Shown in pieces: positions 1 through 64,000 of a stretch of DNA of 64,000 nucleotides. The notes beneath the pieces are model-generated. The model made no database searches. It saw nothing but the letters and a program-made list of their open reading frames with translations, and had not been told where the DNA came from. This DNA comes from Taiwanofungus camphoratus (taxonomy: Eukaryota > Basidiomycota > Agaricomycetes > Polyporales > Taiwanofungaceae). Each line of letters starts with the position of its first letter. Within the stretch, counting starts at the first letter, position 1. Made by a program: the position numbers and the translations under genes. Location of the stretch: NCBI GenBank assembly GCA_003999685.1, contig CP021231.1, positions 868,001-932,000 of the forward strand. Direction: 5' to 3'.

Positions 1-211
1 TTCAGCCGTTTAGGATGCAAGAAACAGGAAGACGCGTACCCGATTCTAGCTCACGCTGCTCTTGTGAGTTCCGCGGGCCAACGTCGTAAAGGGTGACGAG
101 ATGTGGCCTATGGGCCATGAGCTCCTCGAATAACTCCTGCTCGCCATTCTGTAACCCGCGGGGACTGAACGCAGAGAGCAGGACCGTGCGCAGCTGAGAC
201 GCAGAGGCCAT
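1..211 (-). CDS. NUP192: Nucleoporin Nup192/Nup205-like, N-terminal exon (partial)
   Basis: The first exon reads leftward from an ATG at 211-209. The roughly 57-residue stretch contains HRPHLVTLYDVGPRN followed by QEQRELESG, which resembles the N-terminus of the large inner-ring scaffold nucleoporins Nup192 (fungi) and Nup205 (animals). These proteins build the inner ring of the nuclear pore complex. The frame runs into a stop near the window edge, but a good donor (GTACGC, about position 38) comes just after the ESG residues and a branch-like CTAAAC follows. The exon therefore probably ends near 39 and the gene continues outside the window. Its start lies 193 bp from the start of the divergent NAA30-like gene, so the two probably share a promoter. 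The family call rests on a short segment and is moderately certain. Confidence 0.6.
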
Positions 212-404
212 GCGTGATCAAAGTGAAGTCAGGCCCAGTGGGCGGAAGAGTAGGTTCACGGCAAAACACGCGAACCGAGAGGCGCGTTCGACGCGTCGAT
301 GCTATAGCCTGTAAAGGCGACGTCTTTGCCCCACGCCCGCCTCACGAGGCCCGTGGATTCGTTCATTCCGCTCTTTATCCCTCACACGTTCCTTTCTCGC
401 GACC
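212..404. promoter_or_regulatory. Short divergent intergenic region (shared promoter)
   Basis: These 193 bp separate the start codons of two head-to-head genes, the nucleoporin (-) and the NatC acetyltransferase (+). No TATA box is evident. A bidirectional promoter for two housekeeping genes is the simplest reading, inferred from geometry only. Confidence 0.5.
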
Positions 405-1240
405 ATGAGCGCCATTCATTATCGGCAGTACACGGGCGAGTCTGATTTACCTCATATCATGGCCCTCGTCCAGCGCGAGCTGAGCGAGCCGTATGTCATA
501 TTCACGTATCGCTACTTTCTCCACCAATGGTGCGTGCTACTCGTTCATTCTCTCGTGCACGACATTCATAGCACCTGCGACGTCCTCAGGCCGCACTTGT
601 CTTTCCTCGTGAGCGACTCAGACAAACCCGTGCATCGGCAGTACAGTAAACTCGACTATTCAGGCATGCCCCGGCGAGTCGTCTGATCCCGTGGGCGTCA
701 TCGTCTGCAAGCAGAGCATGCACAAAGACATCACGAACAGAGGCTATATCGCCATGTTGAGTGTCCATCGAGATTGGCGGAAGCGTGGTATTGGTGAGTG
801 TCGCAAGCATTGTTCTTTTATTGGTATGCAAATGATATCTTCCATTGCGGCAGCAAGCACACTCGTCCGTCGCTCTCTTGAGGAAATGAAACGTCATGGC
901 GCAGAAGAGGTGAATGGGTATATAGCGCTTGGGTTGCTCGAGCTGACTGACCATTTTGATGAGCTAGGTCGTATTGGAGACTGAATTTGACAACTCTGCC
1001 GCTCTTTCGTTGTACGAATCCCTCGGTTTCATACGAGAAAAAAGGCTCTTCCGATTCTATCTGAACGGTAAAGACGCTTTTCGGCTGGTGCTCGTGGTAC
1101 CTCCTTCCTTGGACGTGGATGATGAGGAAGAACTTGCCACTCGAATACAACCGACCAAGCCGCTCTATCTTGCACCCCCTCGCATGATCGCCATTCCCCC
1201 CTCACCCTGCGAACGAGATGACGAAGTATCATCTCGTTAA
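405..1240 (+). CDS. NAA30: N-alpha-acetyltransferase 30, NatC catalytic subunit
   Basis: This is a GNAT-fold acetyltransferase that moves an acetyl group from acetyl-CoA to the N-termini of nascent proteins (NatC, ribosome-associated, cytosolic). Five exons fit frame and splice sites: 405-529, 590-608, 664-793, 854-909 and 968-1240. The spliced product contains YRYFLHQW near residue 35, [20 protein letters not shown], then the acetyl-CoA loop [10 protein letters not shown] (R/Q-x-x-G-x-G/A type), and [16 protein letters not shown] near the C-terminal end of the fold. All are typical of Mak3/Naa30. The Met-Ser-Ala start follows shortly after the divergent promoter. A tail of about 40 residues rich in Asp, Glu, Pro and Arg follows the domain. 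Product length (about 200 aa) fits the family, and nothing looks broken. Confidence 0.88.
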
Positions 1241-1909
1241 TTTTTTGTATTTGCTCTAATGAGTTGCAACCTTTCAGGTATTCCGTCGTCCTTCTTGCAC
1301 TCTTAATTATTGCATCAGGTACCTTATGTGCTGTACGTGCTCTGAACCCTCTCCACTCTGTTGTGATGTATTGTTACGTGTACATTCTTGGAATCTTCCA
1401 CTCACTGCGTATATTACCTCTGAAGACAGCGATCCATGACCGACCGAAATTGAGGATTGTGCCCAAGAATTCATCCAGAATCCCGACCAGGAAAATCGAA
1501 AGGGGAAAGTGCACATACGTGACGTTCAGCCTTTCAGGCGTCCTGGATGGCGCTGACCGGAACATCCGACAAGCGGTGATACCTGCTTTTAGGAGCCCAG
1601 GACGTGTAGCAGAGTACCGCCAACACAGCAGCGTGTGTCACAAGCTTGTGTGCGACGTGGCATCAAGCTGTCGACGGCGCAGGATGAGTGATGAGAGCAA
1701 CGACCATTCGGCGCAGAAGGAAGCCCCCGAGCAGTGCTTGGGGTCTACATTCCTCGGTGAAACTACAATTTTCAAAGCCAGAAAACTCATGTGTTCTTGA
1801 ACTTACGACAAATACAAGCTGGGATTGAAAATATATTTACTCATCAATAACCACCTAAGCAGCAAAAGGATCCGCTGGAGTTCCACGGGGTCCTCCCTCT
1901 GCTATGTGT

Positions 1910-1918
1910 TGACGTGGC
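1910..1918 (+). promoter_or_regulatory. UPRE-like box (TGACGTGGC) upstream of BiP
   Basis: TGACGTGGC lies 68 bp upstream of the BiP start codon. TGACGTGG is the known binding core for bZIP factors of the unfolded-protein response (XBP1/Hac1 class), and BiP is their classical target. The match and position are seen; function is inferred. Confidence 0.55.
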
Positions 1919-1937
1919 GCGACGAACTGAGCAGACG

Positions 1938-1944
1938 ATATAAG
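1938..1944 (+). promoter_or_regulatory. TATA-like box of BiP
   Basis: ATATAAG lies about 42 bp before the BiP ATG, inside an otherwise GC-rich segment. Position and sequence fit a TATA element for a strongly expressed, inducible gene. Confidence 0.4.
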
Positions 1945-1985
1945 AGCGCGTCCGGCGCCTACCAACTCACAGCAGTTTCTCCATC

Positions 1986-4734
<2,749 letters not shown>

Positions 4735-5610
4735 CGCATCTTTATTACTTCACGCATGTTTTGGGAACCAAAATAATTATAGTAGGCCCAGCTATATTGA
4801 ATAGACTCGGCTTTGTGTCATAGTCCCCATCCTTAACTTCTAAGTGATGTTGGCGTTTCGCGCAGAGCAGAAGGCTTTGGTATCAGGTGGAACGTGATCG
4901 CCGTTCTGCTGGAGATGGCAAATGGACGGACTACGGAATTCCATGATGTCGGTAGATATTCCATGAGCAAGCTGTGTCTCTTGCTGGGCACGGATGATGG
5001 ACCTGAATGTGTGCATTGTAAAGAGCTTTGATGGTCTTTGATCATATGTGATAAACCTTTGTATGGGCAGTCCATAACGCGCCCGCGAAGCGATTGTGCT
5101 GTCTGACCACACCAGATGACTGGCAATCAGAGGCAGTGATGTGCTTGACCCCAGACCCCAAATTCCGGCAGGCCACTGAAGGTCGAAGCACCTCAACTCC
5201 CTGTACTTTCAGAGTGGTCATGCTTCAATGCCTGGTATAAATTAGAGGACATAAGCTTGTATACAGACAGTTCACACGCCTTGACAAGCTTGACCCCCCG
5301 GTGGTATCAGTCCACTGCACATCACTAATCAGAGGACTTCAAATTGTATACAAAGAGAGGTTTTACCAAGAGTTTATCGAACGCTACAATCGTCTTGAGG
5401 GCTCCTGCCTTATTAGGGAGCATGCATACCACATCAAGCAAAGAACGCGTGCCAGGCACTGGACGTGTACGCGAGCAAGATACACATGGCGGACACTGTG
5501 AAAACCTTCAATCGGTTGTCGTACGGCTCTATATTTTCTACGTGTCTCTCCGAGTAAACGCACGGGGACACATGCTGATGTCTCTCAGTGTCTCTGAGGC
5601 TAGTGGTGTC
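4735..5610. other. Gene-poor interval between BiP and the LINE
   Basis: This holds the BiP 3' flank, then about 800 bp in which only unsupported short frames occur. It was originally continuous with the sequence now at 24812, because the LINE target duplication joins the two. Confidence 0.45.
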
Positions 5611-5626
5611 AAAGGATGCATCTCCG
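5611..5626 (+). repeat. LINE target-site duplication, left copy
   Basis: AAAGGATGCATCTCCG here recurs at 24796-24811 immediately after the LINE poly-A tail. Thirteen of the 16 bases are unambiguous; the leading A's could belong to the tail. This fixes the left end of the LINE at 5627. Confidence 0.9.
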
Positions 5627-5678
5627 CCGCTTCTTGAACCAGTACCACCACCATCTCGATTTAGCGCCCGTGTCCGGC

Positions 5679-8015
5679 ATGTCTAAATCACATCGTTTCC
5701 TTCCCTTTTCTCCCCATACTGGTGCCTCTATAGCCGCTGTTGGTCCTAGGACTGATAGTGCACCCACCTCGTCGAGTGCGATGTCGGTGCATGGCGGCTG
5801 CCCTGCTCATCGCACTCAAACAGACTCGGACCACCCGAGCCCTCGTCCTTTGGACACACCTTTGAACTCACCCTATCATGGGGAGAGTTCCACTTCGAGT
5901 TCCTCTCCTTCGAGAGGTCCTCTCTTAGAATCGATGGTCACTGTACCAGACGATTCGCAAAGTCCATCTCTCCCTAGGGGAGGGGGCGACGAATACCATG
6001 GCATTGAAGACAGCCTTGCTGTCTCCATGCCCCTTACCCACGCTGGAAGTGCATGGCACTCCAGTTTGGGACTAGAGCCAATAAACCCACATGGGCTTAA
6101 TGAGTCAGAGTGTGAACCGGAATTTTCCGACGGTGCTTCGGCCCCACCGTTTGGAACTCCGCCGGTGTCACAACATAATGAACGGTCCGATTCACCCATG
6201 GAGGTGGAAGCGGACCCATCTCATACGCCCAGCCCAACAGCTGATGGCGACAATCTGAGAGACGAACCTACCAGGCTCGCACTCACATGCTTAAGTGCGA
6301 ATGTTCAGAAATCTGCGGAGAATACGAGCATTCTACTTGAGAGACATAGGGATGCCGATATTATCTGCGTCCAGGAGATATTTTGGGGCCGCATCAAGGA
6401 TGTGGCCTCAGCTAAGTCACGAGACGGGGAGGCGTATGAGAATACGACTGCCCATGCCTCGTTTAAGTGCCTCGGGGCATCGAAAGACTCCCGGGTCGCA
6501 ATTTATGTCAACAAGCGGTGGGCATTGGCCTCTCCGCAAGTTGTCACCCACAGCGTCTCCCATAAGGACTGTCTTATGGTAGCGCTCAAGCTTCCGTCCG
6601 GGGACTTCAATGTCCTGAATGTGTACAACGACAGCACCACTTTTGATGCTGTCCGATATTTGGAAACACGTGTACACGCGCTTCCACCCATTGCGTGTAT
6701 GTGTGGGGATTTCAATCTCCGCCACCCATTGTGGGATACATGCGCTGCGGGATCTCGGGTGCGGCCTCCGCACTACGCTGATTCCAATCGCCTCATTGAG
6801 TTGGCCCAGGCCGAACTTGATTTGGTCTTGATGAACGCCCAGGACGGTTCAGTCACTTGGCGTTCCCACAACATCGCTCTCACACCTGGAGTCATAGACT
6901 TGGTGTGGATTGACCCAGCGTACTATGAAGGCCAAGACCTTCATGTACTCATGTCACATCGCCACAACAGCGACCACGCGGTCCTGCGGTGGGAGATGCC
7001 GATTGAAGTTGAGCCAGAATCGGTGCGGGGGATACCTCGTACTGGTGATGCGGCCCAACAATTTGTGACGGCAACGGCGAAATTGTTCGCCGACTACCCG
7101 ACACACTTCAGCAGCACCCAAGGCGTTGAAAGAATGGGGGACCGCCTTGAGCGAGACCTCCAACGACTATGGATGGAGTTTTCAGCTGTAAAACGACCAT
7201 CCAAACGTTCAAAGTCGTGGTGGGATGCGGCATGCTCCCACGCGGCTACTAAGTTAGCGAACACCCAGCACCGTCTTAGTACGGCGTCTGGACAGTATCG
7301 CTACACACGTCATCAGTTGGGACCTGGTGCTCAGGCCACTGCAGATGCATATGACGTTGCCGCCGAACTTCGGTCCGAACGGCATAAACAACGTGCAACA
7401 CTTCGCCGGGCCACGAAGCGGGCGAAGCGTGCACACTTTGATCGGATCATGGATGAGTTCAATCCCCAATCGATATCCGACTTTGTCGCATGGACAAAGC
7501 CGAGAAGACAAGAGGCTACTATTCAGCTGCGACAAGCTGATGGTGCGCCAGTCCAAAGTGCGACTGATCTCAGTCACGCTTTTCAAGCTCAGTTCACGCC
7601 TGCCAACCCACGGCCGGTGGATCTGTCGTTCATAGATGAAATTCCTCAAAGGGAGGAATTGACTCTACCGGATATTAGTGAGACTGAGATTCGCGAGAAT
7701 CTCAAATCCACTAGCAATACGTCTGCACCCGGTCCCGATCACGTGAACTGGATGTGGATTAAATGGATGGTGGACCGGATCGAGCACTCCGAGGAGGGCA
7801 TCGAGACCGATCTCGGTATACACGTGCGGCAATGGCTGTGCGCGTACTATAACGCTTGCCTCAATTTCGAGGTTTATCCGAGCGTCTTTAAGCGGTCTGT
7901 TACGGTGGTGTTACCCAAACCGAACAAACCGGACTATACGCTAGCGAAGGCCTACAGGCCTATTTGCTTGCTAAACTGCTTTGGCAAATTGTTCGAGAAG
8001 ATCATTGCCAAGTGA
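5679..8015 (+). CDS. LINE polyprotein part 1: endonuclease and start of reverse transcriptase
   Basis: The true element start is probably the ATG at 5679; the upstream ATG at 5616 lies inside the target duplication. About 200 residues rich in Ser, Pro and His precede the endonuclease. That domain (roughly 6270-7000) shows SANVQKS, the catalytic Glu in ICVQEIFW, GDFNLRHPLWD and the final SDHAVL, all hallmarks of LINE endonucleases that nick target DNA. A linker with basic helices follows, then RT motifs beginning near 7650 (TSAPGPDHVNW, YRPICLLNCFGKLFEKII). The frame stops at TGA 8013-8015, directly followed in the same frame by the next segment. CGA (Arg) to TGA by C-to-T change is the likely origin. 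Confidence 0.88.
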   Translation: MSKSHRFLPFSPHTGASIAAVGPRTDSAPTSSSAMSVHGGCPAHRTQTDSDHPSPRPLDTPLNSPYHGESSTSSSSPSRGPLLESMVTVPDDSQSPSLPRGGGDEYHGIEDSLAVSMPLTHAGSAWHSSLGLEPINPHGLNESECEPEFSDGASAPPFGTPPVSQHNERSDSPMEVEADPSHTPSPTADGDNLRDEPTRLALTCLSANVQKSAENTSILLERHRDADIICVQEIFWGRIKDVASAKSRDGEAYENTTAHASFKCLGASKDSRVAIYVNKRWALASPQVVTHSVSHKDCLMVALKLPSGDFNVLNVYNDSTTFDAVRYLETRVHALPPIACMCGDFNLRHPLWDTCAAGSRVRPPHYADSNRLIELAQAELDLVLMNAQDGSVTWRSHNIALTPGVIDLVWIDPAYYEGQDLHVLMSHRHNSDHAVLRWEMPIEVEPESVRGIPRTGDAAQQFVTATAKLFADYPTHFSSTQGVERMGDRLERDLQRLWMEFSAVKRPSKRSKSWWDAACSHAATKLANTQHRLSTASGQYRYTRHQLGPGAQATADAYDVAAELRSERHKQRATLRRATKRAKRAHFDRIMDEFNPQSISDFVAWTKPRRQEATIQLRQADGAPVQSATDLSHAFQAQFTPANPRPVDLSFIDEIPQREELTLPDISETEIRENLKSTSNTSAPGPDHVNWMWIKWMVDRIEHSEEGIETDLGIHVRQWLCAYYNACLNFEVYPSVFKRSVTVVLPKPNKPDYTLAKAYRPICLLNCFGKLFEKIIAK

Positions 8016-10082
8016 ATGCAGTGGGATGCCCAAAAATGGGGAATCCTACACCCATGCCAGTTTGGTGGGGCTATGCAGCATAGCACCACTGACGCTGGCA
8101 TTCAACTTGTGCACAATGTCAAAGAGGCATGGGCGCGAAACCTTATCCCATCGGTACTATTGCTCGATGTGTCCCAATTCTACCCGTCCATCAATCATGA
8201 TGCACTGGTAGGAATCATGCAAAAGCAGGGCTTCAATAGTAAGCTCTGTAATTTCATGGCAAATTACTTGATCGGGCGAAAAACCCGATTCTTGTTTAAC
8301 GGTACCCTGACTGATCCATCTGACTTTGATGTCGGAGTTGGTCAGGGTTCTAGTTTATCCCCAATTCTATCTGGGATTTATATTGCACCGGTTATACACA
8401 AGTGGGCGCCAGTCCATTTGATACAACCGGGCCAAACCGGGACTCAGTTCTATGTGGACGATGGTCTCATCATGGCGACTTCGCCGAAGGCTGTTGACGA
8501 CAGCCCGCAAGCCCTCATTTTGAAGAACAATGCCATTTTGGCGGATATCTTCCATAAACTCGTAGGCGACCTGAACCGTTTAGGTTTAGGCGTCGAAGGA
8601 GACAAGCTGGAGTTGATGCACTTCTGGAAGCGACAGAAGGGGTATTCGACGTCCCGACCCCTTGGTCCGGATCTAACCATCCGGACCGATGGACATGACG
8701 TCACTTTGCGAGCAAAGGACACAATGCGCTATCTTGGGTTCTTTTTAGACCCCAAGCTTAGCTTCCATGCACACGTACGGTTCTACGCCAACAAGGCGGC
8801 CAGCACGTGCAATGCACTCTGCATGCTCGGTAATTCGGCACGCGGATTCCATCCCATCAACAAGCGGCGGCTTTATATAGCGCACGTTGTTCCGTTGATG
8901 CTATATGGCGCTCAACTGTGGTGGAACCCACAGTGGAAGGGCCTCAAATGGGCTGCAAAAGAATTGCAGACCGCTCAGTCGAGAGCAGCCAGATGGATCA
9001 CCGACTGTTTCAAGACCACACCGATCGGGGCGATGGAAATGCTAGGTGGGCTGGTCCCCATCCGCATCCAGGTCGACCGGTACATGGAAAAAGCTGCGCT
9101 CAGAGCGCGGCGAGTTCATGAAGGGCACCCAATGAGGGCCGCTCTTCCACCATATTGGGCGACCAACGTCACCAATATCAATGCGCCATGGCCGCTTAAT
9201 TCGCGACGTGGCAAAAAACAGGCTGTCACCCCGATGACGTTCATAGATCGTATCGGGAGGCAGTCATCAGAAGACTTTGCACCACTCCACCCGGAGGCGC
9301 GGCCCGGTGACCGGGTCGTGGATCGGTACATTGATCGTTTCGAGCGGGTATTTTTGGACGGAAAAGGTCCAAACAAAAGCTCCCCTGAATTTGCTGACTG
9401 GTTGGAGTACACCTGGTGGCCGGAATTCCGGCGCCAGTTGGCCCAGCCAGAAGGGCGAATGTTATTCACTGATGGGTCGTACAAGAATACACCCACAGTA
9501 AGATCTGGTAGCGCGTGGCTCGTCATTGACGGGGAAGATCACGTTGCACATGGAAGATTCGGGGCCGGTAAGGTCCAGAGCTTCGATGCGGAGATGCTGG
9601 CATTGGCGCGCGGGCTGCGAGAAGCGGTCCGTGACGTCCCTGCCCACATCACCACCCTCACGATATGTTCCGATAACCAATCGGCACTTGACCGAATTTT
9701 CAAGCCGGAAGTCGGACCGTCACAGATGGCGGCGGTCATGGCTTCTCAACACGTCCGAGCGTTCCTCGATGCAGATGAACGCCGACGCATTGTCCTTTTA
9801 TGGGTTCCATCCCATAAAGGCATTTTTCAGAACGAGTTTGTTGATGAACTCGCGAAGAAAGCATTGGATGATCCCCAACCGGAATTCATCTCACAATCAA
9901 TGGCCCTTGCCCGCGTCAAGGCAAGGGTCAAAAAGCGCTGGGGGACACAAGTCGATAACCCCAGTTATCACGGTTGACGGTTATGGAAAGTAACCGAGGA
10001 CGCCTCACCGCTGCACGGGACTACGGCTAAGGGCACGTGGGTCTTGAAGACAGCTGGCAAGTCCAACAAGGAGGTGGCACGC
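8016..10082 (+). CDS. LINE polyprotein part 2: reverse transcriptase core and RNase H
   Basis: This continues the same frame after the TGA at 8013. RT palm motifs are LLDVSQFYPSINHDAL, the GQGSSLSPILSGIY turn and TQFYVDDGLIMAT with the catalytic YVDD. Thumb and connection follow. RNase H (about 9455-9880) keeps its acidic set: FTDGSYKN, SFDAEMLAL, CSDNQSALD and the WVPSHKGIFQNEFVDEL block. A second in-frame TGA lies at 9975-9977 (HG then RLWKVTED after it). The frame then stays open to 10082, where the LTR insertion begins, and resumes at 23934 as ARVCRVLTNHF once the duplicated ACGC is counted once. Confidence 0.88.
10079..10082 (+). repeat. 4-bp target duplication ACGC of the outer LTR insertion (left)
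   Basis: ACGC directly precedes the outer LTR terminus (TGATACGACC) and recurs at 23930-23933 directly after its other terminus (GACTCATCA). Counting it once restores the LINE reading frame exactly, so both boundaries are firm. Confidence 0.85.
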
Positions 10083-10951
10083 TGATACGACCTAGGGGAC
10101 CCTGGTACCTAGGGAGTGCTCCGCAACGTGGCTGTGGGGTAGTGTGATAACTGTAAGGGTGTGAGGGTAGGAGCTACAACCTGTATGATACCGGGAAACC
10201 TGTATGTCTTGTTTTTGTAAGTAGGGGAGTAAGGGGTCAAGGGTCCTGCACAACAGGATCTTGTTCCTAAGTGTTATACTGTCCCTAAGGCCTTGCGAGG
10301 CCCTCCGAAGTACGCGAAGTCCTTCAAGATTCTGCGAAGTCCTTCGAAGTTTTAGCTAAATCGCGCGAGCTGACTTCGTAGGCTGTATAGAGTTAGGGAG
10401 CAATAAGCCAATGGACTATAATTTCTACTAAGCGGCAGAGGGTACGAGACTGCTGCGAAGTCCTTTTAGCTAGAGTTAGCTAAAGGGTGTAAGGCTTAGA
10501 GGTTTGTTAGAGCGAGGTGGGCGAGGTTTGGCTGGTGTAGGAGACTTGTAGGAGAGGTCGGATGGTTCGGAGAGCTAATACTTGGAATAGGAATGAGGGA
10601 ACGAGGTTGCTGGAAGCTCTGAAGTGTCTGATGATGTCGAGGTGTGGGTCGGAGAGTTCGAGGGCGTAGAGAGATGTACTATAGCCTGTAATGAAGGCTA
10701 TGGGGGAGTCGTAGGGTTATTCGTAGGACGTAGGGATGACGCAACGTGAGCCTAAGGGTATAACTAAGGCGGAGGCCCACCGGATAGGTGCTATAAGAGG
10801 TGCTGAAGGGCACGAAGTCACGACGACTTCGTAGATCGTAGTGCGTAGTTCGGGAAGCGTAGACGTAGTTCGTAGATATATCGCGAGCGTAGACGTAGTT
10901 CAAAGGTACTGAAACGGAGCTGGGGTGGAGACTTAGGGACCTTGGGACCGT
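10083..10951 (-). repeat. Outer solo LTR, part 1 (reverse orientation)
   Basis: This is the reverse complement of the right-hand half of the LTR at 10952-12559, beginning TGATACGACCTAGG. It is clearly more diverged than the inner LTR pair and carries two extra blocks of about 70 and 90 bp that the inner LTRs lack (around 10385-10450 and 10560-10650). With 23029-23929 it makes one solo LTR of about 1.77 kb split by the younger insertion. No internal region of its own element is present, so it probably arose by LTR-LTR recombination. It is a fossil. Confidence 0.88.
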
Positions 10952-12559
10952 TGATGAGTCCCGTAGCCTCCTGGCCCCCGAATCGCGATTTTAGGAGCTT
11001 TCTAATCCCCCAACCGACCACTCTAAGACTCTCCTACAGCCTACGACAGGAGGGATAGGTTCCTATAATATTCCTAACGCCCCCTCTCCTTCCTAAACCC
11101 TCCTAACACCCTACGAAGTCTTGCGAAGTCACACGAGGTGCTACGAGATTTTGAATGCTAGACGCGAAGTCCCTAACTCCTGCTAAGTCCACTATCGGAC
11201 ACTGCCGGCCCTCCCATACTGTTCCATTGGATCTAGGTCCTATCTACTACGTCACTCATCCCGGGCTTAGCTAAGAAGTCTTAGCTAAGTCTCTCCTAGC
11301 TCTTGTGATTGCAGCTACCTCCGATAGGCTCCGAAACGGTCCGAAGTTCCGGAAGTTGGACTTAGGAAGCCTTGTGCACCCCCATGGGTCTCGATCCTAT
11401 GCCATAAGGTCATCCTAGGACGTACCCATATGACCCTCCACCCATTTAGGACACCTCCTGCCCCGATTAGGCCAAGTCCCGCTGCTAAGGACTTCGTGCG
11501 CTCTTAGCCCACTAAGATAGGTGATCACGGCGCATGGCTGCTCTCGGATAGTCATCCCGCCCTCGTGAATGAACTTGGTCACCTTTCTACCGTACATAGT
11601 TCCCCTGTTTCAGTTCCTAATTAGTTCCTATCCTCCTCGTGTTCACTTCGGAGTCCATGCGCTTTAGTACACATTTCGGACTCGTAAGGATCGCTTCGCG
11701 CAAGATTAGTTCACCTCACGTTCCCCTATTTAGTCAGAGGTAGTTTACTATGTACAAGGGAGACCCCTCAGTGCACGCTTCTCTCTTTGGAATACCAGTT
11801 CCCCTGTAGCTCCGATCTCAGGAAAGCGCCGCGAGTACAACCTTAGGAACGGTCCTAAGGTCCCTAAGTCTCCACCCCAGCTTCATTTCAGTACCTTTGA
11901 ACTACGTCTACGCTCGCGATATATCTACGAACCACGTCTACGCTTCCCGAACTACGCACTACGATCTACGAAAGTCACCGTGACTTCGCACCCTTCGGCA
12001 CCTCTTATAGCACCTATCCGGTGGGCCTCCGCCTTAGTTATACCCTTAGGCTCACGTTGCGTTATCCCTACGTCCTACGAATAGCCCTATGACTCGCCCA
12101 TAGCCTTAGTTACAGGCTATAGTACATCTCCCTACGCCCTCGAACTCTCCGACCTCTCCTACAGGTCTCCTACGCTAGCCAAACCTCGCCCACTTCGCTC
12201 TAACAAACTCCAAAACCTTACGCCCTTTAGCTAACTCTAACCAGAAGGACTTCGCAGCATCTACGAAGTCAGCTCGTGCGATTTAGCTAAAAACTTCGAA
12301 GGACTTCGCAGAATCTCGAAGGACTTCGCGTACTTCGGAGGGCCTCGCAAGGCCTTAGGGATAGTATAGCACTTAGGAACAAGATCCTGTTGTGCAGGAC
12401 CCTTGACCCCTTACTCCCCTACTTACAAAAACAAGACATACAGGTTTCCCGGTATCATACAGGTTGTAGCTCCTACCCTCACACCCTCACAGTTATCACA
12501 CTACCCCCAGCCACGTTGCGGAGCACTCCCTAGGTACCAGGGTCCCCTAGGTCGTATCA
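10952..12559 (+). repeat. 5' LTR
   Basis: This 1608-bp terminal repeat, TGATGAG...GTATCA, is virtually identical to 21421-23028. It is dense in short motifs such as GAAGTC, CTACGAA and TTAGCTAA, giving it strong compositional self-similarity. No clear TATA box was fixed. Confidence 0.93.
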
Positions 12560-12563
12560 TTTC

Positions 12564-12581
12564 TGGAGCCCACCGTGAGGG
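12564..12581 (+). other. Primer-binding-site candidate
   Basis: TGGAGCCCACCGTGAGGG starts 4 nt after the 5' LTR with the TGG that pairs with the CCA end of a tRNA. Position and first bases fit a minus-strand primer site; the tRNA species cannot be named by eye. Confidence 0.5.
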
Positions 12582-12599
12582 GGAGCAGTCAAGATTTCA

Positions 12600-15533
12600 T
12601 TGCCTTCAGATCATCCTACGTCTAACCAGTCCTCTCCGAGAAACAGCGATCAGTTACTATCCGAGTTCTTTCAGGTCGGCTATCGTTACTATACTCAAGC
12701 AGGCCTTCCACGAAGCACCTCTTCGCGAACACCTACGACTATCCCCTCCGATATCATTTCTACACTCGAATCTTCCGAATTGACCCCCGACTTTGAGGCT
12801 CTTTTCGAAGGGTCTCTAGACACGCTTACCACGTCCGAAGACTCACCAATTGAGGACTTCGAACCTCAGTCCACGTCCCCTGAGCTTCCTAACACCTCCG
12901 AAGGAAGCGGTCCTTCTTCAGCGTCTGACCCTATCTTAGTCCATTTACCGGCATCCCCTCAGCTATCCTCTACGCTCCCATCAGCTTCGCGTTCCCCTCC
13001 GATTCCTTCTATTACACTTTCCGACGCTTCTACGACCCAATCTTCTTCGGCTAGCATCAACTCAGCTTCGAACCCATCTCTGACCGCACCCATTTTAGCT
13101 AATCCCCTAAATCCTATTTCTGTGTCAACCATGAACGCACCTCCACTCATGCCGCCTCGAGGAGATCGTACATCCCCCACCTTCGATCCTGACCAGCCTA
13201 GGACCATCCGAAGGTATTTCCAGGACTTAGAGTCACTTTTTGTCCGCTGCCAGATAGCGGATGAGGCGACGAAGAAACACTGGACTACTCGCTACCCTCC
13301 TATCGATGTTTCGGACCTATGGGAGTCCCTCTCTGAGTGTTCCGATGTCACGAAGACCTACGAAGACTTCAAGAAGGAGATTAGAAGCCTCTACCCAGGC
13401 ACAGAGGATGATAGAATGTGGTCTATGTCCGACTTGGATCAGTTGATAGGAGAACGTGCTAGAATTGGAATCAACAATGCGGCAGACTTAGGAAGCTTCT
13501 ATCGTGAGTTTTATGCCATCACGAAGTACCTAATTTCGAAAAATAGGTTGTCTACTATCGAGCAAAGCCGTGCTTTCGCGAGGGCCTTCCAGCCTTCGCT
13601 ATGGGCTCGCGTGTCTACTAGGTTACAGCTAAAGTTCCCTGATCACTTACCCGATGATCCCTACACCTTGGACCAGCTACATAGCGCAGCAAAGTTCGTA
13701 CTCCTTGGTACTTCTACGACTCTTACCTCTGCTACGACTGTAACTACTTCGACCACTACCATGCCCGTGGGGGGCTCATCGCTAAAGATAGAGGATCTAC
13801 AGACGTTCGCAGAGATCCTCACGAAGTCCGTAACCAGTGCGCAAGCTCCTGTTCTTGCGAACCAGCGACCCTCTCGATTGGACAGCTCGCGCGGCGAGCA
13901 CACTCATGTAGAAGGCCAGTACTGTCACTATTGCGGGGACTTGGACTGCTGCACTAGGTGTTGCAAGCACATTGAGCAAGACATCAAGGATGGCAAGTGC
14001 AAGCACAACCCAGATGGAAAGATAGTGCTGCCAAATGGAAATTTCGTACCCAGAACGATCCCAGGACGTACGATTCGCGATAGGCTTTACGAATATCATC
14101 GACGAAATGGCACGAATTCCTCCCCCCAGCTCCTATTCGAAATCGACAATTGCCTAAATGTGCCCGCATTCTCACTATCCGCCGAGGATCGTATAGCCGC
14201 TTTAGAACACGAGATTTACCAACTTCGGAGACGTCGCGAAGTCTTCGATGGTGTGGAAGTACCCCAGCGCAGAAGGCAGGGTGCTCCTAACGCGCAGTCT
14301 GATCCTAGAAACCCACCCATAGCCAACGCACCTCCGATAGGACACGATCAGCATCCGGTAGTGGATCCCCCTGCTAACCAAGATGCCCCAGTGGCAGAGA
14401 CGCAGAACCAGACCCCTCCTACCATTCTAAGGCGATCCAATTATCCTTCTAATTCAGCGCCTTCGCCTCCGAAGCCTGCGAATGCGTCCGATCCGCCCAC
14501 GAACTCATCGGAGCATGCCTCGTCTACACCTAACGTACCAGCCCAACCAGCATCACAGGCAGCCATTCCACCGCCCGCTCCACCAGTACATCCTTTCGCT
14601 AATGCTCGAGATGCTACTTACGCACCTCCGAATCTTCGAAATTTCGCAGCAGCTCCGAAGCCTACAGCAGACAAAGGCAAGGACATGGCCTATAAGACGA
14701 TCACACCGGTTCATCAGGAGAAGCTTACAGAGGAAATATTCGCGCGATCTATGAGAACACCAGTGGTTACACTAACGCCCGAGGAGCTACTATCTATATC
14801 CCCGGATGTTCGTGCGCGATATCGCGAAGCTATCACCCCTAAACGTGTGCCTATGGATCCCAAGGCTACTCATATGGCTCAAATTACGGAACTCTCAGAC
14901 GATCTCGCTTCTAAAACGACGCTAGCAACCTCCGAACTATCGTGCCATGGTGAACCCCTTGTCCCTGGTTCGACCATCATTCCAGACCCCTACGAAACGT
15001 ACTTACGACACGTACCCGGAAAGGAAGAACCCTCCGAAATCATAGTAGCCCGCGACTCGAACTCTATCCGTTCTATCGAAGCCCTAATCGACAACAAAGA
15101 GCGAATCGAATGCATCGTGGACCCTGGGTCACAAGTGGTTGCGATGTCAGAGCAAGTCTGTCATGCCTTAGGGCTAATCTACGACCCTTCCGTGCAGCTA
15201 AATATGCAGTCTGCTAATGGCAGTATTGACCGTTCTTTAGGACTGGTTCGAAACGTCTCGTTCCAAGTAGGCGACATCGTGTTGTACCTACAGATGCACG
15301 TCATACGCAATCCCTCCTACGATATCCTTCTAGGCCGTCCCTTCGATGTGGTAACCGAGAGTGTGGTTAAGAACTTCGGAAACGAGGAGCAGACCATCAC
15401 GATCGTATGCCCGAACACGAGCGAAGTCGCGACCATCCCTACGATGCCTCGAGGACGTCAAAAGTTCTTACCAGCCCATCATCATAGTTGCCCCCACGCG
15501 AACTCTTCGAATCATTTGCGATCGGGTTTTTAG
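12600..15533 (+). CDS. Gag-protease ORF of the Ty3/gypsy element
   Basis: The frame is open for about 977 codons, but the first ATG is at 13131, starting MNAPPLMPPRGDRTSP, a typical beginning of basidiomycete gypsy Gag. The capsid-like part is followed by a cysteine-rich knuckle variant (CHYCGDLDCCTRC) and the conserved KCKHNPDGKIVLPNGNFVPR block near 13990-14060. A Pro/Ser-rich linker precedes an aspartic protease with the DPGS active site near 15122 and ILLGRPF. The frame overlaps the pol frame by 46 nt, the arrangement that family members use for frameshift expression. Confidence 0.85.
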   Translation: MPSDHPTSNQSSPRNSDQLLSEFFQVGYRYYTQAGLPRSTSSRTPTTIPSDIISTLESSELTPDFEALFEGSLDTLTTSEDSPIEDFEPQSTSPELPNTSEGSGPSSASDPILVHLPASPQLSSTLPSASRSPPIPSITLSDASTTQSSSASINSASNPSLTAPILANPLNPISVSTMNAPPLMPPRGDRTSPTFDPDQPRTIRRYFQDLESLFVRCQIADEATKKHWTTRYPPIDVSDLWESLSECSDVTKTYEDFKKEIRSLYPGTEDDRMWSMSDLDQLIGERARIGINNAADLGSFYREFYAITKYLISKNRLSTIEQSRAFARAFQPSLWARVSTRLQLKFPDHLPDDPYTLDQLHSAAKFVLLGTSTTLTSATTVTTSTTTMPVGGSSLKIEDLQTFAEILTKSVTSAQAPVLANQRPSRLDSSRGEHTHVEGQYCHYCGDLDCCTRCCKHIEQDIKDGKCKHNPDGKIVLPNGNFVPRTIPGRTIRDRLYEYHRRNGTNSSPQLLFEIDNCLNVPAFSLSAEDRIAALEHEIYQLRRRREVFDGVEVPQRRRQGAPNAQSDPRNPPIANAPPIGHDQHPVVDPPANQDAPVAETQNQTPPTILRRSNYPSNSAPSPPKPANASDPPTNSSEHASSTPNVPAQPASQAAIPPPAPPVHPFANARDATYAPPNLRNFAAAPKPTADKGKDMAYKTITPVHQEKLTEEIFARSMRTPVVTLTPEELLSISPDVRARYREAITPKRVPMDPKATHMAQITELSDDLASKTTLATSELSCHGEPLVPGSTIIPDPYETYLRHVPGKEEPSEIIVARDSNSIRSIEALIDNKERIECIVDPGSQVVAMSEQVCHALGLIYDPSVQLNMQSANGSIDRSLGLVRNVSFQVGDIVLYLQMHVIRNPSYDILLGRPFDVVTESVVKNFGNEEQTITIVCPNTSEVATIPTMPRGRQKFLPAHHHSCPHANSSNHLRSGF

Positions 15534-18500
15534 ACTTCGAGGATTTGAGAAATCAAGGAGAGGTCGCCCTGGTCATTGAGTATGAATCCGATACCCCTAA
15601 AATCGTGTCTTTCGCTGCTGTAAATGCAGCAGATAACAATTCTGTTCCTGCGCTCTATCTATCAGTCTCTAACTCTGTGTCTAGCTATCTGCAGTCTCTC
15701 TATTTTAGCGAAACTTCGAAAGTCTCGGAAGGTCCGGCTGATCATACTAGGTGGCTATCTGGCTTTCTAGCAGCAGCAACACCGCACGAGGCTCCCTTCC
15801 TTTCACACGATAATCCGAATTCTCTCCCTATGCTTTCGCTTTCCGCCTCTAAAGACATATCCTCTATCCCCATTCCAGGTCCCAGGAACGCTACGAAGGT
15901 CACGAAGTCAGCCCGAAGACCCTCCCTTGCTTCTAATCCGATGGTATCCCTTCCTAAGTTGTCAGATTCTTCCCCTATTCCTACATTTGCAGCATCGAAA
16001 AAGAAGTACAAGCCTGTAGCGCTGAAGACTCGCCCTATTCTGGGAGCTTTGGACGAACGATTCCGAATCATTCACGAAATTAAAGGCGACCCTTTAGCGA
16101 CGATGCCTACCCTATCACCGACTCCACCACCTTTCGAACCTACTTCGCGATATACGCAAGAACGGCACGATCTCACGGACAAGCTACACAGTGGAGACTT
16201 CCTACAACCAGCAGAGAGGGACCTACTACATCATTTTATGACCCTACACGCTGATGCGTTCGCTTGGAATGACTCCGAAAGGGGGTGCTTCAAGCCGGAG
16301 TACTTCCCTCCTATCGACTTTCCGGTAGTACCGCACACGCCATGGGTACAAAAGAACATTCCTATCCCACCCGGAATCTACAACGAAGTGTGCGCAATAA
16401 TCAAAAAGAAGATCGCAGCTAGGGTCTACGAACCTTCGAATTCTTCCTATCGTTCACGATGGTTTTGTGTGGTGAAGAAAGACGGAAAGTCCCTACGTCT
16501 TGTACATAGTCTGGAACCCCTAAACGCTGTCACGATTCAACACTCAGACGTTCCCCCGACTCCCGAACACCTCGCAGAACAGTTCGGAGGACGACCTTGT
16601 GGTGCTATGTTGGATCTATATGTAGGCTATGATGAACGCTTGATAGCGGAGACTTCGCGCGATCTTACGACATTTCAAACACCTTTCGGAGCTATGAGAT
16701 TGGTCACTCTACCTATGGGGTGGACCAACTCGGTCCCTATCTTCCACGACGATGTTACGCACATCCTACAGCCCGAAATTCCTCACCTAACGGTTCCCTA
16801 TATCGACGATGTTCCGGTCAAAGGCCCTGAAAGTTCGTACGATCTCGTACCTATTTCGGAGAACCCAGGCATTCGAAAGTTTGTTTGGGAACATTTTACG
16901 AACCTCAATAGGATAGTCACACGCATGCGCTATGCAGGAGGTACCTTTTCTGGAGTTAAAAGCATTCTAATTGCCCGCGAAATCACCGTTGTAGGGCATC
17001 GGTGTACTCCAGAAGGTCGCCTACCGGACGAGTCTCGTGTTGCAGCCATACGCAACTGGGGACCTTGTGCGACCCTATCTGACGTTCGAGCCTTTCTAGG
17101 AACCATTGGAGTGGTCCGTATCTTCATCCGAAACTTCGCACATCGTGCAGATGCCTTAGTACGCCTAACGCGAAAGGCGGTACCCTTCGAATTTGGTCCA
17201 GCGCAAATCGCAGCGCAGGAGGACCTTAAGGATGCTTTGCTGTCCTCTCCAGCTCTCCGATCCATTAACTATTCATCAGGTGCGCCCGTGATCTTAGCGG
17301 TTGACACCTCCTATATTGCAGTTGGCTATCACCTTTGCCAATGCGATGAGGACAACCCTAAAGTCCGATTCTACAATCGTTTCGGATCCATCACCCTAAA
17401 TGATCGCGAGCGGAGGTTCTCGCAACCGAAGTTAGAGATCTACGGATTGTTTCGAGCACTTCGCGTACTACGAATCTACCTAATCGGAGTTAGGAACCTT
17501 ATAGTGGAAGTGGACGCACGCTATATCAAAGGGATGTTGCAAAATCCGGACATCGCACCCAGCGCGAGCATAAATCGCTGGATCGTATCGATTCTAACAT
17601 TCCATTTCACCCTAGTACATGTACCAGGTACGATGCATGGACCAGATGGACTATCAAGACGAACCCCCCAGCCAGGAGATCAAGAAGAGAGCAGCGAAGA
17701 AGACTTCGAAGACTGGATAGACAAAATGCACTCGTTTCTACATCACATCCAAGCCCCCCCTTCCCATCCTATACCATCGATTTCGACCCTATTCCCTTAC
17801 GAATTCGCCTCTAACATTCCTATCACAACACCCACGCCTCCGATAGCTCCAACCTTCGCCTCCGAGTTGGCTGAGGACAGCCAAGGTTTCAATAGGGAGG
17901 AGGAGAGCTACGATAGCGTCCCAAGATCCGAAATGGCCAAGGAAGCTGACACAAGACTTGACTTAGTAGCAAAATTCCTACGAAGCCTCGCGAGACCTGC
18001 CAACCTATCGGATTCAGAATACGAAGGTTTCGTAAAATACTGTCTTCTATTCTTCCTCGATGAGGACATACTATGGCGCAAAGATCCACAAGGAGCTCAC
18101 AAACTAGTTGTAAAGCAGGCAGATCGTCTACGAATCCTCCGAGAATGTCACGATGCAGTCGCGCATCGAGGAATACACGCTACGAAGGTGCTGATTTCGG
18201 AGCGGTTTTGGTGGCCCTACCATCATATCGACATTGCCTGGTATGTTCGAAGCTGCCACCTATGCCAGATTCGCCAAGTGCGGCAGATCCTAATCCCTCC
18301 TACGGTCGCTACGCCCGCTCCGATCTTCGCAAAGGTTCATATAGATACCATGCATATGCCCCCTTCTAACGGATTTAGGTACTTGGTGCAAGGCCGGTGT
18401 TCTCTAACCCAGTACCCTGAATTTCGGATGCTTCGCAAGGAGACGGCTAAAGCTTTGGCAGAATGGCTCTTCGAAGACTTTGTTTGTAGGTGGGGTGCGC

Positions 18501-19342
18501 TATCGGAGATAGTCACGGACAACGGCGCTCCCTTCGTAAAAGCCACGAACTACATAGCGAAGAAGTACCAGCTACGACACATCCGAATTAGCGGATACAA
18601 TTCGCGTGCCAACGGACTGGTGGAGAGGCCTCACTTCGATGTTAGGCAGGCTCTATTCAAGGCCGTGGATGGCGAAGAGTCTAAATGGTCTCAGGCAACG
18701 TACTCAGTCTTCTGGTCCGAAAGGATCACGACTCGAAAGCGCATGGGATGTTCGCCCTATTTCGCGGTCACTGGCACCCACCCTGTTATCCCTTTGGACG
18801 TCGTAGAGGCCACCTATATCCTTCCTCCTCCGTCTTCTATGCTATCCACGACCGATCTTATCGCACGTCGAGCTATCGCATTGCAAAAGCGGGTGACTCA
18901 GATAGCGGAACTACATTCGAAGGTCTACGAAGCGCGAAGACAAGCTGCTCTGCGATTCGAAGAGAAGCATAAGCACTCCATCCACGATTTCAACTTCGAA
19001 AAGGGCGATTTAGTACTAATTCGCAACACACAGATAGAAAAGTCCCTAAATCGGAAGATGCGACCTCGCTACCTCGGCCCAGTACTCGTAGTATCTAGGA
19101 ACAAAGGTGGTGCTTATATCCTATGCGAATTGGATGGTTCGGTACTCGACAGGCCTACGGCAGCCTTCCGAGTCATCCCCTACTTAGCGCGAAAAGCCCT
19201 CGAACTTCCTACCGAACTCTTGGACGTGTCGACGGAGCGACTTCGCGAACTAGAGCTGACTACCACCCAAGGCGATGACGAAGAACTAGGATCGTATCCC
19301 TACTCTCCTAAGTCCGGCTCTAGTCCATCCGAAGCTCACTAA
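15488..19342 (+). CDS. Pol ORF: reverse transcriptase, RNase H, integrase
   Basis: The RT has LDLYVGYDERLI and VPYIDDVPVKG with the catalytic YIDD (about 16610-16820). RNase H follows (ILAVDTSYIAVGYHL, LEIYGLFRALR). Integrase begins with an HHCC zinc-binding region ending CHLCQ (about 18150-18270). Its DDE core shows VHIDTMHM, IVTDNGAPF and NGLVERPHF, and a C-terminal basic tail follows. The frame has no ATG near the overlap with gag-pro, as expected for fusion expression. A copy of the 3' polypurine block lies inside this frame between RNase H and integrase. Confidence 0.9.
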   Translation: MPPRELFESFAIGFLDFEDLRNQGEVALVIEYESDTPKIVSFAAVNAADNNSVPALYLSVSNSVSSYLQSLYFSETSKVSEGPADHTRWLSGFLAAATPHEAPFLSHDNPNSLPMLSLSASKDISSIPIPGPRNATKVTKSARRPSLASNPMVSLPKLSDSSPIPTFAASKKKYKPVALKTRPILGALDERFRIIHEIKGDPLATMPTLSPTPPPFEPTSRYTQERHDLTDKLHSGDFLQPAERDLLHHFMTLHADAFAWNDSERGCFKPEYFPPIDFPVVPHTPWVQKNIPIPPGIYNEVCAIIKKKIAARVYEPSNSSYRSRWFCVVKKDGKSLRLVHSLEPLNAVTIQHSDVPPTPEHLAEQFGGRPCGAMLDLYVGYDERLIAETSRDLTTFQTPFGAMRLVTLPMGWTNSVPIFHDDVTHILQPEIPHLTVPYIDDVPVKGPESSYDLVPISENPGIRKFVWEHFTNLNRIVTRMRYAGGTFSGVKSILIAREITVVGHRCTPEGRLPDESRVAAIRNWGPCATLSDVRAFLGTIGVVRIFIRNFAHRADALVRLTRKAVPFEFGPAQIAAQEDLKDALLSSPALRSINYSSGAPVILAVDTSYIAVGYHLCQCDEDNPKVRFYNRFGSITLNDRERRFSQPKLEIYGLFRALRVLRIYLIGVRNLIVEVDARYIKGMLQNPDIAPSASINRWIVSILTFHFTLVHVPGTMHGPDGLSRRTPQPGDQEESSEEDFEDWIDKMHSFLHHIQAPPSHPIPSISTLFPYEFASNIPITTPTPPIAPTFASELAEDSQGFNREEESYDSVPRSEMAKEADTRLDLVAKFLRSLARPANLSDSEYEGFVKYCLLFFLDEDILWRKDPQGAHKLVVKQADRLRILRECHDAVAHRGIHATKVLISERFWWPYHHIDIAWYVRSCHLCQIRQVRQILIPPTVATPAPIFAKVHIDTMHMPPSNGFRYLVQGRCSLTQYPEFRMLRKETAKALAEWLFEDFVCRWGALSEIVTDNGAPFVKATNYIAKKYQLRHIRISGYNSRANGLVERPHFDVRQALFKAVDGEESKWSQATYSVFWSERITTRKRMGCSPYFAVTGTHPVIPLDVVEATYILPPPSSMLSTTDLIARRAIALQKRVTQIAELHSKVYEARRQAALRFEEKHKHSIHDFNFEKGDLVLIRNTQIEKSLNRKMRPRYLGPVLVVSRNKGGAYILCELDGSVLDRPTAAFRVIPYLARKALELPTELLDVSTERLRELELTTTQGDDEELGSYPYSPKSGSSPSEAH
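17871..17903 (+). other. Internal copy of the polypurine tract within pol
   Basis: A 33-nt block here matches 21388-21420 (directly before the 3' LTR) at 30 positions, including the entire AATAGGGAGGAGG core. It lies in the pol frame between RNase H and integrase, the position of central polypurine tracts in some other retroelements. A second plus-strand priming site is inferred. Confidence 0.6.
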
Positions 19343-19874
19343 AGAATCAGAGGAGCAATCGACGATACCCCGACTTTAGCTAAGATTACGCTACGTCCAT
19401 TTTACTTTTCGCTTACCTTTTGGTCATGTTTTACTTTCCCCAACAAGCCCCCACTCAGTTTGACAGCTACGAAGTTCTGAATGTCTACGAATTTTTACTT
19501 ACAACATCTCCTACTTTTTACTATAGTGATTCAACTCACGAAGTCGCGATATCGTTCTAAAAAGCTCCTAAAACGCCGAGCAGAGCGAAGATTGCGCGAG
19601 GGGCCTTAAGCCCTTCAAGGCCATGATGATTTACTGAGCCTAAATGAGCGCATTTTATCCCCCTAAGTCTTCTAATTCTTCGCTGTGTTGTTTGGTTACT
19701 TCACACACTTAGGAACCTTTTCACAAGGACGACGTTTGCGTCCGCTTTATTCAGACTACTGTACACATATTGGAAAAGGTCCCTAGCAAAGGGACGCGCA
19801 ACGAGAGAGAATACAGCACGTTGGTGCGACAGATACGGAACGGGCGAGATGACGAACTACGAACCCCCCACCTT
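19343..19874. other. Non-coding stretch after pol
   Basis: This is AT-richer internal DNA of the LTR element between the pol stop and the end of the antisense gene. Only short unsupported frames are present; it probably holds 3' sequences of both transcription units. Confidence 0.4.
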
Positions 19875-21252
19875 CTAAACCTCGGCCTCGGCATCTTCCT
19901 CATCCTGCTCGGACTCACCAGAGGGACCAGGATCGGTAGAGGAGGCGGCGACGCGACGGCGAGGAAGGGGGAGAGAGCTCAAGTCGAGCGGCGCAGGCGT
20001 ACGACCGGTTAGGGCGGTTTCGGCACGATAGAGCCCCGAGATGTAGTCTTCGAGACGCATCGCACGACTCTCGGCCATCGCGCGGTCATACCAGAGGCCT
20101 TCGACAACGGCTTGATGCGCAGGGGTGAGGCCGTCCAAGTATTCAGCGCCGTTAAGGGCCAGCGAGGCCTCGAGCGACATCGTAGGCGCAGGGGTCGACT
20201 TCGCCTTCTTGGACTCGCGGGCGCGAGGCGGGGACACCTGAGGAGGTTGGCCCGCAGCTAGGGAACGTCCTAACATCAGCAATGTCGCGATAACGAGGGC
20301 ACGAGAAGCCCTACCACGCTTCGAAACGCGCACGCCGCGCTCCTTACCGTCTACGGAGAATCCGCCCCAATAACACCCCTGCGACTCTCGCAGGCACTTA
20401 CCACACTTCACGGCGCCCGCGGGGAGTTCGCACTCGAAGTCTGCGGTGTAGGTGCTGCAGCGATCGCACTAGGTAGCAATGATAAGCCGCGAACAGTCAC
20501 GAAAAGGACGTGCACTCACCTTCGCATGAGTTCGCCTATGCTCCGCCGCCTTCGCCATGTTAGCCAGGGCTTCGGGCGTCGGAGGAGCCTTTGCCTTCGC
20601 AGCATCCTTCCCCTGAGTAGGAGGGACCCCTACGAAGACACCCGAACTCGTGGACGAGGCGAGCTCGCCAACTTGGCCGCTAGAAACGGAGGCCATGATC
20701 GAGCTGGCCTGGGAAGCCGCGCGAGTAGAAGCCGCTGCCTTGGCCCGAGCTGAGGGACGACGAGTACGCGAGGAGGTACGACTAGGAGCCGGCGAAGGAG
20801 CAGAAGACGAAGCCGCAAGTTGGGCAGCACGTTCAAGTGCAGCGCGCTCGACCGCCTCCACACGAAGTTGTTCGGTCGCACGGGCGAGTTCGCGCTGTGC
20901 GTCTCGCTCTTGAAGCATAGCAGCGAACTGAGGAAAGCCGGTGCGAGCCCACGAGATCCACGACGAGTCCGCGAGAGGGAGGATCGCCGTCAAACCTTCG
21001 ACGATGGCGGCCTCTAAGGTAGGATCGGCGGGAGCGTTCGAAGCCTGGGACAGGACCCGCCAGTTACCCTATAACGCAGTGAAGACGATGTATCGAGCGA
21101 TCGAGGAGGGTACGTACCACACGACGTCCTAAGTTCCTCGCCCACCGCAGGTAATCTTCGGCCTCCGCTACGCCCTCCGGACGAGAATCGAGGAGCGCCA
21201 GGACATCGCTGTGAGCCAGGCCAACACCATCAGAGTCCATATCGTCGAACAT
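19875..21252 (-). CDS. Antisense gene of the LTR element, six-cysteine cluster protein
   Basis: This gene runs opposite to gag-pol, between pol and the 3' LTR. A start at 21252 (MFDDMDSDG) and two introns with good sites fit one frame: GTACGT...TATAG (about 21072-21119) and GTGAGT...CCTAG (20469-20519), giving about 425 residues. Exon 2 carries a helical, Ala/Glu/Arg-rich region (around LARATEQLRVEAVERAALER). Directly after the second intron comes a C-x2-C-x8-C-x8-C-x2-C-x6-C array, starting CDRCSTY and ending SQGCYWGG, similar in spacing to fungal binuclear zinc clusters. A basic patch follows, then an acidic C-terminus. Function is unknown; nucleic-acid binding is only an inference. Its introns lie on the strand opposite the genomic RNA, so they would survive retrotransposition. 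Confidence 0.6.
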
Positions 21253-21410
21253 GATGGGGAAGGGAAAGGCAAAAGGGGAGAAAGGAGAAAAAGATAAGAG
21301 GCACCCACAATTAGCTTCTATCAGGATATCGCCCGCTTCACAGATCGGACGCGATAGGCTACAAGTTCCCACGGTCGCGCACACTGACTGAGGACAGTCA
21401 GGATTTCAAT

Positions 21411-21420
21411 AGGGAGGAGG
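21411..21420 (+). other. 3' polypurine tract
   Basis: AGGGAGGAGG abuts the 3' LTR (21421). This is the standard primer site for plus-strand DNA synthesis in LTR elements. Confidence 0.8.
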
Positions 21421-23028
21421 TGATGAGTCCCGTAGCCTCCTGGCCCCCGAATCGCGATTTTAGGAGCTTTCTAATCCCCCAACCGACCACTCTAAGACTC
21501 TCCTACAGCCTACGACAGGAGGGATAGGTTCCTATAATATTCCTAACGCCCCCTCTCCTTCCTAAACCCTCCTAACACCCTACGAAGTCTTGCGAAGTCA
21601 CACGAGGTGCTACGAGATTTTGAATGCTAGACGCGAAGTCCCTAACTCCTGCTAAGTCCACTATCGGACACTGCCGGCCCTCCCATACTGTTCCATTGGA
21701 TCTAGGTCCTATCTACTACGTCACTCATCCCGGGCTTAGCTAAGAAGTCTTAGCTAAGTCTCTCCTAGCTCTTGTGATTGCAGCTACCTCCGATAGGCTC
21801 CGAAACGGTCCGAAGTTCCGGAAGTTGGACTTAGGAAGCCTTGTGCACCCCCATGGGTCTCGATCCTATGCCATAAGGTCATCCTAGGACGTACCCATAT
21901 GACCCTCCACCCATTTAGGACACCTCCTGCCCCGATTAGGCCAAGTCCCGCTGCTAAGGACTTCGTGCGCTCTTAGCCCACTAAGATAGGTGATCACGGC
22001 GCATGGCTGCTCTCGGATAGTCATCCCGCCCTCGTGAATGAACTTGGTCACCTTTCTACCGTACGTAGTTCCCCTGTTTCAGTTCCTAATTAGTTCCTAT
22101 CCTCCTCGTGTTCACTTCGGAGTCCATGCGCTTTAGTACACATTTCGGACTCGTAAGGATCGCTTCGCGCAAGATTAGTTCACCTCACGCTCCCCTATTT
22201 AGTCAGAGGTAGTTTACTATGTACAAGGGAGACCCCTCAGTGCACGCTTCTCTCTTTGGAATACCAGTTCCCCTGTAGCTCCGATCTCAGGAAAGCGCCG
22301 CGAGTACAACCTTAGGAACGGTCCTAAGGTCCCTAAGTCTCCACCCCAGCTTCATTTCAGTACCTTTGAACTACGTCTACGCTCGCGATATATCTACGAA
22401 CCACGTCTACGCTTCCCGAACTACGCACTACGATCTACGAAAGTCACCGTGACTTCGCACCCTTCGGCACCTCTTATAGCACCTATCCGGTGGGCCTCCG
22501 CCTTAGTTATACCCTTAGGCTCACGTTGCGTTATCCCTACGTCCTACGAATAGCCCTATGACTCGCCCATAGCCTTAGTTACAGGCTATAGTACATCTCC
22601 CTACGCCCTCGAACTCTCCGACCTCTCCTACAGGTCTCCTACGCTAGCCAAACCTCGCCCACTTCGCTCTAACAAACTCCAAAACCTTACGCCCTTTAGC
22701 TAACTCTAACCAGAAGGACTTCGCAGCATCTACGAAGTCAGCTCGTGCGATTTAGCTAAAAACTTCGAAGGACTTCGCAGAATCTCGAAGGACTTCGCGT
22801 ACTTCGGAGGGCCTCGCAAGGCCTTAGGGATAGTATAGCACTTAGGAACAAGATCCTGTTGTGCAGGACCCTTGACCCCTTACTCCCCTACTTACAAAAA
22901 CAAGACATACAGGTTTCCCGGTATCATACAGGTTGTAGCTCCTACCCTCACACCCTCACAGTTATCACACTACCCCCAGCCACGTTGCGGAGCACTCCCT
23001 AGGTACCAGGGTCCCCTAGGTCGTATCA
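21421..23028 (+). repeat. 3' LTR
   Basis: This 1608-bp repeat is the same length as the 5' LTR and nearly identical, with two differences seen by eye, both transitions. It is followed by the CCGT target duplication. Confidence 0.93.
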
Positions 23029-23929
23029 CCGTTCCTAAGGTTGTACTCGCGGCGCTTTCCTGAGATCGGAGCTACAGGGGAACTGGTATTCCAAAGAGAG
23101 AAGCGTACACTGAGGGGTCTCTGTTGTACATAGTAAACTACCTCTGACTAAATAGGGGAGCGTGAGGTGAACTAATCTTGCGCGAAGTGATCCTTACGAG
23201 TCCGAAATGTGTACTAAAACGCATGGACTCCGAAGTGAACACGAGGGGGATAGGAACTATTTAGGAACTGAAACAGGGGAACTACGAACGGTAGAAAGGT
23301 GACAAACTTCATTCACGAGGGCGGGATGACTATCCGAGAGCAGCCATGCGCCGTGATCACCTATCTTAGCGGGCTAAGAGCGCACGAAGTTCTTAGCAGC
23401 GGGACTTGGCCTAATCGGGGCAGGAGGTGTCCTAACTGGGTGGAGGGCCATATGGGTACGCCCTAGGATGACCTTATGGCATAGGATCGAGACCCATGGG
23501 GGTGCACAAGGCTTCCTAAGTCCAACTTCCGGAACTTCGGACCGTTTCGGAGCCTATTGGAGGTAACTGCAATCACAAGAGCTAGGAGAGACTTAGCTAA
23601 GACTTCTTAGCTAAGCCCGGGATGAGTGACGTAGTAGATAGGACCTAGATCCAATGGAACAGTATGGGAGGGCCGGCAGTGTCCGATAGTGGACTTAGCA
23701 GGAGTTAGGGACTTCGCGTCTAGCATTCGAAATCTCGTAGCACCTCGTGTGACTTCGCAAGACTTCGTAGGGTGTTAGGAGGGTTTAGGAAGAAGAGGGG
23801 GCGTTAGGAATATTATAGGAACCTATCCCTCCTGTCGTAGGCTGTAGGAGAGTCTTAGAGTGGTCGGTTGGGGGATCAGAAAGCTCCTAAAATCGCGATT
23901 CGGGGCCCAGGAGGCTACGGGACTCATCA
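23029..23929 (-). repeat. Outer solo LTR, part 2 (reverse orientation)
   Basis: This is the reverse complement of the left half of the LTR (matching about 10952-11855), ending GACTCATCA at 23929 and followed by the ACGC duplication. It is the other part of the older, interrupted solo LTR described at 10083-10951. Confidence 0.88.
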
Positions 23930-23933
23930 ACGC

Positions 23934-24473
23934 GTATGTCGCGTGCTTACCAACCATTTCCCTGGCGGTGAATACCGCTCTCGGTTCAATATCCCTGGCC
24001 CTCACCTCTGCTTATGCGGAGCGGAGGAAACCAGGGAACACGTGCTCTTTGACTGTCCATTCTGGATCAGGACGAAGCGCCAACAGGGTCCTCGTGATCC
24101 GCTTCTGATGGGGCCCCCTGAACAAAGGGGATGGACCCCGGATGACATCATGGAGTTCCTTCGGCTCAACCCGATGGTCTCCACATTCGATTGGGCAGAG
24201 ATTCTGGCAGAATCTCTGCTCGAAGCTGAAGCTGCGCGCACGAGAACGTTCACTCGTGCACGTCTTATGTGCCACACTGTCGGAAGACAAGCGGCCTGGC
24301 AGCGGTTCCATGCGGACCGACATTTAGATCCTGGTATGACCACCGCCCTGGGTGAAAAGTACCGGGATTTCAGTGAGTGGTACGACGCCGAGGCAAAGGC
24401 GTTCGAAATGTACCATAACTGGATAGACGAGGGGATAGCGGAACCCAGTATCCGCGGCGACCCTCCCGTCTAA
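23934..24473 (+). CDS. LINE polyprotein part 3: C-terminal zinc-knuckle segment
   Basis: This resumes the LINE frame after the inserted LTR material. It contains the C-x-C ... H-x4-C knuckle within CLCGAEETREHVLFDC, the usual end of Tad1/Jockey-group polyproteins, and a long helical tail ending in DPPV before the stop at 24471-24473. The segment has no further break. Confidence 0.85.
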   Translation, partial: VCRVLTNHFPGGEYRSRFNIPGPHLCLCGAEETREHVLFDCPFWIRTKRQQGPRDPLLMGPPEQRGWTPDDIMEFLRLNPMVSTFDWAEILAESLLEAEAARTRTFTRARLMCHTVGRQAAWQRFHADRHLDPGMTTALGEKYRDFSEWYDAEAKAFEMYHNWIDEGIAEPSIRGDPPV

Positions 24474-24795
24474 CCAACAGACAACTGAGGCCCGAAACCT
24501 GTAGGGCTAAACTCAGTTCCCTAAGTGTTTTGCTGACGGAACGGGGCACCGGGCCGAGCAAACACACAGAGCGTGAAAAACGGGTCGGGGTCGGGTATGG
24601 CGTCATATGGCGACTGTACGCTTCCTTTAGACCTTGTTGGATTACATGCCCACGCCATATAACGAGGCCACCGAAAACTGTAGGTGTGTCGCTCATGCGG
24701 GCGCGGATGCCCAATTACTATCATTATCACTCTACATGTACCTACGTCGTATGGAGTATAAACCCGAGGAATAAAAAAAAAAAAAAAAAAAAAAA

Positions 24796-24811
24796 AAAGG
24801 ATGCATCTCCG
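24796..24811 (+). repeat. LINE target-site duplication, right copy
   Basis: This is a second copy of AAAGGATGCATCTCCG, directly after the A tail and matching 5611-5626. Host sequence resumes at 24812. Confidence 0.9.
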
Positions 24812-25071
24812 AATATGTGGAATCCGGGCGCGCGTTTGACGGCCACGGGTCTGCTTTTGAGTCTCCTTGTACTCGATGGTGGATTTATTTCAAAAGTGGG
24901 TGGAGATCCTATCCCCACAATCTGTCGTTCGCTCCCGCTTGATGGGCTCCAACCTGTCCTATCTTAGCGTTCGTAAGCGCGCGGTAGCAGATAAGAAGCA
25001 ACACCCGCAGAGCGTCTGTTCAGCTCCCGGTCTCGCGAGCAAATTTTCAAGACGCTGACGGACTCATTAAG
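24812..25071. promoter_or_regulatory. Remaining upstream region of the permease
   Basis: About 260 bp separate the LINE poly-A end from the permease ATG. No clear TATA or CCAAT box was found. Any upstream control sequence now lies about 19 kb away, beyond the transposon nest. Confidence 0.35.
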
Positions 25072-27703
25072 ATGGATTCCAAGGAGCACGGCAGACGTGC
25101 GGGTGTCGCTTTGGCTGACGAAGAGCTTCTGGCGAGTTTGGGATACAAGCAGGAGTTCAGGAGAGAGTTCACGGGTTTAGAGGTGAGTACAAGATTCGAT
25201 GCCATGTGTCCTCGAGCCTTGGGGTGCGCGAACGACTATGGTTGCAAGGGTGACAAGAGGGAAGGGGCTGGGCCGTATGGCTGATAGTTTTGCATTCACC
25301 ATATGACAGAGGCACGCGACTGACGATCTGACGGGATGTAGACATTCGGTATAGCATTCAGTATAATCGGTCTACTGCCATCTATTGCGTGAGTTGATGG
25401 CGTGCTATATGATATCATTGACCTACTTTAAATCGGAAGGTCTGTGCTAGTTTATGCCATTCCTAGTGGAGGTCCTGCAGCAATGGTGTGGGGGGTGAGC
25501 ACTTGAGTCGTTATCTATTTTATTATTATTGACGATGCATTGAATTGTTGTTAGTGGCTAGTAGCGAGTCTCTTCATCCTTCTTGTCGGGATGTCTATGG
25601 CAGAGTTGGCATCGGCAGCGCCAACATCCGGTGGTGTATGTGCCATCATCTCATCCCTGACTCGTGTTTTTAACTGACTGCGTTCGATCACATATAGCTG
25701 TACTTCTGGACCCATTCACTGTCATCTCCACGATGGCGAAACCTTCTAGCCTGGATTGTTGGATGTCAGTCCGTCCTGCTCGTCCAATGACCATTCACTC
25801 ACATCTTGTTTCAAATTGGATTTCTACAATGCTATTCAGATGCGAATACTATCGGATCAATTGCCGCCATTGCCTCAATAGACTGGGGATGTGCCGTGCA
25901 GATGATGTGATTGGAGCCCTTGCTTGACATCCGCCATAACAGGGATGCTGATGTGACAACGCAGGGCAGCCGCCAGTATCGGATCTACGGACCAAACTTT
26001 TGTGGCGACCAGCGCTCAGACTTTGTACGCATGCTCCGTGTGTCTGACTGACGCTGCATGTAGGGTTCTAACACTATTTTGTGCCTCACAGTGGTGTATA
26101 CGCCGCTATCATACTATCGCATGCTGTCATCTGCTGTCTAGGGACCAAGGTCCTAGCGCGCCTGCAGAGTGTCTATGTCGTTCTTAATATACTGTGAGTG
26201 GTACTATACCGCAACTGTTCGGCACAACGTCTACTTTTGTGGCTTGACTAACTCGAGTGCCCCTTTAGGCTTTGCCTTGGGGTAATTATCGCGCTTCCAG
26301 CTGCAACACCGTCAGAATACAGGAATAGCGCAAGCTACGCCTTCGGCAACTTTACTAACTGTCAGTACGCATGTAACTGCTAAGCGGGAGAGTGTTGACA
26401 TTATATGCAGTGAATGGCTGGCCGGACGGATATGCGTTCATCTTGAGCTTTCTTGCTCCGCTGTGGACGATCTGTCAGTGGTGCCATGTATGGAGCGAGA
26501 GGTTAGAGACTGATCAGGTTGGACACCAGGTTCATTTGACTCGAGTGTACACATCAGCGAGGAGGCGTCCAATGCTGCCACCGCGGTTCCTTGGGCTATC
26601 GTGTACGCCATCGGTATCGCGGGAGTACTGGGATGGGGTGAGTTCTGTCTTCAGGCTCTGGGTCTGGGAAAAGAAGCTTATACTCGAGCGCGGCGATAGC
26701 GATTAACGTGGCTCTGGCATTTTGCATGGGCACGGATCTGAACGCAATCATGGACAGCCCGATCGGCCAGCCGATGGCCCAAATCTTCTTCAACAGCTTC
26801 GGGCAGAAGGGCACTTTGGGAGTCTGGGCGATCGTGGTGCTCGTGCAGTGAGTCGACCTGCTCTCCTTCAACCAGCTGAATTGTCTGATGCGGTGGATCC
26901 AGATATATGATGGGCTCCAGCATGGTGAGCGCTCGGCTTGTTGAGGTCCATAGAAATAAGCAGACTGAGAGTATTGGTGGTGCATCTAGGTTCTTGCTGC
27001 ATCCAGACAGAGCTTCGCCTTCTCGCGCGATGGCGCGCTCCCGTTCTCGGGCTGGCTCTACCGTATGAACAGCTTCACCAAGACGCCCGTGAACACTGTC
27101 TGGTTTACCTGCGGATGGGCTTTGATCCTCGGTCTGCTTGTCTTCGCAGGCGACGAGGCCATCAACGCTGTGTTCTCCCTCTCTGTGGTCGCCCTGTACA
27201 TCGGTGAGCTACTCAGGAGCAAGAACATGTCCGTGGGGGCATACTGACACGAGATGACTTGAAGCTTACTCTATTCCGATTGCTGCGCGATTCCTTGGCG
27301 AAAACGACTTCACGCCTGGCCCGTTCAACCTGGGAAGGCTGAGCGGACCGGTGGCAACGATCTCAGTCTTGTGGATGGCGTTCATGGGCGTCGTCTTTCT
27401 CTTCCCCACTACGCCGCACACGGACACGCAGGATATGAACTATACGGTTGTGAGCATCGATCCAAGGACCTGCATAAATTCAGAGCTAGCTCAGACTTAC
27501 CATCGCTTTCTGTACAGGTAGTGCTTGGGGGTATTCTCATCCTGTCACTCGTCTGGTACTACTTCCCGAAATATGGCGGTGTACATTGGTTTACCGGTCC
27601 CATACCTACTGTCGAGAAGACGGCTCACAGTTCACAAAGAAACTCGGACTCGATGGAGAAGACGAGGGAGAAGGATGTTGTGATCTCCGAGCAGCATGTA
27701 TGA
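25072..27703 (+). CDS. APC-superfamily amino acid/GABA/choline-type permease
   Basis: This is a multi-spanning plasma-membrane transporter of the fungal GABA/choline (ACT) branch of the APC superfamily. Exon 1 (25072-25182) encodes a polar N-terminus ending FRREFTGLE. Later exons, split by many introns of about 50 bp, encode TFGIAFSIIGLLPSIA, a GGPAAMVWG segment with the substrate-site glycines, MAELASAAPTSGG, LNAIMDSPIGQPMAQIFFNS, SRQSFAFSRDGALPFSG (signature loop), NTVWFTCGWALILGLLVF and YSIPIAARFLGENDF. The last exon ends in a polar tail and stop at 27703. Around fourteen exons are needed. Substrate cannot be assigned from sequence. The LINE lies 261 bp upstream of the ATG, so its promoter may have been displaced. 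Confidence 0.88.
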
Positions 27704-27937
27704 GGAATATACAATTGTTGTCACTGTGGTCTTATAATGTAATGCTTTTCTGGATCATCGAGGGGGAGCGCATATTCTGTTGTCACAGGAGTCGGAGTCG
27801 TCAGTGGCACCGTCATCAGTCTCGATCATTGTGGTTGAATATGACTCCCGGTGAATGTCGTCGAAACAATAACTTGTCTCTACTCGTCGAGGACTGTTTC
27901 CGCTATAGCTTGAGTCCTGCAGCTCGACTAGAACAGC

Positions 27938-30011
27938 ATGTTAGCAAGGAGGGGCACTCAACTTCGGATGCAGTTGGTGTGTGTTAACGGTCTTCGGACA
28001 CCACGCCTGCCTCCTGCCTCCATCTCGCACTTCAAGCATATCCATCATGAGTTAAATCGTTCTCGGGGCCTTTCGAGTTCCTCGTCGTGGCGGAACAGTG
28101 CTTCGACTGCATTGTCTCGCCAGACAGAACTAGGGGCTGTTGAGGAGACCCAAGATGTGACGACGATGGACAGGTTGTTAAAGGTGTGCCGTAAGTAACC
28201 ACTCAAGCTACCCAAAGCGAACAAGTATTGATCTCTCAAATGTAGGTCAGAGAGCCGACCCCGCCCACCACTCGTACGCCGATCCATATACATGATAAAT
28301 GGTGATTGAATGAAGCTTGAAACAGCGTCGTACCCATACGCTCTCGTATCCTGTGGTCCGAAACACTCCTGAAGAACAACATGCCCCCAAGTACCACGGA
28401 TCCCGACACGAGCCGCCGCCTGCGACCCACGCCGGATGTCCCCCGTAACATGCACGATTCGTACTGCGAGCTTGTGCTGCCGTTCGCCTCGTCGCCCGAG
28501 CTGCTCGAGCAGTACACGAATGCCTCGGGCGGGATCCGCACGGGCATGCTCATGGAGCATCTGGATTCGCTCGCGGGCGGCATCGCGTACAAACATGTGC
28601 TGGGCCCGGGCGTCGAGTCGCTGTCGAAGGACCAGGGGTTCTACATGGTCACGGCATCTGTGGATCGGTCAGTAGACGTGTATGTGTTCAAGGCGTCAGC
28701 CAGCTGACGGCACGAAGGCTGGACATGTTAGCACCCTTGAACCCTGTACGCGACATGCGCCTGAGCGGCCAAGTTATCCACACGGGCCGTAGCTCTATGG
28801 AAGTCGCTGTCCGCATGGAAGCGCTGGAGAAGGACGGCAGGGAGGGGACAATCATGTTGGGTATGCAACAAGCCGGGGTGTTGTATCGGTCTTGTTGACC
28901 CACACGCCCGAACACAGGCAGATTCTTCATGGTGTGCAGGGACGCGCGCACGCATAAGGCAGCGCCCGTAAACCCGCTCATCATTTCTACCCCGGAGGAC
29001 CAGATGCTCTATAACATTGGCGAAGGTCTGCTATTTCACTATGTTCAGTCAGCATCATGTCCCTTAGAGCTGCCCTTTTTATAGTCCACAAAGACCGGAG
29101 ACAGTTCCGCGCAAGCAGCTCGCTGAACCGCGTGCCCCCTACGTCCGCCGAGGCGGGCGCACTGCACGATCTGTTCCTGAATTATGGAAAGCGCATATCG
29201 AGCAGGGACTTTGTCACGCCGGAGGGGGAGGAGAGGGTGTGGATGGGCGACACTAAGCTCGAGAAATGTTTGATGATGTTCCCGCAGGAGCGCAAGTAAG
29301 TTAAGTCTCTTGGTCTTGGTTTCCTCCCGCTCAAAGGCTGTGCCTGCAGTGTTCACCAGAAGATCTTTGGTGGTGAGTCACTGCTCAGTACATGATACCA
29401 TCACAGTACAGCGTTTGATGCATAGACCGCAGGTTATCTGATGCGTCTTGCCTACGAGGTGAGCATATAACAAGAATAGTTCTTCGTACACTGTTCCTCA
29501 TACACGACCTTCAGCTTGGTTTCGCCAATGCATCCATGTTCACACGTGGACACGTGAACTTCCTCTCGCTCGATAGTATCTCGTTCGCTAAGCCCGTCCC
29601 CATCGGTTCCATACTCCGTCTAACTTCTCATGTCCTCCACTCCACGTCGTCCGAGCAGTTCCCGGCACTCGTGGTACGTCCCCACCTTATACTGTGTTTT
29701 GCTGTCATTTTCGATGTAGTTGATACTTTTGTACGTGTTCTGTACAGCACGTGGGTGTGCAGGCAAACGTAGTGGACGTCGCAACAGGCAGTGAAGAGAC
29801 AACGAACGACTTCCGCTTCACGTATTGCACGGACCAGGGCAGGCAATCGAAACGGAAGATCGTCCCGAAGACCTACAAAGGTGTGTCCACACGGCACCTC
29901 TGTGTTTCTCAACTCATGCCTTGCGATTTTGCAGAGGCGATGCTATGGCTCGAAGGCAGGCGCGCGCTCGACATGGGTTCGGAGATTAGGCTGTTGCGGG
30001 CGGGCCGGTGA
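27938..30011 (+). CDS. ACOT9-like acyl-CoA thioesterase (double hotdog)
   Basis: This enzyme hydrolyses acyl-CoA to free acid and CoA; ACOT9-type proteins are mitochondrial. The first exon (ATG at 27938 or 27968) is rich in Arg, Ser and His and lacks acidic residues at its start, as expected for a mitochondrial presequence. It ends at a GTAAGT donor at 28191. Exon 2 is 28 nt (28246-28273) and exon 3 starts at 28326 with VVPIRSRILWSE. The first hotdog includes MHDSYCELVLPF and RTGMLMEHLDSLAGGIAY. The second includes HQKIFGGYLMRLAYELGFA and the VNFLSLDSISFAKPVPIGS block. The protein ends RLLRAGR at 30011. About ten exons are needed. Start choice is the main uncertainty. Confidence 0.82.
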
Positions 30012-32732
30012 TTACAGAAATGAACTTTGTCGGCTGGACAATAGATGATACATAGATGCCGCTTGACACTCCTAGAAAATAGCCTAATTTTCGCAATATT
30101 GAAGACTCGAACTGTACATTCATATATTCGATATATACGTATGTAGACGGACGTGGTCGTGATCTGGCTAGCTCTGCGCGGCTCAGCATCATCTCCGGGA
30201 GCAGACCCGCAGAAGTCCCCCCAAACTCGCTGTGTTGGTGTGTTCTCTGGATGTGCGTCTTTTTGTTTCTTCTTTCGTGCCTCCTTTGCAGACGATGAGT
30301 CACAGTTACGGTGACTGGGTGGCGCATGCCGTCTTTACACAATCTGACGACGGGGCTCTGCCGCCCTGGGGGTTCTGCATTCGGTGCCTCAGTCGCCCGA
30401 CCTGACTCGAAGAGCAGTCCGAGTGGCTGAGGTATCGACATCAGCAGAATGCTCCAGCGGTCTGCCAGTCGTTGAGAGTAGAGCGCAGTCGGAGACTGCG
30501 CAGGTCTTCGTCCGACGACATAACCCACGAGACGTCTCCACAGGATCTATCTTCAGCTGGATGCCTAGCAAGAGAGCACTGGCAGAGTCCGAGCCTGCAA
30601 CATCGATAAATAGTTACGGCAGGAAGCGGAGGGAAGGATTGCGCCATTGGTCCCGTAGCCTGGGCACAAACGACTAATGTTGCGTACTCGACGCAGCAAT
30701 ATGTCTGTGAGGGCACGGAGACGGCTGTCCCGCGTCCCAGCTGCTCGTGACCATGGCCTGGCGGCTTGGCGACAAGTCATACAACTATGACGCCGACACT
30801 GACTGGAATTTGAGGACGGGTCGATTGGCATGTGGCATATCTGAGATTTCCGCAGGAGTGATCAGTCTGTGCTGCGTGCTCTGGCTAGCGACAGGAGCTC
30901 GACTGTGTCATGCACCCCCGTGCATACCTTCGGCGTCGCAGTCAACCATCCCCGGTGCCAACCTGGATAACCACGACGCCGCGATCGGTGGGAATATGGC
31001 TTGGGGAAGGCCGGCGATGCTTAAAGGCAGAATAAGTATTGGTGCAATGGAGGTGCGGTGTGCTGAGCCCCGCTGAGTTTCACCCTGATGTTGGAGTGGC
31101 ATGCTTCCCTCCGCAGGTTCGCCGGGAAGGCACGCGATACCCTGGATTGATGCACGGCGAGATGGTTGACCACATTTCGAGTGCAGGCGTGATTCCCAAA
31201 AGGAATAGGAAGCTCCTAATTCATCGAGAGATTAGGGGTGCAATGTGAGGGAGAGCGGAATGACCTCAACGCGTGTCTTACTGATGAGAAAATGCCCGTC
31301 TCCAAGGTTAATTTTGTCCCATTCAATACGCTTGGTGTAATACTGGTACGCGTGCCCGTCCAGCCATGGCCCACATACGATCTTTTAAGTGCATCCTTAG
31401 AGACAGATCTTACCGTGGGAGTCCAGGATTCGAGTCGTTTCCCGTTCTCTAACTACAATGTTGGTCGCTGTGGCCGTATTCATGGTGCGTTCAGTATCCA
31501 CCGTAGCGGTTCGCGGGACGTCCGCAGGCTTGCGCGCCCGTGTGATTGAACCGACGGGCTGGACTGCGGTAAATGAAGGCTGTCACGATGACCTGCTATA
31601 CAGGTAATCTTTCCATGGGGTCAAGCGTCCAAGATAAGGCATGTCTGTGAAGAGGAGCTACTAGGTGAACCGCCAGTGATTGGGAACTTCGATACGTCCA
31701 AGTAACGCGTATGTTATCGGTTGAAGTTGGACAATCTGGGCGCGATTGCGATGATCACGACATCGCCTGTGGTCCGTATAACACAATCAAGCTCATCGCG
31801 ACACCAGGCGCTCAGACTCCCAAGCTCTCCCAGGGAACAGCACTGGAATCAAAGAAGAGACGATAAGCAATTCCGAGTCCGGGCCGTTTCCGCTTTCAAA
31901 GGGAAACGGCGCAAGCGTGCATATTTATGTCGCGATCACGTGCTACCACTATCTGCCAGAATTACGCGGTCCGTTTCGGTACCGCGGTTTGGCGAAGATA
32001 GAAGAGTGGAGGTGAGAGATATCACTTCGAATAGCTCAGGGCAGGGAAACAGCTACTTTTTTTGAGGACATCAAGCTCCGGAGCAATTCGGTCGGTGGGA
32101 GTGCCATCCATAAACACCAAGATGCAGTCGAACGGCTCCCCTCGACTCTCAGCCGAACACTGAACACAGTAAGTTCCACTGAACGTGAGTTTCTCGTGGT
32201 CACTGAAACGGAAAATATCGCACGCAGGCCTTGTGACAAAATCTGTCTTACGCGGCAGATATCATCTCTTGGCGTTTACTTCATTCCGATTGCTTGATCA
32301 GGCCTAAATCTTCCCGGCCCTCGAGCTGCACGCGACTCGGAATCAACTGCTTGTTTATTGACGAGGCATGCAAAGTGCCTCCAATGAACCTGCCGAACAT
32401 AGTCTCGCTCATATTGAGGCGCCATACTGGTGATAAAGTTCACGGTGTGTCCATCTCCCGAAATATTCCGTAATACAGTGTTGTGCTTTTCTGCCGCTCG
32501 CCTGCCGTGATCTGCTTGTCCCCTTGTTGCTGTCCTACTGGTACTCCCATCTACGTCGACGAGCGGAACTAGCCCCCCGTTCTCGCAGTGCAAGGCTGAC
32601 TCACAGAGGATGACACCCGCGTCATGCTCGGGCTCACACGAGACAGCCAATCGAAGCTATGGTATCCAGCTCGGGGGCAACTCCTCCGCTGATCAACTCT
32701 TGGCGTCTCCAGATAGCGACAGTTGCATAGCT
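30012..32732. other. Gene-poor interval, 2.7 kb
   Basis: Several short frames exist on both strands (for example 32276-32650, minus), but none shows a domain or a splice-supported continuation. A perfect 9-bp inverted repeat at 31883-31910 is the only distinct structure. The right end must contain the promoter of the MFS gene. Confidence 0.4.
31883..31910. repeat. Inverted repeat GCCGTTTCC...GGAAACGGC
   Basis: Two perfect 9-bp arms are separated by 10 bp, about 0.82 kb upstream of the FLVCR-like gene. It could be a dimeric regulator site or chance; no transcript was inferred. Confidence 0.4.
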
Positions 32733-34932
32733 ATGAGCTCACAAGGAGCTGTCCTTAGCCTCGCGAATGACGGCGTGATTGACTCCTTCCCAGCTGAGCA
32801 GGTTGAAGCTGAGCCAACATATCGTCTGTACAAACGGCGGTGGGTGGGCGTGATCGCAATTGTATGTCAATGTATTCCTGCAGTCGTTGTTGCATGCGTT
32901 GACGTTACGGCGACCGCAGGTTTGCTTGAATTTGGTGTCGGGAATGTCGCTGGTATGGTTCGGTCCTATAGCAAACGACAGTACGCACGCCTCTTCCCGT
33001 CAGCTCATATGATGTCGTCTGAACCGATCGCATTCTGAATGTAGCGGTGAACGAATTTGGCTTCACCCTCGACGAAGTCAACTGGCTGGGAAACGCCATC
33101 AACGTCGTATATATCCCTTTTTCCGTGATCGTTCCCTTCGTCTACGCGCGTATCGGTGTCCGCAGATCGGTGCGTACTCCACCAGACTCACGCCTGTCCC
33201 TTTGTGTGTTAACGTCCTGTGGACCTCCACGCGCAGTGTTATGTCGGCGCGTTATGTTTTATTCTCTCCGCATGGATACGCTACGCGGGAACCGCGTCCT
33301 CACTATCGAAGGGAGGCGCATACGCGCTCATCCTGATCGCACAGGTGCGCTATTCCTCGCGCTCGGGTCGAGATTGTCATGCAGGGTTCGATCGTCGTGT
33401 TACGGCTCCAGATCGTCGTTGGGATCTCCCAGCCCGTATTCCAGGTGCTCATACCCAGCTACTCCGAACAGTGGTTCGACCTCAGGGGCCGGACGACGGC
33501 TACCATGCTCATGTCCATCGGTGCGCCCGCGTGTTTTGTGCTCCTCCGTGCGTACTGATATTTAATGCTGGTGCCAGCTAACCCGATAGGGAATGCGCTG
33601 GGTCAGCTTATCTCGCCGCTTGTCGGGTCGCCAAAGCGGTCGGTGAGCACGATGGCCTTATCATTGATCATAGATATACAATTAATATGTGTGGGCGGCC
33701 GTCCGCAGATCCTGGTCATGGGCATCATCTACACCGCCGTGACGCCCTTCGTGCTTATCATCACGGACGCCCCGCCAACGCCCCCCAGTTTGTCTTATCA
33801 TTTCTCATCATCGCACGCTATATTGATTTCCCCCAGCACACTCGGCGTCCCAGAAGAGCCCTTCTTTCTTCTCATTAGTGCGCGCAATGGTCGGCAAAGA
33901 GCCGTCAAACAATCCGACGTTCATGACGATTCACCAGCGGATCGACTTTGCCGTCATGACGCTCGTGTTCGGAGTGTTAGTCGGCGTGTGAGTCTCCTGC
34001 CTTGCGCTGGCCTTAAGGTGTGTAATCTGACAGTATTTCGAATCTAGCATCAACGCGTTCTCGATCCTCACAGCTCAAGACCTCGTATGTTCTCCCCCTG
34101 TTACGCGTCCTAGAGGTCTATGAAAGACATCTTTTGTTCTGTGTAGGAACCTTATGGCTACTCGGACGACACCTCTGGGCTGATGGGTGCAACGATCCTC
34201 CTCGTCGGTATCGTCGCGGCCTTCGTCACTGCGCCACTCTTCGACCGAGTGTTCACGCACCACCTCGCGCTGACCTGCAAGCTACTCTGCCCGGTCGTAG
34301 GCGCGAGCTGGCTGAGCCTCATTTGGGCTGGTGGGTCCCCTGTTCTCCCGTGAACGAATGGATCTCATGCATGATCCGCAGTGAAGCGCGGGAACACGGG
34401 CGGGCTCTTCACTATCATGGCCATCATTGGCGCGGCGAGCCTCACGATGTTGCCCGTCGCGCTGGAGCTAGTTGTCGAGCTCACGCGCAATGCGGACGCG
34501 AGCTCGGCAATACTGTGGGGCTCGTGAGTGGCGCATTAGTCTTCGTGTGCTTAGATGCTTAATTTTCCCCTTCGACAGGAGCAACCTATTTGGCATCATA
34601 TTCGTTCTGTGTGAGTCTGTTCGTCTAGACTGACAATGACCCAGCACTTGCACTGACTATCTGAGCCCTTGGTCTTCTCAGCGGAAAATGCGCTCCGTGC
34701 AGGCCCTGACGCGAATCCGCCGTATAATATGAAACGCGCGTTGGTCTTTCAGGGCGCGCTGGTATGCGCGGCGATCGCATTTATCTTTCTCCTCGAGGGC
34801 CGGCAGATACGCAGGGAGCAGGACGAGCAGCGGCTCGCAGAGGCCCGTGCACAGGGCGGGCTCGTCACGTCGAGATCGGATACTGCCGAGTGGGACCAGA
34901 AAACAGCGGAACCCAGCATCGGTGTTTCATAG
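32733..34932 (+). CDS. FLVCR-like major facilitator transporter
   Basis: This is a membrane transporter of the MFS group containing animal FLVCR1/2, reported to move heme or choline/ethanolamine. The ATG at 32733 begins a polar N-terminus ending EPTYRLYKRRWVGV. The spliced frame then gives LNLVSGMSLVWFGPIAND, GFTLDEVNWLGNAINVVYIP, ALILIAQ, QPVFQVLIPSYSEQWFD, NPIGNALGQLISPLVG, ILTAQDLEPYGYSDDTSGLM and a C-terminal SENALRAGPDANPPYNM segment. This adds up to about twelve membrane spans and a charged tail ending at 34932. The motif around PSYSEQWF and IGNALGQLISP is characteristic. About ten short introns are needed. Substrate is not decidable here. Confidence 0.8.
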
Positions 34933-37400
34933 CCTCATAAATGCTAGCGCTCATGACTTATATGACTGGTTATGTATTTGTATTGTATGCCCTTGACGTG
35001 ATCTACGCTCTGAAATTTCCCCGGTATTTGATGAGGCCGATCCAGGGCACAGTGTACACGTTTAACTTGGTTTTCCGGACGAGTTCCCCGCAAGTGAGGG
35101 AATCGGATATTTGTGAGTCGCATAGCATCACGCATTACTGCGGCTTTCGATGACAAGGGGTACCTTGACATCACGACCCCTCGCTAAGCCATGTAGGCCC
35201 GTCACTTGTCCCACTCCAAGAACGGTCTCCTGTATGGGCAACAAGGCCAATTTGATTAGACTAAATTCATATAACGTATATAGAGTATACGTTCTCTGTG
35301 ACTCCAAGCCCATTAACTCAGACAGTAGATATATACAAAGATATTGTCAGGACAAGTTTGACCGCCCCAATGTCATGAGATCCACCACTTGTCTCATGTC
35401 ACCCTGCCTGTGTGAATGGACGCTTCCTATCATCTACAATTTATCAGTTGGATCAACATATGAGTAGGAGGGACCCCGGGCCACATAACACTGTGGAATG
35501 GAAGATATGAACTCACTGCGCTCGTTCGACAATCTTTTAGCAGAAGGGCGCCTTGGGTACCACAGAGAATAGCTACCGATAACTCTCCATCCTCCAGGAG
35601 CTGTGAGTTCCGCGCAATCTCAGATACCTTATCGTTCAACTTGATAGAAAAGACTTCCGTTTGAACAGTAGGACTGGGCGCTGCAAGTCCATAATGGAAC
35701 TCCTGGTCATGTGACTGTAATATAGTCACATGATGGTGACAAGACGCGACAACACCGTGACAAAGCCTGTAAGTCCTGCTGCGACCTGAGACCCACAGTA
35801 TACGTGAATTGGCCATTGATAATGCTTCAGACATTGTGTGCGTATCATTTCGAAGTGTCACAAAATTGTGTAGATTCTCTAAAGGCGCTGTATATCCAGT
35901 GATTATCTGGCCCTTTGCTCCGAGCGATTCTGAGTGACTTGCCGTGGAAGACCCCTCGGGAACGCTCAGATAACCTAGAAAATTTGATAATACTGGTCAG
36001 TTGTCTGAGTTCACTGCAACGTTTTGCCGGTGGCATGATATCAATATTCTATTTTCTAGGGCTCGTTTTTGACCTGTTATTTCGAATACGAAATCTGGTC
36101 TCGGACACTCTCACGGCATACAGAGGTGTCTTCGCTTTTGCTTGCCAATATCTTGATAAAATCATCACAATATATCTGATGCCAACGCAGACACTGTTGG
36201 AGCTTGGACTTGTGAGATTCATTCTTAGATGCATACCTGCGTTTACTAGTTGAATCTCTGACACCATCAGATATGTCATCAGGGCAGTTCTGCATACTCA
36301 AGCATAGGTCCAGACCGCATTTCCAATATGGCGAACATTGCGGGGTACGGCAAGGCGCTACCTATAATTAGATGTCTCAGTGAACTTGTGTCCTGTTAGT
36401 GGCCATAAATGTTCCAGTGTTCATTACTCACAGACGCCATAGCCCGGAGCCGGCTCACACCACTTGCAAGCATGATCGGATCTTGAACACGGCGCCTTGC
36501 CCTTGCTGTACGTTAGTGCCCCTCTACCAGCTTATGGCGTTTTACCTGCTATAGTCTCTTAGAAGTGTTTGCTTCACTGGGCACCCTCCCTGAATGTTGG
36601 CAACCTCAATATCTAGTTCTTGACCCCTATGAAGGTGTGAGTATTGGCTGACACCATCCCCTTTAGTTAACCAACTCTATTGCTTTCCAAAATCCGATTT
36701 GATGATAGTCCACCAAACGGGGGAGAAGAAGGTTGCTAGCTCTTGTGATCGCACATAATTAGGTTGTCTAATTAACCCTGCTTGAATGATGAGCAGCCTC
36801 ATATTTGCTGCCAAACTCTCATCCAACCACCCCCAATCCACTTCCCGGTTCTTGCTTGATTAAGCGTGCTCTTCAAATATTGATATGAAATTCCCAGTGA
36901 CAGAATGTGCGGCTGGGCACATCTCGTTGATTCTGGTGTTCCCTTACATGTCTAGCTCACCAGTCAGAAAGATAGTTTCCTGTGTGAAACCTTAAAGACA
37001 GCTGCGGTTAGTGTCTGACCGTGTCACGTTGTCTCACAGACAGTCTTTTGTCTAGCTATTTGGACACCAAAGCTTTCGAAATTCAAATATCGTATCAGAG
37101 TGTGTCCTCTTCTTAGTATGTCTGATAATCAAGTCCTCCATTCCGATCTGTGAAACTTTGCTGACATACTCGAACCACATTGTGGCTGCATCAGGTTATT
37201 TGTCGTCCCAAGGGAAAATTCTTCCGTCATCCGCATTTATGTTGCGACTAGATGTGATACCTGTCTTTCTGATTTGAGGCTGGAGCTGCTGAAGCCCAAA
37301 TTGTTAAATACCGAGATGTTGTGTTGTAAAAGATCGCGCCTTTGACCGTGGTCTATCACTTCAACATTTGAGACACTTCACGGATATCGCTTTCGTCATT
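34933..37400. other. Gene-poor interval, 2.5 kb
   Basis: The right-hand part is AT-rich. The longest frame, 35430-35861 (minus, 143 codons), has no recognised domain. Nothing else could be supported; the P450 promoter must lie at the right end. Confidence 0.4.
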
Positions 37401-39624
37401 ATGGTAGATATCTCCTACGTCGATGTTCTAACTTCCATCTCTTTAGGATGTGCTCTATATGTCCTTATCCTTCGATATAAGGCTCGACGCCTGCCGCTTC
37501 CTCCTGGGCCTCGTACATCATGGTTCGGCTCCGTTGACTTGCCGAAGAAGTATCCGTGGAAGACATACGCAGAGTGGAGGAAGATATATGGTCTGCGTTT
37601 ACCCCTTTTGTCCTAGGCTTTCTCTGATCATAGCCAAATATTACAGGCGACGTGATATATATTCATGTCTTTGGCAATCCTATCATCGTATTGAATTCTG
37701 TCAAGGCTGCTAATGATCTACTCGACAAACGCAGCAACATCTACTCCTCTAAAGTGGACAGGACCATGACCAGACACCTGTAGGTTAATTCTCTGGTGCC
37801 ACGCTCCGACTATAGGCCCTTACATGATTTCTTCAGCATGGGTTGGGATTGGCTATTTTCGCTCATGCCGTATGGATCGTGGTGGAAAAGGCACACAGCC
37901 TTGTTTCATCAATATTTCGGTGCAAAGAGCATTTCCAGCTATTATCCGGTCATAGCAAAAGAAGTCCATGTTATGCTCCAGACCCTGGTCGAGACACCTG
38001 ACGACTTTTCGCAACACATAAGAAGGTCCGGTATTTCATTTCTATTCTAATCACCAAAGCTATTGATGCGAAAGTAATAATTGTAGAACCACGGCAGCGA
38101 TTATCATGAACATTGTGTACGGCCATCAGGTACCACTTATACTTACTGAATATCTATGTGTAAGAGCTGCATGGTCTTGTTCATCTAGATGGCACCTGAA
38201 GGGGACAGATACGTCACACTGGCCGATGAGGCAATGTCCAGTGGTAGTAATGCTGGAATATTTGGGACTTACATGGTGGATTACATACCCTTCCGTAGGT
38301 TCTCTCTTTTCTTTTCGAAGGCATGTAGTCACAGTCTTCATGAAGTCAGGTATATACCAACTTGGATGCCAGGTGCAGGTTTCAAACGTAAAGCACTGGG
38401 ATGGCGCAAACTCAGCCGAGCTATGCGGGATGAACCGTTTGAGGATGTGAAACGACGAATGGTAGGTTTGTTATGTGTCCTACGGCACTAGTCTGATGTG
38501 ACATCGCGACTCACAGGCCTCGGGGACCGCCACGTCGTGCATCGTTGTGTCAGAATTAGAGCAATGGCTTCAGTCCGCAAATGATCCCAGCCAAGAGGAA
38601 GTTATTAGAAATGTTGCTGCCACTGTCTATGCAGGTAGTTGTGGATCTTTGACCTACCATATGTGGACTGATTGTGATGTCTTGTAGGTAACTCAGATAC
38701 CGTACGTGGATCATACCTATACGGGACAGACCCATTCATTTGTTTGACCGCAGACTGCATCCGCGCTGCTTTCATTCTTCTTGGCCGTAACCATTTACCC
38801 GGAGGTTCTAAAGAGGGCCCAGAATGAGATCGATCGCGTTGTAGGGAAGGATCGATTGCCCAGTTTCGCTGACAGAGATTCCCTTCCCTACATCATGTGG
38901 ATAGTCTGGGAGTGTCTTCGTTGGAACCCAGGTGTGTATCAGGATCCAGGTGTCATACCCTTTCTAAGGCTTGTTTGGATCTTGTTAATGTTACATTTTG
39001 AATACAGCTATACCTCTGGGACTCGCACATACGCTCACGGAGGACGATGTTTATGAAGGCTACTTCATACCGAAGGGTACAACAATTGAGACGAATACTT
39101 GGTACGTTACTCTCCACTTCGGGTAGATACTAGGATGACACTATTCAGGTTGATGCTTCATGATGAGAAAACCTATCCGGCGCCCCTCCAATTCCAGCCA
39201 GAGCGATACGCCGATGTGGAGAGAAATGCGCAGCTAGGTATCAATCAAATACCTCTGGCTGCGTTTGGGTTCGGCCGACGGTAATTCAGTCTGTCGCTTG
39301 GTTGCTATTTTGCTCATAAACGCGCGGTCAAAAGGATGTGCCCTGGTCGATGGTTCGCCATCGACACCATTTGGTTTACTGTAGCGGCGGTAGCGGCGGT
39401 GTTCGATATCTCAAAGCCACTGGACGAAAACGGGATCCCAATCGAAGCTAACCCTCAGTACACATCTGCGTTGCTCAGGTGAGATGCCTATCGTAAGATG
39501 ACCATGCGTAGCTAGCTAATACTGAGGTATCATGTGTAGTCGCCCAGAGCCTTACAAATGTAACATCGTCCCGCGGTCAGATGCTTCCGCTGCGCTGATC
39601 AGGCAAACCTCGGAAGTTGCTTGA
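37401..39624 (+). CDS. Cytochrome P450 monooxygenase
   Basis: This is a heme-thiolate monooxygenase, probably ER-anchored by the hydrophobic segment after MVDISYVD, followed by the LPLPPGPRTSW hinge. Spliced exons give YPWKTYAEWRKIYGDVIYIH, MGWDWLFSLMPYGSWWKRH, an I-helix with AGNSDT, the K-helix ExxR as ECLR, FQPERYADVERN and the heme loop FGFGRRMCPG with the cysteine ligand. Stop is at 39622-39624. It resembles the large basidiomycete P450 clans, often annotated as O-methylsterigmatocystin oxidoreductase-like, but substrate is unknown. About a dozen short introns are needed; no break was seen in the exons checked. Confidence 0.9.
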
Positions 39625-40877
39625 CGATGTCGTTCCATCCACCGTTCATCCTGGGTGACGCACGTATTCAGATTCCTTTGTGCTTGATAGTTGCGCGACA
39701 CAGTCCAATGTATGCGAAGATCAGAAGAACTTGTTGATAACCTATTATGATTACTAGACGGGAGGGTATGACAACTTATACTATCTACAATTGAGAGACA
39801 TGGCACCTAGAGGCAATTTTTGCGTGATATCAGACTATTACAACTTGCCCGCCATCAAGTGTTCGAGAGGTACCACTCAAAGCCATTCTGCCACCAAGTG
39901 GTGGGTTGATTTCCCGGTTTGCACGAAGGTCCGACGGTCAAGTCACTTATCCTCCTGAAGCTGCAGAAATGAAGCAGAATGCTGCTTCTTAGCTTATTGG
40001 CGTGACAATTATTAAGAGAAATAGGCCCTCGAGGCAGGTTGATCAAGCAAGCGCAGCCACTGAGTATTGAGCACGGAAGCGACGCATCAACTCGTTCGAG
40101 GGAAACTGGCGCCTCAAATGAGGTTCGTGCGAGGAAAGAAGAAGCTATGAGTGTCGTAGTCCTACTGCCATCCATCGATCACAGGTATGATGAAAGGCAT
40201 ATATCAATGCGGACCTTCGGAGAAACGGGGTGACTAGCACGGTAGAACTGAGCTTTGGAAGTGCACTGGTCTGCACGTACAAAAGCAAAGCGCTCCCTTG
40301 TAGAACGGGAAATATGGATTCAAAAGTGCTCATGAATCATCACAATCGACCGAATGGAAGATGGATTTAGACCTTGGCGAACGGGCCCCATTGCCTATCC
40401 GAATTATCATGCAGCAATACTTGAGTACTGTAGCGACTGATAACTCTTCGATAGACTCATCTCTGGATGGCCTCTATCGATAGAAATACGCCCTAGATGT
40501 TAGCCTGCCATATCAATCACCACAACGACGGACGGCGCAATCTACATCAACCAGTCCCACTTACCCCATATCAATCGCATAAGCTATAATTCACGAAACT
40601 TTACCATAGACGGAGATGTACGATCATGCGATTTTCCCAAGAATCAAGCCGTGGATAGTATTGCTCTGCGAAGGTGGAGGAACAAGCAGCCCGCCAAGCG
40701 GTATGCGTCGACTATCAAGTACAAGAAGCAAAAGGAAAGGGAATAGAACCAGCCCAGACTCAGATAAGCAAGGAAACAAGACGAGACGATGCGAGAAAAA
40801 AGAACAGATGCGATAAAGATACGATCCAGGGGCAGCCCTCAACGCGCTGCGATGACCCATACGACGCAGCATATATT
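39625..40877. other. Convergent intergenic region
   Basis: This lies between the ends of the P450 (+) and the repeat-rich secreted protein (-). Only short unsupported frames were seen. Confidence 0.45.
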
Positions 40878-42667
40878 CTATAGGCGGCGCTTGCCCTTCG
40901 CACTGAAGGGTGCTTTGTTACCTCCCGCTGCTTGGTTGTTCCCACCCTTGTTAGCGGCGCCCTGAGCGTTGCCACCCTGCTGAGCGTTGCCGCCCTGCTG
41001 ACCATTACCACCTTGTTGAGCGTTACCGCCTTGCTGAGCGTTACCGCCCTGCTGGCCCTTACCACCCTTCTGAGCATTACCGCCTTGCTGCCCATTACCA
41101 CCCTGGCCTGACGCGGCACTCGCAGAGGCGGACGAGGCGCTCGCAGAAGTGGACGAGGCGCTCGCAGAGGCGGATGAGGCGGCCGCGCTGGATCCCGATG
41201 TTGCTGATGACGAGCCGGACGCCTGACCGTTATCGGTGACAGTGAACTGTACAAGATTAATTTAGTAAAAGAGACGAGGGGGGCGCTGGACATCTTACGT
41301 AGACCATGTCATCCAGGGAACCATGTTGTGCAACAGCGACGAGCACGGGCTGATGGTTGGCAGCAGAGTTGATAGACGCGAGCCGATATGTTCCAGCGGG
41401 TAGACCACCCGTCACATCAGCAGTGAGGACACCATTCTGCGCGGCTGAGTTCAAGCCCTTGAAGAAGGCGAAGGTGGTAGGATCCGTGGGGGTCGTCTGT
41501 GTGAGGGAATTGAGCTTCTCGATGACGACGTGCGAGTGGCCGTTGATGTCGCCGTTGCTGTTCACCGTCTGTGGTGCGGCGAAGTAATTCGCCTCCGCAT
41601 TGACGAAATTGCCAGTCGCAAGATTGCTGACCGCCATCTGAACCGTGAAATTTGTGTTCGCCTGGACGGTGCCCATGTTCTGCGGGAAGACAAACTTGGC
41701 AGATGGCATGTTAGTTGTCGCGGCGATGACACCCATAGGGGCAGGGTTGCATGATCCAGTCTTGACTTGCTGACCGTTGGTAATAGGAAGGTTGGATACA
41801 GTGGCGCAGAAGTTAATGAAGTTGTTGCTGGATGTTGCTGATGCGACCTGTCCAGCGGTCGCACTGGAAAATGGAACGTCAGCATACCACACACCAAACG
41901 TCCGTCCTTGAGCTTACTTTTCTTGACCGTTCTGTTGGAAACCCGTAGCGATGACCGACGACAGTAACGCTACACTCGACTGTCAATTACCAAGTCAAGC
42001 GGAGGAGTCACGAACACTCACTCAACGAGTTCTGAGCATTAGAGTTGTTGGCAGTGGCACTACTCGACGCCTGTGGACGAGTTCAGTATAACTCCAGAGC
42101 CGGGACGGGACTAAACTCACAGAAGAAGCCGAGGCCGTATCTGTTGAAGAAGCAGACGAAGCGCTCTGGCTGTTACTGCTCTGCGCACCTTGGTTGGCAT
42201 TGCCACCTTGGTTAGCGCCTTGGTTAGCGTTACCACCTTGGTTAGCATTGCCACCTTGTTTAGCGTTGCCACCCTGGTTAGCGTTGCCGCCAGCGTTACG
42301 GGCAGCATTACCCTTCTGGCCATTGTTTGCGTTGCTGTTCGCGCCACCGCCAACTACAAAAATGAATAAGAGAAGTAGTTGTAAGGCAAGAGTACACTCA
42401 CATGCGCCACGGTTAGCACTGTTCTTCGCGTTGTTGGCACCGTTATTACCAGCGGCAATGAGAGCAGCAGAGCTCGCTACTGCAGGTGCAGTAACAGTAG
42501 TAGTCTAAAAAAGTAGACACAACGATCAGACATGTTCGATCTAGATCTGTAACGTATATACAGCTGTATATATAGCTTACCCCACAATCAGCTGCCGGAG
42601 CCGCGCTCGCCGTAAAGGCGGACAGAGAAAGCGAAAGGAAAGCAAGGAGGATGGCCTTCGAGAACAT
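40878..42667 (-). CDS. Secreted protein with QGGNA repeats around a conserved core
   Basis: The start at 42667 gives a signal peptide (MFSKAILLAFLSLSLSAFTA, cleavage likely after ASA). A mature N-terminal part rich in Asn/Gly/Gln with repeats of QGGNA follows (about 42180-42300). The conserved core (41240-41890) includes NFINFCA, SCNPAPMGVIAATTNMPSAK, TVQANTNFTVQMAVSNL, GHSHVVIEKL and NHQPVLVAVAQHGSLDDMVY. A Ser/Ala-rich stretch and a second QGGNA/QGGNG block (40920-41110) lead to a basic end, KGKRRL. This architecture is widespread in agaricomycetes, where I recall names such as macrophage-activating glycoprotein. The biochemical role is unknown; a cell-wall or extracellular matrix role is inferred from the signal peptide and low-complexity arms. 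Introns split the first third. Confidence 0.78.
40920..41110 (-). repeat. QGGNA/QGGNG-coding tandem repeats, C-terminal arm
   Basis: About ten or more imperfect 15- to 18-nt units code for Gln-Gly-Gly-Asn-Ala and variants with Lys or Gly. The same unit type recurs at 42190-42310 in the N-terminal arm of the same gene. Confidence 0.75.
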
Positions 42668-44188
42668 CTCGACTTGGGTTAACTGAGAACGGGCTGGGGT
42701 GGAAGAATGAACGGAATGCTTTGTGGGCTTGATACAATGAAAAGACTCGATGAAAGAAGGGAAAGAACGACCCCGGGTCGAGTAGACGCAACGCTAGGCA
42801 GCGGCCTGCGAAAAAGAGCAAGAGCAAGGCAAGACGAAGGAAGAGGGAAAAGTGATAGAACTGGCCCAGACAAGCTTCTCTTTATACCTTGTTCATGGTC
42901 GTGAACCGGCAAGACTTTACTGGACTCGGCGTTCGACCAATGTTCAACCACCACCCGAATGCATATGACTGGCTATCAGATGCACCAATAGCATCAGATA
43001 ACTGGATTGCCCTGCCAACGAGTGCTATCGAATTCTAGGAAGAATGTATTCCATATAATATCGGTCGCCAAGGTGACTTTCGGCGAACATTGTCGTGCCT
43101 CTGGAGGTCTTACAGGGCTGTCTAGATCGACGCTTTAAGGTTCACAATTGCGATCCGTAGCATTCTGTGCTTGTGTAGAGTTCACCGTTCCAACAGTTGC
43201 CGTCTTAAGATCCTTTTTTGCGTGTTGCAAAAGACCTTGCATCGGAGGGAAGTTGGAAGTGAAGATGGATGATGTGCGCGCGTTCACGTCCATATGGAAA
43301 CCAGGTCCTAGTGCGGCAAGCAAACAGATCACGTCTGTCCATGACCGCCTGCCAGCTGTGTTCCCCCGTTTCTGTCGAGTTTTTGCAGCCCTCAAGCGAG
43401 CCTACAGCTATCTCTGATCGCCGGTCGGCATGGTATATCGTACACATTCACAGGCAAAAAAACATATGCAGTTTGTTCGAGTTCGAGTGCTGAACTGTGA
43501 ACAATTCACAGTGCATTCTGCTCGACTCGCTGCCAGAACCGTACGCTGCGAGTCCCTATCTGGCTTCGGTATGGCAATTATGAACATTCAATCACGAACC
43601 ATATCATGATCGCATTGAAATTGTGAGCAAGGCAGAAGCACTGGGGCACTCGTACCCATGCGAACGCCAGACGACCGCGTTCGTTCGGGTATCCTCCTGT
43701 CCATAGGCTGAGTGTTTCCACCCCTTATACAGTCATCGGCCGCACCGTTCACAAGACGGCCAGGTGCTGCCGCTGGATGCAAGTAGCTACAGCAACAAGA
43801 ACCCGAGCAGCCCAGTTGGATGCAGTTCGGACCGTCATCTGCTCAGTATTCTAGTAGTGATTGGACAGTCCGAACGAGCCAGTGACGAGCCGTGCGTGTT
43901 CCGCGCGTTGCCAACTTGCTGCAAAGTCGTCGTGAAGACATCGTGCATACGCGTCAGTAACAGGGAAAGGCGCAAATGACATGTACGGCATATTACGTTG
44001 ATGCGAATTTGGCAGATGAAGATCGCGAGGGGATGATATATATAATACAGGTCCTCCGGGACAACCAAAATAGCAAGATTATTTTCGTCGAAGCGCGCCG
44101 TACGCATAACAAGTCAGATACAACAAAGATTATGAGCAGCATACCGATACCAGCGAACATAAGTCGGGCCCAAGCTGCAGCACCCACG
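42668..44188. other. Gene-poor interval with promoter of the secreted protein
   Basis: A purine-biased stretch lies at 42700-42900, just upstream of the secreted-protein start. Farther right only short frames are present, none supported. Confidence 0.4.
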
Positions 44189-45844
44189 CTAGTCGACGTC
44201 AATCCTGAAGCTCGTCACCTGAGGCAAGTATGCGGCACCTGCGAGGTCGAGTAGGTGCACATCGTCGTACACCTCGGCGCCATTAAACCCGCCGAAGATG
44301 AAGAGGCGACTATCTGCGAGGAAGGAGACGTGGTACCCCCGCGGAGAAGGAGGCTTTCCCGCAGTCTGGCGCGGTTCAAAATTAAGAGAGACTGATCGAG
44401 GAGTCAGTTCGTGAGAGGACAAATATAGCGGGCGTCCACACCGAGATTGAACAGAAGCAGCTCTGAAGTATACTGGCTGCCGTCGTGGCCGCCCATGATG
44501 AAAAGATACGACCCGACCTGTGTTGCGGTGTGCGATAATCGTCTGTACGAGACGTCGAGCTTTACTATGCTCCAATATAATGTATCTGCCGTCCGTTGTC
44601 AGTCGGTGGACATCAATCTAAAGCTAAAACCTCCTCACCAAGATTAAGACACCATATGTCCGAGAAACACTCCCTTCCATCGCTGCCACCCACCACAACC
44701 ATGACATTACCTACCAGATTCGCAGTATGGTAGCCCCTAGGCGTGGGTTTCCGGCCCCTCGTCTCGAGCTGTTCCCACCGGAACTTCTCCACAGGCCCGC
44801 CCACGTCGAGCGTCCACACATCGTTCAGCGCCTCCATACCGTTCCCCCCGCCAAAAATCCACACCTTGTTTTTATACAATACTGCCGTGTGCGCGCGCCG
44901 CGGCGGAGGGACGGGTGCCCCCCCGGAAAAGACGGGATGGGTCCACCGCCGCGTGATCGTGTCGAGCACATAAACGTCGTTATAGTACACGGGGCCCTCG
45001 CCACCCCCAAACACGACGATGCGCCGGTCGACGAATGTCGCCGTGTGCGCGCGGCACGGCGGAGGGACCTCCCCCAGCATCTCGGGGTGCAGCCACTGCA
45101 TCGTCTCTGCAGCCAGTCAGTCAGGTGGGACAGGAGTGAGGAGAACGGCGCACCGGTGTTGAAGAGGAAGACGTCCCGCCAGCAGCCCTTCTCGTCGCAC
45201 CCACCAAAGAGCCAGGCAACACTGTCGACGAGTGTGACGCTATGCGCGCGGATGCCGTGCGATGGCAGCTGGCCATACACGGACGCACGGCTCCAGTACA
45301 TCAGCGTCGCGGGCACAGGCTCGGCGTCCTTTGAGTTGGGCAGGTGGGGGGTGTTCCGTATTCTGTGTCCTAGAGGACCTGTGGCCGACGCACCCTTCTT
45401 GCCGTCCCTGTCCTTGTCCCGTTCTCGGTCCCTGTCCTTGTCTTTATCCCGCTCTCGCTCCTTTTTCTCCTCTCGCTCTTTCTCTTTCACGGTGGCAGGT
45501 GACCCCGATCGTGTCCTACGCGGCGTACTGAGCCCGTTGGAGACGCTTGCACCTGCATCGCTCGGCGTTCGAGAGGTCGATGCCGAGGAGCGCGTGAGGC
45601 CCGATGGATTTCTTGGTCCGCCGGGCATCCTCGACGAGGCGCCTGCAATGCTGTTGAGGCTGCTCGTGCTAGCGACCGCTCTGAAGGTCGATGTCGAGCC
45701 TGAATGTCCTGTGTGGAAATATGGTGAGCGTGGGCTGGCACGTCCTGCGTTGAGACGGCCCTCTTCAGGCACTTCGCTGAGGGTGGCAATCCGGGGAGAG
45801 TCAATCCGGGTCTCTGGCATGGCCTTGAAGTGTGTGGTCGTCAA
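44189..45844 (-). CDS. Kelch-repeat protein with charged N-terminal region
   Basis: The start at 45844 (MTTTHFKAMPETRIDSP) leads into about 120 Ser/Pro-rich residues, then a run of alternating Lys/Arg and Asp/Glu (about 45400-45490). Kelch blades follow: HSVTLVDSVAWLFGGCDEKG, HTATFVDRRIVVFGGGEGP, HTAVLYKNKVWIFGGGNGM, HTANLVGNVMVVVGGSDGR, HTATQVGSYLFIMGGHDGS and HVSFLADSRLFIFGGFNGA. That makes six beta-propeller blades. Introns lie near 45115-45155, 44590-44650 and 44390-44430. Such fungal kelch proteins include cell-end markers and adaptor proteins, but the orthology is not settled. The propeller is a protein-binding platform. The frame is open throughout. Confidence 0.85.
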
Positions 45845-48131
45845 TGGGGTCGTTAGGGATGAGATAATAAATTGAAGTATCGGCGGCGTCAGCTATTTAG
45901 CGCACGCAACGCTTGAACAGGCACGCTGTTGCAGCTACTTTGTTACGACTTCTTCGATCTAAATAATCGCACATTTCTCGTCTGGATAAGTGTTCCAACG
46001 CTCTTGTTACATACAAGTTACAACATTAGCGAGTAACGACGATCCTGGACAGGTAGAACTCGAGATTCAAGTAAATTCACACTAAAGCGAGATGGGCATG
46101 CAAAACAGGTGCAGTGTGGCAGTCGGGCGGCCCTAAGGCCGCTCATTACGAGGTCTCCTGGATCTCAGGACGGGAAACATTATACTCTTCAGCGGCCATG
46201 TTTTAATATATAGTTGGCAAAAGTTGTGTGCGGAGAGAGTAAATCATACATATAAGGATGGTTATACCCATTTGTACATATGCAAATCTGTCTCAACCGC
46301 AATCATATGGGGCCGTATATGGCAATCAGCAACGAGGCCTGGAAACGGTCTCGCCTTATAAACCTGTGTGAGAGTCAGCCTAAGTACATTAGAGTCGGCT
46401 TCTTATCGTGCATAGCAAATCTCAGACTCGGAGACATCGGTGGCTTGTGGACTGGTGAAGTTGAGAATGTGCATGATAATATCTCCAGAGAAGAATGCAC
46501 GCAGGTCAAGGAATTGGGGCCACGCAGACACGTTGAGGAACAAAAGATGAACTTATAAGTATGGATCACGGAACTAGCTCAAGACTGCATCATCGAGCAG
46601 TAAGCGACCACTAACATTCGCCCTGGCATTCGAATAAGCCATGTTTATAGCCAATAAGATATGGAACATAAATGATTGTAGAGCGAATTAGAGCAGACGA
46701 AGATGTCGCATTATATTGTCATCAGACGTATTCAAAGGAGCCGATAACGGAAGCATGTACTTACAAGTTCTTGCTAAGACATCCCAGGCTTGAAGACCAC
46801 TTTGCTTTGTCCGTGATCCTGATGCTGTGAGACGGAACAGCGGCTGCACGGCGCATCGCGAATGCTACAGCTAACAGCACTGAGGTTGGGACACATACTA
46901 CTTCTGCTATATCTGGAAAATTGAGCTTGAATGTATTATGCATGGGACGTCTCCAGGAACTGCAGGATTTCGTAACAAGGAACAAGACCTCGTAAGGTCT
47001 GCCGTCAACGTGGCGATATTGTAGTAGCAAATGAGGCGATGAGCTAACAATCAATCACTGCATTTACCAGCCTAGGATACTCGCAGTAGACAGAAGGGCG
47101 TAGTCGTTGATGACAATTCAGCCGCTTGAAACGAAGACAACATGTTTGAGAGAACAAGAATGCATAGACGAAGGCCAACCGCGGACTCAACATGCGCCGT
47201 ACCTCAAGCCTCTGCACTGATCGTATCATAAGCACAGTTAGTGTGAAACGGGTGCCGTAAAATGGGGGACACAGCGCGCCTTGTCTATAGACTTGGTTGA
47301 GCGACATAATAGTCCCTACGTGAAGATCTACTTGCCATCGAAACAGACTTGATCGAGCCTGAAACAAGAAGCTGCAGAGTGCCTGAAAGTAAGAAATTCG
47401 ATACCCTCTGCTGGTGATGCTGCTTTGTGAACGCAGTCAGGACCCTTCAGGGAACATTGATGAAGTAGAGACGGCAGAGGGACACAGCGGCAGGGAATGG
47501 GACCAGCCATTGATGGACATTTGGTCAGCTTGGGTCTTTTGAGATGTACAGATTACTGACGAAGGTCGACGAAAAAATGTGCAGATTCGACGACAAAAGA
47601 GGCGCAGTCGACGAATATACTGAATTTGACTGGGGGAAACATATTCCGATGTCAATTTATCCGAGGAAAGGTTGGAGTCGGCACCCTGACTCAGTCGGCA
47701 AATGCTTCTGATTGGTCAAAAGCTCATCTTTTTTGATGGGTTTCACAGATACTGAAGATTTTATTGGTCGAGACCCTAAGGGCCGATTGAGGGAGTGCGC
47801 CGACTTTACCAGTAGGCATAGTATATCCTGTGTCGGACAGCAATAAATTGATGGATAGACGAGGAGAGGGCGACGTAAGTATTCGGAAGCTCACATCTTA
47901 TCTGATAAGATTTAGTCAGAAGGTGGTAGGATCTTACATTTTTCCGCAGCGCGGCTCGAGTCCGATCTCAAGTGTGGTCAGTGATTCCACTGCCAGCTGA
48001 GCTCATCCGCAGACGTAACATTTGCTATATAACTATGAGGACTCTTCATTCTCATCGTACAGCGACAGCTGCCTTAAGACGCCTGCCTTTGTCTACATAC
48101 TTACGTTGCACGCAGAAATTGGTCAATCTCA
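45845..48131. other. Gene-poor interval, 2.3 kb, with a 21-bp repeat
   Basis: Unsupported short frames occur on the minus strand (46761-47054, 47044-47367) without recognised domains. Two ATTGGT (inverted CCAAT) boxes lie near 47712 and 47763, and a three-copy 21-bp-period motif lies at 47566-47614. The right end is the promoter of the FAD oxidoreductase. Confidence 0.4.
47566..47614. repeat. Three TCGACGA heptamers at exact 21-bp spacing
   Basis: TCGACGA begins at 47566, 47587 and 47608. The intervening 14 bp are similar (A-rich then GCAG). The spacing equals two helical turns and would put the motifs on one DNA face. It lies about 0.5 kb upstream of the FAD oxidoreductase start. Confidence 0.5.
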
Positions 48132-49987
48132 ATGTCTTCCTCAATTCTTACAAGGACGGTTGCTATTCTCGGTGCATCATATGGAGGTGCGTTCGAACAT
48201 CGTGAATATTTAGGACCTCAGAGCTGACGGTGAGATCGCAAAAAAGGTGCATGTGCAGCGCGGATTCTTGCCCAGAGCCTGCCAAAAGGTTGGCGAGTTG
48301 TCATCGTTGACAGGAACAGCCACATGAACCTCCTATACATCCTCCCTCGCTTCGCCATTGTCTCAGGACACGAGCATTAAGCTTTCATCCCGTATAACAA
48401 CATGTTTCGGCGCCAAGACGCCGTGTTGGACGGCACAGCTCATTTCCTACACGCCTGGGTTACAAGTCTGTCTCCGCACTCCCTTACTCTGTCGCGTCCC
48501 TTTCCGGAACAAGGGGTTGAAGGCGCAGTTCCGACGCTCAAGTTCGACTACCTCCTCTATGCACTAGGAAGTCACTTGCCCGCGCCCATCGGTTTGTGGG
48601 GACCTGTGCCTGACGAGAGTGCCACGGTGCCCAAGACTGCCGTTGACTAAATCATAGTTCGGGAAGAATAGCAAGTGTCGCCGTCTTCCGGCTTCAATCT
48701 GTCCCATTGCATGCACTTCAATAACCGCCTCTTGCAATTTCCAGCCAGGGATCGAAAGCCGAGGGTATACAATGGCTGAAGCGATTCCAAAGTCGCATAG
48801 AGCGTGCCTCAAGTATCCTCATCGTAGGTGGTGGGCCGCTGGGTGTGCGTGAGTCCTTCTAATTCCTTAAGGCTTCTACGTTCAAATCACTTCATGCTAC
48901 TCTAAACGATCAGAATATGCCACGGACATCGCTGAGGTGTATCCTGCCAAGCGTATCACTTTGTTGCACTCACGATCCAAGCTCCTACCAAAGTTCAGTG
49001 ACGGCATGCACGTTGAGAGTGGGTACCTGTCTTTGTGATACTTGTCACATTTCTTTGGGGTCATCTCGTTCGCTAGTTATGAAGGTCTCCGAGAATGGTC
49101 TTGACATTCAGCCTCGTGAGCGCAGTCTCGATCTTTCTTCCATGAACAGCGGAGAGATCACAATCAGCCCGGATGGGACACGAGAGTGTGTTCTGCGCAC
49201 GTAGAGTGGACGGAAGGTCCAAGCCGAGCTTGTCGTATGTGCCTTTGCAACACCTGTCTATCTATATTTCTAACTGATCACGTTCATTTCTTGTTCTCCT
49301 GCCCAGCTGCTTTGCACAGGTCAAAAGCCGAACGCTGCCTTTCTTGCGACTATGCTTCCTGAAGCCATCGTCCCAGACGGTCCTGAGAGGGGCCTAGTGC
49401 GCGTGAAAAAGACCATGCAGGTCGCCGTGCCCGGTTCGTTGTCAGATAAGACTGCGACGCCCCCGTCAGAGTTGTCTTCTGGCCGGGATCTCTGTGTGCC
49501 GTATCCACATATATTCGCGATCGGCGACGCCGCGGACGCATTTGGTGCAATCAAAGCCGGTCACACTGCTGGGCACCAGGTTGATCCTTCCATCATCTCT
49601 ATCGGACATGCATTGTGCTGATGTCGGCGTGGACATTAGGCCGAAGTCGCAGCTCGAAAATTATCCGGCTCATTCAGCAGGCGGAACTCGGGTCGAAGTA
49701 TGACAGCGCAAGGGACACTGATCTCCAGCTGGAGCACTACACACCCGGGGCACCCGGTATTAAGATATCGCTTGGTCTTGTATGCTGATCTCTTTCCATT
49801 CTGGACTTAGGGCTGACTGTTTTTTCATTGTACGCAGAGTAGGACCGCGTATCAACTTGAGGGTGTTGTGGGAACGAAGGTGGACGAGCCCGTGGACATG
49901 AATGCATATGTAATGTGGCAGTTCTACGGGGTTAAGCCCGATGAAGCTGTAAATCTTGTACCCCCTCGTAGAGATGAGAAGGCATGA
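48132..49987 (+). CDS. AIF/FSP1-type FAD-dependent oxidoreductase with one in-frame stop
   Basis: This is a pyridine-nucleotide-disulphide-oxidoreductase-fold protein of the AIF/AMID/FSP1 group, which passes electrons from NAD(P)H through FAD to quinones. MSSSILTRTVAILGASYGG starts the FAD-binding Rossmann fold and WRVVIVDRNSHMN follows it. The NAD-binding fold has SSILIVGGGPLGV and YATDIAEVYPAKRITLLH. The C-terminal FAD site is PHIFAIGDAADAFGAIKAGH. Stop is at 49985-49987. A TAG at 49202-49204 falls in frame between VLRT and SGRKVQAELV. Both sides are well conserved, and skipping the segment with the nearby GTAGAG donor would not keep the frame. The copy may be a recent null allele, a base error, or read through. 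About eight exons are needed. Confidence 0.8.
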
Positions 49988-50714
49988 ATTCATGTCCTTG
50001 AATCCCAGTGAACGTCTTGAATGGCAGACCTTCTCCCGTCAAAAAGTGCACAAGGGAGAAGTCACTCGTTGGATGAATGCATGTGTCTGATAAGCTCACA
50101 GCTAGACAACGTTGTAAGCTCTGGAATAGTTGTAAGCAATCTCGACAGCACCAATGACTGGTCCACTCCTGCAGTGTTGTCAAGATGGTGAACGTTCATT
50201 GATGGCCTTGTCTGGGATCGGTTAGCTAGTCAAATGACATCACGGTCATAGTATTGTCGGACGGCTAAACAGACGTACGGCTGGAGACAACAGCAAGTAG
50301 GCCGGAAGAGCATATACAGCCTAGGACGTGCCCTTCCGATGGCCGTACACGACAGAAAGGTAGTTGCAACGAGTCAGTAAACTTTATAGAGGACGTCCGG
50401 TCCACAACATCCAAACCGCGGAACGTCGGGCCCAGTTGGAATGAAATCGAGATGCTGGGGAGTGTGACACATTACACGTGTTTTGTGACTAGACGCGGGG
50501 GAAGTGACGACCATGACGTGACGCACCACTCTTGTGAAGACCATTGGTCCACATTCGATGGTAACAATGCCCACAAAGGCCGACAACGTCAGTGCCACCC
50601 ACCCCACTCCTGATATCAGCATCGGCGCACCGTTCGACTCTGCTTTCTGATTTGTTTTCCTATTTTTCTTTCCAAAATTTCTCGACATACCTACCTGGAT
50701 CTTGTTAGCCCGAT
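49988..50714. other. Intergenic region
   Basis: This covers the 3' flank of the FAD oxidoreductase and the promoter of the SMP gene. The minus frame 50374-50721 overlaps the next gene's start and shows no domain. Confidence 0.4.
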
Positions 50715-52310
50715 ATGCCATCCAACTCTGGTTATTCCATTCCCTCGCAGTCAGTAATTACGTCTGAGGTGCCCGTCGTCTCGGGCGACATCCTGCGGTC
50801 TACGGACACACCGGCAGTCTCACCCCCCGGGTCCACATCAAGTCGTAGAGGTAGCAGTTCGATCGCCGACGCCGTTGGGATCGACCTGAACGCCATCGGC
50901 AGAGGTACGCTTGTCGTTCACCGGCCGCTCGCCGCGGGTCTGATAAGAGTGTCAATCAATGTACCATTGTCTGGTCTGCGATCAAATGTTCTGGCACTGT
51001 GAGCAGCGGAGGCCCGGAAGATCATGTCCGAAGAGCACAGGATCCTTGGCTTCCGCCCACCGCACGGCTCACTCGCCGCAGAGGCGCAAGCTGCTGCTGC
51101 GAAGCACCCCGAGGGGAACCCAAGTAAGGTACCCGACCCGATCAAGTTGAAGGAGCTTGCCCGCGAGGACGCTGCGCGTATCTTGTGAGTGCTTGTATTG
51201 TCCCTTCGCGATGCTGGCATGAAGACCGATCATGATCGACGCTAGAGCGGAAAGGAGGACGAACACTGAGCATAACGGCGCTCGGGCCGTAGACAGCAAC
51301 AGCAATGCGAAGGCCGCAACGAAACCTCCGCCGACTGGAGGTGTGAACCTCAGCACCATCAGCGTCGGTGCGACTCTTGTTGTTTCCCAATGACCTTCAC
51401 TCTCTTATGCCACTCTTTCCTCAGCCGAGGCGCGAGCTCTGATGTCACATGAGCACAAGGCACTCGGCTTCCGCCCCCCTCCAGGGTCACTCGCAGCAGA
51501 GGCTCAGGCTGCGGCCGCGAAGCATCCAGAAGGCGATGGCACTTCGGCGGATGAGGAGGCGCTGAAGGAGGTTGCGCTGAAAGACGCGGAGCGAATCAAG
51601 TACGAGGTCCCAGTTGAATCATTTCAGAACAGGGGCGAGCACTGACATGTCCTTCCTTTCGCACCAATATGAACAGGGCTGACCGTGAACTGAATATGGT
51701 TGGCGAAGTGAACGTGAGCACCCTTGGCGAAGGTGCGGACTCCGCCCACGGCTTTGTGGGCCTTAATTCGGTCGCGGGATAGGCATGATTGATTTCTCGT
51801 CTCCCCCACAGTTGGCGCTGCGCGCCTTACCGCAGCGACCGAGCGCGTGCTGGGGCACACGCCCCCGCCCGGATCCCTAGCCGCGGAAGGAGTAAAAGCT
51901 GCCGCACTGCACCCCGAGGGCGGCAGTTTTCCCGTGATGGACGGCGACCCGGAGCGGCTCGAGGCGGCGGGCACAGCTGAGGGCGAGAGGCTGAAGACGG
52001 AGGAGTGAGTCCTCCCGCGTGTACTTGACGATCTAGACATTGATTGACGCGATGCGGTATATGTGGGTCGGACGGAAGGACGCGCATCGAGGACGTGCGC
52101 GTGGGAGATGAGGAGAGGTCGAGACTGGAGGTGAACCTAGACGTGGCGGACGGTGCAGGTGCGAGTGGGTCAAGGGAGGGTGGAGAGGACGTGGGGAAGG
52201 TGCGTACGAAGCAGAGCGGTGTAGGCGCCGTGCTCCGTGATGGTTCGGGCGTGATGGCGCGATCTGAGACTAGCGATTCTGTACAGATCATCGGGGATGT
52301 GTTGCGATAG
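50715..52310 (+). CDS. Three-module SMP (seed maturation protein/LEA-like) domain protein
   Basis: SMP modules are hydrophilic units first known from plant late-embryogenesis-abundant group 5 proteins and are linked to desiccation tolerance. Exons fit at 50715-50904, 51007-51184, 51246-51367, 51425-51599, 51677-51732, 51812-52005 and about 52079-52310. Three modules are visible: EARKIMSEEHRILGFRPP, EARALMSHEHKALGFRPP and GAARLTAATERVLGHTPP. Each is followed by GSLAAE, an Ala-rich helix and HPEG. Each module sits at the start of its own exon (2, 4 and 6), and linkers have their own exons (3 and 5). The N-terminus is Ser/Pro/Val-rich and the tail is acidic then basic. No signal peptide is present, so the protein is probably cytosolic. 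The family name rests on pattern recall. Confidence 0.75.
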
Positions 52311-53467
52311 ATGGCTGGAGAGAAGGTTCCTGACGTCCAGGCGCGAAATTAAATTGCTCAAGGCGAAGAATTAACGCATGGGGCTGCTATAATATATATT
52401 AACCTGTTGCAAACGGCTGAACCGGGTATTTCGTGTTTGCGTTAGTTACCTTCTGCTGATCGATTGTACTGTGATAATGGCATCGGAAGTGCAATATATG
52501 TGCATATCCTTGAGGAACACTCACAACATGATCCTAGAGGCTCTCACAGCGCCTGAAATGTCATTCGCCTCTTAATGACCTGAGGTTAGCTGCGGCGGAA
52601 GTGTACAGAATCGCGGCTTTATGCATTGAACATACACGAAAATCAGGAAATCGACATCCAGATTCTTTGGCAGGAGGGAGGACTGTATTGCCCTATTTGT
52701 CCTTCTCCAAAACAGGAATCTTCCCTTGCTTTTCGAGTAGGCGGTGTACTTCAAAATTCCTACGCCAGTAGCTACATCTTGTCCAACTCTTAGAGGTGGA
52801 AATCCTGTTATATGCTCTTTTGAAACGTAAACCACCGCGGGACTCTCCGATAAGCTGGTGTAAGCCATTGAGAGGTTCAATGTCCACGAGGTAGGTTCGC
52901 TACATGTAGCTAACGGTAGCCTGAGATTGTCTGACCTCAGACCTGTTTGCTACTGCGCAGAAGTTATCGGCAGTGTCAACTTCATTGGCCCTTCGTTCCG
53001 GTCAAATGCCAGTACGGGCATATAAAAGAAATAGCGGGTAGGATGATTGATTGTATAACTTTGAAGCTTTCAGGGATTGCAGCATCATTGCATGGGGTTC
53101 TCCTTTGACCACTCGCCCTACTCCATCGACCTTTAGTGCCACTCACCAGAGCCTCTGATTGTTTTAGCAGCTCTTGCTTCCAACTCGGAAGTATGCCCAG
53201 AAATTCGGGGTTCGCGAATGTGACACACCAAACTATGCTATCTTTCATGCTCCAAGACGGATCGATTGCTACGCCAGTGCGAAGGCTTCTGCATAAATAC
53301 AGACGGTGAGTCCTCTTCAATCATTCCTACCTCTACCGAGACATAAATAGTGGCTTCAAACTTCGCACATCAACACAATAACCTAATGTCGCAACGAGGT
53401 TTCAAGTCTATGACGGTCCACTTGAGACTGTCAGAAATCTAGCGCGACACTGAAAGGAGTACCGCGG
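52311..53467. other. Intergenic region between convergent genes
   Basis: Frames at 52572-52880 and 52982-53320 (minus) have no recognised domain. Nothing else could be supported. Confidence 0.4.
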
Positions 53468-55044
53468 TCAGACTTGCGGTTCCACTTCCTCCGCAGCGAG
53501 GAGGGTGACTATATTTACGATGCGCTGGAAATAAGGATCGATAAGGGAAGTACTAGAGTGTGAGCTGTTGTGTGTTAACAGCATGCTCAGCTCGTTATTG
53601 AAGGTCCATACGTGGAGAGTCGGGAGTGCATTAAACGCTTTTAGGCCGATCACTATATCCGTGACGACAATTTCCCCGCCTAAACCATTGTCGGGGCTAC
53701 CAGGGGGAGCGACTATACCGTTGGTAGTGGGATGGATGCCATATCGTGACGGAAGAAGCTTGCTGCAGTCACCGACACTACTGAAGGCTGGCAGACAAGG
53801 CCCACCAGCACACAACGCAACATAACTCTGGAGCATGCTCTGGTAGGAGCGATTGAAGTGCTGGAAGTACGGGGACTCGACATACGCGATGCGATGTTCC
53901 TTGGACTGTTTTGCGATATCCCAGACCACTTGTGCGGCCTGTTCGTACGCCGCCGGAATACGAAGCAGCGTCGGATATGCCGATATGCCAAGTACGGCTT
54001 CGTTGATGCCGTCGCCTTTCGGCAATCTCCGCCAGCGAGACGACAGGTCGATCATGTTTAGAATGTGAAAGTATTTCGAACCGTCGCGTTGACTTGCGTT
54101 GGGCACTGCAAGAGAGTTGTCCGTCGACGGAAGGGCCGCAATCACCATAGCTGCAGAGACCAGTTGGGTCACGGTAACACCGTGCGCTCGGCATGCCCGC
54201 ACCACTCTGCTGGTGTTCAGCTTGGACCAGACGTGGCGTACGACGCGAGACTGGATCTTGTCGTCGTTGTCGGTACCGTCAGGGACAAGCCCAGACATCG
54301 GCTAGCAGGTTCGGTTGAGCCTGCGGTTACTTCATGATAAAATTCACATACGCTTACCATAGCCGCAAACTTCATCGCCTCACCAAACGCCTTCTGCTCA
54401 TCAGCGCCACACGTGGCAGTCCTGTCGGCGGATATGCTCTCTATGGCCACTGGAACCTTGATGGAGGAAACTTGGCCGTCGAAGTGACGGGCCAGCTCGT
54501 ACCGAGCACGCTCCGGGGCAGCAAGCGCTTCCAAGAATTGCCAGGTGAGGTTCAACATGCTGCGGCCGTCTGTGACCGAATGGATGGCGTTTAACCCAAA
54601 CACATACTTCCCGGCCGATGCGCCAACGCCACGACACCAGAACACAGTACACACTTCTCGGCGCACGTCGAGCGTATTCCGGGCATCGACGCCCACCCAT
54701 CGGTCCTGTAACTTTAGAGCAGCCTCGCCAATGTTCTCCGAGATGTCGAACTCAACCTGTGACCTAGCCTCTTTCATGGCGTGCGTCTCGGTCAATGGAG
54801 GCGTGCAGACAAGTACAGGCTCAGGTCCGTCGGACACCCGAGCCGTGAGTAAAGGATGGCGAACACGAAGCAGGGCCCATGCGAGGGTAACTTGGCTATC
54901 GGTGAGCGTTGGTGCGTCGATGGAGTCCAGTGTGGCGATGAAATATGGGTCCGAATGGCCTCGTGAACCGCGTGCGTCAAAAAAGAAACGTTCCATGAAC
55001 CCCAAAGGACGGGAAGGAGAGACATGTGCCAACATCCGACCCAT
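53468..55044 (-). CDS. BAHD/AATase-like acyltransferase (condensation fold)
   Basis: This is a CoA-dependent acyltransferase-fold protein like fungal alcohol O-acetyltransferases and trichothecene acetyltransferases. The start at 55044 (MGRMLAHVSPSRPLGFMERF) is about 64 bp downstream of a TATAAAAG. The catalytic H-x3-D-G reads AIHSVTDGRSML near residue 170. A single intron (GTAAGC...GCTAG, about 54301-54357) joins KFAAM to PMSGLVPDGTD. The C-terminal half has VTQLVSAAMVIAAL, HILNMIDLSSRWRRLP, VVWDIAKQSKEH and a final LLTHNSSHSSTSLIDPYFQR. About 505 residues is normal for the fold. No DFGWG motif of plant BAHD enzymes was seen, so the AATase branch is more likely. Acyl donor and acceptor are unknown. 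Confidence 0.78.
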
Positions 55045-55107
55045 CGCAACAAGAGGCTTCAGACGGGATAATCCACAGATGAGAGGCGAATCATGGTTCA
55101 GAAGTTG

Positions 55108-55115
55108 CTTTTATA
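55108..55115 (-). promoter_or_regulatory. TATA box of the acyltransferase
   Basis: TATAAAAG on the minus strand, about 64 bp before the chosen ATG at 55044. An ATG at about 55092 is only some 16 bp away and out of frame, which supports the chosen start. Confidence 0.5.
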
Positions 55116-56009
55116 GAAGTGAAGGTAGAATCCGGTGAGAAAAAAAACATTCATATCGCTTACTTCGAATCTTTACGGCAGCGATGTGAGGCGCTGTTGT
55201 ACGTTAAATCGCGCATGCGGGTAGTAGCACTTGCGAGGTATTTCACATTTTTAGGCCTCCGCATTGGACCTCCGCGTTCTCGCCAGAATGTCAGGCACTA
55301 ATTTGTCGAGTGGGTCGAACTAGCCTATTATGCTCACTGATCAAAAGAACTGTCCTGAGACACCAATAAGAATAGCATGAGTTCTCTATGTTGTTTGAGA
55401 CACCATGTCTGACTTGGTTAGAGCAGTATGAATAAGAGCGCACCTTGAACTTTATGTGTGCTGTGCACGCAAGTTGTAACGATCGTGGCTGCTTCAGTCT
55501 GCTTGACCCGCGCCACAACAATCATCGCCTTCGCTGAGAACCTCGCGGCAACTGCACGGAAAGGAAATTTCGGGATGCCCGGAACAGACGTTTGTAACCG
55601 AAGGCAAGCCGTCGGTGAGAGATTGTAATTGTTCGTGCTGAATTCCAGTTTTTGAGCGAGTGCACCACATCGGTCAGACATGATACTTCCGCAGAAATAG
55701 TGGCCTGAGTTGACGCAAGTTTCAGGAGTGGACAAACCAACAATACACAGGACGGGATACAATAAAGTAGATCTGTAGATCTACGATACCAGTGGCAACG
55801 CGACCGCAGAAATAGCGAGCCAACAGCAGACGACAACGCATAGCAAAAATCGGGATAGGTTATTAAATAACGAAACTTAAAACGGACAGCAGCTCTAGAA
55901 TCAAGCTCGTCTCCGGAATCATTGATACGCATCGTTCTTATGGCTCGTCAACTCTCCACGCAGAAGGCATTGCAGATGACAAGTCCTACATCGGAAATGT
56001 TTGCTGTCG
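55116..56009. other. Interval without supported gene
   Basis: Short minus frames only (55418-55762, 55522-55932). They could be downstream sequence of the zinc-finger frame at 56010, but no link could be shown. Confidence 0.35.
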
Positions 56010-56468
56010 TTATGTCGGGGGAGCGCATCCTTCTTTGACCGAACAATTTTCGTAAGGACAGATTTTATGGCGGAGACGGAGACGGAGATCCTCTAAACGC
56101 CTTTTGTAGTCGGGCTCTCCAACCGTAGATGTGCAGTTGTCAAATTGACACCTGATCCTCTCTTTCTTTTTTGGTTTCTCTTGGTCTTGCGCTGTATTGA
56201 CTTTCTTGCGCTTATTACACTCTATTGTGCGATTGATATGTCTTTCCATAACGTGGCTGTGGATCTCGGGGGCCGGCAGATGTTCATGGCAATTGGGCCA
56301 ACCACACTTGACGATCCGTAACATCTTGGTCTTTCTTTCAGTCAAGTCATTTGTTGGGGGTGGTGCCGACTCGGTAGGTTGATGATGAGCCCGCTTGCTG
56401 GGCTGCAGTCCAATTGCGGAAGGGGTGTGCGCTGAGGGCGACAGCGGACACCACAGATTGGTGCGCAC
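56010..56468 (-). CDS. Possible zinc-finger protein exon
   Basis: The frame contains two Cys-x4-Cys units. VKCGWPNCHEHLPAPEIHSH with further His in VMERH fits a C2H2-type finger, and IRCQFDNC with a later HKICPYENC is a less regular second one. A basic linker (ECNKRKKVNT...KPKKKERIR) joins them. The frame stays open upstream to about 56590 with no ATG, so an upstream exon is likely. The frame 56639-56941 (minus; WPQGLHNAIGTYGHAFY) is a candidate but the junction is not resolved. DNA binding is inferred only from the Cys/His spacing. Confidence 0.42.
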   Translation of the reverse strand: MRTNLWCPLSPSAHTPSAIGLQPSKRAHHQPTESAPPPTNDLTERKTKMLRIVKCGWPNCHEHLPAPEIHSHVMERHINRTIECNKRKKVNTAQDQEKPKKKERIRCQFDNCTSTVGEPDYKRRLEDLRLRLRHKICPYENCSVKEGCAPPT

Positions 56469-56941
56469 AAGATCATCAAGCTGGACATTTGATGATGGTG
56501 AGCCGATTTTGGCCCTGCTTGTAGCAGCAGGATCTAGCCATGTTGCGGTCCCTTGGGGACATCCCTGGAAGGGATGACCTGGATCATGAAGCCATTCTTA
56601 TCGCTACCCTTCGTGCATGCTAGAAATGTATGTCATACCTAGTTATAGCGGTGGGCAGCACCACTGAGGGACCCGCCTGCTGCAGTGACTGTTTGAACAC
56701 AGGACGGGTGGCATTGATAAGACTGAGTTAATGGCTCGCGTGTGACTGCCAAGAACCACGCGCACGGTTGTTGGGAGTAAAATGCATGCCCGTAAGTTCC
56801 TATCGCGTTGTGAAGTCCTTGAGGCCACTCAGGTGCTGGGTTGGGTGCCGCTATGTGTGCTGTCATAGGAGTTTGTGCAATTGACCCAAATGCAGTGAAG
56901 TAGGACACTGTGGGCTCTGCATGGCCACTAAACAGTGGCAA

Positions 56942-59141
56942 GTGCCAGAAGACAAGTCAGTCCACTGGCATGTGACTTACATGCACGTGGCACTTGCTGC
57001 GACCTCACAGAACGAAGGATAAGGATTATTGCTGACTGGATGTTGGATGGTGAGATTTCAGAAAAAGTATTACTACGCGTTCAACGCGCAAAACTTGCAA
57101 CCGGAGCCGCATACCTTGGACCCGGGCCTGATGGTGGCTTATTTTCGACCTCTTCATCCCCGGCCAGGGCAAATACCTCGGGCCTACAGAGAGGACCGAA
57201 GGGTCGTCAAAGACGTCTATCGAGAAGAAGAAGAATGTACACGTTCATGTCATTCCCAGTCTGTGGAGTTCCCATGGGGCCGCTCAGGGCCTCACCGAAG
57301 GCCGTCATAAACGCGATAGACTCATTGAAATTACGCATGTTGAGATATAGATTATGATGAATGAGGCTGATGAATATATGTTCTGTGAAGATGAGTGCGA
57401 AGATGTAATAGCTGAAGGAGATCAAGAGTGGATAGAGGAGCTGAACATGCGCGGGAAACGATCATAAACGGCGCGTCCGCGTGCCGAACCGTGTCCCGAC
57501 GAACACCCAACGCACGGACGCAAACGAAACCAGGCCAGGCCACCCGCCACCAAACTGGGCGTCCAAGACCATGCCCGCCACCCACACAACATCCCCGACA
57601 ACAGACCCTTGGGGAGAGGCAGAATATTTTCCTGGGTGTGCAATGCCTCCTACAGTCCCCAAGCTACGACCAACCGTGGATAAAGCACCACAGTACCTCT
57701 GATACCGCGTCGACGTATCTCCAGAGACAATATTTCACCGCGCCAAATCGACTCTACAGGCCGCCATTATCGGAACGATGGGCCGCCATTTGTCACTGTC
57801 ACGTCGGATGACTTACCTCCCATGACTAGCGGATTCTGCTAAGTCGACTTCAGTACCTGCACGAAATCGAAGAATCCGGACATACTTACAGACATCAGGG
57901 CCTGTGGTTATGTATTGGCCGTTTTCGGCGCATACAGACGTTTATGTTCTTCTAGCTTCGATATCTAGATTAGTATCACGGACAATCGACCAGGATCCGG
58001 ATACATCATCTGTCAGCAGTGGTCCCTGAGGAGATAGCAAGGAACTTCGCGAAATTTGCCACTTTGTGATACATACCAGACGGCTCGAAAGACTGATCGT
58101 TGGTGGCAATTACATAGGCTACAAGTGCTTGTACATGTTAGATAGGGGTGCAAGGCTCTGCGGCCTGCAACTCTGAGGCCATCTCGGGCTGCTGCGCAAG
58201 GACACAACATGTGCCCAATGACGAGAAAGTGAGTGCGATATACACGTACTATACAAGGACTTGTACATTTGTAACCGCACCTGTTACAATCTAGACATAC
58301 CAGGAAATCAATGGGCTGTAGTAGTGTACACAAGAGGCAGGGAGACTCCGACATACCCAGTGATCCAGAGACGGCAATGGAACGGAATCGAGGTCAGCCC
58401 CAATAGTAATTTGGCCTCAAGTACCTTGATACAACTAAGGGCTTTTGATGAGCTCAAGGTTTCAGAATGTGTCCTTAGTGATTATGGATTCGGCCGTCGC
58501 TATTTACCTACGAAGAAGACTCAGCTCGGTGAATGTATAATGCGTAATTCACTCGCCAATAAAATGTTCGATCTCAGCAAAATTAGGACTCTTGATTGTC
58601 AGGTTCAATGCTCTGATCGTTCGTCTCCCATTTCCGTTAGGAAGATGTGCTATAACTAGTTTTACAGCCAGTGCTTAAATCTCCTGGCCAGCACAAGTCA
58701 TTGAATAGTTTCAAAACCCTCTAAATATCCACTGAACTTGCAGATCTAGAGCTCCGGAACACACGTTTGAAGCCGGCATACTTATTGAGGCCGCGCTCGA
58801 TAGCTGGCACTACTTCGCCATGAAATCTGAATGCACTCAAAAATGTGGAAGCGGGAGTAGACTGTCGGTAGCGTTAGCGGACCGCTGTGAATGCGGAGGT
58901 TGTGCGGAGAATGCTCTTGGGTCAGTAACACGGTATCTCGGACGCGTATGATGTAGTACTTACCTTGTTGTTCCAGTATCAAGTAACCCCGGTAATGAAG
59001 AAAAGTGATCACGTGACGACCCCTCGCGCTTGCAGTCACGAATGTCGTTCCATGATCGTTCACTGCAGTCTCGCTATGCCCATGGCACTCATATCGTAGG
59101 CTTTCTGAACACTTTCATGAGTATGCCATGGGACTCATAAC
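56942..59141. other. Gene-poor interval, 2.2 kb
   Basis: Short frames on both strands around 56935-57357, 57428-57811 and 58261-58659 show no domain. The first exon of the F-box gene may lie near its right end but could not be placed. Confidence 0.35.
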
Positions 59142-60946
59142 TGCGTCTCAGGCAGAGTGGTTCTCCTTTTGATACTGGTGCTGAGGTCAGCCCAAGTGGA
59201 TCTCAAGTCGATATTGATGTCTCGCGAAGGAGGATAAGAAATCATTCCACCAGAGGCACGCCGACGCCGATTTTCAAGCTCCCCCCGGAGATACTGGCAG
59301 AGGTATTCCTCATACATGCCGCTCAAGTTATAGCGGCTTTTAGCAGGCGTGTATGCGTTGGATTCTACGATTGGATCAACGTCTCCCATGTTTGCTCTCA
59401 CTGGCGCTCTATTGCCATCGGATGCGCCAGACTATGGAGCTACATCTTAATGACTCATACGGAATGGATGACGGTGCTTTTGGATCGCTCAAAGACAATG
59501 CCTTTGACTGTAATAGCGGACAGGTTAGGAAAAATCGAAGAACGCTCGCTCGAATTGGTCCTCAAGGAAATGCCGCGCATCCGAGACCTGCGACTCGGTG
59601 GCCCCCAAAATATTTTGAGGAGAATGTAGGAGGGAATGGACGGCCCTGCACCTCTCCTTGAGAATGTCGTATTCGAGCAAAGGATCGAAGGTTTTTATGA
59701 CATAATCGACCTAGGGACAGAGCCATCTCTTCCAGCAGTGCTGTTCCATAGTCAAACCCAAAATTTGCAGCGTCTTGCGCTCCGCGGCCTCCCCTTCTGT
59801 TGGATTATCCCCAATTCTCTCCTGAGCCTGAGACACCTCAAGATAGATATTTGTGCAATACCTTCTGCTACCCTACCCACGATGGAGGAGATACTTGCAG
59901 CGTTGGAAAACCTTTCCCTCCTTGAAACCCTTGAATTAGTGGACACGCTACCATTCGTCGATGGTGTAGAGGTACCGGCAGTTACGCGAAAAGTGACCTT
60001 ACCTTGTCTTCACGCAGTAAAACTCGACTCTTTCGCCATTGATTGTGCATACCTTCTCCATCACCTCGCTCTTCCAACTGATACGACTGTGTTGCTCATT
60101 TGTTATAATGTGAGAGGCATTGTGGATCTTGTTTCCTGTCTCGCCACGAAGATTTTGTGTGGGCCACAAAAATTGCACACGTTGTGCATCGAACGAATTG
60201 ACTATCAATATCGTATACAGTACTATGTGGCTGAAGCCTCGGAAGGGGTGGCTCGTCGCGTGACAGGCCCCCGCAAGAAGATGGATCTCACGTTTCCGGA
60301 CTGTGATGGTGACGGGGAAAGGTCCTTGCCTGCTATCTGCGCGTCTTCGCCTCTCTCAGATGTTCAAGAGCTGGTCTTATCAAATATGTGGTACACAGAT
60401 CTGGAGGTCTTGGGGGCAGCGTTTGGACAAATGGAGAAATTGTCTGTATTGCAAGTGAAGAAATCAACAGACGAATATGTCTTCGAAGCCTTACGCCCTC
60501 AACGGCCTGAAGATTTCACCTCAAGGTGTTTGCTCCCTCGCCTGCAGGTGCTCAAATTGAAGGGCGTTGAGATGGATGAATTCAATGGTGATCACGAACT
60601 TGAAATGGGCGAGATCCTCGCTATACTGCGGGATTGTCTGACAGAGCGGCGGAATCACAACGCAGCAGAGATCAAGGAACTGGCGCTGGTCGCGTGTGCC
60701 GATGTCCACGAGAAAGAGATGAATTCTCTCAGAGAAGTTGCGAAGTCGATAACGTGGGATGGAGTCCGGATAATGTGGGATGGAGTCCAGAAACTTTACG
60801 CAGAACATGAGTTTTATCCAATACCAGAGGAGGAGGAGCCATCCGACACCGACAATATAGACATCGAACTCGATCTTCCATGGCCCGTACGTCGGAGCAA
60901 TACAAGTGACTACAATCCACCTGTCGCCTCTTACCATTTGCTGTAA
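59142..60946 (+). CDS. F-box/leucine-rich-repeat protein with one in-frame stop
   Basis: This is a typical basidiomycete F-box protein, an adaptor that would link substrates to an SCF ubiquitin ligase. The F-box reads FKLPPEILAEVFLIHAAQ ... WINVSHVCSHWRSIAIG ... ARLWSYI (59270-59450). LRR-like segments follow, including LRHLKIDICAIPS, ENLSLLETLELVDTLPF, LSDVQELVLSNMWY and LQVLKLKGVEMDEF. The acidic tail ends at 60946. A TAG at 59627-59629 interrupts the frame after QNILRRM; the same frame continues as EGMDGPAPLLENVVF, so CAG (Gln) to TAG is likely. No ATG precedes the F-box in frame after 59142, so a first exon is missing from this call. The gene may be a decaying copy in an expanded family. 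Confidence 0.68.
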
Positions 60947-61661
60947 AGTTAGCACGCGCGGCGATGCAGCACATTTCGCAAGTACATTCTTTTGTCTCTA
61001 AAGGTTTTTTTTTTCCACAGGGGAGGGCCAAAACAGCATCAATAAAATCACTACATACTATGATGATATCTATGGCGCTCAATAGCCCTCTTTCAGGGCT
61101 TCAAGAATCACCCCCTATGTAGGGTGTTCCGATCTCTTGTTCTTGGGTTACAGGTACATTTTTCGTGACTGTTGAAAAACGAGCGAAATGTGTGACAGTG
61201 ACGCTGCGCGTGCCGACGGCATTAAATCAGCCATTAGATGAATGAAAAAGAGCGTTGTGAATACGAGAGTTCGATACCTTCGAATTCTTCCTCTCCGGCT
61301 AGTTCTCAACTTTGAACACCCCCTATCGAACTGTGAGAATTATCACGTCGGCAATTCATTGCTGTATTTTATCGTCATACTTCGTCTGGATCATCCCAGT
61401 ACTTTCGTATGTGTTGCTATCGAATTCATCAATATAATCTTTAGCCACAATGCTGTGGCTTCCAAGTTGCAGAATACGGATATTTGACGGATTACTACTC
61501 TGTACACTGCGTTGGCATATAGGTAAATCGGACCTCGAACATTTTAAGTTCCCAGCCCCAATGCCGAACTACGATTTACTGTGTCAATTCAAGTGACAAG
61601 CGAACAACTCCAAACACAGCTCATCAAGGAATCATCTTCTCGAACATAGCAATCCACGTCC
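60947..61661. other. Convergent intergenic region
   Basis: This lies between the ends of the F-box gene (+) and the GMC oxidase (-). Short unsupported frames only. Confidence 0.45.
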
Positions 61662-64000
61662 TCATAATTTGTCGAGGTCCTTCAGCTCTTCCATAATAAT
61701 GGTGACCGCCTTCTCAGCAATGACCACAGCGGTAGAGTACGTGTTCTTTTGATCCATGAGGAGCGTCCTTTTGGAGACAATTTGACAGCACTTACCGCGG
61801 AAACATTCGATGGCGCAATTGACATATCTAGGGGATGTGAGTTCGAGGATTCACCCATCCCATGGAACACTGCGTACCAGCAACTTTAAGGCACTCGACA
61901 CCGTAGACATTGAGCCGTGCATCCACAACGCCATTTCGATCGCGCGCTTTCATGGCACAGGTGCCAAGCTAGGTCGTTCTCACGTGAGCATAACTCGTTC
62001 GCCGGTTGCTATCAATCTGAAAGGGAAAGAGGGCATGAATTGACTGAACTGACCGAGTGCCATGCGGTCGCGACGACTTTCCGTATATGATCGTCTAGAG
62101 CCTTATCGTCTTCGGGAGTATACTTGAGGTCGGGTTCATGTATTCCGATAGGATGCACTTCGGCATGGCAAAGCACTTCGCTGCCATCGGGGAACATCGG
62201 ATGCAGTGGCAGACATTCACCACGGTAAGAAGGCATCCGACGCGCAAACTCACGACCACGTTTATAGCCCCACCTTAGGACGGAAAGGTCTTCAATACTA
62301 ATAAAGAGATGAGTAACGTTGTTCAACAACCCTACAAGTCATGTGTTGGCGTACCGGCTGAGGTATCCAGGGTTAAAGTCCGGCGCTGCGTCGACGTCCT
62401 CTGCAGATGTGATATGGACATGTCCAATAGATAGGGGATAATCAATATAATCTCCCATGCTGAAGTACTTCCTGGCAGGTACCGCCGAAGGATCTCCAAC
62501 AAGCCTACCGGGATGGTATTAGTAGTGTATAGAAGGAATAAAAAGCACGATTCACAAAGCAAGAGGTCCCAACCACATCACCGGCTTATCAGGTGCGTGT
62601 GCGAAACGCTCCATCCAAACCTGTTGGAAATCGGGTCCCAAAGCCTCGAGCTCTTCTGCAGAGGGGCGTATCCTGATACCGGCGTCCATACCACTTGAAT
62701 ATCACGGAAATCAGACTTCTGTAAATTGCACCAGAAACGCGCTAACTTATGAGCCATAAGACCTGATCCGGTCTTGTCCCATTCTGAAGACCATTCTAGC
62801 GAAAAGTTCGTAAGACATCGCAACGGCAATGTCCCTGTAATTTACTTGCTTTCAATCTCATCTTCATCGCCGCGAATTATGCCATCGAGAGTTTCCGCCT
62901 CGTCACTGGCCAAGTACGGAGCAAATGTGGCTTGATGATCTACGCCCCTTTTTCAACCCAAGTTCTTAGAGCCGTAAGTCAAATCCTTTTTACCTTGGTA
63001 GTTCTCCCCTACACCAGGCAAATCGACAACAGCAGTGATGTTATTATTCCGCAGAACTAGTGACCCTCCAATACCAGATCGTTCCAGAATAGCGGGGGAA
63101 CCGAAGGCACCGGCGGATACCACCACCAACCGCCGCGCTCGAGCGACTCGTACTTTATGCTTTGCAGTTGGATGAAACCGAGAGTTGGGAACATACTCTA
63201 CACCAACGGCGCGCTTGCCCCTAAAGAGATCAGACGTCTGCTTAGTCATCTGTATTCATGGTGATTTGCCATTCTCGCGTACTCACTCGAATATGATCCG
63301 TTTCACCAAATAACCGGTTACGACATGCAAGTTCTTGTTATGATCTTGATTGTAGACGTAATAATGAGGCACATCTGAGCGTTTCCCTGTATCAGCATCA
63401 ATCCATCTGGGGAGAGGCGTATTGAGCGATGCTGATAGCATAGATCATAGAACTTCGTTTCGTGATCACGCACTTCTGCCACCTCTATGTACTCGTTGAA
63501 TACAAGATAACGAGGATGATCACGCGACTTACCCCATAAACGTTGCATTCCAGCAGCCCATTGGCATCATCGGTCATACCACGATCCTTGTCATACTGGG
63601 CTGCGACGTCAAGAAACTCCTTCCCGATATTGGTGAATGCTCCGCCATACGAGACCTTGAGAGGTCCGGAGTAACCATGTGTGACTTTCTCAGGTTGTAC
63701 CTGGTATGTCTCACTCTGTGCAGCATTTGAGTTTATGAGAGGACATGAATCAAGAGATACGAGCCTTGCGAAGAAAAGGAATGAGATCCTTGGAGCCCCA
63801 GCCCAGGTTCCCATGAACGGTTTCCCAATCGTCATAATCAGAGGCAGCAGCACGGGTGTACATGGCGACTTCGATCAAGAATCATGAAGGAGGACCAACA
63901 GACTGTAAGAGGCCAGGACTAACAATTGACACTGGAGCCTCCGCCTAAACACTGCCCGCAGGGGACAACTGGAGCACGGCCTCCGAGGTCTTTACTTTCC
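61662..64000 (-). CDS. GMC alcohol (methanol-type) oxidase, 5' end outside window
   Basis: This is an FAD-dependent glucose-methanol-choline oxidoreductase that oxidises small alcohols and makes hydrogen peroxide. At the right edge the frame shows GGRAPVVPCGQCLGGGSSVN, matching the GGGSS FAD-contact motif of the alcohol-oxidase branch, then ASDYDDWETVHGNLGWGSKD. ARRLVVVSAGAFGSPAILER, then SGIGGS, is the second GMC signature (63060-63140). LPGVGENYQ and the later ATAWHSV (catalytic His) lead to LGTCAMKARDRNGVVDARLN, LSIAPSNVSANTYSTAVVIA and the end, KDLDKL, at 61662. The Rossmann N-terminus is beyond the window. Many short introns are present. The C-terminal DKL is not a standard peroxisomal signal. 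No break was found in the parts checked. Confidence 0.86.

Follow-up and report, generated by a model that had tools for sequence, protein, structure and literature searches.

Genes on the strand opposite gag-pol have been described in several LTR elements. Among plant Ty3/gypsy elements, antisense frames classed as aORF-3R are present in maize Grande (gene23), rice RIRE2 and Silene Retand (TRP28 domain); the Grande gene has its own promoter and encodes a nuclear protein, and the role of antisense extra genes in LTR elements is still regarded as open, according to the parts of the two publications consulted here (PMC7264820, PMC11963269). In fungi, the Ty3 element Boty of Botrytis cinerea carries an additional antisense gene, brtn (Zhao et al. 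2011, as described in papers citing it). The HBZ protein of HTLV-1 is described as nuclear in the part of PMC11963269 consulted.

In the window, that is, the whole 64-kb stretch of Taiwanofungus camphoratus DNA analysed here, at C12:868001–932000, a Ty3/gypsy element carries an open frame of the aORF-3R kind. Like the plant frames, as these are presented in the consulted parts of the two publications, it is antisense to gag-pol, lies between pol and the 3′ LTR and is present in most copies of its family (104 of 116 scored integrase matches). Unlike the Retand proteins, its homologues lack a TRP28 match (PF04195, three homologues, E≤5). It has three conserved introns, whereas the word 'intron' is absent from the main text of PMC7264820 and PMC11963269, and the cysteine module and the intact stand-alone paralogue described below are unmentioned for plant aORF-3R in the consulted parts of these publications. 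Like brtn in Boty, as this is described in citing papers, it is an extra antisense gene in a fungal Ty3 element. The antisense transcripts that arise from the 3′ LTR of HTLV-1 are reportedly spliced (Cavanagh et al. 2006), and the window gene would resemble HBZ in giving a spliced antisense product from the 3′ LTR; it differs from HBZ in that its three introns split a single coding frame and in that bZIP is not among the Pfam families matched by its homologues, and we know of no homology between the two.

A literature search covering the titles and the beginnings of abstracts of open-licence papers returned, among the matches listed, no fungal Ty3 element with an antisense gene of several introns and no host paralogue of such a gene. 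Antisense extra frames as such are already known from plant Ty3 elements and Boty; what appears to be new is a multi-intron, selected one with a very probable host paralogue.

The element and its antisense gene

The host element is young and spans positions 10952–23028. Its 5′ LTR (TG...CA, 10952–12559) and 3′ LTR (21421–23028), both on the plus strand and 1608 bp long, differ at 2 of 1608 positions; a 4-bp target duplication, CCGT, flanks the element, and the polypurine tract AGGGAGGAGG (21411–21420, plus strand) abuts the 3′ LTR, both features being read by eye. The plus strand encodes gag with an aspartyl protease in one open frame (12579–15533; PF13650/PF13975 at residues 835–922) and pol, with reverse transcriptase (RT), RNase H and integrase, in another (15488–19342; PF17917/PF17919 and PF17921). 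The paired LTRs, the target duplication, the polypurine tract and the protease, RNase H and integrase, in this order, place the element in Ty3/gypsy. The Pfam matches of pol at E≤1 include RNase H and the integrase zinc domain and lack RVT_1 and the integrase core; RT is therefore assigned by its position and by a YIDD motif, which we take to be an RT mark, and the RT of this family seems to have diverged. An older LTR of the same family, in inverted orientation, surrounds the element (10076–10951 and 23029–23932). Beside it, an open frame at 23859–24473 contains CLCGAEETREHVLFDC, which we take to resemble the C-terminal end of a LINE, and an A-rich run follows some hundred bases downstream; together they may mark where a non-LTR element terminates on its 3′ side.

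The antisense gene is intact on the minus strand between pol and the 3′ LTR, where the initial annotation had placed it, from an ATG at 21252 to a TAG stop at 19877–19875. That annotation had described a gene of about 425 codons with two well-formed introns. Both introns stand and join their exons in frame, but a third is also present, and the predicted product is shorter, 398 aa with three introns removed (417 aa with two). Exon 1 (21118–21252) is followed by intron 1 (21045–21117; 73 nt, phase 0, GTACGT..CCCAG), by exon 2 (20520–21044), which encodes the end of the N-terminal domain and a coiled-coil-like and low-complexity stretch, by intron 2 (20469–20519; 51 nt, phase 0, GTGAGT..CCTAG), by exon 3 (20315–20468) with the six-cysteine module, by intron 3 (20258–20314; 57 nt, phase 1, GTAGGG..CCCTAG) and by exon 4 (19875–20257), with a basic stretch, a helix-like stretch and an acidic tail. 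Introns 1 and 2 both fall between codons. All six cysteines of the product lie within the module, C-x2-C-x8-C-x8-C-x2-C-x6-C, which, as had been noted, begins exactly at an exon border, with the first codon after intron 2.

Intron 3 had been overlooked because its length, 57 nt, is divisible by three and it contains no stop. We favour the three-intron model because two diverged relatives (L031 and L032, see below) have an intron of equal phase at the homologous place, and because intron 3 varies like introns 1 and 2; the two-intron model was rejected on these grounds. Across 50 copies of the gene, intron 3 carries 579 variants per kb, introns 1 and 2 carry 562 and 569 and the exons 353–455; read as codons, it has no synonymous excess (w 1.16). 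Intron 3 thus evolves as non-coding DNA. Splicing of the gene is a prediction drawn from the sequence.

The spliced frame contains no stops, whereas the alternative frames of the spliced sequence contain 9 and 13, and none of 2000 base shuffles of the coding sequence remained open. The exact cysteine motif occurs once in the six-frame translation of the window and in none of 20000 shuffles of the protein. An AATAAA on the minus strand (19746–19751), 123 nt past the stop, is a possible poly(A) signal by sequence match only; the same scan found none within 400 nt in L031. Immediately before the ATG, the pyrimidine-rich minus strand of 21253–21300 may serve as a leader. Read on the plus strand, this segment is a second purine-rich tract some 110 bases upstream of the polypurine tract at the LTR.

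When the alignment is inspected by eye, the protein starts with a helical-looking N-terminus, continues with a coiled-coil-like middle, the cysteine module and a basic stretch of nuclear-localisation-like appearance, and ends in an acidic tail; this make-up suggests a nuclear nucleic-acid or chromatin partner. Pfam gave no match at its cut-off for three full-length homologues or for their cysteine modules. The best module match, zf-FPG_IleRS for L032 (E 0.0018, 18.5 bits against 21.3, over 14 residues only), would fit zinc binding, if weakly, and the module probably binds zinc. A PDB search with the module profile found no relative, returning one chance match at E 2, and a single-sequence fold of the exon 3–4 frame, read through intron 3 (197 aa), was unusable (pLDDT 44). 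In fungal Zn2Cys6 clusters (PF00172), the second and third cysteines are six residues apart. The product had been called zinc-cluster-like, and the resemblance holds for the six cysteines, arranged as C-x2-C...C...C-x2-C-x6-C, and for the basic stretches in the protein. It does not extend to the spacing between the second and third cysteines, which is 8 in the window gene, L031 and L032, and PF00172 gave no match at E≤10 (the search filters drop most matches above 0.1). Membership of the Zn2Cys6 family was therefore rejected.

Conservation, placement and selection among copies

Searching the exon 3–4 frame against its own genome (33.2 Mb, 15 contigs) gave at least 112 matches, one locus (C1:214 kb) being counted twice. 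Of the 112, 68 were at ≥72% identity; the split used assigned four pieces that were shorter or weaker to the diverged matches. We read 50 of the 68, comprising the best 30 by exon-3 score, a biased choice that includes the window's own copy (L002), and 20 of the 38 lower ones, chosen across 80–97% identity. The first 30 needed no indel in alignment, and the alignment of the 20 added copies dropped insertions relative to the window.

All 50 copies, the window included, keep the six cysteines, and 49 keep the ATG. GT/AG dinucleotides are retained in 48 copies at intron 1, in 50 at intron 2 and in 48 at intron 3, and the intron sequence is gap-free in every copy. No stop interrupts the gene in 45 copies, and four share a 15-nt in-frame gap. 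The cysteines are thus conserved among family copies, and the expectation that introns on the antisense strand are inherited through retrotransposition is borne out.

Gene matches were paired with integrase matches, 116 of 356 integrase candidates being scored. An integrase lies within 4 kb of 102 of the 112 gene matches and none is nearby for the other 10. In 99 of these 102 cases it lies 3′ of the gene on the opposite strand, and in three it is on the same strand, which supports antisense placement within this genome. From the integrase side, an exon-3 match within 4 kb is missing for 12 of the 116 scored matches; the gene may be absent from some copies or sub-lineages, or be too decayed there.

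Other features of the copies concern the history of the elements. At C10:627926–659921, four exon-3 copies and their matching integrase copies are spaced 10468–10469 bp apart, a spacing that agrees to one base with the LTR-to-LTR period of the window element, and this region seems to be a head-to-tail tandem array sharing LTRs. TGA accounts for most of the stops in older pol copies, as CpG-to-TpG decay would produce, which suggests DNA methylation of the elements. Among the first 30 copies (L001–L030), divergence of the antisense gene from the window copy does not follow that of pol or the LTR (L013 has 35 differences in the antisense gene and 3 in the pol end), which suggests mosaic copies generated by template switching.

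For the analysis of selection, each variant was classed relative to the window copy, and the null expectation came from placing variants at random within matching trinucleotide contexts; the counts are of copies rather than events, and some copies are near-duplicates, as in the C10 array. Variants present in at least five of the 50 copies comprised 68 synonymous, 22 missense and 1 stop, compared with 35.9, 52.7 and 2.4 expected (w 0.22), the excess of synonymous change that purifying selection on a working protein would leave. For variants in 2–4 copies w was 0.60, and for those in a single copy 0.71; this relation of w to sharing is predicted if the gene is inherited through working copies and decays once inserted. 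By exon, for variants in at least 2 of the 50 copies, w was 0.63 in exon 1 (P 0.10) and 0.48, 0.45 and 0.61 in exons 2, 3 and 4 (P≤0.009). In the first 30 copies, exons 1 and 2, which played no part in ranking the loci, gave w of 0.15–0.26 for shared variants. The exon 3–4 frame including intron 3 gave 0.41–0.46, the value for variants in at least three of the 30 copies (w 0.46, P 0.086) being not significant.

The whole spliced frame, with intron 3 treated as coding, had a w of 0.28 for variants in at least 2 of these 30 copies, compared with 1.8 and 2.7 in the alternative frames of the spliced sequence. The 0.42 of one plus-strand frame, whose third positions coincide with those of the gene, is a mirror effect, and this frame has 13 stops. 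In the controls, from which L011 was left out as its pol side is not alignable, the 3′ end of pol gave a w of 0.16 for variants shared by at least 2 copies (29 of the 30 loci), and the spacer between pol and the gene showed no significant synonymous excess (w 0.68–2.23 across the six frames at three cut-offs, P never below 0.136, 29 copies). The selection signal of the antisense gene is comparable with that of pol and somewhat weaker (0.28 vs 0.16). That the element carries an antisense accessory gene which is under selection and apparently spliced is, in our view, nearly certain.

Relatives inside and outside the elements

Beyond the window family (F1), we read five loci of a second family, F2 (L032–L036), of which L032 is intact. 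The F2 protein has 386 aa, the same cysteine spacing and four introns, three of them at homologous places with phases 0, 0 and 1; the extra intron is located in exon 2 of L032. Between F1 and F2, the antisense proteins are 24% identical (dN 1.16, dS 1.5, rough at such distances) and the pol proteins 80% identical over 998 codons (dN 0.147, dS 5.3, saturated and rough). The high dN of the antisense protein between families, 1.16 against 0.147 for pol, would equally suit a role in host interaction or an arms race. A third, decayed family is represented by L037, L038 and L046.

L031 (C3:1164 kb) is an intact gene of 385 aa with the same three introns and phases as F1, its third intron being a would-be GC-AG one; it is 39% identical to F1 (dN 0.63, dS 2.2). 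The 13.5 kb around it showed no similarity to the pol, gag or other DNA of the window and no internal repeat pair, and its neighbours, read by eye, resemble a urea transporter and an FG-repeat nucleoporin. The short introns and the nucleoporin-like neighbour would suit a fungus, probably a basidiomycete. A functionless gene at such a synonymous distance would be expected to hold stops, which makes it very probable that L031 works as a gene of the host. Six further search-derived places without nearby integrase or exon-3 matches (L042–L047), part of all such places, were considered as stand-alone copies and rejected, being decayed or fragmentary copies of element families; among the places read, only L031 is both stand-alone and intact. 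A search of IMG/VR confirmed no relatives.

Possible roles and origin of the gene

Our main reading, to which we give a probability of about 0.55, is that the gene is a functional accessory gene on the strand opposite gag-pol and that its protein is a nuclear accessory regulator of the element's expression or replication. It draws on the analogy with Grande gene23, nuclear and with its own promoter, and with HBZ, as these are described in the consulted parts of the sources. An antisense transcript would start in or just inside the 3′ LTR (21421–23028), the candidate source of an antisense promoter, would lose its three short introns in vivo and would end near the AATAAA at 19751–19746. It would encode the 398-aa protein, with an N-terminal helical domain, the coiled-coil-like middle, the six-cysteine module, the basic stretch and the acidic tail. 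The introns would be copied intact into each new insertion, because they run backwards in the sense RNA that is reverse-transcribed, and the protein may act in the nucleus on the expression or replication of the element.

A captured host gene is a possible, if doubtful, alternative. An L031-like gene would have entered the element in antisense orientation, by read-through or recombination, so that its introns were not spliced out, and would have been kept for a cellular job or a host modification that benefits the element, rather than for control of the element. The intactness of L031, its identical introns and phases and its 13.5-kb surroundings, free of window-like DNA and of internal repeat pairs, would fit such a history. 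Against it, L031 has no Pfam match and thus no cellular job to name, the comparison of its surroundings covered window DNA and internal repeats, and the comparison of F1, F2 and L031 is an unrooted one that sets no direction of transfer.

It is improbable that the protein is a structural or replication accessory that works in particles instead of the nucleus, its cysteine module binding nucleic acid there as an additional nucleocapsid or chaperone would. A small cysteine module beside basic stretches and the clear selection on shared variants would suit this role, but gag is a separate frame with a Cys-rich stretch of its own, and an intron-bearing antisense layout would be an odd route to a particle protein. 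Still less plausible is a role for the antisense RNA itself, with the protein incidental, through double-stranded RNA formed with the genomic RNA and small-RNA silencing, or through transcription interference. Non-coding antisense transcripts are reported for some elements in the consulted part of PMC7264820, but an RNA-only role would leave codons unspared, whereas the synonymous excess, the mostly intact frames, the intron-specific drift and the conserved cysteine module reveal selection on the protein. A functionless chance frame or decaying passenger fragment, for which the lack of a Pfam match above cut-off might speak, is refuted by the synonymous excess and the intron conservation across families, together with the integrity of the copies, the antisense placement and the shuffle tests.

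In the nuclear accessory gene that we favour, the three introns are on the non-genomic strand and can for that reason be maintained. A more speculative reading, less likely than not, is that the host and an LTR retrotransposon exchanged an intron-containing gene by way of this back strand, L031 being a domesticated or ancestral partner that may act in trans, for example as a cysteine-module competitor limiting the element. If this were true, antisense placement would allow a cellular gene with several introns to be carried by a retroelement without losing any of them. A selected antisense gene and an intact relative outside the elements, in one 33-Mb genome, make a natural system for the study of antisense-gene function, and the same system allows us to ask whether hosts take over the antisense genes of retroelements.
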